Assembly: GCF_000012965.1 (NCBI RefSeq)
Contig: NC_007575.1
Span: 496,001 to 560,000, forward strand
Direction: 5' to 3'
Source of the DNA: Sulfurimonas denitrificans DSM 1251
GTDB lineage: Bacteria > Campylobacterota > Campylobacteria > Campylobacterales > Sulfurimonadaceae
Length of the DNA stretch: 64,000 bases
Shown: one piece after another, positions 1-64,000 of the stretch
Layout of the letters: the number at the start of each line of letters is the position of its first letter
How positions within the stretch are numbered: position 1 is the first letter of the stretch
The notes under the pieces: model-generated
Database searches by the model: none
Told to the model about the DNA's origin: nothing
What the model saw: the letters and a program-made list of their open reading frames with translations, nothing else
Made by a program: the position numbers and the translations under genes

Positions 1-70
1 AAAAAGCTGTTTAAATAACAATTAGAATAGATTATTGATACGCAGTAATTTCTATTTAAATTATTTTTAA

Positions 71-76
71 TATAAT
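71..76 (+). promoter_or_regulatory. -10 box of the hemerythrin operon
   Basis: A perfect TATAAT lies 30 bases before the hemerythrin start codon in an otherwise featureless AT-rich leader (1-105). No convincing -35 hexamer is visible, which is common in Campylobacterota. The leader holds no other gene. Confidence 0.45.
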
Positions 77-105
77 ACGAAAAATTAATCATTAGGGGTA
101 TATTG

Positions 106-546
106 ATGAGTTCTATAAAAGAGTATTTAAGTGAAGACCATGGTCGTTGTGATGAGCTTTTTGCAATAATGGAAGATGCTGCTGCAAAATCAATAGAGAG
201 TGCGAAAGAGGCTTATGATGAGTTTGCTAAAAATACAGAGAGACACTTTCAAATGGAAGAGCGTGTAATGTTTTTAGAGTTTGAGCAAAAAACAGGTATG
301 ACACAAGGACCTACTGCGATAATGAGACATGAACATATACAGATGAGAAATCTGCTTGAAGAGATGCGCAAAGCAATTGAGGCTAAAGATAAAGATAAAT
401 TTTTTGGAAACAGCGAAACTTTGATGATTTTAATGCAACAACACAACATGAAAGAGGAGCAGATGCTATATACGATGGCGCAGCAACATTTAAGTGCTGA
501 TGCAGAGCGTATCATAGATATGATGAACTCGATGATTGTTGAGTAG
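106..546 (+). CDS. hemerythrin-domain protein
   Basis: This 146-residue protein is a single HHE/hemerythrin domain, a four-helix bundle that binds a non-heme di-iron centre and oxygen. The ligand pattern is visible: H12 in EDHGRCDEL, H47 and E51 in ERHFQMEE, H75/H77 in MRHEHIQM, and H113 and E117/E118 in QQHNMKEEQM. A TTG one codon upstream would extend the frame, but ATG at 106 follows an AGGGG ribosome site at proper distance and is preferred. It sits 12 bases before an NnrS-like membrane protein, which suggests a shared role in handling oxygen, nitric oxide or iron. Family assignment is firm; the physiological ligand is inference. Confidence 0.9.
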   Translation: MSSIKEYLSEDHGRCDELFAIMEDAAAKSIESAKEAYDEFAKNTERHFQMEERVMFLEFEQKTGMTQGPTAIMRHEHIQMRNLLEEMRKAIEAKDKDKFFGNSETLMILMQQHNMKEEQMLYTMAQQHLSADAERIIDMMNSMIVE

Positions 547-558
547 AGAAGCAGAGAT

Positions 559-1857
559 ATGGATTTTGATGGATTGTCGGTAGATCAAGCGCCACCGATA
601 TCAGCACCACTTAGATTTTTTCTAACTGCGCCACTCTTTGCTATTTTAGCAGGAGTGTTAATTCTCTTTAGCGATGTGCTTACTCTCTCTAGCCGTTATT
701 CAATTGAAACTATCGCTGTTACACATGCCATAACAATTGGGTTCTTAGGCTTTGTAATGCTTGGTGCGCTAGTTCAGATGCTACCAGTACTAGCAGGAGT
801 TAAAATACCAAAAGTAGATATTATTTCTAAAATCTCATATATTTTATTGCTCTTTGGAGCCCTTTTTATGATTTTTGGATTGTGGTTTAGCATGTCAAAA
901 ATTATACTCCTAGCATCACTTTTTCTTACATGTGGTTTTCTTATACTTATTATCTCAATGCTTCTGGCCTTTAGAGATGTTATAAACGTTACAGCTAGCA
1001 TACGAGCTATGATTACTAGTCTCTTTTTTGCTCTTTTTATAACGCTTCTGGGTGCGCACTTATTAGCATCTTATGGAGTTGGAAAATTTTCTGAGTTGCA
1101 CCATGTTTTTGCAAACGTTCACAGTGTTTGGGCTATATTTGGATTTGCTGGAATTTTAATAATCGGGGTTGCTTTTCACGTTTTGCCCATGTTTTATGTG
1201 GCTCCAAGGTTTAAGAAATTTTGTAAAAAAAGTGTTGTTTTGCTTATTACAACAGGACTTGGGCTTTGGCTCTTTTTAAACCTATTTTTTGACTCTTACT
1301 CAACTATCGCCAAGATATGGATAGCGCTCTTTTTTTGGGCATTTTCGACGACTGTTTATCTGAAATTAAATGCTAGAAGAAGAAAAGTTAGTGATGTTAC
1401 TGTCTGGTATTGGAAGAGTGCGGCTATCTTTATGACACTTGGAACATTTGCATGGAGCATAAATGACTTTTTTGGTGAAAAATATATTGTTATCGTCTCT
1501 GTTTTGATAGGCGGTGGTTTTATATTTTCTATAATGTCTGGAATGTTATATAAGATTGTTCCATTTTTAGTCTGGTTTCACTTAAATGCTAAAGGCTACA
1601 TGAGCATACCTACTATGAATGAGATGATTGATAAAAGGCTTTCTAAGGCTCAATTTATACTTTTTATACTCTCTTTAGTCGGTTTTATTTTCTCATTTTT
1701 TATAGCTTCACTTATGCCTATTTTTGCAGTTAGCTTTATTTTAAGTATGGCTATTTTAGAGTACAATATCGTATCTGTAGTTTTGATATATTACAAAACA
1801 TTAAAGAGAAAACCAGATTTTGATATGAGTATGTTTACAATGAAAGCAGAGAATTAA
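559..1857 (+). CDS. polytopic membrane protein, NnrS / heme-copper-oxidase-I-like
   Basis: A 432-residue, almost wholly hydrophobic protein with about 12 predicted membrane helices. Histidines sit inside helices in a pattern like NnrS and cytochrome oxidase subunit I relatives: TLxSRYSIETIAVTHAITIG near residue 55, LHHVFANVHSVWAIFGF around residue 180, and IIGVAFHVLPMFYVAPRF around residue 210. NnrS proteins are heme/copper membrane proteins linked to nitric oxide stress. The coupling to an upstream hemerythrin gene fits such a role, but the exact family could not be confirmed by reading alone. It ends three bases before the aroK start, so it is probably cotranscribed. Confidence 0.6.
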   Translation: MDFDGLSVDQAPPISAPLRFFLTAPLFAILAGVLILFSDVLTLSSRYSIETIAVTHAITIGFLGFVMLGALVQMLPVLAGVKIPKVDIISKISYILLLFGALFMIFGLWFSMSKIILLASLFLTCGFLILIISMLLAFRDVINVTASIRAMITSLFFALFITLLGAHLLASYGVGKFSELHHVFANVHSVWAIFGFAGILIIGVAFHVLPMFYVAPRFKKFCKKSVVLLITTGLGLWLFLNLFFDSYSTIAKIWIALFFWAFSTTVYLKLNARRRKVSDVTVWYWKSAAIFMTLGTFAWSINDFFGEKYIVIVSVLIGGGFIFSIMSGMLYKIVPFLVWFHLNAKGYMSIPTMNEMIDKRLSKAQFILFILSLVGFIFSFFIASLMPIFAVSFILSMAILEYNIVSVVLIYYKTLKRKPDFDMSMFTMKAEN

Positions 1858-1859
1858 AA

Positions 1860-2375
1860 GTGAAAAATATAGTACTTATAGGTTTTATGGGCGTAGGCAA
1901 GGGAAGCGTGGCTAGAGAGATTATAAAATTGTCAGACTACATGTCAGTAGATACGGACGATTTGATAGAGAGTATGGAAAACAGAGTTATTAAAAAAATT
2001 TTTGAGCAGAGCGGAGAGGCATATTTTCGTAATCTAGAAAAGAGAGTCTCGCTCTGGCTTGGACAAAATGTAACAAATACTCTAATATCTACTGGCGGTG
2101 GATTTTATAAACAAGATAATCTCAAAGAGATAGGCATTGTTGTTTTTTTAAATTCCCCTTTTGAAAAGATATTAAAAAGAATAAAAAATCATCCAAATGC
2201 AGTCAAAAAACTTAAAAAAAGACCTCTGTTAAAAGATTTGAAAAAGGCAAAAGAGCTATATTATGAGCGTTTACCACAATATACGGCAGTTGCAGATATT
2301 ACAATTGATGTAACAGACAAGAGCGCACTTGATTGCGCAAAAGAACTTCTACTAAAGGTAAAACAGTATGCGTAA
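1860..2375 (+). CDS. aroK: shikimate kinase
   Basis: A 171-residue protein that phosphorylates shikimate at the 3-hydroxyl with ATP in the chorismate pathway. The Walker A loop is GFMGVGKGS at residues 8-16, the shikimate-binding aspartate region is DTDDLIE around residues 32-38, and the glycine triad is STGGGFYK near residue 80. An RPLLKD lid motif follows. Length matches the family. The start is GTG directly after the upstream stop. The 3' end overlaps the next gene by eight bases, which indicates translational coupling. Confidence 0.92.
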   Translation: MKNIVLIGFMGVGKGSVAREIIKLSDYMSVDTDDLIESMENRVIKKIFEQSGEAYFRNLEKRVSLWLGQNVTNTLISTGGGFYKQDNLKEIGIVVFLNSPFEKILKRIKNHPNAVKKLKKRPLLKDLKKAKELYYERLPQYTAVADITIDVTDKSALDCAKELLLKVKQYA

Positions 2376-2784
2376 ATTTTTTATTTTTCTTCTTATGGGA
2401 ATTTTGGTAAATCTTATGGGCTCTGAGATAAAGTGGGCGAAAGATTATAATGAGGGTATAAAAAGTGCGCAAGCATCTTCAAAACCAGTGCTTTTTGTTT
2501 CATCTAGACACTCATGTAAATATTGTGTTGTTTTAGATGAGACAACATTTAAAGATAAGAGAGTTATAGAAGAGCTAAATAAAAGTTTTGTCTCTATAAT
2601 CTCATATAGTGATGAGAATGATTATATGCCACGTGAGTTATGGCAACCAGGAACTCCAGCTATTTGGTTTTTGTATTCAAAAGGTGAGCCTATGTTTCAA
2701 CCTCTTATGGGAGCAATTGATCCAGAAAACTTCTTAAAAGCTTTAGCCATAGTAAAAGAAGAGTTTACAAAAGGGAAAAAATAG
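2368..2784 (+). CDS. exported thioredoxin-fold protein
   Basis: A 138-residue protein with an N-terminal hydrophobic signal segment (FIFLLMGILVNLMGS) followed by a thioredoxin-like fold of the SoxW/DsbD-gamma-like type. The redox motif is CKYC within SRHSCKYCVVLDETTF near residue 50, and a cis-proline loop is GTPAIWF near residue 98. It probably reduces or isomerises disulfides in the periplasm. It overlaps aroK and is followed four bases later by hisD, so it belongs to a mixed operon whose members have no obvious common pathway. Confidence 0.75.
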   Translation: MRKFFIFLLMGILVNLMGSEIKWAKDYNEGIKSAQASSKPVLFVSSRHSCKYCVVLDETTFKDKRVIEELNKSFVSIISYSDENDYMPRELWQPGTPAIWFLYSKGEPMFQPLMGAIDPENFLKALAIVKEEFTKGKK

Positions 2785-2787
2785 AGA

Positions 2788-4080
2788 ATGATTTTTACAA
2801 CTTCAAAAAACAGCTCTTTTAAAGCAGAGTTCAAAGAGTTACTAGAACGTGGCAAAATGGATATAGCACATGTTAGCGCTACTGTTGGAACAATTATTGA
2901 TGAAATAAAAAGTAATAAAAACCAAGCGCTAAAAGAGCATATAACAAAATTTGACAAGTGGACTCCTGTGAGTGATGAAGACCTTAAAATCTCAACAGAA
3001 TCCATGAGCAGAGCTTATGAAAATCTTGATAAAGCTCTAAAAGCAGCACTTCACCTCTCGTACGATAGAATAAAAGCTTATCATGAAAAACAGAAGCCTA
3101 GATCTTGGTTTGACGATGAGCCAAACGGCACAATTCTTGGTCAAAGAGTAACGCCAGTTGATAGTGCTGGTTTGTACATTCCTGGAGGAAAAGCAGCGTA
3201 CCCATCTTCACTTCTTATGAATGTTATTCCTGCTCAAGTAGCTGGAGTGCAAAATATAGTTGTCTGTACACCAACGCCAGAAAATGAACCTAATGAACTT
3301 CTCTTAGCAGCATGCCATCTGTGCGGTGTAAGTGAAGTTTATAAAGTTGGCGGTGCTAGTGCGATAGCAGCTATGGCGTATGGAACAGAAACTATCCCAA
3401 AAGTAGATGTTATAACAGGTCCAGGAAATATATTTGTAGCAACAGCTAAAAAGATGGTTTTTGGTGATGTAAATATTGACATGATAGCAGGACCTAGCGA
3501 AATAGGAATTTTGGCGGATGATAGTGCAAATCCCTCTCATATGGCAGTAGATATGCTCTCTCAAGCAGAACATGATGAGATGGCAAGCTCTATACTAATT
3601 ACACCATCACAAAAATTAGCAGATGCAATAAAAGCAGAGATTGAAAATTGGCTTAAAATTCTTCCTCGTCAAAAAATTGCAAGAGAGTCTATTGAGAAGA
3701 GAGGCGCTATTATAGTTACATCAGATATGCAAGAAGCCATTGATCTTATGAACGAGATAGCACCAGAGCATTTAGAAGTTGCAACTCTCTCTCCTTTTGA
3801 ATTATTGCCGCTTATTAAACATGCGGGAGCAATATTTTTAGGGCACAATACGCCTGAAGCGGTTGGTGATTATATGGCTGGGCCAAATCACACACTTCCA
3901 ACAGGAGGAACAGCTAAATTTTTCTCTCCACTTGGAGTTGAGAATTTTATGAAAAAAACTTCTATCATCTCCTTTAGCGCAAAAGCTATAAATGAGATAG
4001 GAGAAGAGTGTGCATTAATAGCAAAAATTGAAGGATTGACTGCACATGAACAATCAATTAGGGTAAGGTTAGTAAAATAA
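2788..4080 (+). CDS. hisD: histidinol dehydrogenase
   Basis: A 430-residue, full-length enzyme catalysing the last two steps of histidine synthesis, oxidation of L-histidinol to L-histidine with NAD and zinc. Recognisable blocks are the PGGKAAYPSS segment around residue 130, the GPGNIFVATAKK block near residue 212, AGPSEIGILAD near residue 233, the metal-site segment LSQAEHDE near residue 257, and the C-terminal GPNHTLPTGGTAKF near residue 368. It is the last gene of the hemerythrin-aroK operon and is followed by an intrinsic terminator. No other his gene is in the window. Confidence 0.96.
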   Translation: MIFTTSKNSSFKAEFKELLERGKMDIAHVSATVGTIIDEIKSNKNQALKEHITKFDKWTPVSDEDLKISTESMSRAYENLDKALKAALHLSYDRIKAYHEKQKPRSWFDDEPNGTILGQRVTPVDSAGLYIPGGKAAYPSSLLMNVIPAQVAGVQNIVVCTPTPENEPNELLLAACHLCGVSEVYKVGGASAIAAMAYGTETIPKVDVITGPGNIFVATAKKMVFGDVNIDMIAGPSEIGILADDSANPSHMAVDMLSQAEHDEMASSILITPSQKLADAIKAEIENWLKILPRQKIARESIEKRGAIIVTSDMQEAIDLMNEIAPEHLEVATLSPFELLPLIKHAGAIFLGHNTPEAVGDYMAGPNHTLPTGGTAKFFSPLGVENFMKKTSIISFSAKAINEIGEECALIAKIEGLTAHEQSIRVRLVK

Positions 4081-4175
4081 ATTTTTCAAATATTCCCAGA
4101 GATAAAATTTATTATAAAATTATCACATTTTTATAACTAATTTAAGCTTTTTATAGGTAGTATTCTTGCAATAAG

Positions 4176-4210
4176 AGTTCTTGGGCACGTTTGAAATAAG
4201 AACTTTTTTT
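4176..4210 (+). terminator. rho-independent terminator after hisD
   Basis: AGTTCTT at 4176-4182 pairs with AAGAACT at 4198-4204 (7 bp, 15-base loop) and is followed by a run of T to 4210. It closes the aroK-hisD operon and isolates the molybdoenzyme operon that starts about 60 bases later. Confidence 0.7.
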
Positions 4211-4271
4211 AAAAGATGGGCTATAACAAAATCTTAAAATTTGCCTATAAATTAGGTTGTAAGGAGAGTAT

Positions 4272-4910
4272 ATGCAATTAGGCTTCCTAGTTGATTTGCA
4301 TCTGTGTATGGGATGTAAAGGGTGTGAAATCGCATGTAAAGTGGAGAATGAAGTTCCACTAAGTACATGGAGACTTCGTGTTAAATATGTAGATGTTGGA
4401 ACTTTTCCTGAAACAAAAAGAACATTTACGCCATTGAGATGTAATCATTGTGAAAATGCTCCATGTGAGAGAATTTGTCCTGTTAGTGCACTTCACTATT
4501 TAGAAAATGGTATTGTAAATATTGATAAAGAGCGCTGTATCGGCTGTTCTGGCTGTGTTATGGCATGTCCTTATGGAGCTATATATATAGACCCTCAAAC
4601 ACAAACTGCTGATAAATGTACATATTGTGCTCACCGTGTTGCTTCAAGTATGATGCCTGCATGTGTTGTTGCTTGTCCTGTTCAAGCAAATATTTTCGGA
4701 GATTTAGAAGATCCTACTTCAAATATTTCAAAATATATTCAGCTTCACCAAGGCGGAGTTCAGGTGCGTAAACCTGAAAAAGGGACGAATCCTCATCACT
4801 ATTATGTTAATGCTGGTAATGTCTCTCTTAATCCTCTTGCATCACATAGAGTTGATGGACATTCACTATTTAACAAGATTACAACACTTCCAGTGGGAGG
4901 ACATCACTAA
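4272..4910 (+). CDS. molybdoenzyme iron-sulfur subunit (PsrB/TtrB/DmsB type)
   Basis: A 212-residue ferredoxin-like subunit that should carry electrons between the membrane anchor and the catalytic subunit. Four cysteine clusters for four [4Fe-4S] centres are visible: CMGCKGCEIAC near the N-terminus, CNHCENAPCERIC near residue 60, CIGCSGCVMAC near residue 92, and CTYC plus CVVACP near residues 117-136. There is no signal peptide, as usual for subunits that are exported by hitch-hiking on a Tat-carrying partner. An AAGGAG site precedes ATG 4272. It overlaps the anchor gene by one base. Confidence 0.9.
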   Translation: MQLGFLVDLHLCMGCKGCEIACKVENEVPLSTWRLRVKYVDVGTFPETKRTFTPLRCNHCENAPCERICPVSALHYLENGIVNIDKERCIGCSGCVMACPYGAIYIDPQTQTADKCTYCAHRVASSMMPACVVACPVQANIFGDLEDPTSNISKYIQLHQGGVQVRKPEKGTNPHHYYVNAGNVSLNPLASHRVDGHSLFNKITTLPVGGHH

Positions 4911-5809
4911 TGGCACATGAAATTTTAGCAGCAACAAATGCTGTAGTTACTCTAGATGTAGCGTTACCTGGTATCGTTTGGCCATGGCTTGTTACTGTAA
5001 ATATGTGGGCAAAGAGCATTGGTACAGGTCTTATTTTTATGCTCTTTATGCTTCTTAGAATGCACCCAGAGTCAGCTAAAAACTTAAGGTTTTCAACTAC
5101 TGTGGTAGCTTTTGTGTTTATTAACATATTCTTGCTTTTCACACTGGCAGATTTACATCAACCGTTTAGAATGTGGCATATTTTTGTATATTCACACTGG
5201 ACTTCAGCAATAGCAATTGGCTCTGTAATGGCTTCAATGTATTTAGGTCTTTTAACTCTTCTTGGGTTTTTAGCATTTAAGAAAAATGATGTTTTATTTG
5301 ACAAAGTTCTTCTTTGGACAACTATCCTTGCAATACCAGTTACACTCTATACTGCATCTTTAATGGCGCAATGTACAGCACGTGAATTATGGCAAATGCC
5401 AGCTGAATCTGCTCAGATGATTTTAGCAGCTCTTCTTGCAGGTTCTGCGACTATGCTTCTTCTTGGTGGAAATAAGCTCTCAAGCGAAGCAAAAAATAGT
5501 TTAGGTGTAGTTTTAGGGCTTAGTGCTTTAATGGCATTTATAATCTACATGTCAGAGTATATTTTTGGACCAATGAAAGCAGAAGAGATAGCAGCAACTA
5601 TTGATTATGTAAAAGGTAATGGAGAGTATGCTGTAATGTTCTGGTTAGGTCAATGGATGACTTTTATCCTGCCAATGTTGCTTATTGTACTCAGCAGAGC
5701 TAGTAAATCCGATGCTATTTTAAAATTAGCAGCAATTCTGGCATTAGTTGGTTTAGCGATTGTTAAACATGTATGGCTAATGATTCCACAGTTATTACCA
5801 ATGAGTTAG
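4910..5809 (+). CDS. NrfD/PsrC-type membrane anchor subunit
   Basis: A 299-residue protein with about eight membrane helices, of the NrfD/PsrC family that exchanges electrons with the quinone pool. Helices are seen from VWPWLVTVNMWAKSIGTGLIF near residue 20 to LAAILALVGLAIVKHVWLM at the end. Conserved features include the charged/aromatic segment DLHQPFRMWHIF near residue 80. It follows the FeS gene with a one-base overlap and precedes the catalytic subunit by 12 bases, forming one operon. The order FeS-anchor-catalytic is that of ttrBCA. Confidence 0.88.
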   Translation: MAHEILAATNAVVTLDVALPGIVWPWLVTVNMWAKSIGTGLIFMLFMLLRMHPESAKNLRFSTTVVAFVFINIFLLFTLADLHQPFRMWHIFVYSHWTSAIAIGSVMASMYLGLLTLLGFLAFKKNDVLFDKVLLWTTILAIPVTLYTASLMAQCTARELWQMPAESAQMILAALLAGSATMLLLGGNKLSSEAKNSLGVVLGLSALMAFIIYMSEYIFGPMKAEEIAATIDYVKGNGEYAVMFWLGQWMTFILPMLLIVLSRASKSDAILKLAAILALVGLAIVKHVWLMIPQLLPMS

Positions 5810-5821
5810 GGAGAATATTGA

Positions 5822-8800
5822 ATGTATTTAGAAAGTAGAAGAACATTTTTAAAAGGCGCTGCATTTACTGTAGCGGGCGCAACAATAGCAAAGGGTGTAT
5901 TTACAACTGATGTTCTTGCTGAATCAGTAAGCAACAGTAAGTTTACAAATACTCCAGATACTCTATCATTTTATCCACCGATGAGTGAATGGAATGATTT
6001 TAAAGAGTTAGATGGTGATGACTGGAAAAGAGGCGGTATTGATCGTCATGGTGTAAGAAGTGAATCAAACCCAGAGGGTATCGAAGTAAATGACTACATG
6101 ATAGTGCCAACGGCATGTTCAAACTGTGAAGCTTCTTGTGGTTTGACTGCATGGATTGATAAAAAGACATTTACTGTTAAAAAGTATATGGGAAATCCGC
6201 TTCATCCAGCTTCTCGTGGTAGAAATTGTGCAAAAGGGTATGCTACTCAATCTCAAATGTACGATCCAGATCGTATTGCATTTCCATTAAAGCGTGCTCC
6301 AGGCTCTGCTCGTGGTGAGGGCAAATGGATTCGTACTACATGGGATGAAGCCATGAGTACTATCGGTAAAAAGATGAGAGATACTATTAAAATCGGTGAT
6401 GATGTATCTAAAAAATCTGTAATGTATCATGTTGGACGCCCAAATGAAAATGGATTTGTGCCTGCTATTTGGCATTCAATGGGGCTTGATGCATATAATT
6501 CACATACTAATATCTGCTCATCAAATGGTCGCACAGGAATACTTCATTTTGCAAACGATGATAGACCTTCTCCAGATTGGGCTAATGCAAAACTTGTTTT
6601 TCTTAACTCATCTCATGCAGCTGATGCAGGTCACTACTATCAACAATCTGCTTCATTTATAGCAGATGCAAGAAAAAAAGGTGCTAAGCTTGTTGTTATG
6701 GACCCTCGTATGTCAAACTCTGCTGGTATGGCAGATCTTTGGATTGCGGTATGGCCAGGAACAGAACCAGCTATTTATCTATACTTAGTGCAAAGAATCT
6801 TAAATGAAAACAAAGTGGATAAAGATTTTGTTAAAAAATGGATAAACTGGGAAGTATTTTTAGATAATAAAAAATATTTAGAGTTTATGGTTAGCAAAGG
6901 GTATATCTCTAAGCTTCCTAATGGTGATCAGTTTGAAGATTTTATTGATGTTTTAAAAGAGTTATACTCTCCATACACACTTGATTATGCAGTTAAAGAG
7001 ACACATGTTCCTGCTTACAAGCTTGAAGCGCTCTATGATATGTTCTTATGGGCTGGAACTTCTATATCTACATACTTCTGGAGAGCTTCAGCTGCTGGAA
7101 ATCGTGGTGGTTGGACAGCTGGGAGAACTGGATATTTTGCATTAGCACTCCGTGGTGCTGTTGGACCAGAGGGTGGAACATTCTTCCATCACTGGCATGT
7201 TATTTCTGTTGCAGGTAAAGGCGGAAGCTCAACTATTGGACAAGGAAAGCGTGGGGCAGATGTTCCTAAGGTAGATGTGTATAATGAACTCACATACCCA
7301 CCAGAGTGGCCAATCTCTTCGTATGAGTTGTCATTCTTGCTACCGCATCTTTTAACAGATACTGAGTGGCAGAAAAAATGGATAGACAGAGGCTTTAGTG
7401 TTCCACAAAAATTATCTGTATATATTCCTCGTATGTATAATCCTGTCTGGATTAATCCAGATGGTTTCAGATGGATAGAAGTTCTAAAAGATGAATCTAA
7501 AATGGAACTTACAATGAATCTCTCTCCAGTATGGAGTGAAACTAATTGGTATATGGATTATGTCCTTCCAGTTGGGCTCGCAGGTGAGAGACATGACCAA
7601 CACTCAGAGGCTACTATGCCAGCTCGTTGGACATCTTTCCGTCAACCTGTTATGAGAGTTGCACTAGAGAAAATGGGATGGAAACCTAAAAATCCAGCTC
7701 GTGGCACATTAGAAGCTCATATTAAAGCAGGTCTTGGAGAAGTTTGGGAAGAGAATGAGTTCTGGTTTGAATTATGTGTAAATTATATAGATCCAACTGG
7801 TGAACTTGGTATTAAAAAGATGTGGGAATCAAAGAAAAATCCTGGTAAACCTGTAACTATCGCAGAGTGGTATGATGCAGCATTTGGAGATAACCTGCCA
7901 AATCTTAAAGCAGCAGCTACAACAGATGAAAGATATAAAAATTCTGAATTCCCAGTATATGAGTACATGAGAGATTATGGTGCTTGGATGGAAGAGAACC
8001 ATATCTACTCTCCACAAGAGAGAGAGATAAAGGATGATGGAGAAAATTACATCTCACATGGTCATAAATATGATAAAAAACATGTTCATATAGACAAGAG
8101 AACAGGCGTAATGAGTGCTGAACACGATGGTAAAAAAACACCAATGGGCATTGAAATTGGCGGTAAAAAAATGGAAGGTTTTGCGACGTTAGACAAGAAA
8201 CTTGACTTCTTCTGTGAATGGCTTGCTGATGATTGGAAATGGCCAGAATATGCTATTCCTTTCTATCCAAGAAGTGAAGAAGAGAAAAAAGAGATGGTTC
8301 ATATAGTATCACATGTAAATCACTCTTTTATGACGGAAGAAAATTCGTATGCACTAAACACTGTATTCCGTCTGCCGTATAACATCCATACGCGCTCTGC
8401 TAACTCAAAGCATCTTATGGAAATTTCTCAAAACCACGACCCTATTTGGATCTCAACAAAAGATGCAACGCGTCAAGGATTTAAACGTGGAGATGCTATA
8501 CGTGTTAACATAGTAGATAGTTTAACAGGGTTAGAGTCTGGTTATTTCGTTGCTATGGCAGTTCCAACAGAGGGAGTTCTTCCAGGAACGTTGGCTTGTT
8601 CACACCATGGTGGACGCTGGAAACTTGTTAATTCAGTCGCAGTTCCAAATGGTGTAACAGATGGTAAAGTTGATGCTCAACCAGTACTAAGAAATATGAA
8701 TGACCCTAAATTTATAGCACACTCTCCTGAGAATGTAGGTAATGAAGGTGCGCAAATTAAGATTGAAGACTATAGCGGGAAAGCTGGCATAAATAGCTTT

Positions 8801-9205
8801 GGCGTACCAACTGCTGAAATCCAAATGGATGGAAAAGTAGGGAAATTAAAGTATGTAGAAGGAATTAAACCGTTTAAAGCTGAGAGATTTGCTGAATATA
8901 ATAGAGACAGCGGAAATATCTGGTGGGATGGACTTAGTGGTTCATGGCAAAATGCTGTCGCAGCTGCACATCCAGACCCTATCTCTGGTATGCACTGTTG
9001 GCATCAAAAAGTTATTTTAGAGAAGGCTCAAGCGGGCGACAAAATAGGTGATATTCATGTTAACTATGACAATAACTTTAAAGTATATCAAGGTTGGAGA
9101 GATAAGCTAACACGTGGATTGGATGACAATTCTACACTTCGCCGCCCTGAACATCTTAAACGTCCTTGGGTGCCATTATCTTCTAAAGCATACAAGATTA
9201 AATAA
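5822..9205 (+). CDS. Tat-exported molybdopterin oxidoreductase, catalytic subunit (Psr/Phs/Ttr-like)
   Basis: An 1127-residue catalytic subunit of the DMSO-reductase superfamily. The N-terminus has a perfect twin-arginine motif, SRRTFLKG, followed by a hydrophobic stretch, so the enzyme is periplasmic. A [4Fe-4S] site is C99-x2-C102-x3-C106-x29-C136. The likely molybdenum ligand is C232 in NICSSNGRTG; cysteine there is typical of polysulfide, thiosulfate, tetrathionate and arsenate reductase branches. A dinucleotide-binding domain lies in the last 300 residues (for example TLACSHHGGRWK). At 1127 residues it is longer than PsrA (about 760) and close to TtrA. Gene order also resembles ttrBCA. 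Substrate cannot be read from sequence; a sulfur compound is the best guess. Confidence 0.85.
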   Translation: MYLESRRTFLKGAAFTVAGATIAKGVFTTDVLAESVSNSKFTNTPDTLSFYPPMSEWNDFKELDGDDWKRGGIDRHGVRSESNPEGIEVNDYMIVPTACSNCEASCGLTAWIDKKTFTVKKYMGNPLHPASRGRNCAKGYATQSQMYDPDRIAFPLKRAPGSARGEGKWIRTTWDEAMSTIGKKMRDTIKIGDDVSKKSVMYHVGRPNENGFVPAIWHSMGLDAYNSHTNICSSNGRTGILHFANDDRPSPDWANAKLVFLNSSHAADAGHYYQQSASFIADARKKGAKLVVMDPRMSNSAGMADLWIAVWPGTEPAIYLYLVQRILNENKVDKDFVKKWINWEVFLDNKKYLEFMVSKGYISKLPNGDQFEDFIDVLKELYSPYTLDYAVKETHVPAYKLEALYDMFLWAGTSISTYFWRASAAGNRGGWTAGRTGYFALALRGAVGPEGGTFFHHWHVISVAGKGGSSTIGQGKRGADVPKVDVYNELTYPPEWPISSYELSFLLPHLLTDTEWQKKWIDRGFSVPQKLSVYIPRMYNPVWINPDGFRWIEVLKDESKMELTMNLSPVWSETNWYMDYVLPVGLAGERHDQHSEATMPARWTSFRQPVMRVALEKMGWKPKNPARGTLEAHIKAGLGEVWEENEFWFELCVNYIDPTGELGIKKMWESKKNPGKPVTIAEWYDAAFGDNLPNLKAAATTDERYKNSEFPVYEYMRDYGAWMEENHIYSPQEREIKDDGENYISHGHKYDKKHVHIDKRTGVMSAEHDGKKTPMGIEIGGKKMEGFATLDKKLDFFCEWLADDWKWPEYAIPFYPRSEEEKKEMVHIVSHVNHSFMTEENSYALNTVFRLPYNIHTRSANSKHLMEISQNHDPIWISTKDATRQGFKRGDAIRVNIVDSLTGLESGYFVAMAVPTEGVLPGTLACSHHGGRWKLVNSVAVPNGVTDGKVDAQPVLRNMNDPKFIAHSPENVGNEGAQIKIEDYSGKAGINSFGVPTAEIQMDGKVGKLKYVEGIKPFKAERFAEYNRDSGNIWWDGLSGSWQNAVAAAHPDPISGMHCWHQKVILEKAQAGDKIGDIHVNYDNNFKVYQGWRDKLTRGLDDNSTLRRPEHLKRPWVPLSSKAYKIK

Positions 9206-9212
9206 TATAGAT

Positions 9213-9244
9213 AGTTATAAGATAATAGATTTTATCTTATAACT
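9213..9244. terminator. bidirectional terminator hairpin
   Basis: A 13-bp perfect inverted repeat (9213-9225 with 9232-9244, six-base loop) lies between the molybdoenzyme operon and the convergent TlpA-like gene. It is AT-rich with a T-rich 3' side (TTCTTTCTTCT), so it may end transcription from both directions. Confidence 0.65.
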
Positions 9245-9252
9245 TCTTTCTT

Positions 9253-9747
9253 CTACTTAGCAAGCCACATCCTAAGCCATAATCCAAACGTTGTTGTATA
9301 GCCTACATCGCTATAAAATATCTCTCTATTTTTATCATATATAATTGTTGTTGGGAAAACCGATATATTAAATTTTTCCGCTAAAGAGCCGTTATTATCA
9401 TTTACAACTTTAAATGTCAAATTACGACTCTTCAAATAGCTCTGTATGTTGCTATTATCTCCAGACTTTGTAGCAATAGTTATTACCTCAAACTCTTTAG
9501 AAATAGTTTCAATATTGCCAGCTTCTGCTTTACATGTTGGACACCATGTAGCCCAAAAGTGTAGTAGAATTGGTTTATTCTCACTTAACATGTAAGAACT
9601 CCCATCCATTAAAGTAAAGCTATTTACATCTATAGAATCTTGATTTAAATTATTGCTTCTATATAAACTAAGTAGATTTGAAAAAATAGTAATAAATATT
9701 AAAAAGAGAAAAATCTCCTTGCTGTAGTTTAAAAGCTTATTTTTCAT
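9253..9747 (-). CDS. membrane-anchored TlpA-like thioredoxin
   Basis: A 164-residue protein with one N-terminal membrane segment (IFLFLIFITIFSNLLSLY) and a periplasmic thioredoxin domain of the TlpA/ResA/ScsD group. The active site is WATWCPTC near residue 65 and the cis-proline loop is SVFPTT near residue 130. It should reduce periplasmic disulfides. A TTG three codons upstream (9756) opens the frame, but ATG 9747 is the more natural start. Standing beside a periplasmic molybdoenzyme and NosL, it may serve cofactor or metal-site maturation; that link is inference. Confidence 0.8.
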   Translation of the reverse strand: MKNKLLNYSKEIFLFLIFITIFSNLLSLYRSNNLNQDSIDVNSFTLMDGSSYMLSENKPILLHFWATWCPTCKAEAGNIETISKEFEVITIATKSGDNSNIQSYLKSRNLTFKVVNDNNGSLAEKFNISVFPTTIIYDKNREIFYSDVGYTTTFGLWLRMWLAK

Positions 9748-9823
9748 ATTTGCCAACTTTTTGCTTATTTTAACACTAAAGTAACCATTTCTTGATAATA
9801 TTTTAAAAACAGAGGAGTTTTAG

Positions 9824-10324
9824 GTGGGTAAAATAATTTTTTTAATAATGTCACTACTATTATTGATTGGATGTAGTTCTCAAAAAGAGGTAGTTGCAAA
9901 GTCTGCTATATTTCAAAGTGTTTCAAATGATGAGGCTCTTCTTCTAAGCAAAGAGAGCGATAATGGTTCTTGCCTGCGTTGTGGAATGGATTTAGTAAAG
10001 TATTATAAAACAAATCATGCTGCATCTCTTGATGAAAAGATATACCAATATTGTTCAATTCACTGTTTACAAGATCACCTATATGACGGAGTATCATTAA
10101 AAAATCCTCAAGTTGTTGATATAAATAGTTTGAAATTTATTGGAGTTGACAAAGCTTATTATGTAGTAGGTAGCAACGTAAAGGGCACTATGAGCAGAAT
10201 TAGCAAATATGCGTTCTCAAGCAAAGAAGAAGCAGAGATATTTCAAAAAAAACATGGTGGTGAAGTGATGGATTTTTATAAGGCTTTAGAAGTAGCAACA
10301 AAGGATTTTAAAGAGCGAAGATAA
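9824..10324 (+). CDS. NosL-like copper lipoprotein
   Basis: A 166-residue lipoprotein with signal peptide and lipobox (LLLLIGCSS, lipidated cysteine near residue 17). The NosL family signature of paired cysteines is present: CLRCGMDL near residue 47 and YCSIHCLQDH near residue 75. NosL binds Cu(I) and helps mature nitrous oxide reductase, but many sulfur-metabolising bacteria keep NosL paralogues next to other enzymes. No nosZ is in the window. The start is GTG behind GAGGAG. It diverges from the TlpA-like gene. Confidence 0.8.
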   Translation: MGKIIFLIMSLLLLIGCSSQKEVVAKSAIFQSVSNDEALLLSKESDNGSCLRCGMDLVKYYKTNHAASLDEKIYQYCSIHCLQDHLYDGVSLKNPQVVDINSLKFIGVDKAYYVVGSNVKGTMSRISKYAFSSKEEAEIFQKKHGGEVMDFYKALEVATKDFKERR

Positions 10325-10344
10325 AATCTTCACTCATACAAAGC

Positions 10345-11994
10345 TTAAATCATAATACCTTTGATTGTAAAAAATAGTGTTCCTGCCAAGATTGCAGCGG
10401 CGGGCACGGTAATTAACCAAGCTGCAACTATTTTTTTGATTGCATCTCTGCGAACATATTGAACTTTTTTAGCTTTTTTAATATTTTTCTTTGTTGACTT
10501 TATAATCTTTTTTTCATCCGCAATAAGTTTATAAAGATTAACAATTCTTGTGTAGTCAGATTGAGTTTTATCACTCTTATCTTGTAATATTTTTAACTCA
10601 TGTTTGTATGCACTTTTGTTGAGTTCTTCATCCATAATAATAAGAGTGTCTTCTTCTATCGTATGATTATTTTCATCTTTTATATGTAACCACTCTCTTA
10701 AAAATCCAACACCAAAAATGCCACCTATCGCAATATGCGTTGAGCTGACAGGAAGTCCTAGCTGAGATGCTAAAATAACAGTAAGTGAAGCTGACATGGC
10801 AATTGAGAATGCTCTTATCTGATCAAGGTCAGTTATTTCACTCCCAACAGTTTTTATAAGTTTTGGTCCATACAGTGCAAGACCTAGTGCTATTCCAAAC
10901 GCTCCAACTCCCATAACCCAAAGTGGAATAGAGGCACTAGCAGATACCCCACCATTTATAACAGCATCATTAATAGCAGCTAAGGGACCTATTGCATTTG
11001 CAACATCATTTGCTCCATGCGCAAAACTAAGTAAGGCAGCTGCAAATATTAGAGGAATTGTAAATAGAGTGTTTACAGACTCTTTTGTATTTTCTAGAGC
11101 TGTTAAGCCAGAATATAATCTTTTTTTAACGAAAAAATATACAAATATTGCAACAATTAAACCAATAGAAAAGGCAGTCATAAAAGTTGGGTCGTTAGTT
11201 GTTTGAAGCGAAACAAATGGAATAAAATTTAAAATGTCTATGATTTTTGGCCATATACTTTTTAGCCCCTTTAATATAATATATGCCACGAAAGCTAAGG
11301 ACATAATTGCTACAAAAAACGGAACATATTTTTTTGCAGCTTCAACTTTATCATCTTTAAAAATTATTGATTTTTTTATTGCAAAAAGAAACAGCGCTGC
11401 GATAACTCCTCCAAGAATTGGTGAAATAATCCAAGATGCAACTATACTGCCCATTGTTTCCCAATTGACAACATGAAATCCAGCAGCAGCAATACCAGCG
11501 CCCATGACAGCGCCGACAATAGAGTGTGTTGTAGAAACAGGAGCTTTCATCATAGTGGCAAAGTTAAGCCAAAGAGCCGCGGCCAAAAGAGCTGCCATCA
11601 TAGCCCAAATAAATTGCTCAGGATGGCTATCAAAAGCAGAGATATCAATAATTCCATTTTTTATAGTTTTAACAACTTCTCCACCAGCAATCAAAGCTCC
11701 AGAAGCTTCAAAAATTGCAGCGATTATAATTGCTGCAGTAAGTGTTAATGCTTTTGAACCTACGGCAGGACCAACATTATTAGCAACATCGTTAGCGCCT
11801 ATGTTCATCGCCATATAGGCACCTATGAGCGCTGCAACTGCTAAAAACATACTGTTTGGAATTCCGCCATTATTTAAAAAAGTAAATGTTAAAACAACAA
11901 TCATAAAAAAGATAGCAAAACCTAGTCTTGTAAAATCAGTTGCACTTCTTTTTAACGCATTTTTTTGAAGCTTGTCGATAGTCCTAAATTCCAT
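10345..11994 (-). CDS. PiT-family inorganic phosphate transporter
   Basis: A 549-residue cation-coupled phosphate permease with about 10-12 membrane helices. Both inverted PiT repeats are present, with signatures GANDVANNVGPAVGSKAL near residue 66 and AHGANDVANAIGPLAAI near residue 323. A hydrophilic insertion of about 80 residues (from about residue 440, rich in lysine and aspartate) precedes the last helix. No PhoU-like gene is adjacent. It is convergent with nosL (20-base gap) and stands alone with its own leader at 11995-12066. Confidence 0.92.
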   Translation of the reverse strand: MEFRTIDKLQKNALKRSATDFTRLGFAIFFMIVVLTFTFLNNGGIPNSMFLAVAALIGAYMAMNIGANDVANNVGPAVGSKALTLTAAIIIAAIFEASGALIAGGEVVKTIKNGIIDISAFDSHPEQFIWAMMAALLAAALWLNFATMMKAPVSTTHSIVGAVMGAGIAAAGFHVVNWETMGSIVASWIISPILGGVIAALFLFAIKKSIIFKDDKVEAAKKYVPFFVAIMSLAFVAYIILKGLKSIWPKIIDILNFIPFVSLQTTNDPTFMTAFSIGLIVAIFVYFFVKKRLYSGLTALENTKESVNTLFTIPLIFAAALLSFAHGANDVANAIGPLAAINDAVINGGVSASASIPLWVMGVGAFGIALGLALYGPKLIKTVGSEITDLDQIRAFSIAMSASLTVILASQLGLPVSSTHIAIGGIFGVGFLREWLHIKDENNHTIEEDTLIIMDEELNKSAYKHELKILQDKSDKTQSDYTRIVNLYKLIADEKKIIKSTKKNIKKAKKVQYVRRDAIKKIVAAWLITVPAAAILAGTLFFTIKGIMI

Positions 11995-12066
11995 TTAGTG
12001 CCTTTAGTTTTATTGGCGTGATTGTAATCAAATTATAATTACATATTGATTACAGGTTTTGCAATC

Positions 12067-12612
12067 TCAATCTTTTTTTACAAAAGCTTTTATGATTTTT
12101 TGCGTCTCAATTGGTTTGTCCATACCCATTTGACCAAGAGTTGCCACATTTTCTAGTTTATTTACAATAAGAAGGCTTTGAGGAGTTACTTGACCAAATA
12201 TTGTATGTCTGCCATTTAACCAAGGGGTTGGCGTAGTTGTTATAAAAAATTGGCTTCCATTTGAATGAGGTCCAGCATTTGCCATTGCTAAAATTCCGCT
12301 TTTATCAAAGAGTTTGCCTTTAAACTCATCTTTAAAAGGTTTATTCCAGATGCTCTCTCCGCCTCTACCAGTTCCTGTTGGATCTCCGCCTTGAATCATA
12401 AAATTTTTGATTATTCTGTGAAAGGTAAGCCCATCATAGTATCCGTTTTTTACATGTGTTATAAAGTTTTCAACTGCTAATGGAGCAACTTCTTCAAACA
12501 ACTCTATCTCTATAACGCCTTGAGTTGTCTCTAGTACTACATGTGGATTTTTCTCTTGCGCATATAAATTTATTGATAATATCATCAATATCGCAACTGC
12601 TATTTTTCTCAT
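12067..12612 (-). CDS. exported cyclophilin peptidyl-prolyl isomerase
   Basis: A 181-residue cyclophilin-type prolyl isomerase. ATG 12612 is chosen because an AGAGAGA ribosome site precedes it and the protein then begins with a clean signal peptide (AVAILMILSINLYAQ); the longer open frame to 12741 adds 43 residues of non-conserved sequence. The catalytic region includes FHRIIKNFMIQGGDPTGTGR near residue 70, FIT in NGSQFFITT, and a TPWLNGRHTIFG loop. It should act on periplasmic protein folding. Confidence 0.9.
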   Translation of the reverse strand: MRKIAVAILMILSINLYAQEKNPHVVLETTQGVIEIELFEEVAPLAVENFITHVKNGYYDGLTFHRIIKNFMIQGGDPTGTGRGGESIWNKPFKDEFKGKLFDKSGILAMANAGPHSNGSQFFITTTPTPWLNGRHTIFGQVTPQSLLIVNKLENVATLGQMGMDKPIETQKIIKAFVKKD

Positions 12613-12750
12613 TATTCTCTCTCTTTGATTGATAAATTTATTTATGATATTGTATCTATATTTTATAAAAACTTTAATTTGAAGAGATAATGAGATTAGA
12701 TTTATTTGTTGTAGAATTTGTCGCAAAAAAAATTGCGACAAATGGAGGAG

Positions 12751-13035
12751 TTATTTACCAGCAGCTACGCGATCTTTAAGACCTTTGCCAGCTTTGAATT
12801 TTGGAACCATTTTATCTTTAGTAGTATAAGTTTTGTCAGTTCCTGGAACTTTACCACTTTTACCTTTTTGTAATGAAGCACCAAAGCTTCCAAATCCCAC
12901 AAGAGAAACATCTTCTTTTTTTACTAAAGCAGATGCAACCGCTTCTGTAAAAGCTTTGATAGCTGCTTCTGCTTCAACTTTAGTTTTGTAATTGCCACTT
13001 GCTTGTACTAGTTCAACGAATTGAGCTTTATTCAT
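12751..13035 (-). CDS. hup: HU/IHF-family DNA-binding protein
   Basis: A 94-residue histone-like protein that bends and compacts DNA. It begins MNKAQFVELV and contains the family signature GFGSFGASLQKGKSGKVPGT at residues 47-66, with basic arm residues following. An AAGGG site precedes the start. The 3' end lies 139 bases before the cyclophilin start on the same strand. Confidence 0.95.
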   Translation of the reverse strand: MNKAQFVELVQASGNYKTKVEAEAAIKAFTEAVASALVKKEDVSLVGFGSFGASLQKGKSGKVPGTDKTYTTKDKMVPKFKAGKGLKDRVAAGK

Positions 13036-13131
13036 AAATCTACCCTTGAATTTATAAAGATTTTCCGAAACTACAAAACCTTAAAATGATAATTTAGCAG
13101 TTAAGTAATTCAGCTACAGACACTTTATAGT

Positions 13132-13365
13132 TTATTTGCTTAAAGATTTCTTCTTTTTGTTAAAAAAATAGAAAAAATAGAGTCTTTTTCTCTTTTTTAG
13201 TCCAACTTTTGCTTGTTTTAGCAGTTTTGTCGCTATGCTACTTATATTAGTATCTGTTATTATAGAGGTGAATCCTCCTATCTTATAATATTTATTTTTA
13301 TTATTATGTATTGATAAAAATACATCCTCTAAGCCATCTCTTTCTTGTTGTGTAAGTGTGCTCAT
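13132..13365 (-). CDS. small basic hypothetical protein
   Basis: A 77-residue protein that I do not recognise. The N-terminal half is mixed (TQQERDGLEDVFLSIHNN) and the C-terminal third is strongly basic and aromatic (KKRKRLYFFYFFNKKKKSL), suggesting nucleic acid or membrane surface contact. An AAGGA site for ATG 13365 lies inside the tail of the upstream HTH gene, four bases away, so the two are one operon and may act together. Confidence 0.6.
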   Translation of the reverse strand: MSTLTQQERDGLEDVFLSIHNNKNKYYKIGGFTSIITDTNISSIATKLLKQAKVGLKKRKRLYFFYFFNKKKKSLSK

Positions 13366-13369
13366 AAAA

Positions 13370-13609
13370 CTAATCCTTCAGCTTATTTATTTTTCTTACA
13401 GTTCGAATAATTTCTTCATCTTCAAGTCTTCCAAGCATCTGCATGACGGTTATAGCCGCTTGAGGTTTTGCACGCGCTAGTTTCCAGTCTTGATAGGTTC
13501 TCATAGGTATTCCTAACGAATCAGCCATATCTTTTAGGGAAATTTTTTTCCCATTATTTTTAGCCTCTATTGAGTTATGAAGGATGTTGAAGAGATCATT
13601 AATTTGCAT
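13370..13609 (-). CDS. small helix-turn-helix protein
   Basis: A 79-residue protein with a helix-turn-helix at residues 22-50 (SLKDMADSLGIPMRTYQDWK), similar to small Xre/Cro-type or plasmid-copy regulators. It lacks any extra domain. Upstream lies 226 bases of extremely AT-rich DNA that could hold its operator. It is coupled to the 77-residue gene downstream. Regulatory role is inferred from fold only; a remnant of a mobile element is possible. Confidence 0.65.
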   Translation of the reverse strand: MQINDLFNILHNSIEAKNNGKKISLKDMADSLGIPMRTYQDWKLARAKPQAAITVMQMLGRLEDEEIIRTVRKINKLKD

Positions 13610-13835
13610 AAAAAAATTATACGTAATAAATACTTAAATATAAATTTTTATTGTTTAAATATTATTATTAATGTGTTTTATACCATTAATCATTTATATA
13701 AATGTGTATATTAGGGTTATAATATAATTAATTAATATATAAACATACGGTTTTACGTGTTTTTAATATATAAAAAATTATTAAAATAGTAAATTATTTA
13801 AAACTTTGATTTTATTTGGTGTGAATTTGGTGTAG

Positions 13836-15515
13836 TTAGCCTTTAGCTATCTTTTTGTTTGTTGGGTGCAGTGTGAGGTATTCTTGAGACTCCACGATAT
13901 AAAAGGGTTCATAAGTAGTCGCTTCAGTTTTAAAGATAAGCTCTTCATTATTATTTAATGTAAATATAATTGTATTTAAACCTCTAAAAGAGTTTTTTAT
14001 TATAATTTTGGCGTTCATTGAACTGGTGGTAATTTTATCTTGTGCCACTTTTAACTCATCTATTTTTTCCTTAAGAGCGGGTACTTTTAAGGGGCTATGT
14101 TTTTTAGCCCCCTCTAATTTATATTTTAAATCTTCTATCTCCTGCGATAAATAGTTATATTTACTAATTAAAGTAGGAATATCTTTATAGTTTATCTTAA
14201 AAAGATTGTCCTCACCACTTACAATGTCTATTGTTATAGAGTTGGATGCATAAATTTTAAGGTTGTTTTTTACCTGATGAATTGTTACATTTTCCGCATA
14301 AATTGTACCGCTAAGAGAGTTCTGAATATCAACATTTGTTGCATGAACTTCGCCACCCTCCAAGAGTTTTATTTTTGCATCATGACATCTTAGTTTACCC
14401 TTATGTCTATTGATATTGGCAAATTTAGCCTCTTGATATGAATCTTGATGTGTTGCTCCATCGATTGTCAAATTTACAGCTCTTAGAGTTGATTTGGCAC
14501 CTACATGTCCATTGATATTAATAGTTTCAGATGTAAGTTCAACACCTTCTCCAAGGCTATCTAGGGATGTGTCATGTTGAGAAATAATTACTTCAATGTT
14601 ATTGCTCTCATCTTTAGCGATTCTGTTTTGAACACGTGAGAGAGATTCTATCTCTATTTTATTGTCAACATAAAAGTTTTTATCATCTAAATGTACATAT
14701 CCTTTTAGCTTGCTTTTATAAATTTTTCTATCACTATTTTCTATAATTTTTATACTGTTTTCATCTACATTGTACTTTAAGTCGTCAATATTTTTTAGAT
14801 AAAAATTATCAATTATTTCTCCAAATGCATTAAAACCGTTTTTTCCAAAGAGTGGCTTAATAAACTCCACCAAAATTTCATCCTCCGCAACTTCTATTAC
14901 TTGATGGTTTGATTTTTTGTTTAAAAATCGAAATAAGAGTCTGCTCTCTCTGGTAATATCTGGTTCAATTCCTATATAGAGAGGAATTTTGATTTTTTTA
15001 ATGAATTTTCCAGCGTATATATACTTTACAAACTGTTTTAACTTCTCTTTCATTTCGTTGTCAAAAATATTTATTAAAATATTATTTAAAGCTTTAATAT
15101 TGTTCAGCTCTTTTAGAAGAAGGAGATATATCTCTTTTGGCTGATATTTTTTATATGGAATTTGAGATTCTGGATATAAAACAATATGCACACTGTCTTT
15201 ATTAGGTGAAAATTCTATACTATAGTCAAGTTTTATAATATTTTTTGGTGTCTGTTTTATAGTTATTAAAAATATCTGTTTTATCTCTACATGTTCATTA
15301 ATCATTTTTTGATGATTATTGAAATAATCAAAGATATCTTCAGTATAGAGTAGAAAATCTTTCTGCGAGACATTTTTAAGATAAGTTTCTACGCCATTAA
15401 TATTAAAAGTAAACTCAAGTGGTGAACAGTCGTTCTCAAGAGCAAATTTTTTTATAGTAGCGTTGATATTTTTTGTTTTAAATCTTTTAGTAAGCAAGCA
15501 AATCACTATAATCAT
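13836..15515 (-). CDS. FapA (DUF342) family protein
   Basis: A 559-residue protein of the FapA/DUF342 family, large proteins of unclear biochemical role first linked to flagellar assembly in Vibrio. The central part (about residues 190-470) is the characteristic beta-helical region with short repeats around glycine and asparagine (for example INGHVGAKSTLRAVNLTIDG), followed by a coiled coil (LSQEIEDLKYKLEGAKKH) and a small C-terminal domain. The start ATG 15515 lies inside the end of the upstream gene, a 29-base overlap; a TTG at 15497 is an alternative. It is cotranscribed with a coiled-coil protein. Confidence 0.8.
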   Translation of the reverse strand: MIIVICLLTKRFKTKNINATIKKFALENDCSPLEFTFNINGVETYLKNVSQKDFLLYTEDIFDYFNNHQKMINEHVEIKQIFLITIKQTPKNIIKLDYSIEFSPNKDSVHIVLYPESQIPYKKYQPKEIYLLLLKELNNIKALNNILINIFDNEMKEKLKQFVKYIYAGKFIKKIKIPLYIGIEPDITRESRLLFRFLNKKSNHQVIEVAEDEILVEFIKPLFGKNGFNAFGEIIDNFYLKNIDDLKYNVDENSIKIIENSDRKIYKSKLKGYVHLDDKNFYVDNKIEIESLSRVQNRIAKDESNNIEVIISQHDTSLDSLGEGVELTSETININGHVGAKSTLRAVNLTIDGATHQDSYQEAKFANINRHKGKLRCHDAKIKLLEGGEVHATNVDIQNSLSGTIYAENVTIHQVKNNLKIYASNSITIDIVSGEDNLFKINYKDIPTLISKYNYLSQEIEDLKYKLEGAKKHSPLKVPALKEKIDELKVAQDKITTSSMNAKIIIKNSFRGLNTIIFTLNNNEELIFKTEATTYEPFYIVESQEYLTLHPTNKKIAKG

Positions 15516-16173
15516 ATTTTGACAAATCTAAATAAAGTTTTCCATCTCTATGAATAACTCTTGAATCATTGTCGTAGGCATCTAAGAAACGTTTTTTTAT
15601 AATTTTTCTTTGAGATGATTTTATATCTAATGATTTTAGATACTCTTTTAATTCAATAAAATTTAGATTATGAACCAACTCTGCTTCACCTTGGTGGGTG
15701 AAATCCTCCAAAATATTTGATTTTTCCAGAGGCTCTTTTTCTCTTTCAATGCGGATTTTTTTATTTACAAGAGTTAAAATATTTTTTAGTTGCTCATCTT
15801 TTGAGCTGTATATCTGCTCTATTTTGTCTCTCTCTGCCCTGAGCATCTGCTCTTTATCATTTATGAGTTTGTCTATTTTGTCTTCAAGTTTATTAATTTT
15901 ATTTTTTAAAAAAGTATTCTCTTTTTGAAAGAGTGTCAATACAGTTGCTATTGTTATTTTTGGTTTTGAGATTTGAGTATTTTGAGAAGCAACACTTTTG
16001 CTCTCTTCTATGATTTCTTCATTTTTTTCGGTTATAGAAGGAGTGTTCGTTACTATAATGAACGTTGTTGAATCTTCAATTATATAGTTTAACTTTTTTG
16101 CTCTAATCTTTGAATTAAGCATCTCTTTTGACATCTTGAAATGCTTACAATACTCATCTATCGTTAATCTCAT
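15487..16173 (-). CDS. hypothetical coiled-coil protein with HTH-like N-terminus
   Basis: A 228-residue protein. Residues 1-50 resemble a MerR/excisionase-like or Sulfurimonas-type helix-turn-helix (LTIDEYCKHFKMSKEMLNSK). Residues 90-160 form a charged coiled coil (KNKINKLEDKIDKLINDKEQ). The C-terminal 60 residues (from FIELKEYLKSLDIK) look like a second small globular domain. No family name is recognised. Tight overlap with the fapA-like gene suggests a joint function. Confidence 0.7.
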   Translation of the reverse strand: MRLTIDEYCKHFKMSKEMLNSKIRAKKLNYIIEDSTTFIIVTNTPSITEKNEEIIEESKSVASQNTQISKPKITIATVLTLFQKENTFLKNKINKLEDKIDKLINDKEQMLRAERDKIEQIYSSKDEQLKNILTLVNKKIRIEREKEPLEKSNILEDFTHQGEAELVHNLNFIELKEYLKSLDIKSSQRKIIKKRFLDAYDNDSRVIHRDGKLYLDLSKYDYSDLLAY

Positions 16174-16288
16174 TTGAAATCCATAATATTTTTTTTGTTA
16201 TTCTAGCATAAATATGATTTTTCAAAAGTTATTTTAAATGAAGCCTATATTATAATTGTGGATAAAATTTATAATAAAGAGTTTAATA

Positions 16289-17362
16289 ATGGGTATTTTA
16301 GATATTGTAAAAGCGGGTGTATTGTTTGGTGATGATGTCAAAAAGGTTTATCAGCATGCCAAAGAGAATGGATTTGCTATCCCAGCGATAAATGTTGTTG
16401 GAACGGACTCTATAAATGCAATACTTGAAGCTGCCGCAAAGGTTAAATCACCTGTAATTATTCAATTTAGTAACGGTGGAGCATCTTTTTATGCAGGAAA
16501 AGGGCTGAGTAATGATGGTGAAAAAGCAGCAATCGCTGGAGCTGTAAGTGGTGCTATACATGTACATATGATGGCTCTTAGCTATGGTGTGCCAGTAATC
16601 CTTCATACAGACCATGCCGCTAAAAAACTTCTTCCATGGGTAGATGCTCTTCTTGAGGAGAGTGAGAAGTACTATAAAACTCACGCAAGACCTCTTTACT
16701 CCTCACATATGCTTGATCTCTCTGAAGAGAGTTTGCAAGAAAATATATCAATATCAAAAAAATATCTACAAAGAATGAGCAAAATAGGTATTAGCATTGA
16801 GATAGAGCTTGGTGTTACAGGTGGAGAGGAAGATGGTGTTGACAACTCAAGTGTTGATAATTCACTTCTATATACTCAGCCAGAAGACGTTGCTTATGCG
16901 TACAAAGAGCTAAGTGAAGTATCTCCAAATTTTACAATAGCCGCATCTTTTGGAAATGTACATGGTGTTTATAAACCTGGAAATGTTGTGCTTACGCCAA
17001 AAATTTTAGATAACTCTCAAAAATATATACAAGAGAAATTTAAAACAGAACAAAAACCAGTAAACTTTGTATTTCATGGCGGCTCTGGCTCATCACTGCA
17101 AGAGATTCGTGAAGCGATTAGTTATGGAGTTGTAAAGATGAATATCGATACAGATACTCAGTGGGCAACATGGGTTGGTGTAAAAGAGTATTATGAGAAA
17201 AATCGTGATTATCTTCAAGGTCAAATCGGAAATCCAGAGGGTGAAGATAAGCCAAATAAAAACTATTATGACCCAAGAAAATGGCTCAGAGATGGGCAAA
17301 AAACACTTATCAAAAGAGTAGAAGAAGCATTTAGCGATTTAAATGCGATAGATAGAAATTAA
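16289..17362 (+). CDS. fbaA: class II fructose-bisphosphate aldolase
   Basis: A 357-residue zinc aldolase that interconverts fructose 1,6-bisphosphate with DHAP and glyceraldehyde 3-phosphate. The protein closely follows the FbaA (class IIA) pattern: GDDVKKVYQHAKENGFAIPA near the start, SNGGASFYAGKG near residue 60, zinc/catalytic segments HTDHAAKKLLPW near residue 108 and VFHGGSGSS near residue 262, and NIDTDTQWA near residue 287. ATG 16289 is chosen over the upstream frame opening at 16256 because it follows AAAGAG and matches the usual N-terminus. With pfkA at 56.7 kb it supports glycolytic or gluconeogenic flux. Confidence 0.95.
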   Translation: MGILDIVKAGVLFGDDVKKVYQHAKENGFAIPAINVVGTDSINAILEAAAKVKSPVIIQFSNGGASFYAGKGLSNDGEKAAIAGAVSGAIHVHMMALSYGVPVILHTDHAAKKLLPWVDALLEESEKYYKTHARPLYSSHMLDLSEESLQENISISKKYLQRMSKIGISIEIELGVTGGEEDGVDNSSVDNSLLYTQPEDVAYAYKELSEVSPNFTIAASFGNVHGVYKPGNVVLTPKILDNSQKYIQEKFKTEQKPVNFVFHGGSGSSLQEIREAISYGVVKMNIDTDTQWATWVGVKEYYEKNRDYLQGQIGNPEGEDKPNKNYYDPRKWLRDGQKTLIKRVEEAFSDLNAIDRN

Positions 17363-17367
17363 TTTTT

Positions 17368-17670
17368 CTATCTCTTTGCCTCTTGTTTATAGTTTGAGAG
17401 GAGATTATTTAACTTATTTTGATTAAATCTCCAAAATTTTTCTTTATTAAATTCAGCATCACTTATCATTAATTCAAAAAGTTTTTTGTTATCTATCTCA
17501 GAACTGTTTTTTTCCATTATTTTTATCATTAACTCTCTAAGAGTCTCTTGAGCCTCTTTTGTTGTATCATCATCTGAGAGTTGTTTGCTTGGCAAAAAAG
17601 CGTATATTTTCCAAATACTTATTGCTAAAAATATAATAAAAAATATCATCATTAAAGTTGAAGTTTCCAT
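17368..17670 (-). CDS. small membrane-anchored hypothetical protein
   Basis: A 100-residue protein with a single N-terminal membrane helix (LMMIFFIIFLAISIWKIYAF) and a hydrophilic, helix-rich tail of about 70 residues. ATG 17670 follows an AAGG site. It is convergent with fbaA and divergent from cmoA. No family is recognised and nothing in the context assigns a role. Confidence 0.65.
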   Translation of the reverse strand: METSTLMMIFFIIFLAISIWKIYAFLPSKQLSDDDTTKEAQETLRELMIKIMEKNSSEIDNKKLFELMISDAEFNKEKFWRFNQNKLNNLLSNYKQEAKR

Positions 17671-17754
17671 TAATATGCCTTATGCTTAATTTTATTGATT
17701 ATATAGACTCAATCATAAGATTTTGGTTAAAATTCTATTAATAGGAAAAAAAAG

Positions 17755-18462
17755 ATGAATGATAAAGTATTTACAAAAGCGATTAAAAAGCAGTTTGAGT
17801 TTGATGAAGAGGTAGCGGCAGTTTTTGATGACATGTTACAAAGAAGTGTTCCTTTTTATAAAGAGTCGCAAAAAATTAGTGAATTTTTTGCACAAAAAGC
17901 TCTTCAAAATGGCGGTATAGCGTATGATTTGGGTTGTTCTACTGCGACACTTCTTATAAATATAAGCAGAAAATTGCAAAATAAAGCAACGCTTATAGGA
18001 CTTGACAACTCAGAAGCGATGTTGCAAAGAGCTAGAAAGAAGTGTGAAGCTTTTAAAGCGGATATAGAACTTGAAAATGCTGATATATTAGAGTATGACT
18101 ATAGGGAAGCGAATCTTTTTATAAGTAACTACACATTGCAGTTTGTTCGCCCTTTAATAAGAGAGGAGCTAGTAAAGAAAATAGCGTCTTCACTGAAAAA
18201 AGATGGTCTATTTATCTTTAGCGAGAAAGTCATAAGTCACCACTCAAAACTTCATAAAGATCTGATTGAGTGCTATTATGACTTTAAAAAAGAGCAGGGA
18301 TATTCAGAATATGAGATAGTTCAAAAAAGAGAAGCGCTAGAGAATGTTTTGATTCCATATAGTGAAGAAGAAAATATTAAGATGGCAAAAAATTGTGGAT
18401 TTTCTCACTGTGAAGTAGTCTTTAGATGGGCAAATTTTGCCACTTTTATAGCTATAAAATAG
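17755..18462 (+). CDS. cmoA: carboxy-S-adenosyl-L-methionine synthase
   Basis: A 235-residue class I methyltransferase-fold enzyme that makes carboxy-SAM from SAM and prephenate for tRNA wobble uridine modification (cmo5U). The N-terminus [20 protein letters not shown] and the SAM motif [16 protein letters not shown] near residue 60 match CmoA, as do GLDNSEAML near residue 82 and SNYTLQF near residue 124. Length equals the family norm. AGGA precedes the start. A cmoB partner is not within the window. Confidence 0.92.
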
Positions 18463-18539
18463 AGTGCTAATTAAATTTAATATAAGAATAATGCATAGAA
18501 GAGAAATCTTCTTTTAATTAAAGTAGATATAATAATCAG

Positions 18540-19223
18540 ATGAAAACCAATCCTTTAGAAATAGAATTCTTTGGCAAAATAGATAAAAATTTTGAAAAAG
18601 AGTTTTATAGCTGTGCAAAAACTATAAAATATAGAAAAGGAGATTCTCCTTTTTCTGTAGATAATCTATTGAGTTATTTTTACATAGTATTAGATGGTAG
18701 AATTAAAACATATCAACTAAATTTTGAAAACGCAAAAGAACAGATACTCTTTATATATAAAAGAGGTGATATGTTTGATGTAGTCTCGTTACTTGATGGT
18801 AAGGCGCATGAAGTCATATATGAGGTTATGGAAGATTGCAGAGTATTGCAATTTCCTGTACAAAAAATAAGAGAGTGGTTAGAATCTGATTTAGCTTTTA
18901 AAAATATGTTTTACACATATCTAGCTTCTAGTATAAGATATACTGAAAATCTCGCTGTTGAGCTCTCTTTATATGAAGTAAAAGATAGATTGATGAATCT
19001 ACTTTTAGAAAATCTAAATCCAAATGCACGTTTTAGATATAAAGTGCTTCACAACTTATCAAATAGTGAAATATCAAATATGCTTGGAACTGTAAGACAT
19101 GTAGTTGAGAGAGCTATTAAACAGCTCAAAGATGAGAAGATAATAAAGAGTGGTAGAAAAAACATAACTGTTATTAATGTTCATAAACTATTAGAAAAAA
19201 GTACAAAAATGCTACATAAGTAG
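18540..19223 (+). CDS. Crp/Fnr-family transcription regulator
   Basis: A 227-residue regulator with an N-terminal cyclic-nucleotide-binding-like beta barrel (about residues 10-130) and a C-terminal winged helix (LSNSEISNMLGTVRHVVERA, residues 172-191). The N-terminus lacks the cysteine set of an FNR iron-sulfur cluster, so it is not a canonical FNR. Two Hsp20 genes follow on the same strand after 85 bases; they are possible targets. The start ATG 18540 has only a weak ribosome site. Confidence 0.88.
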   Translation: MKTNPLEIEFFGKIDKNFEKEFYSCAKTIKYRKGDSPFSVDNLLSYFYIVLDGRIKTYQLNFENAKEQILFIYKRGDMFDVVSLLDGKAHEVIYEVMEDCRVLQFPVQKIREWLESDLAFKNMFYTYLASSIRYTENLAVELSLYEVKDRLMNLLLENLNPNARFRYKVLHNLSNSEISNMLGTVRHVVERAIKQLKDEKIIKSGRKNITVINVHKLLEKSTKMLHK

Positions 19224-19236
19224 CAAAAAGTATCTT

Positions 19237-19277
19237 TCAAACTCTATAAAATAACACAACTTAAACAGAAAGTTTGA
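19237..19277. promoter_or_regulatory. inverted repeat before the hsp20 pair
   Basis: TCAAACT at 19237-19243 is inverted as AGTTTGA at 19271-19277, 32-72 bases before the first hsp20 start. The 27-base spacer is long for a protein operator. It could be an operator or mRNA leader structure; support is weak. Confidence 0.25.
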
Positions 19278-19308
19278 GTATTAAATATTTTAATTTGAGG
19301 AGTTACTT

Positions 19309-19752
19309 ATGCTAGTTTCAAGATATTTAAATCCAATTCATGGATATGGAAAAAACAAGAGGTTAGGTCTGTTAAATGATTTTTTAAACTCCTTTGATGA
19401 GAGTGAGAATAGTCCATTAGCAGATTTTAAACCAGCAGTAAATACAAGAGAAGGTAGAGATGCATATCATGTTGATGTAGATCTCCCTGGCGTAAAAAAA
19501 GAGAATATAGAGGTTGATGTTGATAACAACATTCTTACAATATCTGGTCAAAGAGAGGTAAAGAGTGAGGTTAAAGAAGCTGATTATTACAAAATAGAGA
19601 GTAGCTTTGGAAAGTTTCAAAGAAGTTTTACGCTTCCTGAGAAAGTGGATGTAGAAAACATTAGAGCAGCTTGCGAAGATGGTGTCTTAGAGGTGGTGAT
19701 ACCAAAACTTCAAATAGAGCCAAAAAGTACTAAAAAAATAGAGATTAAGTAA
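19309..19752 (+). CDS. Hsp20 small heat shock protein
   Basis: A 147-residue alpha-crystallin-domain chaperone that holds unfolding proteins. The domain runs from about residue 42 (NTREGRDAYHVDVDLPGVKK) to residue 138, and ends with the conserved GVLEVVIPK beta strand and an extension ending KKIEIK with an I-x-I motif. GAGGAG precedes ATG. A second hsp20 follows after ten bases, so the two are cotranscribed. Confidence 0.93.
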   Translation: MLVSRYLNPIHGYGKNKRLGLLNDFLNSFDESENSPLADFKPAVNTREGRDAYHVDVDLPGVKKENIEVDVDNNILTISGQREVKSEVKEADYYKIESSFGKFQRSFTLPEKVDVENIRAACEDGVLEVVIPKLQIEPKSTKKIEIK

Positions 19753-19762
19753 GGAGTATTTT

Positions 19763-20188
19763 ATGAGTATTATAAATAGTTCTAAAAAACTTGTAGATAA
19801 AGTTGAAGAGAAAGTTGAAAAAGGTCTTCAAACAGTAAAAGAGACCTTTGATAATGTAGCTCGTCATCTTCCTTTTGCAAACTTGGCAAAACGCTCAAAT
19901 GATACTTTTGATATAGAGATAGATTTACCTGGTGTAAAGAAAGAGGATATAGAGATAACTATAGAGGGCAACTATTTGAGTGTAAATGCTCAAAGAAAAT
20001 ATAAAAATGAGACAAAAGCAGATGACTACTACCTTTGTGAATCAAGTTTTGGAATGTTCTCAAGAAGTTTTGCACTATCTGATAATATAAATAGAGATAA
20101 AGTTGATGCAAAATATGAGGATGGAAGGCTCTATATAACTCTTGAAAAAGAAGAGTCTAAAAAGAGTAAAAAAATAGCTCTTAAATAG
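19763..20188 (+). CDS. Hsp20 small heat shock protein (second copy)
   Basis: A 141-residue paralogue of the upstream hsp20 with a divergent N-terminal region (helical, lysine-rich, residues 1-45) and the same crystallin core (FDIEIDLPGVKKEDIEI near residue 50, DGRLYITLEKE near residue 122). AAGGAG precedes ATG. Tandem pairs of unlike small heat shock proteins often form mixed oligomers; that is family knowledge, not shown here. Confidence 0.93.
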   Translation: MSIINSSKKLVDKVEEKVEKGLQTVKETFDNVARHLPFANLAKRSNDTFDIEIDLPGVKKEDIEITIEGNYLSVNAQRKYKNETKADDYYLCESSFGMFSRSFALSDNINRDKVDAKYEDGRLYITLEKEESKKSKKIALK

Positions 20189-20233
20189 AGCAGATATATT
20201 GAAACTTTAGCAATATATTATTAGAGATTACTC

Positions 20234-20476
20234 TTACCAGACATTTCCTTTAGGCTTTTCTTGTTTCTCTTCTCCAAAGAGATAGTCATAAGCATCTGAG
20301 CTGTTTTGACGTATCTCTTTGTGTGAAATTATGTCATCTTTTCCGCACTCATTGTGATAATATCCTTGAAGATCGTAATACTCTTTGCACTCACTGTAAT
20401 ATTGCATAGAGATGCCATGTTTGTTTATACATCCAGAAAATAGAAAAAGTGTTGTAATAAGTAATAAATATTTCAT
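20234..20476 (-). CDS. small lipoprotein
   Basis: An 80-residue lipoprotein precursor with signal segment YLLLITTLFLFSGC (lipidated cysteine about residue 16) and a short cysteine-containing mature part (YYSECKEYYDLQGYYHNECG). ATG 20476 is chosen; ATG 20491 adds five residues. It lies 38 bases after nth on the same strand. No family is recognised. Confidence 0.65.
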   Translation of the reverse strand: MKYLLLITTLFLFSGCINKHGISMQYYSECKEYYDLQGYYHNECGKDDIISHKEIRQNSSDAYDYLFGEEKQEKPKGNVW

Positions 20477-20513
20477 CATAAAATTCTTCAAGCAAATACC
20501 AATCCAATTTTAC

Positions 20514-21155
20514 TCAAACTTTAAAACTCTCTTTGCTTTTGCAGTAAGATGCTAAAAAACATTCGTCACATTTTGGATTTTTTGCTTTGCAGATGTAGCG
20601 TCCAAAGAGCACCATTCCTTGATGAAGTGTGCGGAGGTTGTTTTTAAATTTTTTAACAAGTGTTGCTTCAGTTTTTGATGCAGTTGCATCACTGCTAAGA
20701 CCTAATCTGTGAGAGACTCTAAAGACATGAGTATCAACAGCCATCAAATTTGCCCCAGTGTACTCTATCATAACAACATTGGCTGTTTTTTGCCCTACAC
20801 CGCTAAGTGTAATTAACTCTTTCTCATCCATTGGAATATTGCCGCCGTAAACATCTTCTACTCTTTTTGCCATTTCTATGATATTTTTTGCTTTATTGTT
20901 GAAAAATGAACAACTGTTAATAATATTTTTAACATCTTCTATATCTGCAATTGCCAATGATTTTGTGTCTGGATATCTCTTAAAAAGAGCAGGAGTTATA
21001 AGATTTACTCTTTTATCTGTGCATTGAGCAGAGAGCGATACGGCAACAACTAGCTCATAGGCATTTTTATAATCAAGCTCGGTTACAGCTTCACTATAGT
21101 TATCAATAAAGAGTTGATGAATCTCTTTAATCTCTTCTTTTGTAGCTTTTTTCAT
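20514..21155 (-). CDS. nth: endonuclease III
   Basis: A 213-residue bifunctional DNA glycosylase/AP lyase that removes oxidised pyrimidines. The helix-hairpin-helix is LSGVGQKTANVVM with the catalytic lysine, the catalytic aspartate is in AVDTHVFRVS, and the [4Fe-4S] loop is C-x6-C-x2-C-x5-C (CKAKNPKCDECFLASYC) at the C-terminus. ATG 21155 gives the standard N-terminus; the longer frame to 21206 adds 17 unlikely residues. Confidence 0.95.
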   Translation of the reverse strand: MKKATKEEIKEIHQLFIDNYSEAVTELDYKNAYELVVAVSLSAQCTDKRVNLITPALFKRYPDTKSLAIADIEDVKNIINSCSFFNNKAKNIIEMAKRVEDVYGGNIPMDEKELITLSGVGQKTANVVMIEYTGANLMAVDTHVFRVSHRLGLSSDATASKTEATLVKKFKNNLRTLHQGMVLFGRYICKAKNPKCDECFLASYCKSKESFKV

Positions 21156-21239
21156 AAAAGAATTATATATAAAATAGTCTTGTTTAATAATCATTAGCAT
21201 TAACAAACTAAAATTTTTCTAATTTATCAAGGAAGTGCA

Positions 21240-22073
21240 ATGAAATCAGTAACAAAATTAGTATCGTCTTTAGCCCTTTTATCTGCAATATCACTATCAG
21301 CGCAAACGTTAGTTAGTGTAAATGGCACAGAAATCACTCAGCAAGATGTTGACAAAGAGCTTATGGCAGCAACACAAGGAAGATTCAACCAAGTTCCAGC
21401 AGAGAAACAGGCTGAATTTAGAAAACAGGTATTAGAGCAATTAGTAGCAAAAGAGTTAGTTTATGATGATGCAAAAAAAACAGGTGTTCTAACATCTCCT
21501 GAGTACAAAGAGAAGTATGAAGAGGTAACACAAAGAATTCAAAAAGAGATAGCTATTCAAGTTTGGCAAAAAAGAGAGATTGATAAAATCGCTATCTCAA
21601 ATGATGAGTTGAAAAAATATTATGATGCAAACAAAGAAGAGTTTGTTGAGAATGAAAGTGTTAATGCACGTCATATACTTGTAGAAAAAGAGTCAGATGC
21701 AAAAAATATTATTGCGGAGTTGAAGCCATTAAAAGGCGATGCTCTAAAAAACAAATTTATGGAACTTGCAAAATCAAAATCAACATGTGCTAGTGCAGCT
21801 GAAGGTGGTGATTTAGGTTATTTTACTGCTGGGCAAATGGTACCTGAGTTTAATGATAAAGCATTTTCTATGAAAGCAAAAGAGATGACGCTAGAGCCAG
21901 TAAAGACACAATTTGGCTATCATGTAATTTATATAGAAGATAAAAAAGCAAAAGCAACAAAGAATTTTACTGAAGTTAAATCTTTTATTGAGCAAAGATT
22001 AAAAATGGAAAAAGCTAAAACTGTAATGCTTGCAAAAATGAAAGAGCTAGAAAAAAAAGCTACAATAAAATAA
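21240..22073 (+). CDS. periplasmic parvulin peptidyl-prolyl isomerase (SurA/PpiC/PEB4-like)
   Basis: A 277-residue protein with a signal peptide (SLALLSAISLSAQT), an N-terminal SurA-type helical chaperone region, and a parvulin domain from VNARHILVEKES (about residue 142) to QFGYHVIYIEDKK (about residue 238). It should assist outer-membrane protein folding in the periplasm, like PEB4/CBF2 of Campylobacter and Helicobacter. AAGGAA precedes ATG 21240. A PLP enzyme follows after three bases. Confidence 0.9.
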   Translation: MKSVTKLVSSLALLSAISLSAQTLVSVNGTEITQQDVDKELMAATQGRFNQVPAEKQAEFRKQVLEQLVAKELVYDDAKKTGVLTSPEYKEKYEEVTQRIQKEIAIQVWQKREIDKIAISNDELKKYYDANKEEFVENESVNARHILVEKESDAKNIIAELKPLKGDALKNKFMELAKSKSTCASAAEGGDLGYFTAGQMVPEFNDKAFSMKAKEMTLEPVKTQFGYHVIYIEDKKAKATKNFTEVKSFIEQRLKMEKAKTVMLAKMKELEKKATIK

Positions 22074-22076
22074 CCA

Positions 22077-22928
22077 ATGAATTCTCCCATTTCTAAAATA
22101 GGTCTTGATGGGAGAGATTTTTATGTTAAGAGGGATGACTTAATAGATCCCTACTTAGCAGGAAATAAATACCGCAAGCTCTACACTCTGCTTAATACTC
22201 CCTCAAACAGATTAAAAACTATCATATCTTATGGTGGAACACAATCAAATGCAATGCTTGCAATCGCTGCAATGTGTCAAAAAAAAAGTTGGGAGTTTAT
22301 CTACTATACAAAACCCATAAGCAAAGCCATACAAAACGAAAATAGTGGTAATTTTTTTCACTCAAAGAGACTTGGTATGCTACATGTAGAGATAGAACAT
22401 GAGTACTATAGAGATTTTATAGCCTCTTTGCGTTTAAACTTAGATGAAGAGACATTTATTATAGATCAAGGTGGTGCAGTAGAAGAGGCGAGATGTGGTT
22501 TGGAAGTTTTAGCACATGAGATAAGAGAGAGTGGCTTACATGTAAATTCTTTGGCAACTCCATCGGGCACTGGAACAACAGCCCTTTTTTTAGCACTTTG
22601 TCTGCCTGAGTATAATATCTATACGACGCCTTGTGTTGGAGATGTTGAGTATCTTCGTAGCCAGATGAGGGCGCTATGTGAGCTTCCAACAAACCTTATT
22701 ATCCTAGAGCCAAAGAGAAAATATCACTTTGCAAAACCACATGTAGAGCTATTGCATGTATGGCAAAAACTGCTAACAACTAAAATAGAGTTTGATTTGA
22801 TTTATGCGCCTTCCATGTGGATGGCTCTTTTAGAGCAGACAAAAGAGGATATTTTATATATCCACAGCGGAGGAGTAAGCGGAAACGAGAGTATGCTAGA
22901 GAGATATAAACAAAAAGGTCTTATATAA
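22077..22928 (+). CDS. PLP-dependent enzyme, ACC deaminase / D-cysteine desulfhydrase family
   Basis: A 283-residue fold-type II PLP protein. The lysine that binds PLP is expected in LAGNKYRKLYTLL near residue 30, and the phosphate-binding/substrate loop is SYGGTQSNAMLAIAA near residue 55. A glycine-rich loop SGTGTTALFLAL occurs near residue 166. It is shorter than D-cysteine desulfhydrase (about 330 residues). The substrate could be D-cysteine, but the family is mixed. It is coupled to the parvulin gene upstream and overlaps the convergent nitroreductase by eight bases. Confidence 0.75.
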   Translation: MNSPISKIGLDGRDFYVKRDDLIDPYLAGNKYRKLYTLLNTPSNRLKTIISYGGTQSNAMLAIAAMCQKKSWEFIYYTKPISKAIQNENSGNFFHSKRLGMLHVEIEHEYYRDFIASLRLNLDEETFIIDQGGAVEEARCGLEVLAHEIRESGLHVNSLATPSGTGTTALFLALCLPEYNIYTTPCVGDVEYLRSQMRALCELPTNLIILEPKRKYHFAKPHVELLHVWQKLLTTKIEFDLIYAPSMWMALLEQTKEDILYIHSGGVSGNESMLERYKQKGLI

Positions 22929-23598
22929 AGATAACATTTTCACTAATATCTGCTCTTTGTGGTCTGTAGCCATTTATTTTTGCATCTTTGTCTTCATAAC
23001 CGATGACAACGCTATAGAGAAGGGCTAGATTCTCTGGGGCGTCTAATATTTTAGCTACAACTCTTCCAAACTCTGTAGTTGAGCCTTGAGGGCAGCTCTC
23101 AAGCCCAAAACTTCTAGCCAAGAGCATAATACTTTGCATGTAGGCACCACAATCTATTAGTGCTCCCACAGCACCATCTATCATAGCTTTATCAGTAAAG
23201 ACAAAAAATACGCATTGAGCATTGAACCATCTAAAGTTGTCGTGCCACATCTTTTCTCTTGTTTGGAGATCTTTTCTATCTACTCCCATGTGCTCATATA
23301 AACCTATGCCTGTTTCAAATCTTCTTTTTTTATAAAGAGGCTTCCACTCTATGGGATAGTATTGGATGAATTGGTCGTGCTTAACGCCACTGCTCATTTT
23401 TTCAATAATAGCATCACCTATATTTTTTAAAACCTTTTCATCGCTGATGGCATACGTAATCCATGGTTGCATATTTGCTCCGCTTGGTGTCATTGCAGCA
23501 GCTTTTAAAATTTTTTGTTGAATCTCTTTTGATACAGGCTTTTTTAAAAAGGCTCTTTTTGAAGATCGATTGATTATCGCATCGATGATAGTAGGCAT
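22921..23598 (-). CDS. nitroreductase-family flavoprotein
   Basis: A 225-residue FMN-binding protein of the nitroreductase superfamily. The N-terminal FMN motif region is RSSKRAFLKKPVS, followed by AMTPSGANMQPW near residue 37, and a second block LARSFGLESCPQGS near residue 160. These enzymes reduce quinones or nitro compounds with NAD(P)H. Substrate is unknown. Its start is 144 bases from clpB, in a divergent arrangement. Confidence 0.87.
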   Translation of the reverse strand: MPTIIDAIINRSSKRAFLKKPVSKEIQQKILKAAAMTPSGANMQPWITYAISDEKVLKNIGDAIIEKMSSGVKHDQFIQYYPIEWKPLYKKRRFETGIGLYEHMGVDRKDLQTREKMWHDNFRWFNAQCVFFVFTDKAMIDGAVGALIDCGAYMQSIMLLARSFGLESCPQGSTTEFGRVVAKILDAPENLALLYSVVIGYEDKDAKINGYRPQRADISENVIFI

Positions 23599-23678
23599 AT
23601 TTCTCCCCCAGAAAACTTTTTTGAAATTATATTATAAATTTAATTAAAAAAATGTTTAATAGATAAAGACTAAAAAAA

Positions 23679-23709
23679 CTTGACAAGAAGTCACTCAACT
23701 TGATATAAT
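23679..23709 (+). promoter_or_regulatory. clpB promoter with HAIR-type HspR operator
   Basis: TTGACA (23680-23685) and TATAAT (23704-23709), 18 bases apart, form a strong sigma-70 promoter. CTTGACA at 23679-23685 and ACTCAAC at 23693-23699, separated by exactly seven bases, match the HAIR consensus CTTGAGT-N7-ACTCAAG at 11 of 14 positions and cover the -35 box. HspR controls clpB in Campylobacter and Helicobacter relatives (family knowledge). Confidence 0.65.
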
Positions 23710-23742
23710 TGTTTTCATAAATTTAAAGTTTTGGAGAGAAGT

Positions 23743-26319
23743 ATGAATAATATATTTGAGAAATTAACAAATAACATGACAGAATCGATTGAGTCGGCAC
23801 TATCGTTGGCTTTATACAATAAAAATCAAGAAGTTGAGCCTATACACTTTTTATGGTCGCAATTAACAAACTCAAATTCTGTGTTAAACCAGATGTTTAA
23901 TAAAATGAGTATTGATAAGGTTGCAATTGAGCTTGATGTAAAGAGTATGAGTGAAAAGCTGCCAAAATCTTCAAGTGTGACAAAAGAGAGCATAAAACTC
24001 TCAAGAAACTTTGTACAGTCTTTAGAAAATGGTATTGGGACAATGACAAAAAATGGAGACTCTTTTTTGGCTGTTGACACCTATATATTGGCTAATATAA
24101 AAAATGAGCCATTCTATAGCGTACTAAAGAAATATATAGATATATCAGAATTAATCAAAAATATCGAATCTTCAAGAGGTACCTCAAAGATTGATTCACA
24201 AAGCTCGGATGAGACGATGGAATCACTTAAAAAGTATGGTATAGATTTAACACATGAGGCAAAAGAGGGAAAACTCGCTCCAGTAATAGGGCGAGATGAA
24301 GAGATTACTAGGATGATGCAGATACTCATCCGCAAAACAAAAAACAATCCTATGCTTCTGGGTGAACCAGGTGTTGGAAAAACTGCGCTAGTTGAGGGAC
24401 TTGCGCAAAGAATTAGCGATGGAAATGTTCCAACATCACTTCAAAACAAAAAGTTAGTAGCTCTTGATATGAGTGCCCTAATCGCAGGTGCTAAGTATAG
24501 AGGCGAATTTGAAGATAGATTAAAAGCTGTAATTGATGAGGTAAAGAAGAGCGGAAATGTAATACTATTTATAGATGAGATTCACACAATTGTTGGAGCA
24601 GGTGCTAGTGAGGGAAGTATGGATGCTGCAAACATTCTCAAACCTGCTCTTGCCCGTGGGGAACTTCACACAATTGGGGCAACGACACTAAAAGAGTATA
24701 GAAAATATTTTGAAAAGGATATGGCGCTTCAAAGACGTTTCTTGCCTATAAACCTTGATGAGCCGAGTGTAAATCAAACTCTTCAAATACTTCGTGGTAT
24801 AAAAGAGAGACTTGAGACGCATCATAATGTAACTATTACGGATAGTGCTTTAGTAGCGGCTGCAAAACTCTCAGATAGATATATAGCTGATAGATTTTTG
24901 CCAGATAAAGCTATTGACCTTATTGATGAAGCAGCAGCTGAACTCAAGATGCAGATAGAAACAGAACCAAATGTACTAAAGAGTGCAAAGATTAAGATAT
25001 CTGAGTTAAGTGTAGAGCAAGAGGCTCTTAAAATGGAAGACTCTCCATCAAATACAAAACGTCTTGAAGAGATAAAAAAAGAGTTGGCTGATGAACAAGA
25101 GCGAGTTAGAACCCTGCAGGCTCAATTTAGCAATGAAAAAGAGGTTTTTGGAAAAATTTCTAGTATAAAAAATGAGATTGAAGCAAAAAAAAGAGAAGCG
25201 CATATTGCTAAGAGCACATCTGAGTTTAATCGAGCAGCAGAGATAGAATATGGTGAGATACCAGCGTTAATAACGCAAGAAAAAGAGATTACACAAAATT
25301 GGGAAAATCTTCAAAAAGAGGGAACACTCCTAAAAAATAGTGTAGATGAGGAGGCTATCGCTTCTATTGTCTCAAGATGGACAGGAATTCCAGTTAAAAA
25401 AATGCTCCAAGCTGACAAAGATAAAATACTCAACGTTGAAGAGGAGCTAAACAAAGAGGTAGTAGGGCAGAGTAAAGCTACGCATGCAGTTGCTCGCGCT
25501 ATTAAAAGGAATAAAGCTGGGCTCTCAAGTGGCAACTCACCAATTGGAAGTTTTTTATTTTTAGGACCTACTGGTGTTGGAAAAACACAAACCGCTAAGA
25601 CTTTAGCTAAGTTTTTGTTTGACAGTCCTGATGCTATGGTACGAATAGATATGAGTGAATATATGGAAAAACACTCGGTATCTCGTCTTGTTGGCGCTGC
25701 TCCTGGATATGTAGGATATGAAGAGGGTGGACAGCTAACTGAAGCTGTTAGAAGAAAACCATATAGTGTAATTTTATTTGATGAGGTCGAAAAGGCTCAT
25801 CCTGACGTGTTTAATATTTTACTTCAAGTTTTAGATGATGGAAGATTGACAGATAATAAAGGAGTGACAGTTGATTTTACAAATACCATTATTATTTTAA
25901 CTTCAAATATTGCAAGTGATAAAATCATCAATAATCCAAACTCTGCTGAGCTTCAAGAGATGGTTATGAGTGAGCTAAAGAGCGCATTTAAACCAGAATT
26001 TTTAAACCGCTTGGATGATATAGTGATATTTAATGCTCTAGGGCGTGAGCAAATTGTTGGGATAGTAGATATATTTTTTAGTGAAATTGCTAAAAAAGTT
26101 ACTTCAAGAGATATAACACTCACACTAAGTAAGGAGGCAAAAGCTTATATTGCTGAAGCTGGGTTTGATCCAGTTTATGGAGCAAGACCACTAAAACGTG
26201 CATTATATGAAATTGTTGAAGATAGATTGGCTGAGCTGATTCTTGAGGGCAAGGTGGTCGAGGGTTCACATGTAGAGTTCGATTTTATAGATAATGAGAT
26301 AAGTGTAAAAATATCTTAA
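23743..26319 (+). CDS. clpB: ClpB disaggregase
   Basis: An 858-residue Hsp100 ATPase that rescues aggregated proteins with DnaK. Order: N-terminal Clp_N domain (1-145), AAA1 with Walker [12 protein letters not shown] near residue 205 and Walker [15 protein letters not shown], a coiled-coil M domain (about 400-520), then AAA2 with [15 protein letters not shown] near residue 607 and [21 protein letters not shown] 23743 follows GGAGAG; a TTG at 23731 is ignored. A heat-shock-type promoter lies directly upstream. Confidence 0.97.
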
Positions 26320-26333
26320 AATTAAGTTGAAGA

Positions 26334-26394
26334 AGTTACAAAAAGTGCCTCTTGTTGCTTCAAAGCACAAATCTTAACCGCACTTTAAGTAACT
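26334..26394 (+). repeat. long hairpin between clpB and rpmH
   Basis: AGTTAC (26334-26339) and AAGTGC (26343-26348) pair with GCACTT (26380-26385) and GTAACT (26389-26394), giving two 6-bp helices around a small internal loop. No T-run follows, so it is not a classic terminator. It may be a processing site, the clpB 3' end, or an rpmH leader structure. Confidence 0.45.
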
Positions 26395-26436
26395 TTCATA
26401 TATGATTTCGGACTTAATTTTAAAGAAGGATATGTC

Positions 26437-26571
26437 ATGAAAAGAACATACCAGCCTCACAATAGACCGAGAAAATCAACTCACGGTTTTAGAGCAAGAA
26501 TGGCAACGAAAAACGGTCGTAATGTAATTAACCGTCGTCGTGCAAAAGGTCGTAAAAAATTGTCAGTTTAG
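26437..26571 (+). CDS. rpmH: 50S ribosomal protein L34
   Basis: A 44-residue highly basic ribosomal protein that begins [20 protein letters not shown] and ends [10 protein letters not shown], the standard L34 pattern and length. It is too short for many ORF lists. AAGAAGGA precedes ATG 26437. Its last codons overlap the inferred start of rnpA by 13 bases, the classic rpmH-rnpA arrangement. Confidence 0.97.
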
Positions 26572-26927
26572 GAAATTTCTATACGCTAAAACTCCATAAA
26601 GAGTTTCAGTATATTTATAGAAAAGGAAAAGATTCACACTCAAGCAGTGTTGTACTATTTTTTCTACCCGCAAAAAACATTAAAAAAGTGGGGTTTACAG
26701 CTACTAAAAAAATTGGTAATGCTGTAAAGCGTAACAGAGCAAAAAGAAGACTTAGAGCTCTGTTCTTTACTTATTCATCACTTCTGCAAGATGGCACATA
26801 TATATTTGTAGCTAAACAAACTATATCAGAAACATCACATCAAAAATTACAAAATGACTTTGAAAAAGTTTTGAGTCGTTTAGACACATTAAAGAAAAAA
26901 ACAGATGATCAAAGCATTCCTGCTTAA
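26559..26927 (+). CDS. rnpA: ribonuclease P protein component, ATT start
   Basis: RnpA binds the RNase P RNA and helps process tRNA 5' ends. The RNR motif [14 protein letters not shown] is near residue 50-60. The first ATG/GTG/TTG in frame is GTG 26688, which would remove about 43 conserved residues, including [13 protein letters not shown]. The frame is open upstream only to a TAA at 26553, and the only plausible initiation codon there is ATT 26559, nine bases after AAAAGG. That yields 122 residues, a normal RnpA length. ATT initiation is inference from frame and spacing. The 3' end overlaps yidD by 23 bases. Confidence 0.85.
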
Positions 26928-27249
26928 ACTTTTATGGCTTTATCAGAAGTTTTTTACACTAATTGGATATGGTAGTTGCAGATATTACCCATCTTGTAGC
27001 GAATATGCTAAAATTCACTTTGAAAACAACTCTATTTCAAGTGCTTTTTACCACACTTTTACTAGAATACTGCGTTGTAATCAATTGTTTGAGGGTGGAA
27101 TAGAGTATCCACTTCTTGATAAACTCTCATTAAAACCCAAAAAAATAGGGATTGATTCTATAAAATATTGGTTGGTTCCAAATAAAAAAAACCGTTTTTA
27201 TATCATAAAAAATTTTTCATACAAAGGGCGAATGTGTTCGACAAAATGA
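26905..27249 (+). CDS. yidD: membrane protein insertion efficiency factor
   Basis: A 114-residue YidD/DUF37 protein that helps membrane protein insertion together with YidC. The signature CRYYPSCSEYA is near residue 25, and RILRCNQLFEGGIEYP near residue 55 corresponds to the usual R-C-N-P-F/W-GG block. It overlaps rnpA upstream and yidC downstream, as in most bacteria. A C-terminal tail of about 40 residues exceeds the shortest family members. Confidence 0.93.
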   Translation: MIKAFLLKLLWLYQKFFTLIGYGSCRYYPSCSEYAKIHFENNSISSAFYHTFTRILRCNQLFEGGIEYPLLDKLSLKPKKIGIDSIKYWLVPNKKNRFYIIKNFSYKGRMCSTK

Positions 27250-28844
27250 CACCAAATCAGAGACTTATAATAGCGGTATTGTTATCGTTTGTATTTTTCA
27301 TAGCATATACAGCAATTTATCCAACGGAACAGCCAACAGAAACGGCACAGGTACAAAACAGCACAGAACAAAAAGTAGAGCTTAAAGAGGCTCCAAAAGT
27401 TGAAGATATTGTTGGACATAAAATATCTGCGCAAGAGGCAACAATTGCAAATGATTTAAGTACTCTTACAACACTCAAGAGTAATGATTTTATACTAAAG
27501 ATAGACACTCTTGGTCGTATCTCATCAAAAGTGCTTCTACAAGAGATGTACAATACTAATGATAATGTACATGCACAACTAATACCACAGAGTGGAACAA
27601 AACCTCTTTTTATCAGATTTTTAGATCCAGCTTTAAATGAAGAGGCTACAAAAATTCCTTATACTGCAGATATATCTGAAATAAATCTGCAAGATACTCC
27701 TCAAAAAGTTGTTTTAACTCAAAAATTATCTAACTTGACAGTAACAAAAGAGATAACTTTCTATGCTGATGGACATTATGATGTTGATGTTTCATTAACT
27801 CAGGATAAGAGATACTTCATCTACTTGGGACAAAGACCAAAAGTGAATGAAAAAGAGCAGATGATGGCGGCGGTAGGTGCCCTTATCTATAACGATGAAG
27901 AGTTACTTACAATCATTGAAGATGGTGATGCAAATGAGAGAAAAAGCTATAGCCACATTGAGTTAGCTGCTGCGTTTGATCAATACTCAGCATCTATCAT
28001 GTATGGTTTTTCAAAAGATACAAATATCATAATTGATAGAGACAGAGACAGTAACCCAATAGTATATTTTGAAGCAGTGCAAAATATGAAATTTAGTGGC
28101 TATATTGGTCAAAAAAGATATAAAACATTACATGCAATAAAACCTATTTTGACAAATGCTATAGAGTATGGTTGGTTTACATTTGCTTCAAAACCTCTAT
28201 TTCAGCTTCTGATGTGGCTGCATGGTCTAATTGGGAACTGGGGTTGGTCAATTGTTGCGCTTACAGTTTTAATTAGAGTAGTTCTCTATCCTTTGACATA
28301 CAAAGGTATGGTTTCTATGCAAAAGATGAAAGATATAGCACCTCAAGTTAAAGCTCTTCAGGCAAAATATAAGGGTGATCCTCAGCGAATGAATGCTGCT
28401 GTTATGGATATGTATAAAAAACATGGAGCAAATCCACTTGGTGGATGTCTCCCTATGTTACTTCAAATACCAGTGTTTTTTGCAATTTATCGTGTACTTT
28501 TAAATGCGGTTGAACTTCAAGGTGCACCTTGGATGCTATGGGTAAATGACCTCTCAAGAATGGACTCAACTTTTGTTCTTCCTATTCTTATGGGTGCTTC
28601 TATGTACTATCAGCAAAAACTTACACCTAGTAATTTTACAGATCCTCTTCAAGAGAAGATATTTAAGTTTTTACCTATAATATTTACATTCTTCTTTATA
28701 ACGTTCCCTTCAGGTTTAGTACTTTATTGGTTTGTAAATAACATGTTCTCAATCGGACAGCAGTTCATAGTAAATCAACAGTTTAAAAATGCAAAAGATG
28801 CTCAGATTGCTGCACACAAGAATGTGGAGAAAAAAGATGATTAA
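27234..28844 (+). CDS. yidC: membrane protein insertase YidC
   Basis: A 536-residue gram-negative type YidC with an N-terminal membrane helix, a large periplasmic domain (about 50-330), and a C-terminal five-helix insertase core from LIGNWGWSIVALTVLIRVVL. The conserved positively charged groove arginine lies in that helix (LIRVVLYPL), and the segment NPLGGCLPMLLQIPVFFAIY is typical. The start is GTG 27234; ATG 27246 is an alternative. It overlaps jag by eight bases. Confidence 0.95.
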   Translation: MFDKMTPNQRLIIAVLLSFVFFIAYTAIYPTEQPTETAQVQNSTEQKVELKEAPKVEDIVGHKISAQEATIANDLSTLTTLKSNDFILKIDTLGRISSKVLLQEMYNTNDNVHAQLIPQSGTKPLFIRFLDPALNEEATKIPYTADISEINLQDTPQKVVLTQKLSNLTVTKEITFYADGHYDVDVSLTQDKRYFIYLGQRPKVNEKEQMMAAVGALIYNDEELLTIIEDGDANERKSYSHIELAAAFDQYSASIMYGFSKDTNIIIDRDRDSNPIVYFEAVQNMKFSGYIGQKRYKTLHAIKPILTNAIEYGWFTFASKPLFQLLMWLHGLIGNWGWSIVALTVLIRVVLYPLTYKGMVSMQKMKDIAPQVKALQAKYKGDPQRMNAAVMDMYKKHGANPLGGCLPMLLQIPVFFAIYRVLLNAVELQGAPWMLWVNDLSRMDSTFVLPILMGASMYYQQKLTPSNFTDPLQEKIFKFLPIIFTFFFITFPSGLVLYWFVNNMFSIGQQFIVNQQFKNAKDAQIAAHKNVEKKDD

Positions 28845-29841
28845 GATAGAGTCCACAACTTTAGAGCAGGCATGTAAAGATGCCGCTTTGGCGTTAGAGT
28901 GCTCTGCTAGTGAGTTAGCAATTGAGATTGTTCAATCTCCAAGTAAAGGCTTTATGGGGCTTTTTAAAAAGAGTGCAATTATAGTAGCTGCAAAAAAGAC
29001 AAAAGATAAAATTTCACAGCAGACTCAAAAAACTCAAGATATCTCCGTGGGTACAAAACCAGCTCCTTTTATTAAAAAAGATAAACATGTAGAAGATAGA
29101 GTTGAATCAAAGCCTGAACCAAAAAAAGAGTTTAAGGCAGAGGTAAAAAAAGAGTATAAATCAGAGCCAAAACCAGAGTATAAATCAGAGCCAAAACCAG
29201 ATTATAAACCTAAGAAAGAGTCTCCAAAACAGCATCATAATATTGTAAATGATACCATTATGCCTCAGTCTTTTGTAAGTATGCAAGATGATGATGATGA
29301 TTACAATATAGAAGATATTAACTATACAGCAGATTATGATGAAGATGAAGATTATAATGAAAACAAAAAGGCAAAAATAAGTGCTTATGAAGTCTCGAAA
29401 AATGTTGAAAAAGAGATAAATCAACTATTTGAATCAATCTGTTTTAATATTGAAAAAATAGAAGTTACTCCTTATGATGAAAATACTCTTCTTATTGAGT
29501 TTAAGGGTGAAGACGCTGCACTTCTTATAGGCAAAGAGGGTTACAGATATAAAGCGCTATCATATATGATTTTTAATTGGATAAATACAAAATATCAACT
29601 TCAACTCCGCCTAGAAATAGCAGAGTTTTTAAAAAATCAAGAAGAGTCAGTTGCTAGATATCTTGTAACAGTGTGTGAAAATATCGATAGAGATGGACGT
29701 GCTCAGACAAAAATTCTTGATGGTGTTTTAATCCAGATTGCGCTAAAAGAGCTTAGAGAAAAATATCCAAATAAATATGTAGCAGTTCGCTCTACAAGAG
29801 ATGGACTAAAGTTTATTATTATTAACGATTACCATAACTAA
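28837..29841 (+). CDS. Jag/KhpB-family RNA-binding protein
   Basis: A 334-residue protein with an N-terminal Jag_N domain (KIESTTLEQACKDAALALEC), a long acidic/lysine-proline linker (residues 60-190), a KH domain (about 215-290, with LLIGKEGYRYKALSYM) and a C-terminal R3H domain (about 270-330, ending RSTRDGLKFIIIND). KhpB proteins bind RNA and affect cell envelope synthesis. ATG 28837 is chosen because it gives the canonical Jag_N start; the frame opening at 28789 would lie inside yidC. The linker contains a tandem octapeptide. Confidence 0.88.
   Translation: MIKIESTTLEQACKDAALALECSASELAIEIVQSPSKGFMGLFKKSAIIVAAKKTKDKISQQTQKTQDISVGTKPAPFIKKDKHVEDRVESKPEPKKEFKAEVKKEYKSEPKPEYKSEPKPDYKPKKESPKQHHNIVNDTIMPQSFVSMQDDDDDYNIEDINYTADYDEDEDYNENKKAKISAYEVSKNVEKEINQLFESICFNIEKIEVTPYDENTLLIEFKGEDAALLIGKEGYRYKALSYMIFNWINTKYQLQLRLEIAEFLKNQEESVARYLVTVCENIDRDGRAQTKILDGVLIQIALKELREKYPNKYVAVRSTRDGLKFIIINDYHN
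29152..29199 (+). repeat. 24-bp tandem repeat in jag linker
   Basis: Two perfect 24-bp copies (29152-29175 and 29176-29199) encode EYKSEPKP twice, with a third partial copy following. The repeat is in frame, so copy changes alter linker length only. Confidence 0.85.
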
Positions 29842-29844
29842 GAG

Positions 29845-31185
29845 ATGAGTGAAGATACAATAAGTGCCATTGCAACCGCAAATGGCATAGGCTCCATAGC
29901 AATTATCCGCATAAGCGGAGATAGAGCTTTGGAGATAGCTTCAAAAATTACCCACAAAGATAATTTTACCCCACGATACGCATCATTGTCCAACATATAT
30001 GACTTTCATGGCGAGTTAATAGATGAAGCAATAGTTATTTACTTTAAAGCACCGTTTTCTTTTACTGCGGAGGATGTTGTTGAGATTCAGTGTCATGGCG
30101 GGTTTATCGTCGCTCAGAGTATTTTAAAGACGACACTTTTGCATGGTGCTAGACTTGCAACTGCTGGGGAGTTTTCAAAACGTGCTTTTTTTAATGGTCG
30201 AATCGATTTAAGCAAGGCTGAAGCTATTGCACAGCTAATTGAGGCAAAAAGTGAAGATGCTGCAAAAATTTTAGCACAGCAGATGAAGGGTTCACTCAAA
30301 GAGTATGTGGAAAAAATCAGAGATGATCTTATCCATATACTTGCTTATTCAGAGGTTAGTATTGATTATGCAGAAGAGGATTTGCCAGAGGATTTGGTTA
30401 TGCAGATTCAAGCAAAACTCAAAGAGTTGAAAACTTCTCTCAACAAAACACTTCAGGCAAGCAAGGCTAGAGAAGGGCTAATGCAGGGCTTTAAGGTGGC
30501 AATTATTGGGAAACCAAATGTTGGGAAAAGTTCACTTCTTAACGCACTTCTTAACTATAACCGTGCAATAGTTAGTGATATAGCTGGGACTACAAGAGAT
30601 ACTATAGAAGAGCAGGTTAAAATCGGTACGCACCTTATCCGCATAGTCGATACTGCGGGTATAAGAGAAGCTAGTGATGAGATAGAGAGAATAGGGATAG
30701 AGCGCTCATTAGAAGCAATAAATGAGAGTGATATAGTCATAGCACTCTTTGATGCTTCTAGAGTTGCCGATTATGAAGATGAGCAGATTTTATCGCTAAT
30801 AGAGTCAAAGGCAGGAAGCAAAAATGTTCTACATGTTAAAAATAAGATAGATTTAGAAGAGAAATTTTATAGATCTTCTTTAGAGTTTGATATAGAGATA
30901 AACTCTAAGGAGGGCGTTGAAGAGCTGATTTTAGCGCTAGAGAATATTATGAATCAAGCAAACACTTCAGATGAGATGATGCTGATTTCTCAAAGACAGA
31001 TAGGTGCAGTTCAAAACACTCTTAACTACATAGATGAGGCATTTGAGCCACTGCAGGAACAAGAACTTGAGATATTCTCTTTTAATCTAAATGAAGCAAT
31101 AAAAGAGATAGCTTCAATCACAAGACCATTTGAAAATGATGAGATGTTAGATAAGATGTTTGGTTCTTTTTGTCTAGGAAAATAG
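29845..31185 (+). CDS. mnmE: tRNA modification GTPase MnmE
   Basis: A 446-residue GTPase that, with MnmG, installs the 5-carboxymethylaminomethyl group on wobble uridine of tRNA. It has the N-terminal tetrahydrofolate-binding domain (1-118), the helical domain, an inserted G domain with GKPNVGKSSLLNALL near residue 218 and DTAGIREA near residue 267, and the C-terminal catalytic C-x-GK (CLGK). Its stop overlaps the next gene's GTG by one base. Confidence 0.96.
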   Translation: MSEDTISAIATANGIGSIAIIRISGDRALEIASKITHKDNFTPRYASLSNIYDFHGELIDEAIVIYFKAPFSFTAEDVVEIQCHGGFIVAQSILKTTLLHGARLATAGEFSKRAFFNGRIDLSKAEAIAQLIEAKSEDAAKILAQQMKGSLKEYVEKIRDDLIHILAYSEVSIDYAEEDLPEDLVMQIQAKLKELKTSLNKTLQASKAREGLMQGFKVAIIGKPNVGKSSLLNALLNYNRAIVSDIAGTTRDTIEEQVKIGTHLIRIVDTAGIREASDEIERIGIERSLEAINESDIVIALFDASRVADYEDEQILSLIESKAGSKNVLHVKNKIDLEEKFYRSSLEFDIEINSKEGVEELILALENIMNQANTSDEMMLISQRQIGAVQNTLNYIDEAFEPLQEQELEIFSFNLNEAIKEIASITRPFENDEMLDKMFGSFCLGK

Positions 31186-31577
31186 TGAAATACATTGCAA
31201 TAGATTTAGGGCTCAAGCGCATAGGGCTTGCATACTCCGCTCATAAAGATTTGGTAACCCCACTCAAAGCGGTAGAGAGAAAAAACAGAGACCAAGCAGC
31301 AAGAGATGTTAAAAAAACGCTTATAGAGTGGGAAGTTGATGCTGTTGTGGTTGGTATCCCACTTGGTGGCAGCAGTGAAGATGAGATGAGAAGAAGAGTC
31401 GCTCATTTTATGAATCTTGTTGCATTTGAGGGAGAGATATTTTATCAAGATGAGAGTAATTCATCTATTGAAGCAGAATCTATGATGCGAGGCGAGATAA
31501 AATATATAAGAGATGGTCGTATAGACTCTATCTCTGCTATGATAATTTTGCAGAGATACCTAAGACAAAAATGCTAA
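31185..31577 (+). CDS. ruvX: YqgF/RuvX family nuclease
   Basis: A 130-residue RNase H-like protein, a putative Holliday junction resolvase or 16S rRNA pre-processing factor. The signature is YIAIDLGLKRIGLAYS at the N-terminus, followed by VVVGIPLGGSSED near residue 60 and DSISAMIIL at the end. GTG 31185 is chosen; the open frame begins earlier at 31170 inside mnmE. It is coupled to mnmE and overlaps the convergent GGDEF/EAL gene by 18 bases. Confidence 0.85.
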   Translation: MKYIAIDLGLKRIGLAYSAHKDLVTPLKAVERKNRDQAARDVKKTLIEWEVDAVVVGIPLGGSSEDEMRRRVAHFMNLVAFEGEIFYQDESNSSIEAESMMRGEIKYIRDGRIDSISAMIILQRYLRQKC

Positions 31578-33683
31578 CAAATCATCTAGCGATAGAGGTC
31601 TGCTATATAGATAGCCCTGTGTCATATCGCAATTTAGTCCATCTAGTATAAGCTTTTGCTCCTCATTTTCAACGCCCTCAGCTACTGTAGTTAGTTTAAA
31701 AGATTTGGCGAGTGCGATAATTGCGTTAACGATACTTTTTGAATCTTCATCAATCTCTAGCTCCTTTATAAACTCTCTATCTATCTTTAATGTGTCAATA
31801 GGGAGTTTTTTTAAGTATGACATTGAAGAGTATCCTGTTCCAAAGTCATCTATAGATATTTTTACGCCTAACATTTTTATCTTCTTTAAAATATCCACGA
31901 CATGATCAATATTTTGCATAATAGAGGTTTCTGTTATCTCAAATTCCACCAAAGATGGCTCAATACCACTCTCTTTTAAAAGTGTTCTTGCTTCATCATA
32001 AAAAGATTCATGCTCTAACTGTTTTCCAGAGACATTGATAGAGATACTAATTGGAGATGAGAGTTTTGAGTTGATGATTTTTAAATCATTAAGGGCTTGT
32101 TTCATAACCCAACTTCCTATCTCATTTATATAGCTAGACTCTTCTGCTATTGGTATAAATTTATCGGGTGCAATGAATCCCAAATCTTTGTCTATCCATC
32201 TAATTAGAGCTTCAACACCTATAGTTTTACCATGCTCAAATGAGTATTTTGGTTGGTAATTTAAAAAAAAGCTGTTGTTTGTTATTGCATATCTTAATTT
32301 TGTATCTAACTCCAAACGATACATGGCATCTTGATTCATCATATCGTTAAAATATCTAAATGTATTTTTCCCTCTGTTTTTTGATTCATACATTGCTGCA
32401 TCTGCATTTTTTAGCAAATCATTATAGTTTTCGCCATTTTGAGGGTAGAGACTTATCCCAATGCTCCAACTTACATTTACTTCTCTATTTTGAACTTTTA
32501 TAGGATCTTTTACACTGCATAAGATAGTGTTTGCCAATTGGGAGATAGTAAGTAAATTTTCATATGGAGCTAGAATTACAAATTCATCTCCACCAAGCCT
32601 TGAGATTATACTATCTTGTGAAATAATCTCTTTTAGCTTTGCAGCTATCTCTATAAGCAAAAGGTCTCCTATCTGATGACCAAGTGAGTCGTTTACCCAT
32701 TTGAAATTATCTAAATCTAAAAATAAAATAGCAAAAGTTTCATTGTTGTAGTGAGTAGATTTGATGTAAGCTTCTACCTCCTGTTGAAAAAGCTTTGCAT
32801 TTGGAAGTTTTGTTAGAAAATCATAAAATGCAAGCTGATGAATCTTCTCTTCTTTGTTTTTAGCCTCAGTTATGTCGCGAGACATTCCAATGTAGTTTAC
32901 AATATCTTGATTTTTGTCTCTTACGCATATAATAGTCTGCTCTATAGCGTAGAGTGAGCCATCTTTTTTTCTATCCCAAAGTTCATCACGCCATAAATCA
33001 TTACTGAGCAGACTAGACCACATGTTTTTATAAAACTCTTCATCTCCCCAGCCAGAGCTTAGAAGTTTTGGATTTTTTCCTATAATCTCTTCTTTAGAGT
33101 ATCCTGTTAGTTTTTCAAAAGATTTGTTTACAGAGACAATGTTATTGTTTTTATCTGTAATAACTATGCCATCAGATGAGTATTTAAAAACATTTGACGC
33201 AATCTCTAGCTCCTTTTCATGCTCAACTCTCTCTGTTATATCATGAACAGTTCCAATGGATTTTACTACATTACCACTCTCATCAAGTTTATGAACGCAT
33301 CTCTCTTCAACATATTTTAGTTTTTTATCTTTTGTAATTATGCGATGTATGATACTGTATGGGCTTTTGTCTTCCAATGATTTAATGTAAGCATCATTTA
33401 CAAGGGAGCGGTCATCTTCATGTACAAATGTAAAAAAGTTTTCATAAGATGGTTTTACCTCTTTTGGTTTGAGTCCAAATATTCTATAAGTTTCATCTGA
33501 CCAAAAAAGTTCATTTGTGTTTATATTAAGCTTCCAATGACCTATCTGTGCGATTTCTTGAGCTTCATTTAGGTTTCTTATGAGGCTTTTAATCGTTTCT
33601 ATGTCTATATTACTCTGATCAACTATAGAATCGCTGTTAATACCATAAAACGCAAACGAATCATCATTGTGATTATTTATCAA
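31560..33683 (-). CDS. PAS-PAS-GGDEF-EAL signalling protein
   Basis: A 707-residue cytoplasmic c-di-GMP enzyme. Two PAS domains occupy about residues 25-155 and 160-275, the GGDEF domain about 280-440 with intact SRLGGDEFVIL, and the EAL domain about 460-700 with VEALIRW and the metal-site segment ISIDDFGTGYSSMSYL. Both catalytic signatures are intact, so it may make or break c-di-GMP; the net activity cannot be told. No membrane helix is present. Confidence 0.93.
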   Translation of the reverse strand: MINNHNDDSFAFYGINSDSIVDQSNIDIETIKSLIRNLNEAQEIAQIGHWKLNINTNELFWSDETYRIFGLKPKEVKPSYENFFTFVHEDDRSLVNDAYIKSLEDKSPYSIIHRIITKDKKLKYVEERCVHKLDESGNVVKSIGTVHDITERVEHEKELEIASNVFKYSSDGIVITDKNNNIVSVNKSFEKLTGYSKEEIIGKNPKLLSSGWGDEEFYKNMWSSLLSNDLWRDELWDRKKDGSLYAIEQTIICVRDKNQDIVNYIGMSRDITEAKNKEEKIHQLAFYDFLTKLPNAKLFQQEVEAYIKSTHYNNETFAILFLDLDNFKWVNDSLGHQIGDLLLIEIAAKLKEIISQDSIISRLGGDEFVILAPYENLLTISQLANTILCSVKDPIKVQNREVNVSWSIGISLYPQNGENYNDLLKNADAAMYESKNRGKNTFRYFNDMMNQDAMYRLELDTKLRYAITNNSFFLNYQPKYSFEHGKTIGVEALIRWIDKDLGFIAPDKFIPIAEESSYINEIGSWVMKQALNDLKIINSKLSSPISISINVSGKQLEHESFYDEARTLLKESGIEPSLVEFEITETSIMQNIDHVVDILKKIKMLGVKISIDDFGTGYSSMSYLKKLPIDTLKIDREFIKELEIDEDSKSIVNAIIALAKSFKLTTVAEGVENEEQKLILDGLNCDMTQGYLYSRPLSLDDLLAFLS

Positions 33684-33771
33684 AGTAAAACACCTTAGTA
33701 TAATTTTTTAGAATTTTACAGGATAATCAGTAACAATAAAATTAATAATTGTTCTTCTAAAATTATCACAA

Positions 33772-34425
33772 CTACATTAAAACCCTTTTGCTTAATGCTT
33801 CTATGTTGTTGCTGTTTCCAAGAACTACTAAAATATCACCTGCTTCAAGAATATCGTTTTTATTAAATGAGGTATGCCATTCGCCTTGATGTTTATATGC
33901 GATAGGTTTAACATCAAACTCATTTTTAAATATTGGCGATAAGATGGAGGTTCCAACCCACAAAGAGTTAACAGCCATTTTAGCAATTTTCATGGTTATG
34001 GATAAATCAATAGTTTCATAATTCATATTTTCAACTATTGTCTTAACTAGTTTTTTTGCTGATTCCATCTCTGGATATATAACTTTAGCAGCACCTAATT
34101 TGGATAAAATTTGACCATGAACCTGTGTAATTGCTTTTGCCACAACTGTTTTAATGCCTAGTTCTTTTAGCGCCATTACTGTGAGAATACTTGCTTCAAT
34201 ATTTTCTCCTATGCTGAGAATTGCCATCTCTGCATCTGCTATTCCAGCTTCATAAAGTGCTTTTGGGTCTGATGAGTCAAGTGCAATCGCATCTTGAACA
34301 AACTCGCTTATATCTCTAGCTTTCTCTTCATCATTATCTATGGCGATAACCGCCTCTCCTTGTTGTGCTAACCCCTTGGCTACATGGTATCCAAATCTTC
34401 CTAGTCCAATAACAACATATGTCAT
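33772..34425 (-). CDS. TrkA/KtrA potassium-channel regulatory subunit
   Basis: A 217-residue RCK protein that controls a TrkH/KtrB potassium channel. It has an N-terminal NAD-binding Rossmann RCK_N domain (YVVIGLGRFGYHVAKGLAQQ) and a C-terminal RCK_C domain (about 135-217, ending GDILVVLGNS). It is intact, but the channel gene just upstream is broken and overlaps its start by four bases, so its partner may be encoded elsewhere or lost. Confidence 0.92.
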   Translation of the reverse strand: MTYVVIGLGRFGYHVAKGLAQQGEAVIAIDNDEEKARDISEFVQDAIALDSSDPKALYEAGIADAEMAILSIGENIEASILTVMALKELGIKTVVAKAITQVHGQILSKLGAAKVIYPEMESAKKLVKTIVENMNYETIDLSITMKIAKMAVNSLWVGTSILSPIFKNEFDVKPIAYKHQGEWHTSFNKNDILEAGDILVVLGNSNNIEALSKRVLM

Positions 34426-34851
34426 ATAATCACCTTTGCTTCTGCGAATTTGATACGCGTTTTAATCGCTTTTCCTACTATTACCACAGTAAATGCAAAA
34501 ACTCCGATTCTGCCCATTAACATAAGCAGTATTATGTTGAGTTTGCCAATATCACTAAAGAGTGCACTATAGCTAAGTGACCCACCATCTCCTGTTGATA
34601 TGCCAACTGTTGCAAATGCTGAACATGTTTCAAAAAGAGTTCTAATAAAATGTAGATTTTCACTTTCATTTAAAATAACAGTTGAAACTAAGATATAAAA
34701 AGGTCACACAAATTGCAGATGTTGAAGTAAATAGCGCATCTATGATAGTAAGTTCTCCATTATGGGCAAAAGGAAGCATCAGTAAAAAAGCACCTATCCC
34801 AATTAGAATAACAAAGCTCATAAAGATTATTTTAACATCTTGCGTTTGCAT
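34422..34851 (-). pseudogene. TrkH/KtrB potassium channel, internally deleted and frameshifted
   Basis: The first 52 residues (to FTSTSAICVT, the family's first pore loop) read in one frame from ATG 34851. They then run into a shifted stop after FLYLSFNCYFK. The C-terminal about 80 residues, including the last pore loop ATVGISTG and MGRIGVFAFTVV, continue in another frame to 34422. A normal KtrB has about 440 residues, so about 300 residues are missing at a junction near 34696-34706. Either a real deletion or an assembly collapse explains this. Confidence 0.85.
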
Positions 34852-34862
34852 AAATTTCTCTT

Positions 34863-35552
34863 TTAGTTATTGCAACAAAATCTATAACCGATACCAGACT
34901 CTGTTTTTATATACGTTGGTCTTGTGCTGTTTTGTTCTATCTTTTTTCTAAGTGTGTTTACATACGTTCTAAGATACTGCATCTCACTTTGATATCCAAC
35001 TCCCCAAACCTCTTTGAGTATCTGTTTGTGGGTAAGTGTTTTGTTTGCATTTAGTAAAAAATACTTAAGAAGTTCAAACTCAATTGGTGTGAGTTTAAGT
35101 TGTTCGTTTTTAAAAAATATATCTCTTGAGGCTATATCCATCTCTAGCTCGGCACAAGTGATTTTGCTAGAGATATTTTCTCCACTAATACTGCGTCTAA
35201 GATTTGCTCTGATTCTGGCTAAGAGCTCATTTACCGAGAAAGGTTTTGTTATGTAGTCATCCGCTCCTGCATCAAGAGCCGCAACAATCTCTTTTTCATC
35301 ATCTCTTGCACTAAGAACAACTATTGTAACTTTTGAAATCTCTCTTATTTCTCTTATAAACTCTTTTCCATCACCATCAGGTAAGCCCAAATCTACCAGA
35401 AGCAGGTCGGAAGAGTGTGTTAAAAAAAGCATCATGGCATTTTTTTTGTTATCACAAGAGATATAGTTTAGATTATGCTCTCTAAATGTAATTTCTAAAA
35501 GTTTTTTTACAGATGAATCATCTTCTATGATTTGGATAAGGTAGTTTTTCAT
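34863..35552 (-). CDS. KdpE-like response regulator
   Basis: A 229-residue OmpR-family regulator. The receiver domain (1-120) has the acidic pair EDD, the phosphorylatable aspartate in LLLVDLGLPDGDG near residue 54, and a conserved K in TKPFS. The winged helix (about 130-229) closely resembles KdpE (THKQILKEVWGVGY). Upstream is a KdpD-like kinase, and downstream are trkH/trkA-type genes rather than kdpFABC, so it likely responds to potassium or osmotic signals. Confidence 0.9.
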   Translation of the reverse strand: MKNYLIQIIEDDSSVKKLLEITFREHNLNYISCDNKKNAMMLFLTHSSDLLLVDLGLPDGDGKEFIREIREISKVTIVVLSARDDEKEIVAALDAGADDYITKPFSVNELLARIRANLRRSISGENISSKITCAELEMDIASRDIFFKNEQLKLTPIEFELLKYFLLNANKTLTHKQILKEVWGVGYQSEMQYLRTYVNTLRKKIEQNSTRPTYIKTESGIGYRFCCNN

Positions 35553-36314
35553 ACTAAATTTGCCTTTTTTAAAATAGGTAATTTTGCTTCAATAAGTACA
35601 CCGTTGTTTATGGCACTAGCTTTTATCTCTCCTCCATGAAGAGTGACTATGCTTTTGCATATTGCCAGACCTATACCGCTTCCTGAGATGTCGTTTGAGT
35701 CTTCAAGACGATAAAATTTATCAAAAATATTTTTTAATTTTCTCTCATCAATATAACTGCTTTGGTTAAAAACTTCTATTTTTAGACTATTTTTAGAGTC
35801 TATGATATGTAAAGAAACTTTCGTGTTATTTACAGAGAATTTAAAAGCATTGTCGAGTAAGTTTACAAGGAGCTGTTTTAGTAAAATATTGTCACCCCAA
35901 AAAAGTCTGAAATCCTCAATTTTTATATCTAAGAGATCATCTTGAAGTTTATCTGCAAACTCTTCTAGAGCAACGCCTATAATATCTTCAAAATCACACC
36001 AATCAAATTTTAAATCTATATTTAGGCTTGAGAGCCTTGTGCTGTCTAATATGTTTGTGATTAATCTTTTCATCCTGATTGAGGCATAATTTATATCATC
36101 AAGAAGATTTTTTCTTCCTTGTTCATCTAGGTTTGAGTTTGATAAGAGAAGGTTTGTAGTACCTATGATGGTTGAGAGAGGTGTACGTAAATCATGAGAG
36201 ATGATATTTAAGAGGTTGATGAAACATGTGGCTGATAAGTGTAATGAGAAGTAAAATTCCAAATGCTTTGAGTAGATAAGTGTATATGTTGTTTTTAAGA
36301 GGAGATTTTTTCAT
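35549..36314 (-). pseudogene. KdpD-like sensor kinase, internally deleted and frameshifted
   Basis: From ATG 36314 the frame reads a short membrane segment (KAFGILLLITLISHMFHQPL) and then stops. The remaining 3' part, 35549 to about 36225, reads an intact histidine kinase core in another frame: IISHDLRTPLSTI with the phosphoacceptor histidine, and GSGIGLAICKSIV with the ATP lid. The DUF4118 helices and input domain expected between are missing, near 36205-36225. The open frame from ATG 36262 is probably not a native start. Active residues are kept, so a residual kinase could still be made if initiation occurs internally. Confidence 0.75.
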
Positions 36315-36394
36315 TAAGCGTTTGGCAGTTTTAGCAAGACAGCTATACTTAAGAGGGCTATCACACAAATCATTGCAATATCTTGTATTGGCAT
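36314..36394 (-). CDS. 26-residue membrane peptide (KdpF-like)
   Basis: A 26-residue ORF, IAMICVIALLSIAVLLKLP in its core, is one membrane helix. ATG 36394 follows an AAGAGA site, and the TAA stop overlaps the ATG of the kinase gene by one base, so it is coupled. The place in a potassium operon recalls KdpF, the 29-residue stabiliser of KdpABC, although no kdpABC is present. Function is inference. Confidence 0.5.
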   Translation of the reverse strand: MPIQDIAMICVIALLSIAVLLKLPNA

Positions 36395-36533
36395 AATCTC
36401 TTCTTCATTTTAATTTTTAGGGCTGTTTTTATGAACAGTTGACTATAAAATTATAATTAATAAGGCATTAATAAGTTGTCAATAAAGTTTTAAAAATATA
36501 AAGATTTTATAAAGGGCACCTCTAAAGATAGAA

Positions 36534-37031
36534 TTAAACCTTGTTTATATTTAAGAGTATTTTTTTTAACAGGTTTGAAAATAGTTCCGTCTCATCTTGG
36601 CTAAAGGCTTCAAAATACTTACTGCACTCTTTTGAGATGTCATTTAGAGATTTTACTATAAGCTCTTCCCCTTTTTTTGTTAAACAAACAAGCATACATC
36701 TCTTGTCGGACTCATCCTCTTTTCTTGATATGAGATCTCTTTCTTGAAGTCTCTTTAAAACTTTTGTCATCCCGCCCGATGAGAAGATAGTCATATCATA
36801 TAGCTGGGTAGGAGATAGAACTTTGCCATGAGTATAGAGCGATGCTAAAACATCAACCTCTGAGTTTAGCAAATCAAAACGCTCTTTTAAAAAACTCTCT
36901 GAGTGAGAGAAGATAGTTTTGTGGATAAGTGCTATGGGAAAGGTCATCAAAAAAATCTCTGGAAGTTCTTTTGCTTCTACTTTGTCATAAAAGTTAGTGA
37001 TGAGGTCGCTGTTTACTCTATTCTTTTTCAT
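36534..37031 (-). CDS. MarR-family regulator
   Basis: A 165-residue winged-helix regulator (HTH about residues 60-125: LSPTQLYDMTIFSSGGMTKV, then wing EDESDKRCMLVCLTKKG). ATG 37031 is chosen over the frame opening at 37103. It is divergent from the RND efflux operon, and the intervening 94 bases contain a palindrome, so it most likely represses that operon and itself. Confidence 0.88.
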   Translation of the reverse strand: MKKNRVNSDLITNFYDKVEAKELPEIFLMTFPIALIHKTIFSHSESFLKERFDLLNSEVDVLASLYTHGKVLSPTQLYDMTIFSSGGMTKVLKRLQERDLISRKEDESDKRCMLVCLTKKGEELIVKSLNDISKECSKYFEAFSQDETELFSNLLKKILLNINKV

Positions 37032-37090
37032 GACGGAATTATAGCAAAAATTATATCTTTCTGGCAAGACATAATTAAGAGTTTTTTTGG

Positions 37091-37111
37091 TAACATTTTG
37101 CAAAACTATTA
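37091..37111. promoter_or_regulatory. palindromic operator candidate between marR and efflux operon
   Basis: TTTTGCAAAA (37096-37105) is a perfect 10-bp palindrome, centred in a longer imperfect one (37091-37111, TAACA and TATTA flanks). It lies 15-35 bases before the efflux operon start. Size and place suit a MarR dimer. Confidence 0.35.
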
Positions 37112-37125
37112 ATCAAGGATAGCAG

Positions 37126-38358
37126 TTGAGATTTTTTTTACCCATACTTTGCTTACCTCTTTTTCTCTACTCTTATACGTTAGATGAGCTGTTAGAGCTA
37201 TCTCATAAAAATAGGGTTATAGAGTCACAAACACATACGCTAATCTCTAAAGAGCGTTTATATGAGAGTGCTAAAAGCTCATATCTGCCTAGCGTAGATA
37301 TAGGTGGAAGTTACCAAAACGCATATAAAGAGACAGCTGCCACTGCACAGAATTCACTGAAATTTCAAGCATCTTTAAAATACACTATCTATGATGGCGG
37401 GAAAAAAGATAGTTTATACAATCAGCTTGAATCCTCAATTGATTCTAGTAAAAGCACAATTACTGCAACAAAAAACTCTATCTCACTAGATATTGCAAGA
37501 CTATATTTTGAGTATTTTGCACTTGAGGCTGATAAAACTGCTACAACACAAGAGATAGAGCAGTTAAAAGAAGAGCTAAAGAGAGTTGAGTTTTTTTACG
37601 AGGCTGGAGCTATCACAAAAGATGAAGTTGCTAAAATAGACTCAAGAGTAAAAAATACGTTAGTTTTACTCCAAGAGATAGAGTTAAAGAGCCAAAAGGT
37701 AATGCATACCTTTGAGTATTATACCTCTGAGAGAGTTGAAAGTATTGATGGTAATGCAACTATAAAACTACCAAATGAACAGAGTGAAACTATAAGAGCT
37801 GATATAAGAGCGCTTGAGTATGAAGCAGCTTCAGTGTTACATGAATCAAATGTCAAAAAAAGTCAAAATATGCCTGTCGTTTATTTAGATGATACATGGA
37901 GTCACAGCGATTACTATTTTGACAACAAAGCCCTAGAGAGTGGTTTTTTGGTTGAAAATCAAAATATAGCTATGGTAAATGTTTCGTGGAATATTTTTGA
38001 TTTTGGCTCAAGAACAAAAGCTTATGAGTCTAAACTTCAAGAGTATTTGAGTAAAAAGTCCACAATAGAGTATGAAAAGAGCAGGGCAGATGTTGAATAT
38101 CGTCTTGCAAAAAAATCACTCGCTATTGCATTAGCAAAAGTGGAGTCAACAAAAGCAACTTCAGATGCCGCATCCTTAGCGTATGAACTTATAAAGTTTA
38201 AATACCAAAACAAAACTATAGACAATGTTTCTTACCTTGCGGCTCTTAGTGAGAAGTTTAATGCCCAAAGAGATAGCCAAAGAGCTCTGTATGATTTAGA
38301 GATTAAAAAAGCAGAACTGATTTATTTTAGTGGAAAAGATATTAAGGAGTTTTTATAG
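37126..38358 (+). CDS. TolC-family outer membrane efflux protein
   Basis: A 410-residue outer membrane factor that forms the exit duct of a tripartite pump. A signal peptide (FLPILCLPLFLYSYT) is followed by two OEP repeats of long helices (for example KDEVAKIDSRVKNTLVLLQE). The start is TTG 37126 after AAGGA, since no ATG precedes the signal peptide. It is the first gene of the operon and ends immediately before the adaptor gene. Confidence 0.9.
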   Translation: MRFFLPILCLPLFLYSYTLDELLELSHKNRVIESQTHTLISKERLYESAKSSYLPSVDIGGSYQNAYKETAATAQNSLKFQASLKYTIYDGGKKDSLYNQLESSIDSSKSTITATKNSISLDIARLYFEYFALEADKTATTQEIEQLKEELKRVEFFYEAGAITKDEVAKIDSRVKNTLVLLQEIELKSQKVMHTFEYYTSERVESIDGNATIKLPNEQSETIRADIRALEYEAASVLHESNVKKSQNMPVVYLDDTWSHSDYYFDNKALESGFLVENQNIAMVNVSWNIFDFGSRTKAYESKLQEYLSKKSTIEYEKSRADVEYRLAKKSLAIALAKVESTKATSDAASLAYELIKFKYQNKTIDNVSYLAALSEKFNAQRDSQRALYDLEIKKAELIYFSGKDIKEFL

Positions 38359-39459
38359 ATGAAAAATTTAACAATTTTAACAGTAGTTTTATCTCTGTTT
38401 TTAGTTGGTTGTGGTGATGAGAAAAAGAGTACTTCAGTTGCTCCACAAGCTGCAGAAATGCCGCCTTTACCAGTAAAAGCGTATAGTGTAAAGTTTGAGA
38501 GTGCACCTTTAGTAAAGAGCTATTCTGCTCTTCTTAAGCCTTTTAATGAGGTTGAAATAGTAGCAAGAGTGAGTGGAGTGCTTCTTAGTGAGAATTTTAA
38601 AGAGGGTGCATATGTAAAAAAAGGCGATATTCTTTATGAGATTCAAAAAGAGGAATATGCTACGTCTTTAAATGAGGCGAAAGCATCTCTCTTGAAAGCA
38701 GAAGCAAATTTCAACAAAGCGCAAAAAGATTGGGAGCGTAATGAATACCTCTTTAAAAACAGCGCAATTTCTGCACAACAGCGAGATGAACTTTTTTATA
38801 TTTATGAAGATGCAAAAGCTGAGGTAAAAAAAGCAAACGCAGCCGTTGAAAATGCTAAAATTAAATTTGATTATACGACCATAAAAGCCCCAATCAGCGG
38901 TACAATTGGGATGAGTAGCAGTGATGTAGGCTCTTATATAGATGCAACTGAACCAAGCGCAAAGTTAGTGACTATCACAGCGCTAGAGCCAATATATGTA
39001 GAGTTCTCTCTACCGAGTAGTGATGTTACAAAATATATATCTCAAATCAAAAATAGCAAAAAAGTAAACTTAAATGTTGGCGCAAAAATTTATAATGGAG
39101 AGATTGATTTTATAGCTCCTAAGATAGATGCACAAACAGACACGCTACAACTAAGAGCAAAATTTGAAAATCAAAATAGAGAGTTGATAGTCGGCTCTTA
39201 TGCAGAGATTAAAATAGATGGGCTAAGTTATGAGCATGTTGCACAGATTCCTCAAGAGGCTCTTGTTAAAACACAAGATGCAACAATAGTTTTTGTTATA
39301 AAAGATTCAATAGCTTCAATGAGACCAGTTAAGAGTGTACATGTACAAGATGGCATCGCCTATATTGAAGAGGGTCTTTTAGAGGGAGAGAAGATTGTAG
39401 TGAGCAATATTGCAAAATTAAGACCAAACACAAAAGTCACTATTGTGGAAGGCAACTAA
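38359..39459 (+). CDS. RND periplasmic adaptor lipoprotein
   Basis: A 366-residue membrane fusion protein that bridges the inner pump and outer duct. The lipobox is LFLVGCGDE (Cys about residue 18). The biotinyl-lipoyl and coiled-coil hairpin follow (EVEIVARVSGVLLSENFKEG near residue 62, KAPISGTIGMSSSDVGSYID near residue 177). It has a beta barrel and membrane-proximal region to the end. It is sandwiched in the operon with essentially no gaps. Confidence 0.92.
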   Translation: MKNLTILTVVLSLFLVGCGDEKKSTSVAPQAAEMPPLPVKAYSVKFESAPLVKSYSALLKPFNEVEIVARVSGVLLSENFKEGAYVKKGDILYEIQKEEYATSLNEAKASLLKAEANFNKAQKDWERNEYLFKNSAISAQQRDELFYIYEDAKAEVKKANAAVENAKIKFDYTTIKAPISGTIGMSSSDVGSYIDATEPSAKLVTITALEPIYVEFSLPSSDVTKYISQIKNSKKVNLNVGAKIYNGEIDFIAPKIDAQTDTLQLRAKFENQNRELIVGSYAEIKIDGLSYEHVAQIPQEALVKTQDATIVFVIKDSIASMRPVKSVHVQDGIAYIEEGLLEGEKIVVSNIAKLRPNTKVTIVEGN

Positions 39460-39460
39460 A

Positions 39461-42400
39461 ATGTTTTCTATCTTTTTTATAAAGAGACCTGTATTTGCAT
39501 CTGTTATCTCGATACTTATCGTCTTAGCTGGTGTTATTGCTATGCGCTCTTTGCCTATTGGGGAATATCCAAGAGTAATTCCGCCACAAATTGTTGTAAC
39601 GGCAACTTACCAAGGAGCAAGTGCACAAACTATCTCCAAAACTGTTGCTGCACCTCTTGAAGAGCAGATAAACGGAGCTAAAGATATGCTCTATATGAGT
39701 TCAATTGCGGCTGACAATGGAACGCTGAGCATAAGTATATTTTTTAAAGTTGGAACCAATCCTGATGATGCAAAGATAGATGTAAACAATCGTGTTCAAG
39801 CAGCTCTCTCAAGGCTGCCTGAACAGGTTAAGAGACAAGGTGTTAGAGTAAATGAAAAATCACCTGACATGCTTCAAGTTATTATTTTAAATTCGCCAAA
39901 ACAGAGTCGAGATGTTGGCTTTTTATCAAACTATGCTCTTATGAATATAGTAGATGATTTAAAAAGAGTCAAGGGAATCGGTGATGTAACTATCTTTGGT
40001 GCAAAAGATTACTCTATGAGGGTTTGGATAGACCCATCAAAACTCAAAAAATACTCTCTTACAGTTAGTGATTTAGTTACCTCTATACAAGAGCAAAACG
40101 AGCAATATGCCGCTGGTAAGCTCGCAGCAGAGCCAATTTCAAATAAAGAGATGTTTACATATACCATTGAAACACCACAAAGATTTGATGACCCATCACA
40201 ATTCTCAGAGATTATAGTAAGAGCAAATGAAGATGGAAGCTCTCTAAAATTAAAAGATGTAGCGACAATAGAGCTTGGCTCTCAAAGCTATGACATGAAA
40301 AATAAGTTAAATAATGTTCCAGCGGTACCAATTTTAATATTTTTGCAAAGTGGTGCAAATGCGATAGAGACGGCTAAAGAAGTTCGTAAAACAATAGCTT
40401 CTATAAGCGAGAACTTTGTTGAAGATGTTGAGTATGTTATACCTTACGATATTACAGATTTTGTTCAAATCTCTATCAATGAAGTTATTAAAACTTTTGT
40501 AGAAGCAATTATCCTAGTTATTCTTATTATATTTCTATTTTTACAAAATTTCAGAGCAACGCTTATTCCAGTTTTAGCAGTTCCTGTATCTATAGTTGGT
40601 GCGTTTGCAGGAATGTACATGTTAGGCTTTAGTATCAATTTGCTTACGCTCTTTGGGCTAGTTTTAGCCATCGGGATTGTTGTTGATGATGCAATTATTG
40701 TTATAGAAAATGTTGAGAGACACATAAAAGAGGGGCTTAGCCCAAAAGAGGCTTCAATAAAAGCGATGCAAGAGGTCTCAGGTGCATTGATTGCTATTGT
40801 TTTAGTGCTCTCAGCAGTTTTTCTTCCAGTTGCCTTTTTGGGAGGATTAAGTGGAGAGATGTACAGACAGTTCGCTGTTACTATTGTTATCTCACTTGCT
40901 ATTTCAGGGCTTGTTGCTCTTACATTAACACCTGCATTATGTGCTTTAATGCTAAAGCCGATACATAAAGAGCCAAAATATTTCTTCAAATGGTTCAATA
41001 ACTTTTTTGATAGCGCAACAAGAGGCTACTCAAATGCTCTAAAGCTAACAGTTCGCTACTCTTTTTTAAGTATGTTGCTCTTTGGCGGACTTATATATAT
41101 AACTTATGATATGTTTATAAACCTAAAAACAGGGCTTGTTCCAACGGAAGATAAAGGAACTGTTTTCGTCTTTAGTTATAATCCTCCTTCGGCTTCACTC
41201 AGCAGAACAGAGACACTTACTTCAGAGATATATGAGATAGCTTCAAAAGAGAAAGAGAGCATAAAAAATATAGTGCAGTTTGCTGGAATTGATTTTGTTA
41301 CATTTTCACAAAGAACAAATTCAGCTGCTACTATTTTAAAACTTCAACCTTGGGATGAGAGAAAAGACCCAACTCAGCATGCAAGTTATATTGCAGCAGA
41401 TATTAGCAAAAAGCTCTCTCGCACAAGTGATGGATTCTCTTTTGGAGTTGTTCCTCCGCCGATTATGGGTATGGGAATCGCTGGTGGATTTGAGATGTAT
41501 GTACAAAATAGAACTGGCGCAGATTTAAAAGAGTTGCAAAAATATGTAAATGAGATTATCCAAAAGGCAAATCAAAGAGCGGAGTTGGCAGGGGTTAGAA
41601 CTACACTAAATACCTCTGTGCCAAAATACAGTATTAAAGTAGATACTGCAAAAGCTAAATCTAAAGGTGTAAATATTGATGAGATATATCAAACACTCAA
41701 TGCAACTTTTGGAAGCTTTTATGTAAACGATTTTAACTTGCTTGGTAGAACTTACATGGTAAATATGCAAGCAGAAGAGTCATTTAGAAAAACACCACAA
41801 GATTTAGAGAAGATATTTGTCAGAAGCGTACAAGGCGAAATGATTCCTCTTAGCTCATTTGTAACTCTAAAGCAGAGTGTCGGTGCTGATTTAGTTGAGA
41901 GATTTAACCTATTTAGTGCTGCAAAAGTTTCAGGACAAGCCTCTTTAGGATATAGCTCTGGAGATGCACTAAAGGCGATAGAAGAGGTTTCAAATGAAGT
42001 TTTACCTGAGGGCTATAGTATTAGCTGGATAGGAACTGCATATCAAGAAAAACAGATATCAAGTGCTGGAAACTTGGCATTTATATTTGGAATAATATTT
42101 TTATATCTAATACTTGCGGCTCAATATGAGAGATGGCTTATGCCAATAGCTGTTATTTTGGCTGTTCCTTTTGGCATATTTGGCGCTGTTGTTGCAAACC
42201 ATCTAAGAGGATTAGAAAATGATATATATTTTCAAATAGGAATACTAGTTTTAGCTGGTCTTAGTGCTAAAAATGCAATCTTGATAGTTGAGTTTGCGAT
42301 GCAAAAAAGAGCACAGGGAATGGAACTTGTTGAAGCAGTGCTTGAAGCTGCCAAGATTCGTCTGCGCCCTATCATCATGACCTCTTTAGCCTTTACCCTA

Positions 42401-42565
42401 GGGGTTATTCCTCTAGCTATTAGTAGCGGTGCAGGAGCAGCAAGCAGACATTCAATAGGAACAGGAGTAGTTGGCGGAATGTTAGCAGCTACTTTTTTAG
42501 CGATAGTATTTATCCCTCTATTTTATATCTTGGTTTCAAAAATAAGAAACAAAAAAGAGAGTTAA
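39461..42565 (+). CDS. RND (HAE1/AcrB-type) efflux pump
   Basis: A 1034-residue proton-driven inner membrane pump with 12 helices and two large periplasmic loops. Typical blocks are SIFFIKRPVFASVISI at the start, GIVVDDAIIVIENVERH near residue 403 with the paired proton-relay aspartates, and a second-half block GILVLAGLSAKNAILIVEF near residue 927. ATG 39461 is chosen over an earlier in-frame codon inside the adaptor gene. The pump probably exports hydrophobic drugs or metabolites under MarR control. Confidence 0.95.
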   Translation: MFSIFFIKRPVFASVISILIVLAGVIAMRSLPIGEYPRVIPPQIVVTATYQGASAQTISKTVAAPLEEQINGAKDMLYMSSIAADNGTLSISIFFKVGTNPDDAKIDVNNRVQAALSRLPEQVKRQGVRVNEKSPDMLQVIILNSPKQSRDVGFLSNYALMNIVDDLKRVKGIGDVTIFGAKDYSMRVWIDPSKLKKYSLTVSDLVTSIQEQNEQYAAGKLAAEPISNKEMFTYTIETPQRFDDPSQFSEIIVRANEDGSSLKLKDVATIELGSQSYDMKNKLNNVPAVPILIFLQSGANAIETAKEVRKTIASISENFVEDVEYVIPYDITDFVQISINEVIKTFVEAIILVILIIFLFLQNFRATLIPVLAVPVSIVGAFAGMYMLGFSINLLTLFGLVLAIGIVVDDAIIVIENVERHIKEGLSPKEASIKAMQEVSGALIAIVLVLSAVFLPVAFLGGLSGEMYRQFAVTIVISLAISGLVALTLTPALCALMLKPIHKEPKYFFKWFNNFFDSATRGYSNALKLTVRYSFLSMLLFGGLIYITYDMFINLKTGLVPTEDKGTVFVFSYNPPSASLSRTETLTSEIYEIASKEKESIKNIVQFAGIDFVTFSQRTNSAATILKLQPWDERKDPTQHASYIAADISKKLSRTSDGFSFGVVPPPIMGMGIAGGFEMYVQNRTGADLKELQKYVNEIIQKANQRAELAGVRTTLNTSVPKYSIKVDTAKAKSKGVNIDEIYQTLNATFGSFYVNDFNLLGRTYMVNMQAEESFRKTPQDLEKIFVRSVQGEMIPLSSFVTLKQSVGADLVERFNLFSAAKVSGQASLGYSSGDALKAIEEVSNEVLPEGYSISWIGTAYQEKQISSAGNLAFIFGIIFLYLILAAQYERWLMPIAVILAVPFGIFGAVVANHLRGLENDIYFQIGILVLAGLSAKNAILIVEFAMQKRAQGMELVEAVLEAAKIRLRPIIMTSLAFTLGVIPLAISSGAGAASRHSIGTGVVGGMLAATFLAIVFIPLFYILVSKIRNKKES

Positions 42566-42574
42566 TCTTTACAA

Positions 42575-42592
42575 ACGGGGATTTTTCCTCGT
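42575..42592 (+). terminator. hairpin after the efflux operon
   Basis: ACGGGGA pairs with TCCTCGT (one G-T pair) around a four-base T loop just after the pump gene stop. The following bases are only moderately T-rich, so the call is tentative. Confidence 0.45.
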
Positions 42593-42597
42593 TGTGT

Positions 42598-42640
42598 AAT
42601 GTTGCTTCAGATTTGAGATATGTGATATTTTAGCAACATT
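42598..42640. repeat. 9-bp inverted repeat with 25-base spacer
   Basis: AATGTTGCT (42598-42606) is exactly inverted as AGCAACATT (42632-42640). It stands between the efflux operon and the restriction island, where it could mark an insertion boundary or act as transcript structure. Nothing else gene-like is seen in 42566-42769. Confidence 0.5.
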
Positions 42641-42769
42641 CGCGGAAGAACTTAAATTATGCAACTCTCATTAAAATCAACACAATCAATCAAAAAAATT
42701 ATTATTTTAGGGATATTTAACTAAAATCTTTGGACAATTTATAACATTGAATATTAGGGATAAAAACAA

Positions 42770-44779
42770 ATGGCACTATATAAACTCGAAGACCATGTCA
42801 ACGATTGGGTTAAAGCAAAACTTGAAGCACTCAATCTAAAAAATCAAAAAGATTATCATACAGAATCTGCAATTCCTGATTACCTTAAAGAAGCACTGCA
42901 AGGACGAGCTAAAACTGAAAAAAAAACCAACTTTGGCAAACCTGATTTTAGCATTACAAAGTATAAACAAGCCCCTATTGTTATTGAAAATAAACTCGGG
43001 CTAAAAAAACTCATCGAAGAGACAAAAGATGGTGTCAAATTTGATGAAAAATCTATTAGTAATTATGCTGTTAATGGAGCTTTATACTATGCTACAGGTA
43101 TGATTGCATCTGGTAAATATCATGAGGTTATCGCTATTGGGATAGCGGGTGATGGAGATGATGCTATAGAGCTAAAAGTTTACTATGTTTATGGTTCTGG
43201 TGAAAATTCATTTAAGTTACTAGAAAATGTATCCACATTGGACTTTTTAGAAAATCAAAAAACCTTTGATGTATTTTACAAAGATGCTATCCTAACAGAA
43301 GATGAAAAACATGAAATTCTCATCAAATCACAAGCAGAGTTACAAAAATACTCTAAAAGTTTAAATAAACTTATGCACAATCACAATATCACCGCTCCCC
43401 AACGAGTACTATATGTATCTGGTATGTTATTATCGATGCAAAATGTTGTAGATACAAAAGGGACTAAAATTCAAGATGGATTAGTTCCCCAAGATTTAAA
43501 AGGGGTACAAACAGAGTCTAAGCGTGATGCTATTCAGATTGTAAATCAAATTAAAGAATTTCTAACCGCTCGAAATATTCCAATCGAAAAACAAAACCTT
43601 ATGTTGTCAAGTTTTTATGAAATTTCAAAAGATGTACAACGGGATGAATTAGAAATATTAGACAAAGAAGTATCAAAACTCATTGATGGAAAAGCGAGTA
43701 TCAATAAACAGATTTTTACATTCATCTACCACAATATTTTTCTCTCAATTGATGCAATGGCAGGACATCTTGACATCATGGGTGAGATGTATAGTGAGTT
43801 TTTAAAATATGCTTTAGGTGATGGTAAAGAGATAGGAATAGTTTTAACTCCCCCTTATATCACTAAAATGATGACCACAATCTTAGGTGTCAATCAAAAC
43901 AGCAAAGTTATGGATTTAGCAACAGGTTCGGCAGGATTTCTTATCTCTTCTATGGAGATGATGATTGATGATGCAGAAGCTAATTATGGAAAAGAAACAA
44001 CGGCTGCAAAGAAGAAAATTGATATCATCAAAAAAGAACAATTATTAGGAGTGGAACTTAATGCTGAAATGTTCACTCTTGCAGCTACAAATATGATTTT
44101 ACGAGGAGATGGAAGTTCAAATATCCATAAAGGCAATACATTCAATACTCCAGAACAACTCTATACTAGTTTTAAAGCAAATAAACTATTACTCAATCCA
44201 CCATTTAGTTATGATGAAAATGGTATGCCTTTTATAGCTTTTGGTTTGGATAAAATGGAAAAAGGAGGACTTGGAGCTATTATCATCCAAGACTCGGCAG
44301 GAAGCGGAAAAGCAACTAAATCAAATCAAGCAATGCTTAAAAAACACACTCTAAAAGCTAGTATCAAAATGCCTACTGATTTATTTCAACCAATGGCAGG
44401 AGTGCAAACTAGTATCTATGTTTTAGAAGCACACAAGCCGCACGACTTTGAACAAACAGTAAAATTTATCGACTTTAGAAATGATGGTTACAAAAGAACT
44501 AGTCGTGCTTTACAAGAAATAGATGAACCGACAAAGCGATATGCAGATATTGTCAAAATCTACAAAGCAGGGAAAAATGCCAAAGTAGAAGCTCCTTGGA
44601 ACCTAAATGAGGTCTATATAGAGGACTTTATCACCCCAAGCGGAAGTGACTGGAACTTTGACCAACATAAAACTATCGATAGTAAACCAACACTAGAGTA
44701 TTTTAAAAAAACGGTGAGTGATTATCTATCTTGGGAAGTGTCAAATATTTTAAAACAAAGAGGTGATAAGGGAAAGTAG
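42770..44779 (+). CDS. BcgI-like type IIB restriction-modification subunit (nuclease-methyltransferase fusion)
   Basis: A 669-residue protein that joins an N-terminal PD-(D/E)xK nuclease to an N6-adenine methyltransferase. The nuclease part has GKPDFSITKY and PIVIENKLG (D and E-x-K) at residues 56-78. The methyltransferase has a SAM motif VMDLATGSAGFLISSME near residue 383 and catalytic NPPF in LLLNPPFSYDENG near residue 474. There is no helicase, unlike HsdR/HsdM type I. Size and architecture equal BcgI A (about 640 residues), which works with a separate specificity subunit, encoded next. Such enzymes cut on both sides of a bipartite site. Confidence 0.85.
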   Translation: MALYKLEDHVNDWVKAKLEALNLKNQKDYHTESAIPDYLKEALQGRAKTEKKTNFGKPDFSITKYKQAPIVIENKLGLKKLIEETKDGVKFDEKSISNYAVNGALYYATGMIASGKYHEVIAIGIAGDGDDAIELKVYYVYGSGENSFKLLENVSTLDFLENQKTFDVFYKDAILTEDEKHEILIKSQAELQKYSKSLNKLMHNHNITAPQRVLYVSGMLLSMQNVVDTKGTKIQDGLVPQDLKGVQTESKRDAIQIVNQIKEFLTARNIPIEKQNLMLSSFYEISKDVQRDELEILDKEVSKLIDGKASINKQIFTFIYHNIFLSIDAMAGHLDIMGEMYSEFLKYALGDGKEIGIVLTPPYITKMMTTILGVNQNSKVMDLATGSAGFLISSMEMMIDDAEANYGKETTAAKKKIDIIKKEQLLGVELNAEMFTLAATNMILRGDGSSNIHKGNTFNTPEQLYTSFKANKLLLNPPFSYDENGMPFIAFGLDKMEKGGLGAIIIQDSAGSGKATKSNQAMLKKHTLKASIKMPTDLFQPMAGVQTSIYVLEAHKPHDFEQTVKFIDFRNDGYKRTSRALQEIDEPTKRYADIVKIYKAGKNAKVEAPWNLNEVYIEDFITPSGSDWNFDQHKTIDSKPTLEYFKKTVSDYLSWEVSNILKQRGDKGK

Positions 44780-44796
44780 TTTCCCTGCTTAACGAA

Positions 44797-45909
44797 ATGC
44801 TAAATAGTGTTGAGTGGGGAGAAGAAGTTTACTTGAAGGATTTATTTACAATAAAACGGGGAAAAAGATTAACTGTTGAAAATAGAGTTAAAGGAAATCG
44901 TCCATTAATAACTGCTGGTTATGAAAATACTGGGGTTGCTGAATTTATTGGAAATAATAATCAAGAAATATTTCCAGAAGATACAATAACAATTGATATG
45001 TTTGCTAATACTTTTTATCGAAATTATAGTTATTCAGCTGATGATAATATTTTGGTTTTATTTGATAAAGAAAAAATTCCATCAAAAGCTAAAAACTTTA
45101 TTGTTGGTTTGATTAATAAAGTACTTTCTACAAAATTTTCTTATGGTAAACAATATAGAATGGGAAGTTTTGAGGAAACTAAAATCCAACTTCCCATAAA
45201 AAATGGGAAGATAAATTTTTCATTTATGGAAAAATTTATAGCGGAGCTAGAAGCGGAGCATATAGCGGAGCTAGAAGCGGAGCATATAGCGGAGCTAGAA
45301 GCTTATTTGGTGGCAACTGGACTAAAAGATCATACTTTAACGGTTAAAGAACAACAGGTTTTAGATGATTTTGAAAATGGAAAGATTACATTTAAAGAAT
45401 TTACTTATGAAAGCATTTTTAATAAAATTGTTCAAGGCAGAAGACTCACAAAAAATGACCAAATTTCAGGCGATATTCCTTTTGTGATGGCTGGAACAAC
45501 AAATACAGGAGTTGTAAATTATATTTCAAACCCAGTTGCAAGTTTTCCTAAAAATTCAATAACTATAGATATTTTTGGTAATACTTTTTACAGAAGTTAT
45601 AATTTTGGAGCAGGTGATGATACAGGTGTATATTGGAGTGATGAGAAAAATTATTCAAAAGAAACGATGCTGTTTTTTGCAGCATCAATGGGAAAATCGT
45701 TATTTGGAAAATTTGATTTTGGCAAAAAATTAAGAAGTTCACAAAGTTTAAATTTCAAAATGAAACTACCATTTATTAACAAACAGCCAAACTACATAAT
45801 TATGGAAACCTTCATCTCCGCCATCCAAAAACTGGTTATTAAAGATGTAGTATTGTATGCGGATAAAAAAATAGCTACTACAAAAAGTGTTGTAGAGAAA
45901 GAGATATAG
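44797..45909 (+). CDS. restriction-modification specificity subunit (HsdS/BcgI B-like)
   Basis: A 370-residue protein with two homologous target-recognition halves (about 5-160 and 205-365). They share pairs of motifs such as FTIKRGKRLTVENR versus NKIVQGRRLTKNDQ, ITIDMFANTFYRNYSY versus ITIDIFGNTFYRSYNF. Between them is an octapeptide repeat AELEAEHI. It follows the nuclease-methyltransferase gene by 17 bases. ATG 44797 lacks a clear ribosome site; the frame upstream offers only a CTG, so it may be translated by coupling. Confidence 0.88.
   Translation: MLNSVEWGEEVYLKDLFTIKRGKRLTVENRVKGNRPLITAGYENTGVAEFIGNNNQEIFPEDTITIDMFANTFYRNYSYSADDNILVLFDKEKIPSKAKNFIVGLINKVLSTKFSYGKQYRMGSFEETKIQLPIKNGKINFSFMEKFIAELEAEHIAELEAEHIAELEAYLVATGLKDHTLTVKEQQVLDDFENGKITFKEFTYESIFNKIVQGRRLTKNDQISGDIPFVMAGTTNTGVVNYISNPVASFPKNSITIDIFGNTFYRSYNFGAGDDTGVYWSDEKNYSKETMLFFAASMGKSLFGKFDFGKKLRSSQSLNFKMKLPFINKQPNYIIMETFISAIQKLVIKDVVLYADKKIATTKSVVEKEI
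45241..45302 (+). repeat. 24-bp in-frame tandem repeat in specificity gene
   Basis: Copies at 45241-45264 and 45265-45288 are identical, and a partial copy runs 45289-45302. Each encodes the spacer octapeptide between the two recognition halves. Copy change keeps the frame and should change helix length, as known for the TAEL repeats of EcoR124-type subunits. Confidence 0.92.
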
Positions 45910-45921
45910 AGGAGTTTATCA

Positions 45922-47001
45922 ATGGATAATCTAACAAACGATAACGAATACAAAAACTTTATAGTAGATGTCGCTACAAAAATCAAACAAACTCAAGTAA
46001 AACTTGCAGTTAGTGTAAATAGTGGGTTGCTTCATTTTTATTTTGAACTTGGTGGTATGATTAGCCAAAAGCAACAAAAAGCAAAATGGGGAGCTAAGTT
46101 TATTGAAACTATGGCAAAAGATATCAAAAAAGAGTTTCCTGAACTGAAAGGCTTTTCAAGAACCAATCTTTTTAGTATGAAAAAATTCTATGAATTTTAC
46201 TCCATTGATTTAGTCCAACTCAGAGTTGGACTAATTGAAAATCCTCAAAATCAATTGGAAGATATCCTTTTTTCTATACCATGGCGACACCATATTGAGA
46301 TACTCAATAAAGTTGATTCTATAGGTGAAGCTGTGTATTATATTGATCAGACCTTGCAAAACAACTGGAGCAAAGATACTTTAGCAATAAATTTAAAATC
46401 AAAACTTTTTCAAAGAGATAGTAAAGGGGTCAATAATTTTTCAAATACCTTACCAAAACCACTATCAGACCTTGCAGTCCAAACGATAAAAGACCCTTAT
46501 GTGTTTGATTTTTTTAGTTTTGATAAGCCTTTTATAGAAAGAGATATAGAAAATAAGCTTATAGACAATATCACAAAATTTTTACTAGAGCTAGGTCGTG
46601 GTTTTGCATTTGTAGGGAAGCAGTACCACTTAGAAATCGCAGGGTTTGATAGATATATTGACCTTCTTTTTTATCATATCGACCTTAAGTGCTATGTGGT
46701 GATTGAGTTGAAAAACAAAAAGTTTATCCCTGAATATGCTGGAAAATTGAATTATTATATTTCAGCTGTTGATACTATGCTTAAAAAAGAAAATGACAAT
46801 CCAACAATCGGGATTCTTCTTTGCCGTGACAAAAATAATATAGAAGCAGAATTTGCCCTAAGGGATATAAATAAACCTATGGGTGTAAGTGAATTTGAGC
46901 TTAAACTTACAGAGATACTACCTGAAAATTTACGAAGCTCTCTTCCTACTATTGAAGAGTTTGAAGCTGGATTTGGAGATATTTTAGGGGATGATGAGTG
47001 A
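45922..47001 (+). CDS. DUF1016/YhcG-type PD-(D/E)xK nuclease
   Basis: A 359-residue protein of the YhcG/DUF1016 family. The N-terminal DUF1016_N domain (1-150) contains GFSRTNLFSMKKFYEFY, and the C-terminal nuclease domain holds DRYIDLLFYH and VVIELKNKKF (D and E-x-K) near residues 245-270. Such proteins commonly ride in restriction islands and are thought to be nucleases. AGAGGAG precedes ATG 45922. It follows the specificity gene by 12 bases and is likely cotranscribed. Confidence 0.88.
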   Translation: MDNLTNDNEYKNFIVDVATKIKQTQVKLAVSVNSGLLHFYFELGGMISQKQQKAKWGAKFIETMAKDIKKEFPELKGFSRTNLFSMKKFYEFYSIDLVQLRVGLIENPQNQLEDILFSIPWRHHIEILNKVDSIGEAVYYIDQTLQNNWSKDTLAINLKSKLFQRDSKGVNNFSNTLPKPLSDLAVQTIKDPYVFDFFSFDKPFIERDIENKLIDNITKFLLELGRGFAFVGKQYHLEIAGFDRYIDLLFYHIDLKCYVVIELKNKKFIPEYAGKLNYYISAVDTMLKKENDNPTIGILLCRDKNNIEAEFALRDINKPMGVSEFELKLTEILPENLRSSLPTIEEFEAGFGDILGDDE

Positions 47002-47128
47002 GTCAAATGATTATCTATCGCCAATTCTAAAAATAAAAGCAAAAGATGAGCAAAGATTGGCGAGTTTTAGAGAGCTTGAAGAGGATATTCAGAAGCTAAA
47101 GAGCCTTGAAAAACTCCGCAGCTTCTAG
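46994..47128 (+). CDS. possible 44-codon ORF at the island end
   Basis: An ORF of 44 codons starts inside the end of the nuclease gene (overlap) and runs into the 3' end of the convergent gene. The product is charged and helical (ELEEDIQKLKSLEKLRSF), possibly the N-terminus of a lost larger gene. No family; coding status is uncertain. Confidence 0.3.
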   Translation: MSESNDYLSPILKIKAKDEQRLASFRELEEDIQKLKSLEKLRSF

Positions 47129-47716
47129 CTCATCATCATTTAAATTTTCTAGTGCAAAATCTTCATCTTCTGATAACAATCTTTTTATCTCTTTTTGACA
47201 ATACTCAAACATCATATCTTTTGCACTCTCTAAGTTTACTACAAAACCTAAACCGCTAAATTGATAAGGCTCAACTTGCTCTATACAGATAAGTGTTCCA
47301 TCACATGTACTCTCTAACATATCCACAATAGCTCTGTAAGAGATGTTAAACTCAGTAGCATGCCAGCCAATATCTTCCATCTCTTTTGAGCCAAACTCAT
47401 CTACACCATCGGCTGTTGTGTCATCATAAGTTGCTCTTAGTTTGTTAAAACCTATAATCTCTTGCCAATTTGAAAAAGCTTTTATAAGAACTCTGTTAGC
47501 ATCGACTACTATCTGATAATTTTTTCCAAGACTATTTTCTAATGTAGCTTCTTTATCTGCTACTCCACTGTAAATAAGTATGTCATCAGTTGTAAAAGGC
47601 TCATGGCATATAGCTCCATCAATCCTTATGCCAAAGTGTTCTTGAGAGCTTATAGCTTCTAAAAGTATGTTTTTATCAACAACAATAATTTCTTTAAAAA
47701 GATTGAATTTTTTCAT
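47096..47716 (-). CDS. conserved hypothetical protein
   Basis: A 206-residue soluble acidic protein that I do not recognise. It has no signal peptide or membrane helix, has a mixed alpha/beta look, and ends in an acidic helix (LNDDELEAAEFFKA). ATG 47716 is chosen over the frame opening at 47743. It is convergent with the restriction island and divergent from ilvC. Native chromosomal gene by context. Confidence 0.65.
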   Translation of the reverse strand: MKKFNLFKEIIVVDKNILLEAISSQEHFGIRIDGAICHEPFTTDDILIYSGVADKEATLENSLGKNYQIVVDANRVLIKAFSNWQEIIGFNKLRATYDDTTADGVDEFGSKEMEDIGWHATEFNISYRAIVDMLESTCDGTLICIEQVEPYQFSGLGFVVNLESAKDMMFEYCQKEIKRLLSEDEDFALENLNDDELEAAEFFKAL

Positions 47717-47814
47717 AAATATTCCTCTATTTTTAATGGGCATTATAGGAGTTTTTGCTTTATTTTAGTATAATGCCAAAAATTTTTTAAGCGTTTAAGC
47801 TTAATAAAAACTAA

Positions 47815-48846
<1,032 letters not shown>

Positions 48847-48849
48847 AAT

Positions 48850-48896
48850 AGCGACGCATTTTCTGCGTTGCTTCGCTCGTCACGTGCTTCAGCACG
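48850..48896. repeat. GC-rich palindromic intergenic element
   Basis: Two adjacent hairpins, AGCGACGCA/TGCGTTGCT (48850-48872, one G-T pair) and CGTGC/GCACG (48883-48896), lie in the gap between convergent ilvC and holA (48847-48989). The stretch is far richer in GC than its surroundings. It resembles a repeated intergenic palindrome; no other copy was found in the window. Confidence 0.5.
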
Positions 48897-48989
48897 CTTC
48901 CTTACTGTGCGCTTTGAAACTACATCACTCTTTTTGTTTTTTGAGCATCCAAATTTAAGTACAAAAAAATCAAAAATAATTAACAAGTT

Positions 48990-49952
48990 TTAAAGCAGCT
49001 GTTGAACTCTTATAAAAGTAGAGAGCAAAATAGCACTTTTATCTACATGTGAGCTTTTCATCTTTAGTTCACTCTCTAAGAGTAGCTCGTGAAGTTTATA
49101 GTATTGTCTAGGTTTGATTTTTATAGCTTGAGTTGCTTTTTCTTCAACTACATGAGGCGGAGGCTTGTATCCTAAGATTTCTATCGGGTTTGGTGCGCCA
49201 TTTACTCTTATGTAAATATTAAACATGTAGAGTTGTGTAAGGTAAGAAGTTAGGGCAGTTAAGAGGCGTATCTCATCTTCTCCATGCTCAAGAAGGCTCA
49301 TCAAATCACTCTTGAAATCTCTCTTGTTTAGAATCTTTTTTATAAAATCATCTATATTAATTTGAGCAAGTCCAAAAATAAGCGAATCAATATCTTTAGT
49401 TGTTATCGCTCTATCATAAACCCTAAGCTTTTCTATCTCATTACACGCAAGCGCAATATCTGAATTTTGTATATTTAAGAGATGGTTTATGGCTTGGGTG
49501 TCTATCTTTACATTTTTTTCATGCGCTATTTGAGCGACACTTGCTATAGCTTCGCTATGGCTTGGATGAAAAAATCTAACAGGCATAGTTTTTGTTTTTG
49601 AGAGTGGTTTTGCATAAGAGGTGTAGTCGCTTCCATAATATGCATAAACAAAGATGTTATCAGAGCCTTTTTCACACTGCTCTATTAAGATATCTAACTC
49701 TTTTTTTGGAATTTTTTTTTCACTTTTAATGATTAAAATATTTTGATCACCAAAGAGAGAAGCTTGAGATAGATGAGCCTTTGCAGAGTTGAAATTATAC
49801 TCATCATGATAAAACTTTAAAACAGATGCGCCTTCGTTGATGGAGAGAATATCTGTGTATCTATCTATAAGAAAAGTGCTCTCTCCAAAGAGTATGAAAC
49901 TAGTAGAGAGAGAGTTGTTTTTAATATGTTTATCTAGTTCGTTCTTATACAC
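48990..49952 (-). CDS. holA: DNA polymerase III delta subunit
   Basis: A 320-residue clamp-loader subunit that opens the sliding clamp. It follows the divergent campylobacterotal HolA pattern: STSFILFGESTFLIDRYTD at the start, SLFGDQNILIIKSEKKIPKK near residue 66, and IQNSDIALACNEIEKLRVY near residue 165. It lies two bases after the RNase R gene, cotranscribed. Identification rests on overall pattern. Confidence 0.8.
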   Translation of the reverse strand: MYKNELDKHIKNNSLSTSFILFGESTFLIDRYTDILSINEGASVLKFYHDEYNFNSAKAHLSQASLFGDQNILIIKSEKKIPKKELDILIEQCEKGSDNIFVYAYYGSDYTSYAKPLSKTKTMPVRFFHPSHSEAIASVAQIAHEKNVKIDTQAINHLLNIQNSDIALACNEIEKLRVYDRAITTKDIDSLIFGLAQINIDDFIKKILNKRDFKSDLMSLLEHGEDEIRLLTALTSYLTQLYMFNIYIRVNGAPNPIEILGYKPPPHVVEEKATQAIKIKPRQYYKLHELLLESELKMKSSHVDKSAILLSTFIRVQQLL

Positions 49953-49954
49953 AC

Positions 49955-51904
49955 TTAAATCTCTTTTTCTACTATTTCTGTAATAGAAGCATAGATTTTT
50001 GCTTTAGCGATATCTACTTTGTCTATTCTTACTTTCACATCATCAAAAAGAGCAGCGTCAAGATTATGTGTGATGTAAAATCTTGCACCAGAGATTGTGT
50101 CATGAAGCTCAGCTTTAAAGAATGGGTCAGTTGAAGTAACTCTTGCACTAAAGAGTTCATCAATATTTTCCGCCGCCCAACGAGCAAATTTTCTAGCCAT
50201 AAATTCAACCTCTATAGTTGAGGCTTCTCTCTCTTTTTCGCTAACACTCATACAGAGTGACTCTATATTTCTTAAAACATAAGAGCCTTCAGTTGTATCA
50301 TGATTACTGATAGCTTTTAGAAGTCTGTGAACGATTAGGTCTGAGTATCTTCTAATTGGTGAAGTAAAGTGTGTGTACTCATCAAATCCAAGCCCAAAGT
50401 GTCCAGCATTTATAGGTGCATATCTAGCTTGCATTTGTGACTGTATAATCAGTGTATCTACCTCGGAGACAAGATTCATCTCGGCGGCTTGTTTTTGTAT
50501 CTCTGTTATCGTTTCTTTTATAGATTTTTTGATATTTATAAACATGCCAATTCCAGCTAACTCTTGATAAAGATTTTGCAGTTTCATCTGATTTGGTGGC
50601 TCATGGATACGAAAAATACCTCTTGTAAATCTCTTTGCAGCCTCTTTGTTAGCAAGAAGCATACAATCCTCAATTAGCGCATGTGATGGAGTCTCTTCTG
50701 CATAAGAAGTACTTGATATATTTGAATTTTTATCAAGGAACATCTCAAGTTCATTTGAGCGGAAGTTATAACCTATTTTTAGTCTCTTAGCCTTGAGAGC
50801 ATCAGTAATAACTCTCAATTTATGGATATACTCAAAAATCTCAATTTCTGATGGATTTTGAGGCTCTAAGTTGCCTTCAAAAAGTTCATCAACCTCTTCA
50901 TAATTAAATCTTCTTTGTGAATGGATAATGGCTTCATAAACTTTTGAACTGCTTACTTCTAGTGTTTCTAAGTCAAGTTTCATCTCAAAAACATAGGCTA
51001 GTCTATCTACATGTGGCTGTAGTGAGCAGAGTGTTTCACTCAGCTCACGAGGAAGCATTGGGATAGAGCGATGAGGAAGATAGATGGAGAAACTTCTGTA
51101 AATTGCTTCATTGTCAATCGCCCCAAAAGGCTCTACATAGTAGCTTACGTCGGCGATTGCAACATAAAGAGTACTCTCTTTTTCATCATAATAAATTGCG
51201 TCGTCAAAATCTTTTGCAGTAACTGGGTCTATCGTGCAAAATGGAAGTTTTCTTAAATCAACTCTCAATGGATGCTTTGAAGCGTCAACCTCTGTAAATG
51301 AGGATGCAATTTCTAATACCTCAGGCTCAAAAGCATCATGTTTGTTGTAGTGTGCTAAAACAATCTTCTCATCAACTAATGGGTCTTTGATGTTTCCTAA
51401 TAGCTCCATAATAGTAAAATCTTGATTATTGATTTTAAAAACGTCGCCATCTTTATAGCTCTCTAACTCATCTTGAGTTATTTCTACGCCGATTGGAAAA
51501 TCTGTCTTTAAATCAACTAATGATTTTTTTGCATCTTTTGTAATGATATAAGCAACGCTATACGTCTGCGCACGACCGAGGACTTCAACTATCTTCGCAC
51601 TAGGAGAGCCTCTTTTGCCAAGGAGTCTTTGGGCTATTACAAGGTCACCCTCTTTTGCTTTTGAACTCTCTACATCATCAATAAAGAGATCACGAACATA
51701 CTCACCAATAACATGTAGATATGCAGTGCCGTTTTGGACTAGACCAAGAGTTCCAGCACGATACTTTGAGTTAAATTTGTAGAGAGTACCATCTTTTGTT
51801 ATGTACTCTTTTGCTAAAAAATCATTAACAAATTTAAGCTCATCAGCAGATATATCCTGTTCATCAAAGCCATGTGTGAGCTTAATAAGAAGAGATTTCA
51901 TCAT
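49955..51904 (-). CDS. rnr: RNase R family exoribonuclease (VacB/RNB)
   Basis: A 649-residue 3'-5' exoribonuclease. The RNB catalytic domain (about 215-530) has DPVTAKDFDDAIYYD with the metal-binding aspartates, and HFTSPIRRYSDLIVHRLL near the end. It is shorter than E. coli RNase R (about 810), with reduced cold-shock and S1 regions, as usual in Campylobacterota. The start could be the second ATG, 51901. It is in an operon with HDOD and holA genes. Confidence 0.9.
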   Translation of the reverse strand: MMKSLLIKLTHGFDEQDISADELKFVNDFLAKEYITKDGTLYKFNSKYRAGTLGLVQNGTAYLHVIGEYVRDLFIDDVESSKAKEGDLVIAQRLLGKRGSPSAKIVEVLGRAQTYSVAYIITKDAKKSLVDLKTDFPIGVEITQDELESYKDGDVFKINNQDFTIMELLGNIKDPLVDEKIVLAHYNKHDAFEPEVLEIASSFTEVDASKHPLRVDLRKLPFCTIDPVTAKDFDDAIYYDEKESTLYVAIADVSYYVEPFGAIDNEAIYRSFSIYLPHRSIPMLPRELSETLCSLQPHVDRLAYVFEMKLDLETLEVSSSKVYEAIIHSQRRFNYEEVDELFEGNLEPQNPSEIEIFEYIHKLRVITDALKAKRLKIGYNFRSNELEMFLDKNSNISSTSYAEETPSHALIEDCMLLANKEAAKRFTRGIFRIHEPPNQMKLQNLYQELAGIGMFINIKKSIKETITEIQKQAAEMNLVSEVDTLIIQSQMQARYAPINAGHFGLGFDEYTHFTSPIRRYSDLIVHRLLKAISNHDTTEGSYVLRNIESLCMSVSEKEREASTIEVEFMARKFARWAAENIDELFSARVTSTDPFFKAELHDTISGARFYITHNLDAALFDDVKVRIDKVDIAKAKIYASITEIVEKEI

Positions 51905-51908
51905 AAAG

Positions 51909-52706
51909 TCAGATATTCTCTAAAGCTTTTTCAAAACTTTCCATATCAAGATTATATTTGAGTATAAGCTCTTTAGCTGAAGCAATACTCTCTTCTGTGA
52001 TAGAACCATTAATCTGGACTGCTCTGCGAGCAACTTGTAAAATTTGTACTGCTTTTTTAATATCATCTTTTGCATTTTCTGGATTTAGGCAGTTTCGTAT
52101 CGTCTCAACCAATCCTGTTTCAAATCTCCAATGCTCAAAGATAGTAGCACTTACCTCTGGAGTGTCAACACCAGTAACTTCTCTCTCTGCTGCTTCAACA
52201 TCACCAAGAGAATTTAGTACTTCTTTAAATTTTTCTTGACTATTAGAAGATATGATTTGCTGTGCGATTAGAACTTTTCCTATCTCAACTAAAAAAGCAG
52301 CAGGAGAGAGAATACCTAAAAGTTTAGCCTCTTTTCTTAAGCACCATGAAGTAACAAGTGCATGTTGCTTTTTAGATAGAGCAGAGAACATGTCACCATC
52401 AATATTATATGGAGATAAATCAAGTACAAAACTCTTCTTGACAATACTAGCTAGTGCAAAACCTCTAACGGTGCCCATGCCAAAGAGACCAACTGCCTGA
52501 TTTATAGTGTTTATTTCACGACTAAAGCCATATAAAGGTGAGTTAGCGGCTTTTAATATATCTGCTGTTAAGAGGGGATCTTTTTCTAAAATTTTTACCA
52601 TATCATTAAAAGTACTATCTGGATCCTGATAAACAGCTTCTATCTGCATAGCAGACTCTGGGAGTGGCGGGAGTTGTTTTATTTTTTTTAGTATCTCATC
52701 AGTCAT
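51909..52706 (-). CDS. HDOD-domain protein
   Basis: A 265-residue signalling protein formed mostly of an HDOD domain (residues 5-200; LPPLPESAMQIEAVYQDP, DPLLTADILKAANSPLYGF and TINQAVGLFGMGTVRGFALA). HDOD proteins regulate motility, c-di-GMP and stress responses by unknown means. Histidine and aspartate residues of a true HD phosphohydrolase are absent, as expected. It sits four bases before the RNase R gene. Confidence 0.9.
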   Translation of the reverse strand: MTDEILKKIKQLPPLPESAMQIEAVYQDPDSTFNDMVKILEKDPLLTADILKAANSPLYGFSREINTINQAVGLFGMGTVRGFALASIVKKSFVLDLSPYNIDGDMFSALSKKQHALVTSWCLRKEAKLLGILSPAAFLVEIGKVLIAQQIISSNSQEKFKEVLNSLGDVEAAEREVTGVDTPEVSATIFEHWRFETGLVETIRNCLNPENAKDDIKKAVQILQVARRAVQINGSITEESIASAKELILKYNLDMESFEKALENI

Positions 52707-52832
52707 TTAATTCTCTCTTTGATAGCAAATTATAATTTGCAAAGATAATACTTATATGTTCATAAAAAAGCACTGAATATTTACAAATACTTGATACTAT
52801 TTTCTCTAAATATTTAAAAGAAGGAAAATAAT

Positions 52833-53159
52833 ATGCAAAAAGAAGCGATGCTTACCCAGCTTGGATATTCACCAAATGATGCGTTGTTAAAGCAATTAGA
52901 GAGAATTGAGACTAACACAACAGGGTATGAAAAAATTCAAAAACATATTATGGACTTAAACGACCATTTAAAAGTAGATGACTCTTACGTGGCTATGTCA
53001 AATTCAAATGATTACTTTAAGATAAAAATAGACTCTTCTTCGCCAGAAGCAATAGAACAAGCACATGAAAAAGTAAAACACTTTAGCCAAAAATATAAAG
53101 TAAAAGTAGATAAATTAGAGAATAAAAATACTTACTATATAGTTGGATTTGAGCATTAA
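52833..53159 (+). CDS. conserved small hypothetical protein
   Basis: A 108-residue soluble protein with no recognised domain. The N-terminus is helical (ALLKQLERIETNTTGYEKI) and the C-terminal half is alpha/beta. AAGGA precedes ATG 52833. The next gene starts within 11 bases, so the two may act together in transcription control, which is inference. Confidence 0.7.
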   Translation: MQKEAMLTQLGYSPNDALLKQLERIETNTTGYEKIQKHIMDLNDHLKVDDSYVAMSNSNDYFKIKIDSSSPEAIEQAHEKVKHFSQKYKVKVDKLENKNTYYIVGFEH

Positions 53160-53169
53160 TAATTTTAAA

Positions 53170-53694
53170 ATGCAAGAGCCAATGAGCATAGAGGGATATG
53201 ATGTCCTAATAGAAGAGTTTAAATTTTTGCTTGAAGTTGAAAAGCCGAAGACAGCGCAAGAAAAGCTTGTTGCTGCGGCACTAGGAGACAGAAGTGAAAA
53301 TGCAGATTATCAAGCAGCAAAAGAGAAGTTAAGACATATAGACAAGAGATTGTTTTATTTAAATGCAATGATACAAAAAGCCCATATAATAGACCCCTCA
53401 ACACTCTTACATACAAAAGTTAGTTTTGGAAGCAGTGTTCGGATCTTAGATTTAGAGAGTGATAAAGAGGAAGTCTATACAATCTGTGGAGTCTTAGAAT
53501 CAGAGCCAGAAAATGGTCTCATTAGCATACACTCTCCATTAGCACAAGTCATGCTTGGAAAGAGAGTTTCTGATGAGTTTAAAATCCAGCTTCCTCTTAT
53601 GAAAAAAGAGTATGAAATCTTAGAAATTTACTATAAAAATATCTTTTCTCTCAAGAAAAATGTTCGCAAAAAGTCCGATTTTGCTTTTCATTAA
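53170..53694 (+). CDS. GreA/GreB-family transcription elongation factor-like protein
   Basis: A 174-residue protein with the Gre coiled-coil block LGDRSENADYQAAKEKLRHI (near residue 45), which corresponds to the acidic hairpin tip that rescues backtracked RNA polymerase, and a degenerate FKBP-like C-terminal domain. ATG 53170 is chosen over a TTG 27 bases earlier inside the upstream gene. The DRSENADY sequence is GreB-like. The basic tail (LKKNVRKKSDF) is unusual. Confidence 0.82.
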   Translation: MQEPMSIEGYDVLIEEFKFLLEVEKPKTAQEKLVAAALGDRSENADYQAAKEKLRHIDKRLFYLNAMIQKAHIIDPSTLLHTKVSFGSSVRILDLESDKEEVYTICGVLESEPENGLISIHSPLAQVMLGKRVSDEFKIQLPLMKKEYEILEIYYKNIFSLKKNVRKKSDFAFH

Positions 53695-53765
53695 ATCTAT
53701 TTGCTAACTATTTTAAGATATAATCCCACTTTAAAAACCAAAAATTAAATTTTTAGGATTCCACA

Positions 53766-55979
53766 GTGAGCCAACAACTACAAGAGATTGAAAAAGTACT
53801 ATCTTCACACAAGCTTTCAGGCGATGATTATGCGCATATTAAACAGATTTTAGGTCGTGAGCCAAATCTTGTTGAAATCGGAATTTTTTCTGCAATGTGG
53901 AGTGAACACTGTAGTTATAAATCTTCAAAAGTCCACTTAAGCGGCTTCCCTACAAAAGCGCCATGGGTAATTCAAGGTCCAGGGGAAAATGCTGGTGTTA
54001 TAGATATTGGTGGCGGTTATGCTGCTGTTTTTAAGATGGAATCACACAATCACCCTAGCTTCATAGAGCCATATCAAGGTGCTGCAACTGGTGTTGGTGG
54101 AATTATGCGCGATGTCTTTACTATGGGTGCACGTCCTATTGCAAACTTAAATGCGCTTAGATTCGGAGATGTTTTAAAAGATAACAAAACTTCAGCACAT
54201 CAACGTTATCTGGTTCGTGGAGTAGTTGCTGGAATCGGTGGATATGGTAACTGTATGGGAGTTCCTACAATCGGTGGAGAGACAAGTTTTGATGAGTGTT
54301 ATAATGGAAATATCCTAGTAAATGCTTTTACTCTTGGACTTGCAAAAAGTGATGAGATATTTTACGGAAGAGCCGATGGAATAGGCAATCCTGTTATATA
54401 TGTTGGTGCTAAAACTGGACGTGATGGTTTAGGTGGAGCTGTTATGAGCAGTGACAGCTTTACTGAGGAGTCAAAATCTCTTCGTCCAACTGTTCAAGTT
54501 GGAGACCCATTTACTGAAAAACTTCTACTAGAAGCTTGTTTAGAGCTCTTTAAAACTGACCATGTCGTTGGTATTCAAGATATGGGTGCCGCTGGACTTA
54601 CTTCAAGTTCATTTGAAATGGCTGGACGTTCAGGCTCTGGAATGATTATGCATCTTGACCGAGTTCCTGCTCGTGAAGAGGGGATGACTCCTTATGACTT
54701 CATGCTTAGTGAATCTCAAGAGCGCATGCTTCTTTGTGCAAAAAAAGGTTCTGAAGCAGAAATTATCAAGATATTTGAAAAATGGGATCTTGATGCTGCA
54801 GTAATTGGTGAAGTTACTGCTACTGGAAATATGGAACTATTCTGGCATGGAGATAAAGTTGCAGAGGTTCCAGTTAATCCTGTAAGTGAAGAGGCACCAG
54901 TTCTAAACCGTCCAATGAGCAGACCTGCTTACTTGGATAAAATTGCTTCTGTAACAATAGATGATTTTGCAAGAGTTCCAAATCAAGAGGCATTCGAGAG
55001 ACTTACAAAATCTATGGAAGTTGTAGATAAATCTTGGATTTACACGCAATATGACTCAATGGTACAAACTAACACTATTAAAAAAGGCGGAATGCTCGAC
55101 GCTTCTGTTGTTCGTGTAAAAGAGAACGGAAAAGCTCTTGCAATGAGCGCTGATTGTAATGTTCGTTACTGCTATATAGACCCAAAAGGCGGCGCTGCAG
55201 CGGCTGTAATTGAGTCTGGAAGAAACGTTGCTATGAGTGGAGCTAGACCCCTTGCAATAACGGATTGTCTAAATTTTGGAAATCCTGAAAACCCTGAAGT
55301 TATGTGGCAGTTTGGACAGAGTTGTTTAGGTATAAAAGAGGCTTGTAGCGCTCTTACAACACCTGTAATTGGCGGAAATGTATCGTTATACAATGAGACA
55401 AATGGTGTATCTGTATTTCCAACTCCATCAATCGCAACAGTTGGTGTAAATGATGACCAAAACAAGGTTTTGATGTCAAGCTTTCAAGGCGAAGGAAATA
55501 CTCTTTATCTAGTAGGAGAATCAAATTCTGAATTTGGCGGCTCTTTATATATGAAAGAGATTTGTGGAGTTGTTGCTGGAGTGCTTCCCGAGATTGATTA
55601 TGAAAAAGAGCTTACTCTTTGGGATTTGGTAATTGAGGCAAACAAAAAAGGCATCTTAGAGTGCGCAAAAGATGCAAGCAGCGGCGGTGTTGCTATTGCG
55701 TTAGCTAAGATGGCTGCTGTGAGCGGGCTTGGATGTAGTGCTAGAATGCTCGTAAATGATGAGAGAGACATTTTTGCAGAGAGCATGAGCCGTGCAATTA
55801 TAGAAGTAAAGCAAGAAAACTCTGCTTCATTTGAATCAATGGCTGGAGTATTGCAGTGTCAAAAACTTGGAACAGTCGGCGGAGATATAGTAAAAATAAA
55901 CAATGTTTCAATGAGCATGAAAGAGCTTCAAGATAACTACTTTAACACATTCAAGAGAGTAATTGAGAGAGATATCTAA
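53766..55979 (+). CDS. purL: phosphoribosylformylglycinamidine synthase, large-type small-purL
   Basis: A 737-residue PurL that makes FGAM from FGAR, ATP and glutamine together with PurQ and PurS. Signatures are [14 protein letters not shown] near residue 42, [27 protein letters not shown], and [16 protein letters not shown] near residue 270. The start is GTG 53766. It overlaps the convergent MOSC gene by four bases. Confidence 0.96.
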
Positions 55980-56668
55980 TCTACTCTCATATACTCAAGC
56001 GCAAATTCTCCTAAAATTCTCTTCTCAATACTGCTTCTATAATTAGGAGCGATTGAGTCAATTGAGAGAATTTTTTCCAAAATATCTCTATGCTGTATAG
56101 GATTTGCAAATGCCATATTTGCGTCAAGTATTGATACTTGATTTTCATCTCTGCTCTGTAAAACTACTTCATCACCAGCAATTATCTCTCCCTCTTGAAG
56201 TACTCTATAGTACCATCCTGTTAGACCAGTTATATAAATCTCATTTGTAAATTTTTTGTTGTTCCATCTTTTAGCGATTTTATAGCAAGGCTTTCTTGCT
56301 TGAGAAACTTGCAAAAGAGTTGAGCCGATTTTATGAGTATCGCCCAGATACACGCTGCTCTCATGTAATCCAGAGATGGTAAGATTCTCAGCAAGTGCAC
56401 CAAAGGGAAGCTCATCTACATGTAAGAACTCTGCCCACTCTTTGTAGTTCTCATAGCTATTTGCAAAAACCGCTTTTTCCAAGCCGCCATGATGAACTTT
56501 ATCTGCTACTTCATCGCCAACTATGCCATATTTACTAACAAAAACAGTTGACTCAACTACCTCTTTAAATGAGGCACTCTCCCAATACTTTTGTAAAAAT
56601 TCACTACTCTCTTTATTGCCATAAGCATTTACTTTGCCTATTTGAATAGATACAACACTGCTTTTCAT
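55976..56668 (-). CDS. MOSC-domain protein (YiiM-like)
   Basis: A 230-residue MOSC protein, a family that handles sulfur on molybdenum cofactors or hydroxylaminopurine-type substrates. Core motifs are [20 protein letters not shown] near residue 50, [12 protein letters not shown] near residue 92, and [13 protein letters not shown] near residue 124, whose cysteine is the conserved sulfur-binding residue. A C-terminal helical extension follows, as in YiiM. It may support the molybdoenzyme upstream in the window; that is inference. Confidence 0.87.
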
Positions 56669-56750
56669 AGATACAACCTTCTCAAAAAAGATTATTGTAA
56701 CGAAAAAGCAGAAAAAAATTATTTCATATCAAGATAATTAAAAAATTATT

Positions 56751-57710
56751 TTAAAACTTTTTTAGATAACTAAGAAGCTCTGGGTCTAACATGTACTTTT
56801 GGCTTGTTATTTCATCTATATCTTTATGAATAAACCCAGTTTTACTATAGCAGACAACACTTGAATTTATATCGCCAAGAAGGGCATCAATTGCGTGATT
56901 TACAAACTTGTAAGCCATAAGTCTGTCATATATGCTAGGAGTTCCGCCTCTTTGAGTATGCCCTAAAACAGTTACTCTTGACTCTATGCCAACTTTTTGC
57001 TCAAGCCACTCTGCAATCTCTTTTGAGTTATCTTTAATACCCTCTGAAACTATAACGATAAAATATTTTCTTCCGTTTTTTATCTGCTCTTTAAAGCTAT
57101 CTTCATAACTACTTAGATTATATTCTACTTCTGGTATAAGGCAGAGTTCCGCTCCGCTACATAAAGATGATACAAGAGCTAAATAACCGCAATCTCGCCC
57201 CATAGTCTCTATTACAAATGCTCTTGAAAAAGAGGAGGCTGTATCTCTGATGTTGTCAATTGAGTCTTTGATTACATTTAGAGCTGTGTCCACTCCAAGG
57301 CAGTATATAGTGCCGTTTATGTCGTTATCTATGGTTGATGGGATACCACAAAACTTTACACCATGCTCTTTATAAAATATATCCATTCCCCTAAAAGAGC
57401 CATCTCCGCCTAAAACGATTAACATGTCAATATCTAAAGCGTCAAGATTTTTCTTCGCCACTTCTCTGTAGTTCTTGAGCATAAATCTTTTACTTCTTGA
57501 AGAGCCCAAAATTGTACCGCCACGATTTATAATCCCAGCAACATCGCTATGAGATGCTTTTGTTATTTTGTTATCAATTAGCCCCTCAAAACCGTTGTAA
57601 ACAAAGTAAGGAGTGAGTCCATTGTGTAATGCATACTCAACAAAGTGTTTAATTGCGGGATTCATTCCACTTACATCACCGCCAGAGGATAAAATAGCTA
57701 TATTTTTCAT
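56751..57710 (-). CDS. pfkA: 6-phosphofructokinase
   Basis: A 319-residue ATP-dependent PFK. The nucleotide site is SSGGDVSGMNPAIK, catalytic segment PSTIDNDINGT near residue 123, and substrate-binding LGHTQRGGTPSIYDR near residue 245. ATG 57710 is chosen over a GTG-like opening at 57722. Many campylobacterota lack PFK, but autotrophic, glycogen-storing relatives keep it; with fbaA it allows glycolysis. Confidence 0.95.
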   Translation of the reverse strand: MKNIAILSSGGDVSGMNPAIKHFVEYALHNGLTPYFVYNGFEGLIDNKITKASHSDVAGIINRGGTILGSSRSKRFMLKNYREVAKKNLDALDIDMLIVLGGDGSFRGMDIFYKEHGVKFCGIPSTIDNDINGTIYCLGVDTALNVIKDSIDNIRDTASSFSRAFVIETMGRDCGYLALVSSLCSGAELCLIPEVEYNLSSYEDSFKEQIKNGRKYFIVIVSEGIKDNSKEIAEWLEQKVGIESRVTVLGHTQRGGTPSIYDRLMAYKFVNHAIDALLGDINSSVVCYSKTGFIHKDIDEITSQKYMLDPELLSYLKKF

Positions 57711-57797
57711 CAAATCTCTCAAGTTAATTTCTTGTAGTTTACCATTATCTAAAGTCGAGTTAGATAAAATTAGAGAATTTATTTTTAGGAAATTTTA

Positions 57798-59333
57798 ATG
57801 AAAAGAGCATTGGTAAGTGTAAGCGATAAGAGTGGTGTAGTTGATTTTTGTAAATCGCTTGTAAAAAATGGTTTTGAGATTATCTCAACTGGTGGAACAT
57901 ATAAGATATTAGTAGAAAATGGTATAAAAGCAATTGAGATAGATGAGGTTACAAAATTTCCTGAGTGTTTTGAGGGGCGTGTTAAGACTCTAAACCCGTT
58001 TGTTCACGGCGGAATTCTACATAGACGCGACAAACAGTCACACCTAGACCAAGCAAAAGAGTTAGGTGTTGAGGCTATTGATTTGGTTTGTGTAAATCTT
58101 TACCCTTTTAAAGCAACGATTGAAAAGACTGATGATTTTGAAGAGATTATTGAAAATATAGATATAGGCGGACCTGCAATGGTGCGCTCAGCTGCAAAAA
58201 ACTTTGATGGCGTTATGATTGTAACGGACGCAGATGATTACGTAAAAGTTATCGATGCGATAGAAAATGAAAAAAATACACTAGAGTTTAGAAGAAATCT
58301 AATGATAAAAGCTTACGAGCATACAGCAGCGTATGATAGTATGATAGCAAACTATATGAACACTCGTTTTAACGGTGGTTTCGGAGAGAAGCAGTTTATA
58401 GTAGGAAACAAAGTAATGGATACTCGTTACGGGGAAAATCCTCATCAAAAGGGTGCTTTGTATGAGTTTGATAAACACTACTCAGATAACTTTAAAACAT
58501 TAAAAGGCGAAGCTAGTTTTAACAACCTAAATGACTTAAGCGGTGCGGTAAAAATTGCTTCTGCTTTTGGAGCTGAAAATGCTGTTTGTATAACAAAACA
58601 TGGAAACCCATGTGGTTTTGCTATAAAAGATACTCTATTAGAGGCTTATGAAGAAGCCCTTAAGTGTGACCCAGTTTCTGCTTTTGGCGGAGTTGTTGCA
58701 GTTAATGGCGTTGTGAACAAAGAGTTGGCTCTAAAAATGAATGAGATATTTTTAGAAGTAATCATTGCAGGTCGTATTACCCAAGAAGCACAAGAGGTGT
58801 TTGCTTCTAAGAAGCGTATCAAGCTATTTGAGATGGGAAGCGAGAAGTTACTCTTAGCAAATGACGCTAAAGACTTCAAACACATAGATGGTGGTTTTGT
58901 CTATCAAGATGCTGACAAAGTAAACAATGATGAAGTAAAAAATGCAAAACTAATGACAACTAGAGACGCAACAAGCCAAGAGAAAAAAGATATGGAGATA
59001 GCTTACAAAGTGGCATCTCTTACAAAATCAAACTGTGTAGTGTATGTTAAAAACTCTGCAATGGTAGCGGTTGGAATGGGTATGACAAGTCGTGTTGATG
59101 CTTCAGAATGTGCTTTGAAAAAAGCTAAAGCAATGGGGCTCGATGTTACAGGAGCAGCACTTGCAAGTGAAGCATTTTTTCCATTTCGTGATAGCATTGA
59201 CGCAGCCGCAGCCGCTGGTGTAAAGAGCGTAATAGAACCTGGCGGAAGCATAAGAGATGAGGAAATCATAGAAGCCGCAAATGAGTTTGGTATGAGTCTA
59301 TACTTCTCAGAAGTAAGACACTTTTTACACTAA
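57798..59333 (+). CDS. purH: bifunctional AICAR transformylase / IMP cyclohydrolase
   Basis: A 511-residue enzyme for the last two steps of IMP synthesis. The N-terminal IMP cyclohydrolase (MGS-like; [20 protein letters not shown] and [17 protein letters not shown]) and the C-terminal formyltransferase ([43 protein letters not shown]) are both complete. A T-rich 3' hairpin at 59344 may end transcription. Confidence 0.97.
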
Positions 59334-59343
59334 AAATTTCTCT

Positions 59344-59358
59344 AAGTGCTAAGCACTT
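59344..59358. terminator. short hairpin after purH
   Basis: AAGTGC (59344-59349) pairs with GCACTT (59353-59358), followed by TATTTTG on the + strand and preceded by AAAAATTT, giving weak terminator character in either direction. Confidence 0.45.
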
Positions 59359-59394
59359 TATTTTGCTAATTTTTAAAATCTAATTTTGAATGAA

Positions 59395-59420
59395 ATAGGG
59401 GGCAAGGGGCATAAACCCCT
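59395..59420 (-). repeat. 3' structured end of the small toxin-like transcript
   Basis: On the minus strand, AGGGG and CCCCT (59405-59420) form a hairpin. The following CCCCCTAT (59395-59402) can pair with ATAAGGGGG (59491-59499), which holds the ribosome site of the tiny ORF. A 3' end that folds back on its own Shine-Dalgarno is typical of type I toxin mRNAs. Confidence 0.6.
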
Positions 59421-59425
59421 CGGCG

Positions 59426-59485
59426 TTACCTAAGCAACGGTGCAAAGATGCACATAAGCAGTATTGTGATGACTAACTTATCCAT
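59426..59485 (-). CDS. 19-residue hydrophobic peptide, type I toxin candidate
   Basis: ATG 59485 to TAA encodes 19 residues: M-D-K, then LVITILLMCIFAPLL, then R. That is one short membrane helix with a charged N-terminus, like Ibs/Ldr/TisB-type toxins. AAGGGGG (59491-59497) is a very strong Shine-Dalgarno five bases upstream. An upstream same-strand small RNA is complementary to both sides of the ribosome site. No independent promoter is obvious, so it may be made by read-through of the small RNA terminator. Coding status rests on RBS, composition and context, not on homology. Confidence 0.6.
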   Translation of the reverse strand: MDKLVITILLMCIFAPLLR

Positions 59486-59518
59486 AGTGACCCCCTTATG
59501 ATATATTCTCTGGAGGGC

Positions 59519-59556
59519 AAAAAAAAAGGTTAGAGGTTAATTACTCCTCTAACCTT
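59519..59556 (-). terminator. intrinsic terminator of the small RNA
   Basis: AAGGTTAGAGG (59526-59536) pairs perfectly with CCTCTAACCTT (59546-59556) around nine bases, and the minus strand then has nine T. This is the strongest intrinsic terminator in the window. Confidence 0.9.
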
Positions 59557-59603
59557 CAAAGCTTTTACCGCTCCATCGAACATATCATAATATAGTCATC
59601 ACG
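59519..59603 (-). ncRNA. small RNA with own promoter and terminator, antitoxin candidate
   Basis: A transcript of about 85 bases is predicted from just after the promoter at 59610-59638 to the T-run at 59519-59527. Its 5' part carries GTGATGACTA (59602-59593) and, from 59590, a 20-base stretch. The first is exactly complementary to the toxin ORF coding sequence at 59466-59475. The second matches at 17 of 20 positions the antisense of the toxin leader at 59496-59515. Its 3' end is an 11-bp intrinsic terminator. Confidence 0.7.
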
Positions 59604-59609
59604 AACAAA

Positions 59610-59638
59610 ATTATAATGATTTAAATCTAATAAGTCAA
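59610..59638 (-). promoter_or_regulatory. near-consensus sigma-70 promoter for the small RNA
   Basis: On the minus strand TTGACT (59633-59638) and TATAAT (59610-59615) are separated by exactly 17 bases, a near-perfect strong promoter. Start of transcription is predicted at about 59603. It does not belong to the upstream TraG-like gene, which has its own terminator. Confidence 0.85.
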
Positions 59639-59655
59639 ATTTTCATCTATCGAAA

Positions 59656-59676
59656 AGTTGCGTTAATCACGCAACT
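59656..59676 (-). terminator. terminator after the TraG-like gene
   Basis: AGTTGCGT (59656-59663) and ACGCAACT (59669-59676) form an 8-bp hairpin with a five-base loop, followed on the minus strand by TTTTCG. It ends the TraG-like transcript 12 bases past the stop codon. Confidence 0.65.
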
Positions 59677-59688
59677 CTCTCAAACTCT

Positions 59689-61716
59689 CTATATTTCGTA
59701 CTCTTCTTTACTCTTTTGAGAATTTGCTTCAAGTGACTCTTTATGTTGCATTGCGTTTCTTGTATCACTTGCGTTGTTATGGATTTTTTGTTGCATGTTG
59801 GCTCTTTGTGTTTGAGCATTCATATCCATTAGAATGTTGTTTGTAGCGTTGTATGCTTCAACATTTGAGAAACTTGTCTGAGAGATAGCATTCGCAAACT
59901 GACTAACTGCTTCAGGGTTTTGCATCATTGAGCCAAACTGTTGAGCTGGCATACCTGTGTTGTAGCCATTTATCATCATGTTGCGAGATGCCTTATCAGT
60001 CGTAAAACTTACAGGGTTTTGGTCTGCATCAGTCATGCTCAACCCGACATAAGATCTGTTTGGAGCGATTGAACTAAGCGCTTGGGTATTGTTAGCCATA
60101 GTGATTTGAGCTTGTGCCGCTTGTTGTTGCATATCTGCGCTTACTGCTTGCATAGTGTGATGTCCGCTTGGTAGAGTAGAGAAGCCTTGATGTTGTGGGG
60201 CAGCTTGTTGTCTGTTAAACTCTTGCATTATCGCATATGTCGCCATTGTTTCATTCGCATTTGAGAAACCGCTCATAACGCTACTTGCCGCCGAACTCAT
60301 ATTTTTAGAGAAGTATTGTCCAGCATCACCATCTCCCCTTAATGCCTTAAATCCGCCAATACCTGTAGCTTTTAAAACATCTAACGCAGCCGTAAATCCT
60401 CCGTCTATTATTTCACTTCCCGCCTCTATTGTGCTAAATGCTAAATTTTGTGATTTATCAACCCCCATCACATCTGCTAGTTCATTGACTAACGGCATTG
60501 CGAGTGCTGAAAGCCATCCAGCTTTTGAACTGCCTCCATTTTTATCTTTTCTATCCATTGCTTCTTTATCTATATTTTTAGAAGCTATATATTTTTCAGC
60601 TTTTATATTTCTGTCTGCTTTATCCATATTCTCCTGATGTCCCTTTGCTCTCTCATAAGAGTCTGATATCTTATCGTCAAGAGCAGAAGTATCCTTACCT
60701 TGTTCAAAGAGCTTGTTTCTTTGCTTTTTGAGATTTGAAGCGTTTTGAATTTCCTTGTCTCTTGATTCTTGACTCTTTTGATAATCTTCAGTATAATCTT
60801 TGATATTATTCCTGTGTTCGGAGGTGTTATCATGGTTTACGGAGTCCTTGCTTTCCTTGCTGTTGCTACTTATGGAGTTGTCAGATATGTCCTTGCTAGA
60901 ACTGGTATTCTTAGGTGGGAGTGATTTCTTTAATGGATCAACAACCATCTTCTTTGCAGCCGTTCCCATCACCGCAGCAAAAGCCACTTTTCCAAAATTA
61001 TCCGCTACTACTTCAGGAGTAAACTCTTCGGCTAAATCTTGAAGTACAGTTAGAAATTCTCCAGGTGCACTTGTAACCATAGCTTGGTTTTTCTGGTTAT
61101 TACCGATATGTTTCATAAATGCTTCCTTAGAGGCTTTGTTTCCAATCAGCTTACCGTTTTGTATATCTACATGATGTCCATCTTTTATTGCCGCTTCGGT
61201 CATATTAAAGCCTTCCGCCAGCGCGGCAACCGCTCCTCCTGTTTCGACACTGACCCCATTTGCCATCTTTGTCTGCCCATCAACACTCACCATTCCCACA
61301 TGTCCGTCTTTGCCTGTAGCGAACGAGACACTTTTTCCGTTAGCATCGACTATACTGTCTTTCATCATCGCTTTCATAGCCTGAGACGAACCAATTTGTT
61401 TTAAATAATCAAGTCCTTCCTTCCCTTTGAATTCGCTCATATCCGCACCAGCACTCTCCAAGCCTGCTATTTGATTTTCCAAAAACTTAGCATCATGAAT
61501 ATTGTCCCATTTTCTTCCAACATTCCCAGCCTGTTCCGCCGCTTTCATGCTTGCATCTTTAACATCTACTGTAACCGCTGCCGCTATTCCACCCTGTGCC
61601 GCTATTTTTGCATTTGTAGCTTGCTGCTTACTCTCCTCCCCATACTCTGCGTTTTGAGAGTAGATATCTTTATTTTTAGCATAATTCGCACGAACTCCTT
61701 TTGCTTGTCCAAGCAT
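59689..61716 (-). CDS. TraG-C-terminal-like conjugation protein, possibly truncated
   Basis: A 675-residue hydrophilic, alanine/glutamine/serine-rich protein resembling the soluble C-terminal part of F-type TraG mating-pair stabilisation proteins. It has a few hydrophobic segments (VAFAAVMGTAA near residue 245), a highly charged region (SSKDISDNSISSNSKESKD near 270 and following), and Q/M/N-rich tail (MQQQAAQAQITMANNTQAL). The frame stays open upstream of ATG 61716, without an ATG, through a hydrophobic stretch (IIIFFIDYFYFFAKAKKI) to a stop near 61875, which suggests loss of the N-terminal membrane part. Assignment is moderate. Confidence 0.5.
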   Translation of the reverse strand: MLGQAKGVRANYAKNKDIYSQNAEYGEESKQQATNAKIAAQGGIAAAVTVDVKDASMKAAEQAGNVGRKWDNIHDAKFLENQIAGLESAGADMSEFKGKEGLDYLKQIGSSQAMKAMMKDSIVDANGKSVSFATGKDGHVGMVSVDGQTKMANGVSVETGGAVAALAEGFNMTEAAIKDGHHVDIQNGKLIGNKASKEAFMKHIGNNQKNQAMVTSAPGEFLTVLQDLAEEFTPEVVADNFGKVAFAAVMGTAAKKMVVDPLKKSLPPKNTSSSKDISDNSISSNSKESKDSVNHDNTSEHRNNIKDYTEDYQKSQESRDKEIQNASNLKKQRNKLFEQGKDTSALDDKISDSYERAKGHQENMDKADRNIKAEKYIASKNIDKEAMDRKDKNGGSSKAGWLSALAMPLVNELADVMGVDKSQNLAFSTIEAGSEIIDGGFTAALDVLKATGIGGFKALRGDGDAGQYFSKNMSSAASSVMSGFSNANETMATYAIMQEFNRQQAAPQHQGFSTLPSGHHTMQAVSADMQQQAAQAQITMANNTQALSSIAPNRSYVGLSMTDADQNPVSFTTDKASRNMMINGYNTGMPAQQFGSMMQNPEAVSQFANAISQTSFSNVEAYNATNNILMDMNAQTQRANMQQKIHNNASDTRNAMQHKESLEANSQKSKEEYEI

Positions 61717-61885
61717 ACTATCAGATTTAGATTGTTCTATATCTTTGCTGTCTGATTCAAATTTATTTAAGTTGCCTTTAATTTTTTTTGCTTTTGCAAA
61801 AAAATAAAAATAATCAATAAAAAATATGATAATTTTGGTATATATTGCAATAATACCATCAGTTAAAAAAAATCAAAGGAAACAC

Positions 61886-62740
61886 ATGAAAAAACTTAAA
61901 TTAGTATCTTCAATCACGCTAAGTGCTTTAATATTTACAGCATGTTCTGCTGGTTCACCAAAGCCTTCTGTAAATGGAGAAAAACCAACACTATTTATAG
62001 AGTCTCATACTGCTAATAAATTTAAAGATATAACAGAAGAAAATGCAGATGCCAATGGCATATCATCAGCATTTGTAAAAGACAAACAGTATTTAAGATG
62101 TGATATATTGCCTGAAGTGATAGTCACATTTACAAAAGAGGGTTTTAGTGTTATTCATGATAAGAAAAAAGCAGATTACACGGTTGATTTAAGTCTTCTC
62201 TCTTGTGGTCAGGGAAGAGAGTATTATGAATTCAGAAACGCAAACCCTCCAAAAAGCAAAGATTTTTATAAGCGTAACATTGAACTTGCGCATGAATATC
62301 TGCAAAGAACCAACAATGTAGTTATGCCAAACAAATACTACGGAATACCAGAAGAAGATAAAAAAATCTTAGAAAGTTACTTCAAAGAAACACAAATTAA
62401 AAGCAATGATACAAATGTAGTCACAAGTGGCGTTATAAGTGGTATGGGATACATAGGAAACACTGCTGGGGCACTTGGAACATTAGGTGGTGGCTCTGCA
62501 CCAACTGGAGCCAAAGCACTTGGAGGATTTGGTCTTGCTATGGGAATTATTTCTTTAACAGGCGGAGTAAGAAATCCAGATGTTTATAATGAGTTTAAGA
62601 TAACTAAAAATTCAAGTGGCAAAAGCTGGAGTAAAACAGTTAATCTTCTCACTTTTACTCCTCAAGACTGGAAAATAAACATAAATAAACCTATATATGA
62701 CTGGACTATTGATGAGATACCTTGGAATGAATTAGATTAA
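61886..62740 (+). CDS. TraT-like lipoprotein
   Basis: A 284-residue lipoprotein (signal peptide and lipobox LSALIFTACSAGS, Cys about residue 20). A middle segment (FTKEGFSVIHDKKKADYTVD) recalls the TraT 'GYQVV...P..A.Y' block, and a glycine-rich hydrophobic stretch (GNTAGALGTLGGG, GGFGLAMGIISLTGG) recalls the TraT insertion segment. TraT is the outer-membrane surface/entry-exclusion protein of F-like plasmids. It diverges from a TraG-like gene, so the pair may be a conjugative-element remnant. AAAGGA precedes ATG 61886; a longer frame to 61826 is ignored. Confidence 0.55.
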   Translation: MKKLKLVSSITLSALIFTACSAGSPKPSVNGEKPTLFIESHTANKFKDITEENADANGISSAFVKDKQYLRCDILPEVIVTFTKEGFSVIHDKKKADYTVDLSLLSCGQGREYYEFRNANPPKSKDFYKRNIELAHEYLQRTNNVVMPNKYYGIPEEDKKILESYFKETQIKSNDTNVVTSGVISGMGYIGNTAGALGTLGGGSAPTGAKALGGFGLAMGIISLTGGVRNPDVYNEFKITKNSSGKSWSKTVNLLTFTPQDWKININKPIYDWTIDEIPWNELD

Positions 62741-62794
62741 GAGAATCATAAAATTTACCAATAAGGGTTTAAATCGTATATAAAAATAGATTTC

Positions 62795-63916
62795 TTAAAG
62801 AGCAGGGATAAGAGTTATCTCTGTTATCTCACTACATGCACCAAGTCGCATGGGTGGACCCCAAAATCCAGTGCCTTTGTTTACGTAGATTTGCAACTCT
62901 TTGTTGTGTTGATGCAGGGCGCTAATATATGGTTGTTGAAGTTTTACTAAAAATCTAAAAGGGAAGAGTTGCCCTCCATGCGTGTGACCGCTTAACATCA
63001 AGTCAACACTATGAGTCACTTCTTCTATATATTTTGGTTGATGTGCTAAAAGAATCGTTGGAGAGTTTTTTAAATTTTCCAACGCTTTGCTTAAATCAGG
63101 AACATAACTCTTAGTTCTATATCCAAAGATATCATAAACCCCAGCTAAATTAAAGCCCTCACCCTCATCGCCAATATATATATTTTCATTCTCCAAAACT
63201 CTTATGTCAAGCTCTTTTAAGCTCTCTATTATTTTGGCTATATCATGAAAATATTCATGATTTCCAGTTACAAAAAAGGTTCCGTAAGCGGATTCTAAGT
63301 GCTTAAGCTCTGCTAAAATATCTCTGCCTCTATCCATCTTTATATCTATTAAATCTCCAGTAATGACTACTAAATCGGCTCTTATGTCATTGACTCTAAG
63401 AACTAAATTTTTTATAAATGCTTTATCTATGAGCCCACCTATGTGGATGTCGCTGAGTTGAACTATCTTGTATGATTTTTTTAGTTTTTTTATCTTTATA
63501 TCTATTTTTTCGAGTTTAATGTCTCTTGCGTTATAAATGGACTTTGCACTTAGTGTTGATGCTAGGAGCAGTGAAGAGAGGTCAAGGGAGCGTTTAAAAA
63601 AGTTTCTTCTTTTTGCTGAGAGAGGAGCTATTTTAAGTATAACTCTTGAGATGTCATAAATGATAGCTGTACAAAAGAGCAGAAAAAGAAGACCAATAGG
63701 AAGTGAAAATAAAAAGTATAGCCAGTTAGCAAAATCTAGATAGTAGCGCCCTAACATGTAGCCAATAATACCAAGATAGTTTACAAATAAAAAAATATGG
63801 AAGTAAAATTTATGAGTTGCTTTGACATCAAGATAAGCTATGAACCTTCTTGATATATAGAAGTTGATAAGAGCAAAAACGCTTAAAAAAACGATGAAAA
63901 AAAGTAGTGGATTCAT
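62795..63916 (-). CDS. membrane-bound metallophosphoesterase (YaeI-like)
   Basis: A 373-residue protein with four N-terminal membrane helices (residues 1-115) and a C-terminal calcineurin-like phosphoesterase domain. The dinuclear metal motifs are LSDIHIGGLI near residue 155, VITGDLID near residue 184, FVTGNHEYF near residue 216, and LSGHTHGGQLFPF near residue 308. YaeI-type enzymes cleave lipid-linked pyrophosphates or cyclic nucleotides; substrate unknown. It ends the window's gene content on the minus strand. Confidence 0.92.
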   Translation of the reverse strand: MNPLLFFIVFLSVFALINFYISRRFIAYLDVKATHKFYFHIFLFVNYLGIIGYMLGRYYLDFANWLYFLFSLPIGLLFLLFCTAIIYDISRVILKIAPLSAKRRNFFKRSLDLSSLLLASTLSAKSIYNARDIKLEKIDIKIKKLKKSYKIVQLSDIHIGGLIDKAFIKNLVLRVNDIRADLVVITGDLIDIKMDRGRDILAELKHLESAYGTFFVTGNHEYFHDIAKIIESLKELDIRVLENENIYIGDEGEGFNLAGVYDIFGYRTKSYVPDLSKALENLKNSPTILLAHQPKYIEEVTHSVDLMLSGHTHGGQLFPFRFLVKLQQPYISALHQHNKELQIYVNKGTGFWGPPMRLGACSEITEITLIPAL

Positions 63917-63956
63917 GTTTGAATTATAGCAAAGAAAACTAAACTAACACTTCAGC

Positions 63957-63991
63957 CTTGATTGACATCCGCTCAACTCTTGTGATATAAT
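63957..63991 (+). promoter_or_regulatory. promoter with HAIR-like element reading out of the window
   Basis: TTGACA (63962-63967) and TATAAT (63986-63991), 18 bases apart, form a strong + strand promoter. CTTGATT and GCTCAAC with a seven-base spacer (63957-63977) match the HspR HAIR consensus at 11 of 14 positions and overlap the -35 box, as at clpB. The gene it drives lies beyond 64000; a chaperone gene is predicted. Confidence 0.55.
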
Positions 63992-64000
63992 CATACTTAA

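What the first reader, a model, noticed from the sequence alone, without database searches (positions are those of the whole stretch)
45241..45302. In-frame 24-bp repeats in the specificity subunit linker may switch recognition spacing
Identical octapeptide-coding repeats lie exactly between the two recognition halves. In EcoR124-type enzymes copy number of a four-residue repeat changes the spacer length of the target. Here 24-bp units keep the frame, so slippage could change specificity without loss of function, a form of phase variation.
Basis: partly seen in the sequence, partly recalled or inferred. Interest (0 to 1): 0.6.

Follow-up and report, generated by a model that had tools for sequence, protein, structure and literature searches.

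The report
Variable octapeptide ruler in restriction specificity subunit
A DNA-recognition protein of a bacterial restriction system carries a 24-base repeat in the helix joining its two DNA-reading halves, and relatives, including E. coli strains with otherwise identical genes, carry different repeat numbers, so repeat number may set how far apart the two target halves must lie.

Summary
The repeat is real: two perfect 24-bp units plus 18 bp of a third (45237-45302), the longest short-period repeat in the window, in frame inside a 370-aa specificity (S) subunit. It lies in the predicted helix (CR1, residues 141-173) between the two recognition domains. The system is not EcoR124-type Type I but BcgI-like Type IIB: a fused restriction-methylation subunit, a separate S subunit and no adjacent hsdR. 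A survey of Campylobacterota plus E. coli loci found linker length moving in exact 8-residue steps (0-3 extra units; 93 of 94 distinct genes on the lattice). Of 11 gene pairs with both recognition halves at least 80% identical, 7 differ in unit number. In E. coli, strain SCU-104 differs from E2855 over the 1134-bp S gene only by one added 24-bp unit, and one strain carries 1-unit and 2-unit copies. Silent sites of the units are homogenised within genes. So copy-number change is established for the family; that it alters target spacing (predicted +2 bp per unit) is inferred from EcoR124 and NgoAV and untested here. Fast reversible switching in this organism is not shown. Best label: new variant of a known kind.

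The parts
42770..44779 (+). RM subunit (BcgI A-like): N-terminal PD-(D/E)xK-like motif (PD at 58 by script, followed by IENK) fused to N6-adenine methyltransferase (TGSAGF at 385, NPPF at 476), 669 aa
   Evidence: Pfam N6_Mtase; 35% identity over 654 aa to the gene annotated 'restriction enzyme BcgI alpha chain-like' in phage PhiR12_3; motif positions
44797..45909 (+). Specificity (S) subunit, 370 aa, TRD1-CR1-TRD2-CR2
   Evidence: Pfam Methylase_S, two stretches; model matches HsdS structures and BsaXI S
44797..45216 (+). TRD1, first recognition domain (about residues 1-140)
   Evidence: model and alignment; boundaries approximate
45217..45315 (+). CR1 helix (residues 141-173) that carries the repeat
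   Evidence: predicted continuous helix; 25 residues in the L042 relative with one unit fewer
45237..45302 (+). 24-bp repeat array, 2.75 copies, 100% identical; units 45237-45260, 45261-45284, partial 45285-45302
45316..45792 (+). TRD2, second recognition domain (about residues 174-332)
   Evidence: model and alignment; boundaries approximate
45793..45900 (+). CR2 helix (residues 333-368), expected antiparallel partner of CR1
   Evidence: model; antiparallel pairing is from the Type I literature (PMC3874165)

Best explanation
The repeat is a length-variable segment of the CR1 helix in a BcgI-like Type IIB specificity subunit. Gain or loss of whole 24-bp units, by replication slippage or unequal recombination between units, adds or removes exactly one octapeptide (8 residues: about 80 degrees of helix turn and 12 angstrom of rise, equal to two TAEL repeats of EcoR124) without breaking the frame. 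The two recognition domains are thereby offset, so the enzyme should methylate and cut a target with the same two half-sites but a different spacer, predicted +2 bp per unit. Shown: anatomy, octad quantisation, independent copy-number changes with unchanged recognition domains, a natural E. coli pair differing over the S gene by one unit. Inferred: mechanism of change, the spacer effect and its size. Not shown: switching within this Sulfurimonas strain.
For: Perfect in-frame repeat in the predicted inter-TRD helix: 33 residues here, 25 in the L042 relative with one unit fewer. Linker gap 1/9/17/25 residues in 93 of 94 distinct genes, one fragment at 0. Of 11 pairs with both TRD flanks at least 80% identical, 7 differ in unit number: 0 vs 3, 0 vs 2, 0 vs 1 (twice), 1 vs 2 (three times, one of them the E. 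coli pair). E. coli S allele: 18 genomes with a 1133-1134-bp gene, 2 with 1158 bp; SCU-104 differs from E2855 only by one 24-bp unit over the S gene; strain JNEC-KY171 holds 1-unit and 2-unit copies. Within-gene codon identity between units 88% versus 46% expected from each gene's own codon use and 42% in permutation (0 of 2000). Precedents where repeat number tracks spacer: EcoR124I/II (PMC3874165), NgoAV LEAT, 1 vs 2 repeats giving N6 vs N7 (PMC6789123), H. pylori Type I group 2 (PMC3983042). BcgI-like systems of H. pylori have published bipartite motifs TCAN6TRG and CYAN7TRG (PMC3936762, PMC4450513).
Against: No motif is known for this enzyme. In BsaXI (Type IIB) half-S constructs, CR1 deletions of 8-32 residues lowered activity but left the N5 spacer unchanged (PMC9159934). 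The two published BcgI-like motifs in H. pylori differ by 1 bp, which a 2-bp step cannot give (their unit numbers are unknown here). A range of 0 to 3 units would imply 6 bp if linear; the only 3-unit gene found is a short, half-length S frame of 234 aa. With 2-3 copies, slippage is probably slow.
Confidence: 0.62

Rival explanations
1. Tolerated length polymorphism. Slippage between 24-bp units changes CR1 length, but the coiled coil absorbs it (loop-out or register slide), so target spacing is unchanged; the polymorphism is near-neutral.
For: BsaXI CR1 deletions up to 32 aa kept the spacer (PMC9159934). Unit number varies 0-3 with the same TRDs. Octad quantisation follows from 24-bp slippage alone.
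Against: No non-octad lengths in 93 of 94 genes. Diverged repeats keep exactly +8 residues (L107, L115, L119, L125), which suggests selection on length. Type I homologues respond to repeat number with spacer changes (PMC3874165, PMC6789123, PMC3983042).
Confidence: 0.2
2. Activity tuning. Unit number alters pairing of CR1 with CR2 and with the RM subunits and so changes enzyme activity or assembly (on, weak, off) rather than target spacing.
For: CR1 shortening lowered BsaXI activity without changing its spacer (PMC9159934). Some E. coli alleles carry a frame-breaking 8-bp tract next to the array, so on/off control of this gene occurs in relatives.
Against: Open full-length S genes with 0, 1 and 2 units occur, which argues against one working length. 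Type I precedents change spacing while keeping activity.
Confidence: 0.13
3. Ordinary coiled-coil sequence whose repetition is only codon and composition bias of an E/A/L-rich helix, with no copy-number dynamics.
For: E/A/L-rich helices are common; the unit has an internal 12-bp near-repeat (78% match).
Against: 100% DNA identity of the units here; unit codon identity far above the genes' own codon use; a whole-unit difference between otherwise identical E. coli genes.
Confidence: 0.02

Closest known systems
EcoR124I / EcoR124II (Type IC) TAEL repeats
   Same: In-frame repeat in the CR1 helix between two TRDs; natural alleles differ in repeat number with the same half-sites; spacer N6 vs N7 (PMC3874165)
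   Different: 4-residue, 12-bp unit; separate HsdR translocase; here an 8-residue, 24-bp unit in a fused-RM Type IIB system
NgoAV (Type I, Neisseria gonorrhoeae) LEAT repeats
   Same: 0-3 natural repeats in the S linker; 1 vs 2 repeats read GACN6TGC vs GACN7TGC; a frameshifting G tract lies downstream (PMC6789123)
   Different: 4-residue unit, Type I; spacer effect measured there, not here
BcgI-like Type IIB systems of H. pylori (Hpy99XXII, HpyUM032XIII)
   Same: Fused RM plus S or half-S subunits; bipartite m6A motifs TCAN6TRG and CYAN7TRG (PMC3936762, PMC4450513). H. pylori-group genomes searched here carry BcgI-like S genes with 0-3 octapeptide units
   Different: Published work found describes phase variation by a G tract, not the octapeptide; unit numbers of those two strains are unknown here
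BsaXI (Type IIB)
   Same: RM2S enzyme with a TRD1-CR1-TRD2-CR2 S subunit; structural match to the model
   Different: No octapeptide array reported in the passages read; CR1 deletions did not change the spacer in half-S constructs (PMC9159934)

Membership tests
BcgI-like Type IIB restriction-modification system | Nuclease and N6-adenine methyltransferase fused in one polypeptide | tested here: met
   PD...ENK motif and N6_Mtase domain in 42770-44779; 35% identity over 654 aa to an annotated BcgI alpha-like protein. The nuclease part rests on the motif and the homology; Pfam gave no nuclease domain
BcgI-like Type IIB restriction-modification system | Separate S subunit with two recognition domains next to the RM gene | tested here: met
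   44797-45909, two Methylase_S stretches; model matches S subunits including BsaXI
BcgI-like Type IIB restriction-modification system | Cleavage on both sides of a bipartite target | not testable with these tools
   Needs biochemistry
Type I system (EcoR124-type) | Separate HsdR translocase subunit | tested here: not met
   Neighbours are an RND pump, a YhcG/DUF1016 nuclease and ilvC; no hsdR at the locus. The rest of the genome was not searched for hsdR
EcoR124/NgoAV-type variable spacer repeat | In-frame repeat in the inter-TRD helix whose number varies among alleles with the same TRDs | tested here: met
   In relatives. Within the window's species: not tested
EcoR124/NgoAV-type variable spacer repeat | Four-residue repeat unit | tested here: not met
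   Unit is 8 residues; lengths step by 8
EcoR124/NgoAV-type variable spacer repeat | Copy number changes the spacer of the target | not testable with these tools
   No motif data for alleles of known copy number
Phase-variable (contingency) locus | Frequent, reversible switching within a clone | not testable with these tools
   No reads or serial isolates; E. coli 18:2 split of one S allele and both forms in one strain are suggestive only

The most novel reading that the evidence does not exclude
A family of BcgI-like Type IIB enzymes, spread over Campylobacterota and E. coli prophages, changes specificity by adding or dropping one octapeptide in a helical ruler, moving the two target halves by a fixed number of base pairs per unit while keeping the enzyme active; some members combine this with a frameshifting ON/OFF tract next to it.
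Probability: 0.5. Interest if true: 0.65.

Novelty: new variant of a known kind. Interest (0 to 1): 0.52.

Why it matters
Spacer switching by linker repeats is known from a few Type I enzymes. Finding the same design with a different unit, in a different enzyme class, with copy numbers changing faster than the recognition domains, would mean motif prediction for many BcgI-like enzymes must read the repeat number, and that S genes now treated as equivalent may methylate different sites. The E. coli pair differing over the S gene by one unit makes the question directly testable.

Tried and rejected
Type I membership: rejected for lack of hsdR at the locus and a fused RM protein. Chance repeat: rejected. 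Methylome of the window's own strain: the one paper found reports only 5mC motifs for S. denitrificans DSM1251 (PMC8112702). Literature search for the octapeptide sequences: no paper. PDB sequence search with S: no useful hit; only the fold search worked. Close relatives of this S in viral contigs: none with the window query; the linker profile found five loci, one with an extra unit (L160). Comparing TRD geometry between the two models was not attempted: no coordinates were returned, and the L042 model is of low confidence (pLDDT 61).

Full report
OBSERVATION. The S gene at 44797-45909 holds two perfect 24-bp units and 18 bp of a third at 45237-45302, read in frame as IAELEAEH IAELEAEH IAELEAYL. 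Forty-two consecutive bases match at offset 24. Apart from its own harmonic at 48, the next best short-period run in the 64-kb window is 12 bases, and shuffles give no match.

SYSTEM. The gene before S (42770-44779) encodes a 669-aa protein with an N-terminal PD...ENK motif and an N6-adenine methyltransferase domain. It is 35% identical over 654 aa to a protein annotated as BcgI alpha-like in an E. coli phage. There is no hsdR next to it. This is therefore a BcgI-like Type IIB system. The whole genome is one contig of 2,201,561 bp; from memory this size fits Sulfurimonas denitrificans DSM 1251. Downstream lies a YhcG/DUF1016 nuclease gene.

ANATOMY. AlphaFold gives a 33-residue helix, 141-173, that carries the repeat (148-171), and a second long helix, 333-368 (mean pLDDT 76, about 70 in the repeat block). 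A relative with one unit fewer (L042) has a 25-residue helix in the same place (low-confidence model). The fold matches Type I S subunits, EcoR124I and Type IIB BsaXI among them. In these enzymes the two helices pair antiparallel and set the distance between recognition domains (PMC3874165).

RELATIVES. With the E. coli and other loci, 94 distinct S genes were obtained. The gap between the two conserved linker blocks is 9 residues in 64 genes, 17 in 18, 1 in 10 and 25 in 1; one fragment has 0. Steps are exactly 8 residues. The window's gene has 17.

COPY NUMBER CHANGES WITHOUT TRD CHANGE. Eleven gene pairs have both flanks (TRD1 and TRD2 DNA) at least 80% identical; seven of them differ in unit number, for example L128 (0) and L130 (3), L034 (2) and L120 (0), L102 (1) and L116 (2). 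In E. coli, 18 genomes carry one S allele at 1133-1134 bp and two carry 1158 bp. Strain SCU-104 is identical to E2855 over the S gene except for one extra 24-bp unit. Strain JNEC-KY171 carries both a 1-unit and a 2-unit copy with like recognition domains at two loci. A third allele also occurs with 1 and 2 units.

TURNOVER. In genes with one full unit, the two half-copies use the same codon at 88% of same-residue sites (211 of 239), against 46% expected from each gene's own codon use and 42% in permutation across genes (0 of 2000 as high). Related genes inflate the z value, but the contrast is large. Units are thus repeatedly duplicated or homogenised inside each gene. In several 2-unit genes the units have diverged (L107, L115, L119, L125) yet keep exactly the +8 length, which points to a working 2-unit form.

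THE WINDOW'S OWN ALLELE. Its RM subunit is 96% identical to that of L042 (Sulfuricurvum), whose S shares TRD2 (79%) but has one unit fewer; TRD1 is about 85% identical in L043, also with one unit fewer. So the same RM type works, by inference, with both lengths. Variation inside the window's species could not be tested.

FUNCTION. Eight residues of helix give about 80 degrees and 12 angstrom; a TAEL repeat gives 40 degrees and 6 angstrom and shifts the EcoR124 spacer by 1 bp (PMC3874165). The direct prediction is +2 bp per octapeptide. NgoAV with 1 and 2 LEAT repeats reads N6 and N7 (PMC6789123), and H. pylori Type I group 2 shows the same rule (PMC3983042). Against a simple ruler, BsaXI half-S proteins with shortened CR1 kept their spacer (PMC9159934), the two published BcgI-like motifs of H. 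pylori differ by 1 bp (PMC3936762, PMC4450513), and the 3-unit gene is a half-length frame. The spacer effect is therefore likely but unproven.

VERDICT. Observation confirmed; interpretation partly supported. No paper describing this octapeptide array was found in the searches made, which cover open-access papers only. PMC3983042 states that information on Type IIG S genes of H. pylori was insufficient.

Noticed in passing
L151, L152, L154-L157 (E. coli), just behind LEAYL: An 8-bp simple repeat GGACTCGC with variable copy number sits right behind the octapeptide array; copy number decides whether the S frame stays open, so an ON/OFF tract lies next to the in-frame array.
   Followed up: partly
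L148 and L158 (E. coli JNEC-KY171): One strain carries two copies of the same S allele with 1 and 2 octapeptide units at different chromosomal loci.
   Followed up: partly
window 45922-47001 (+): YhcG/DUF1016 PDDEXK nuclease gene directly behind S; among the fetched loci only L006 has a similar gene (78% identity over the part held) near its S gene.
   Followed up: partly
window 29121-29208 (+): Another 24-bp repeat (3.7 copies, 87%) in an ORF that looks like a Jag/KhpB-type protein (recognised by eye); a low-complexity charged linker, probably ordinary.
   Followed up: partly
L031, L033, L035: Campylobacterota S-like genes with FTELEAELEAELEARKKQY-type linkers, a tetrapeptide-type array caught by the same DNA pattern; L033 and L035 have an M-like ORF beside them.
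   Followed up: no
L051 (Staphylococcus phage phi-42): A BcgI-like S gene of S. aureus phages has a different linker without the octapeptide array, so the array marks a subfamily.
   Followed up: no
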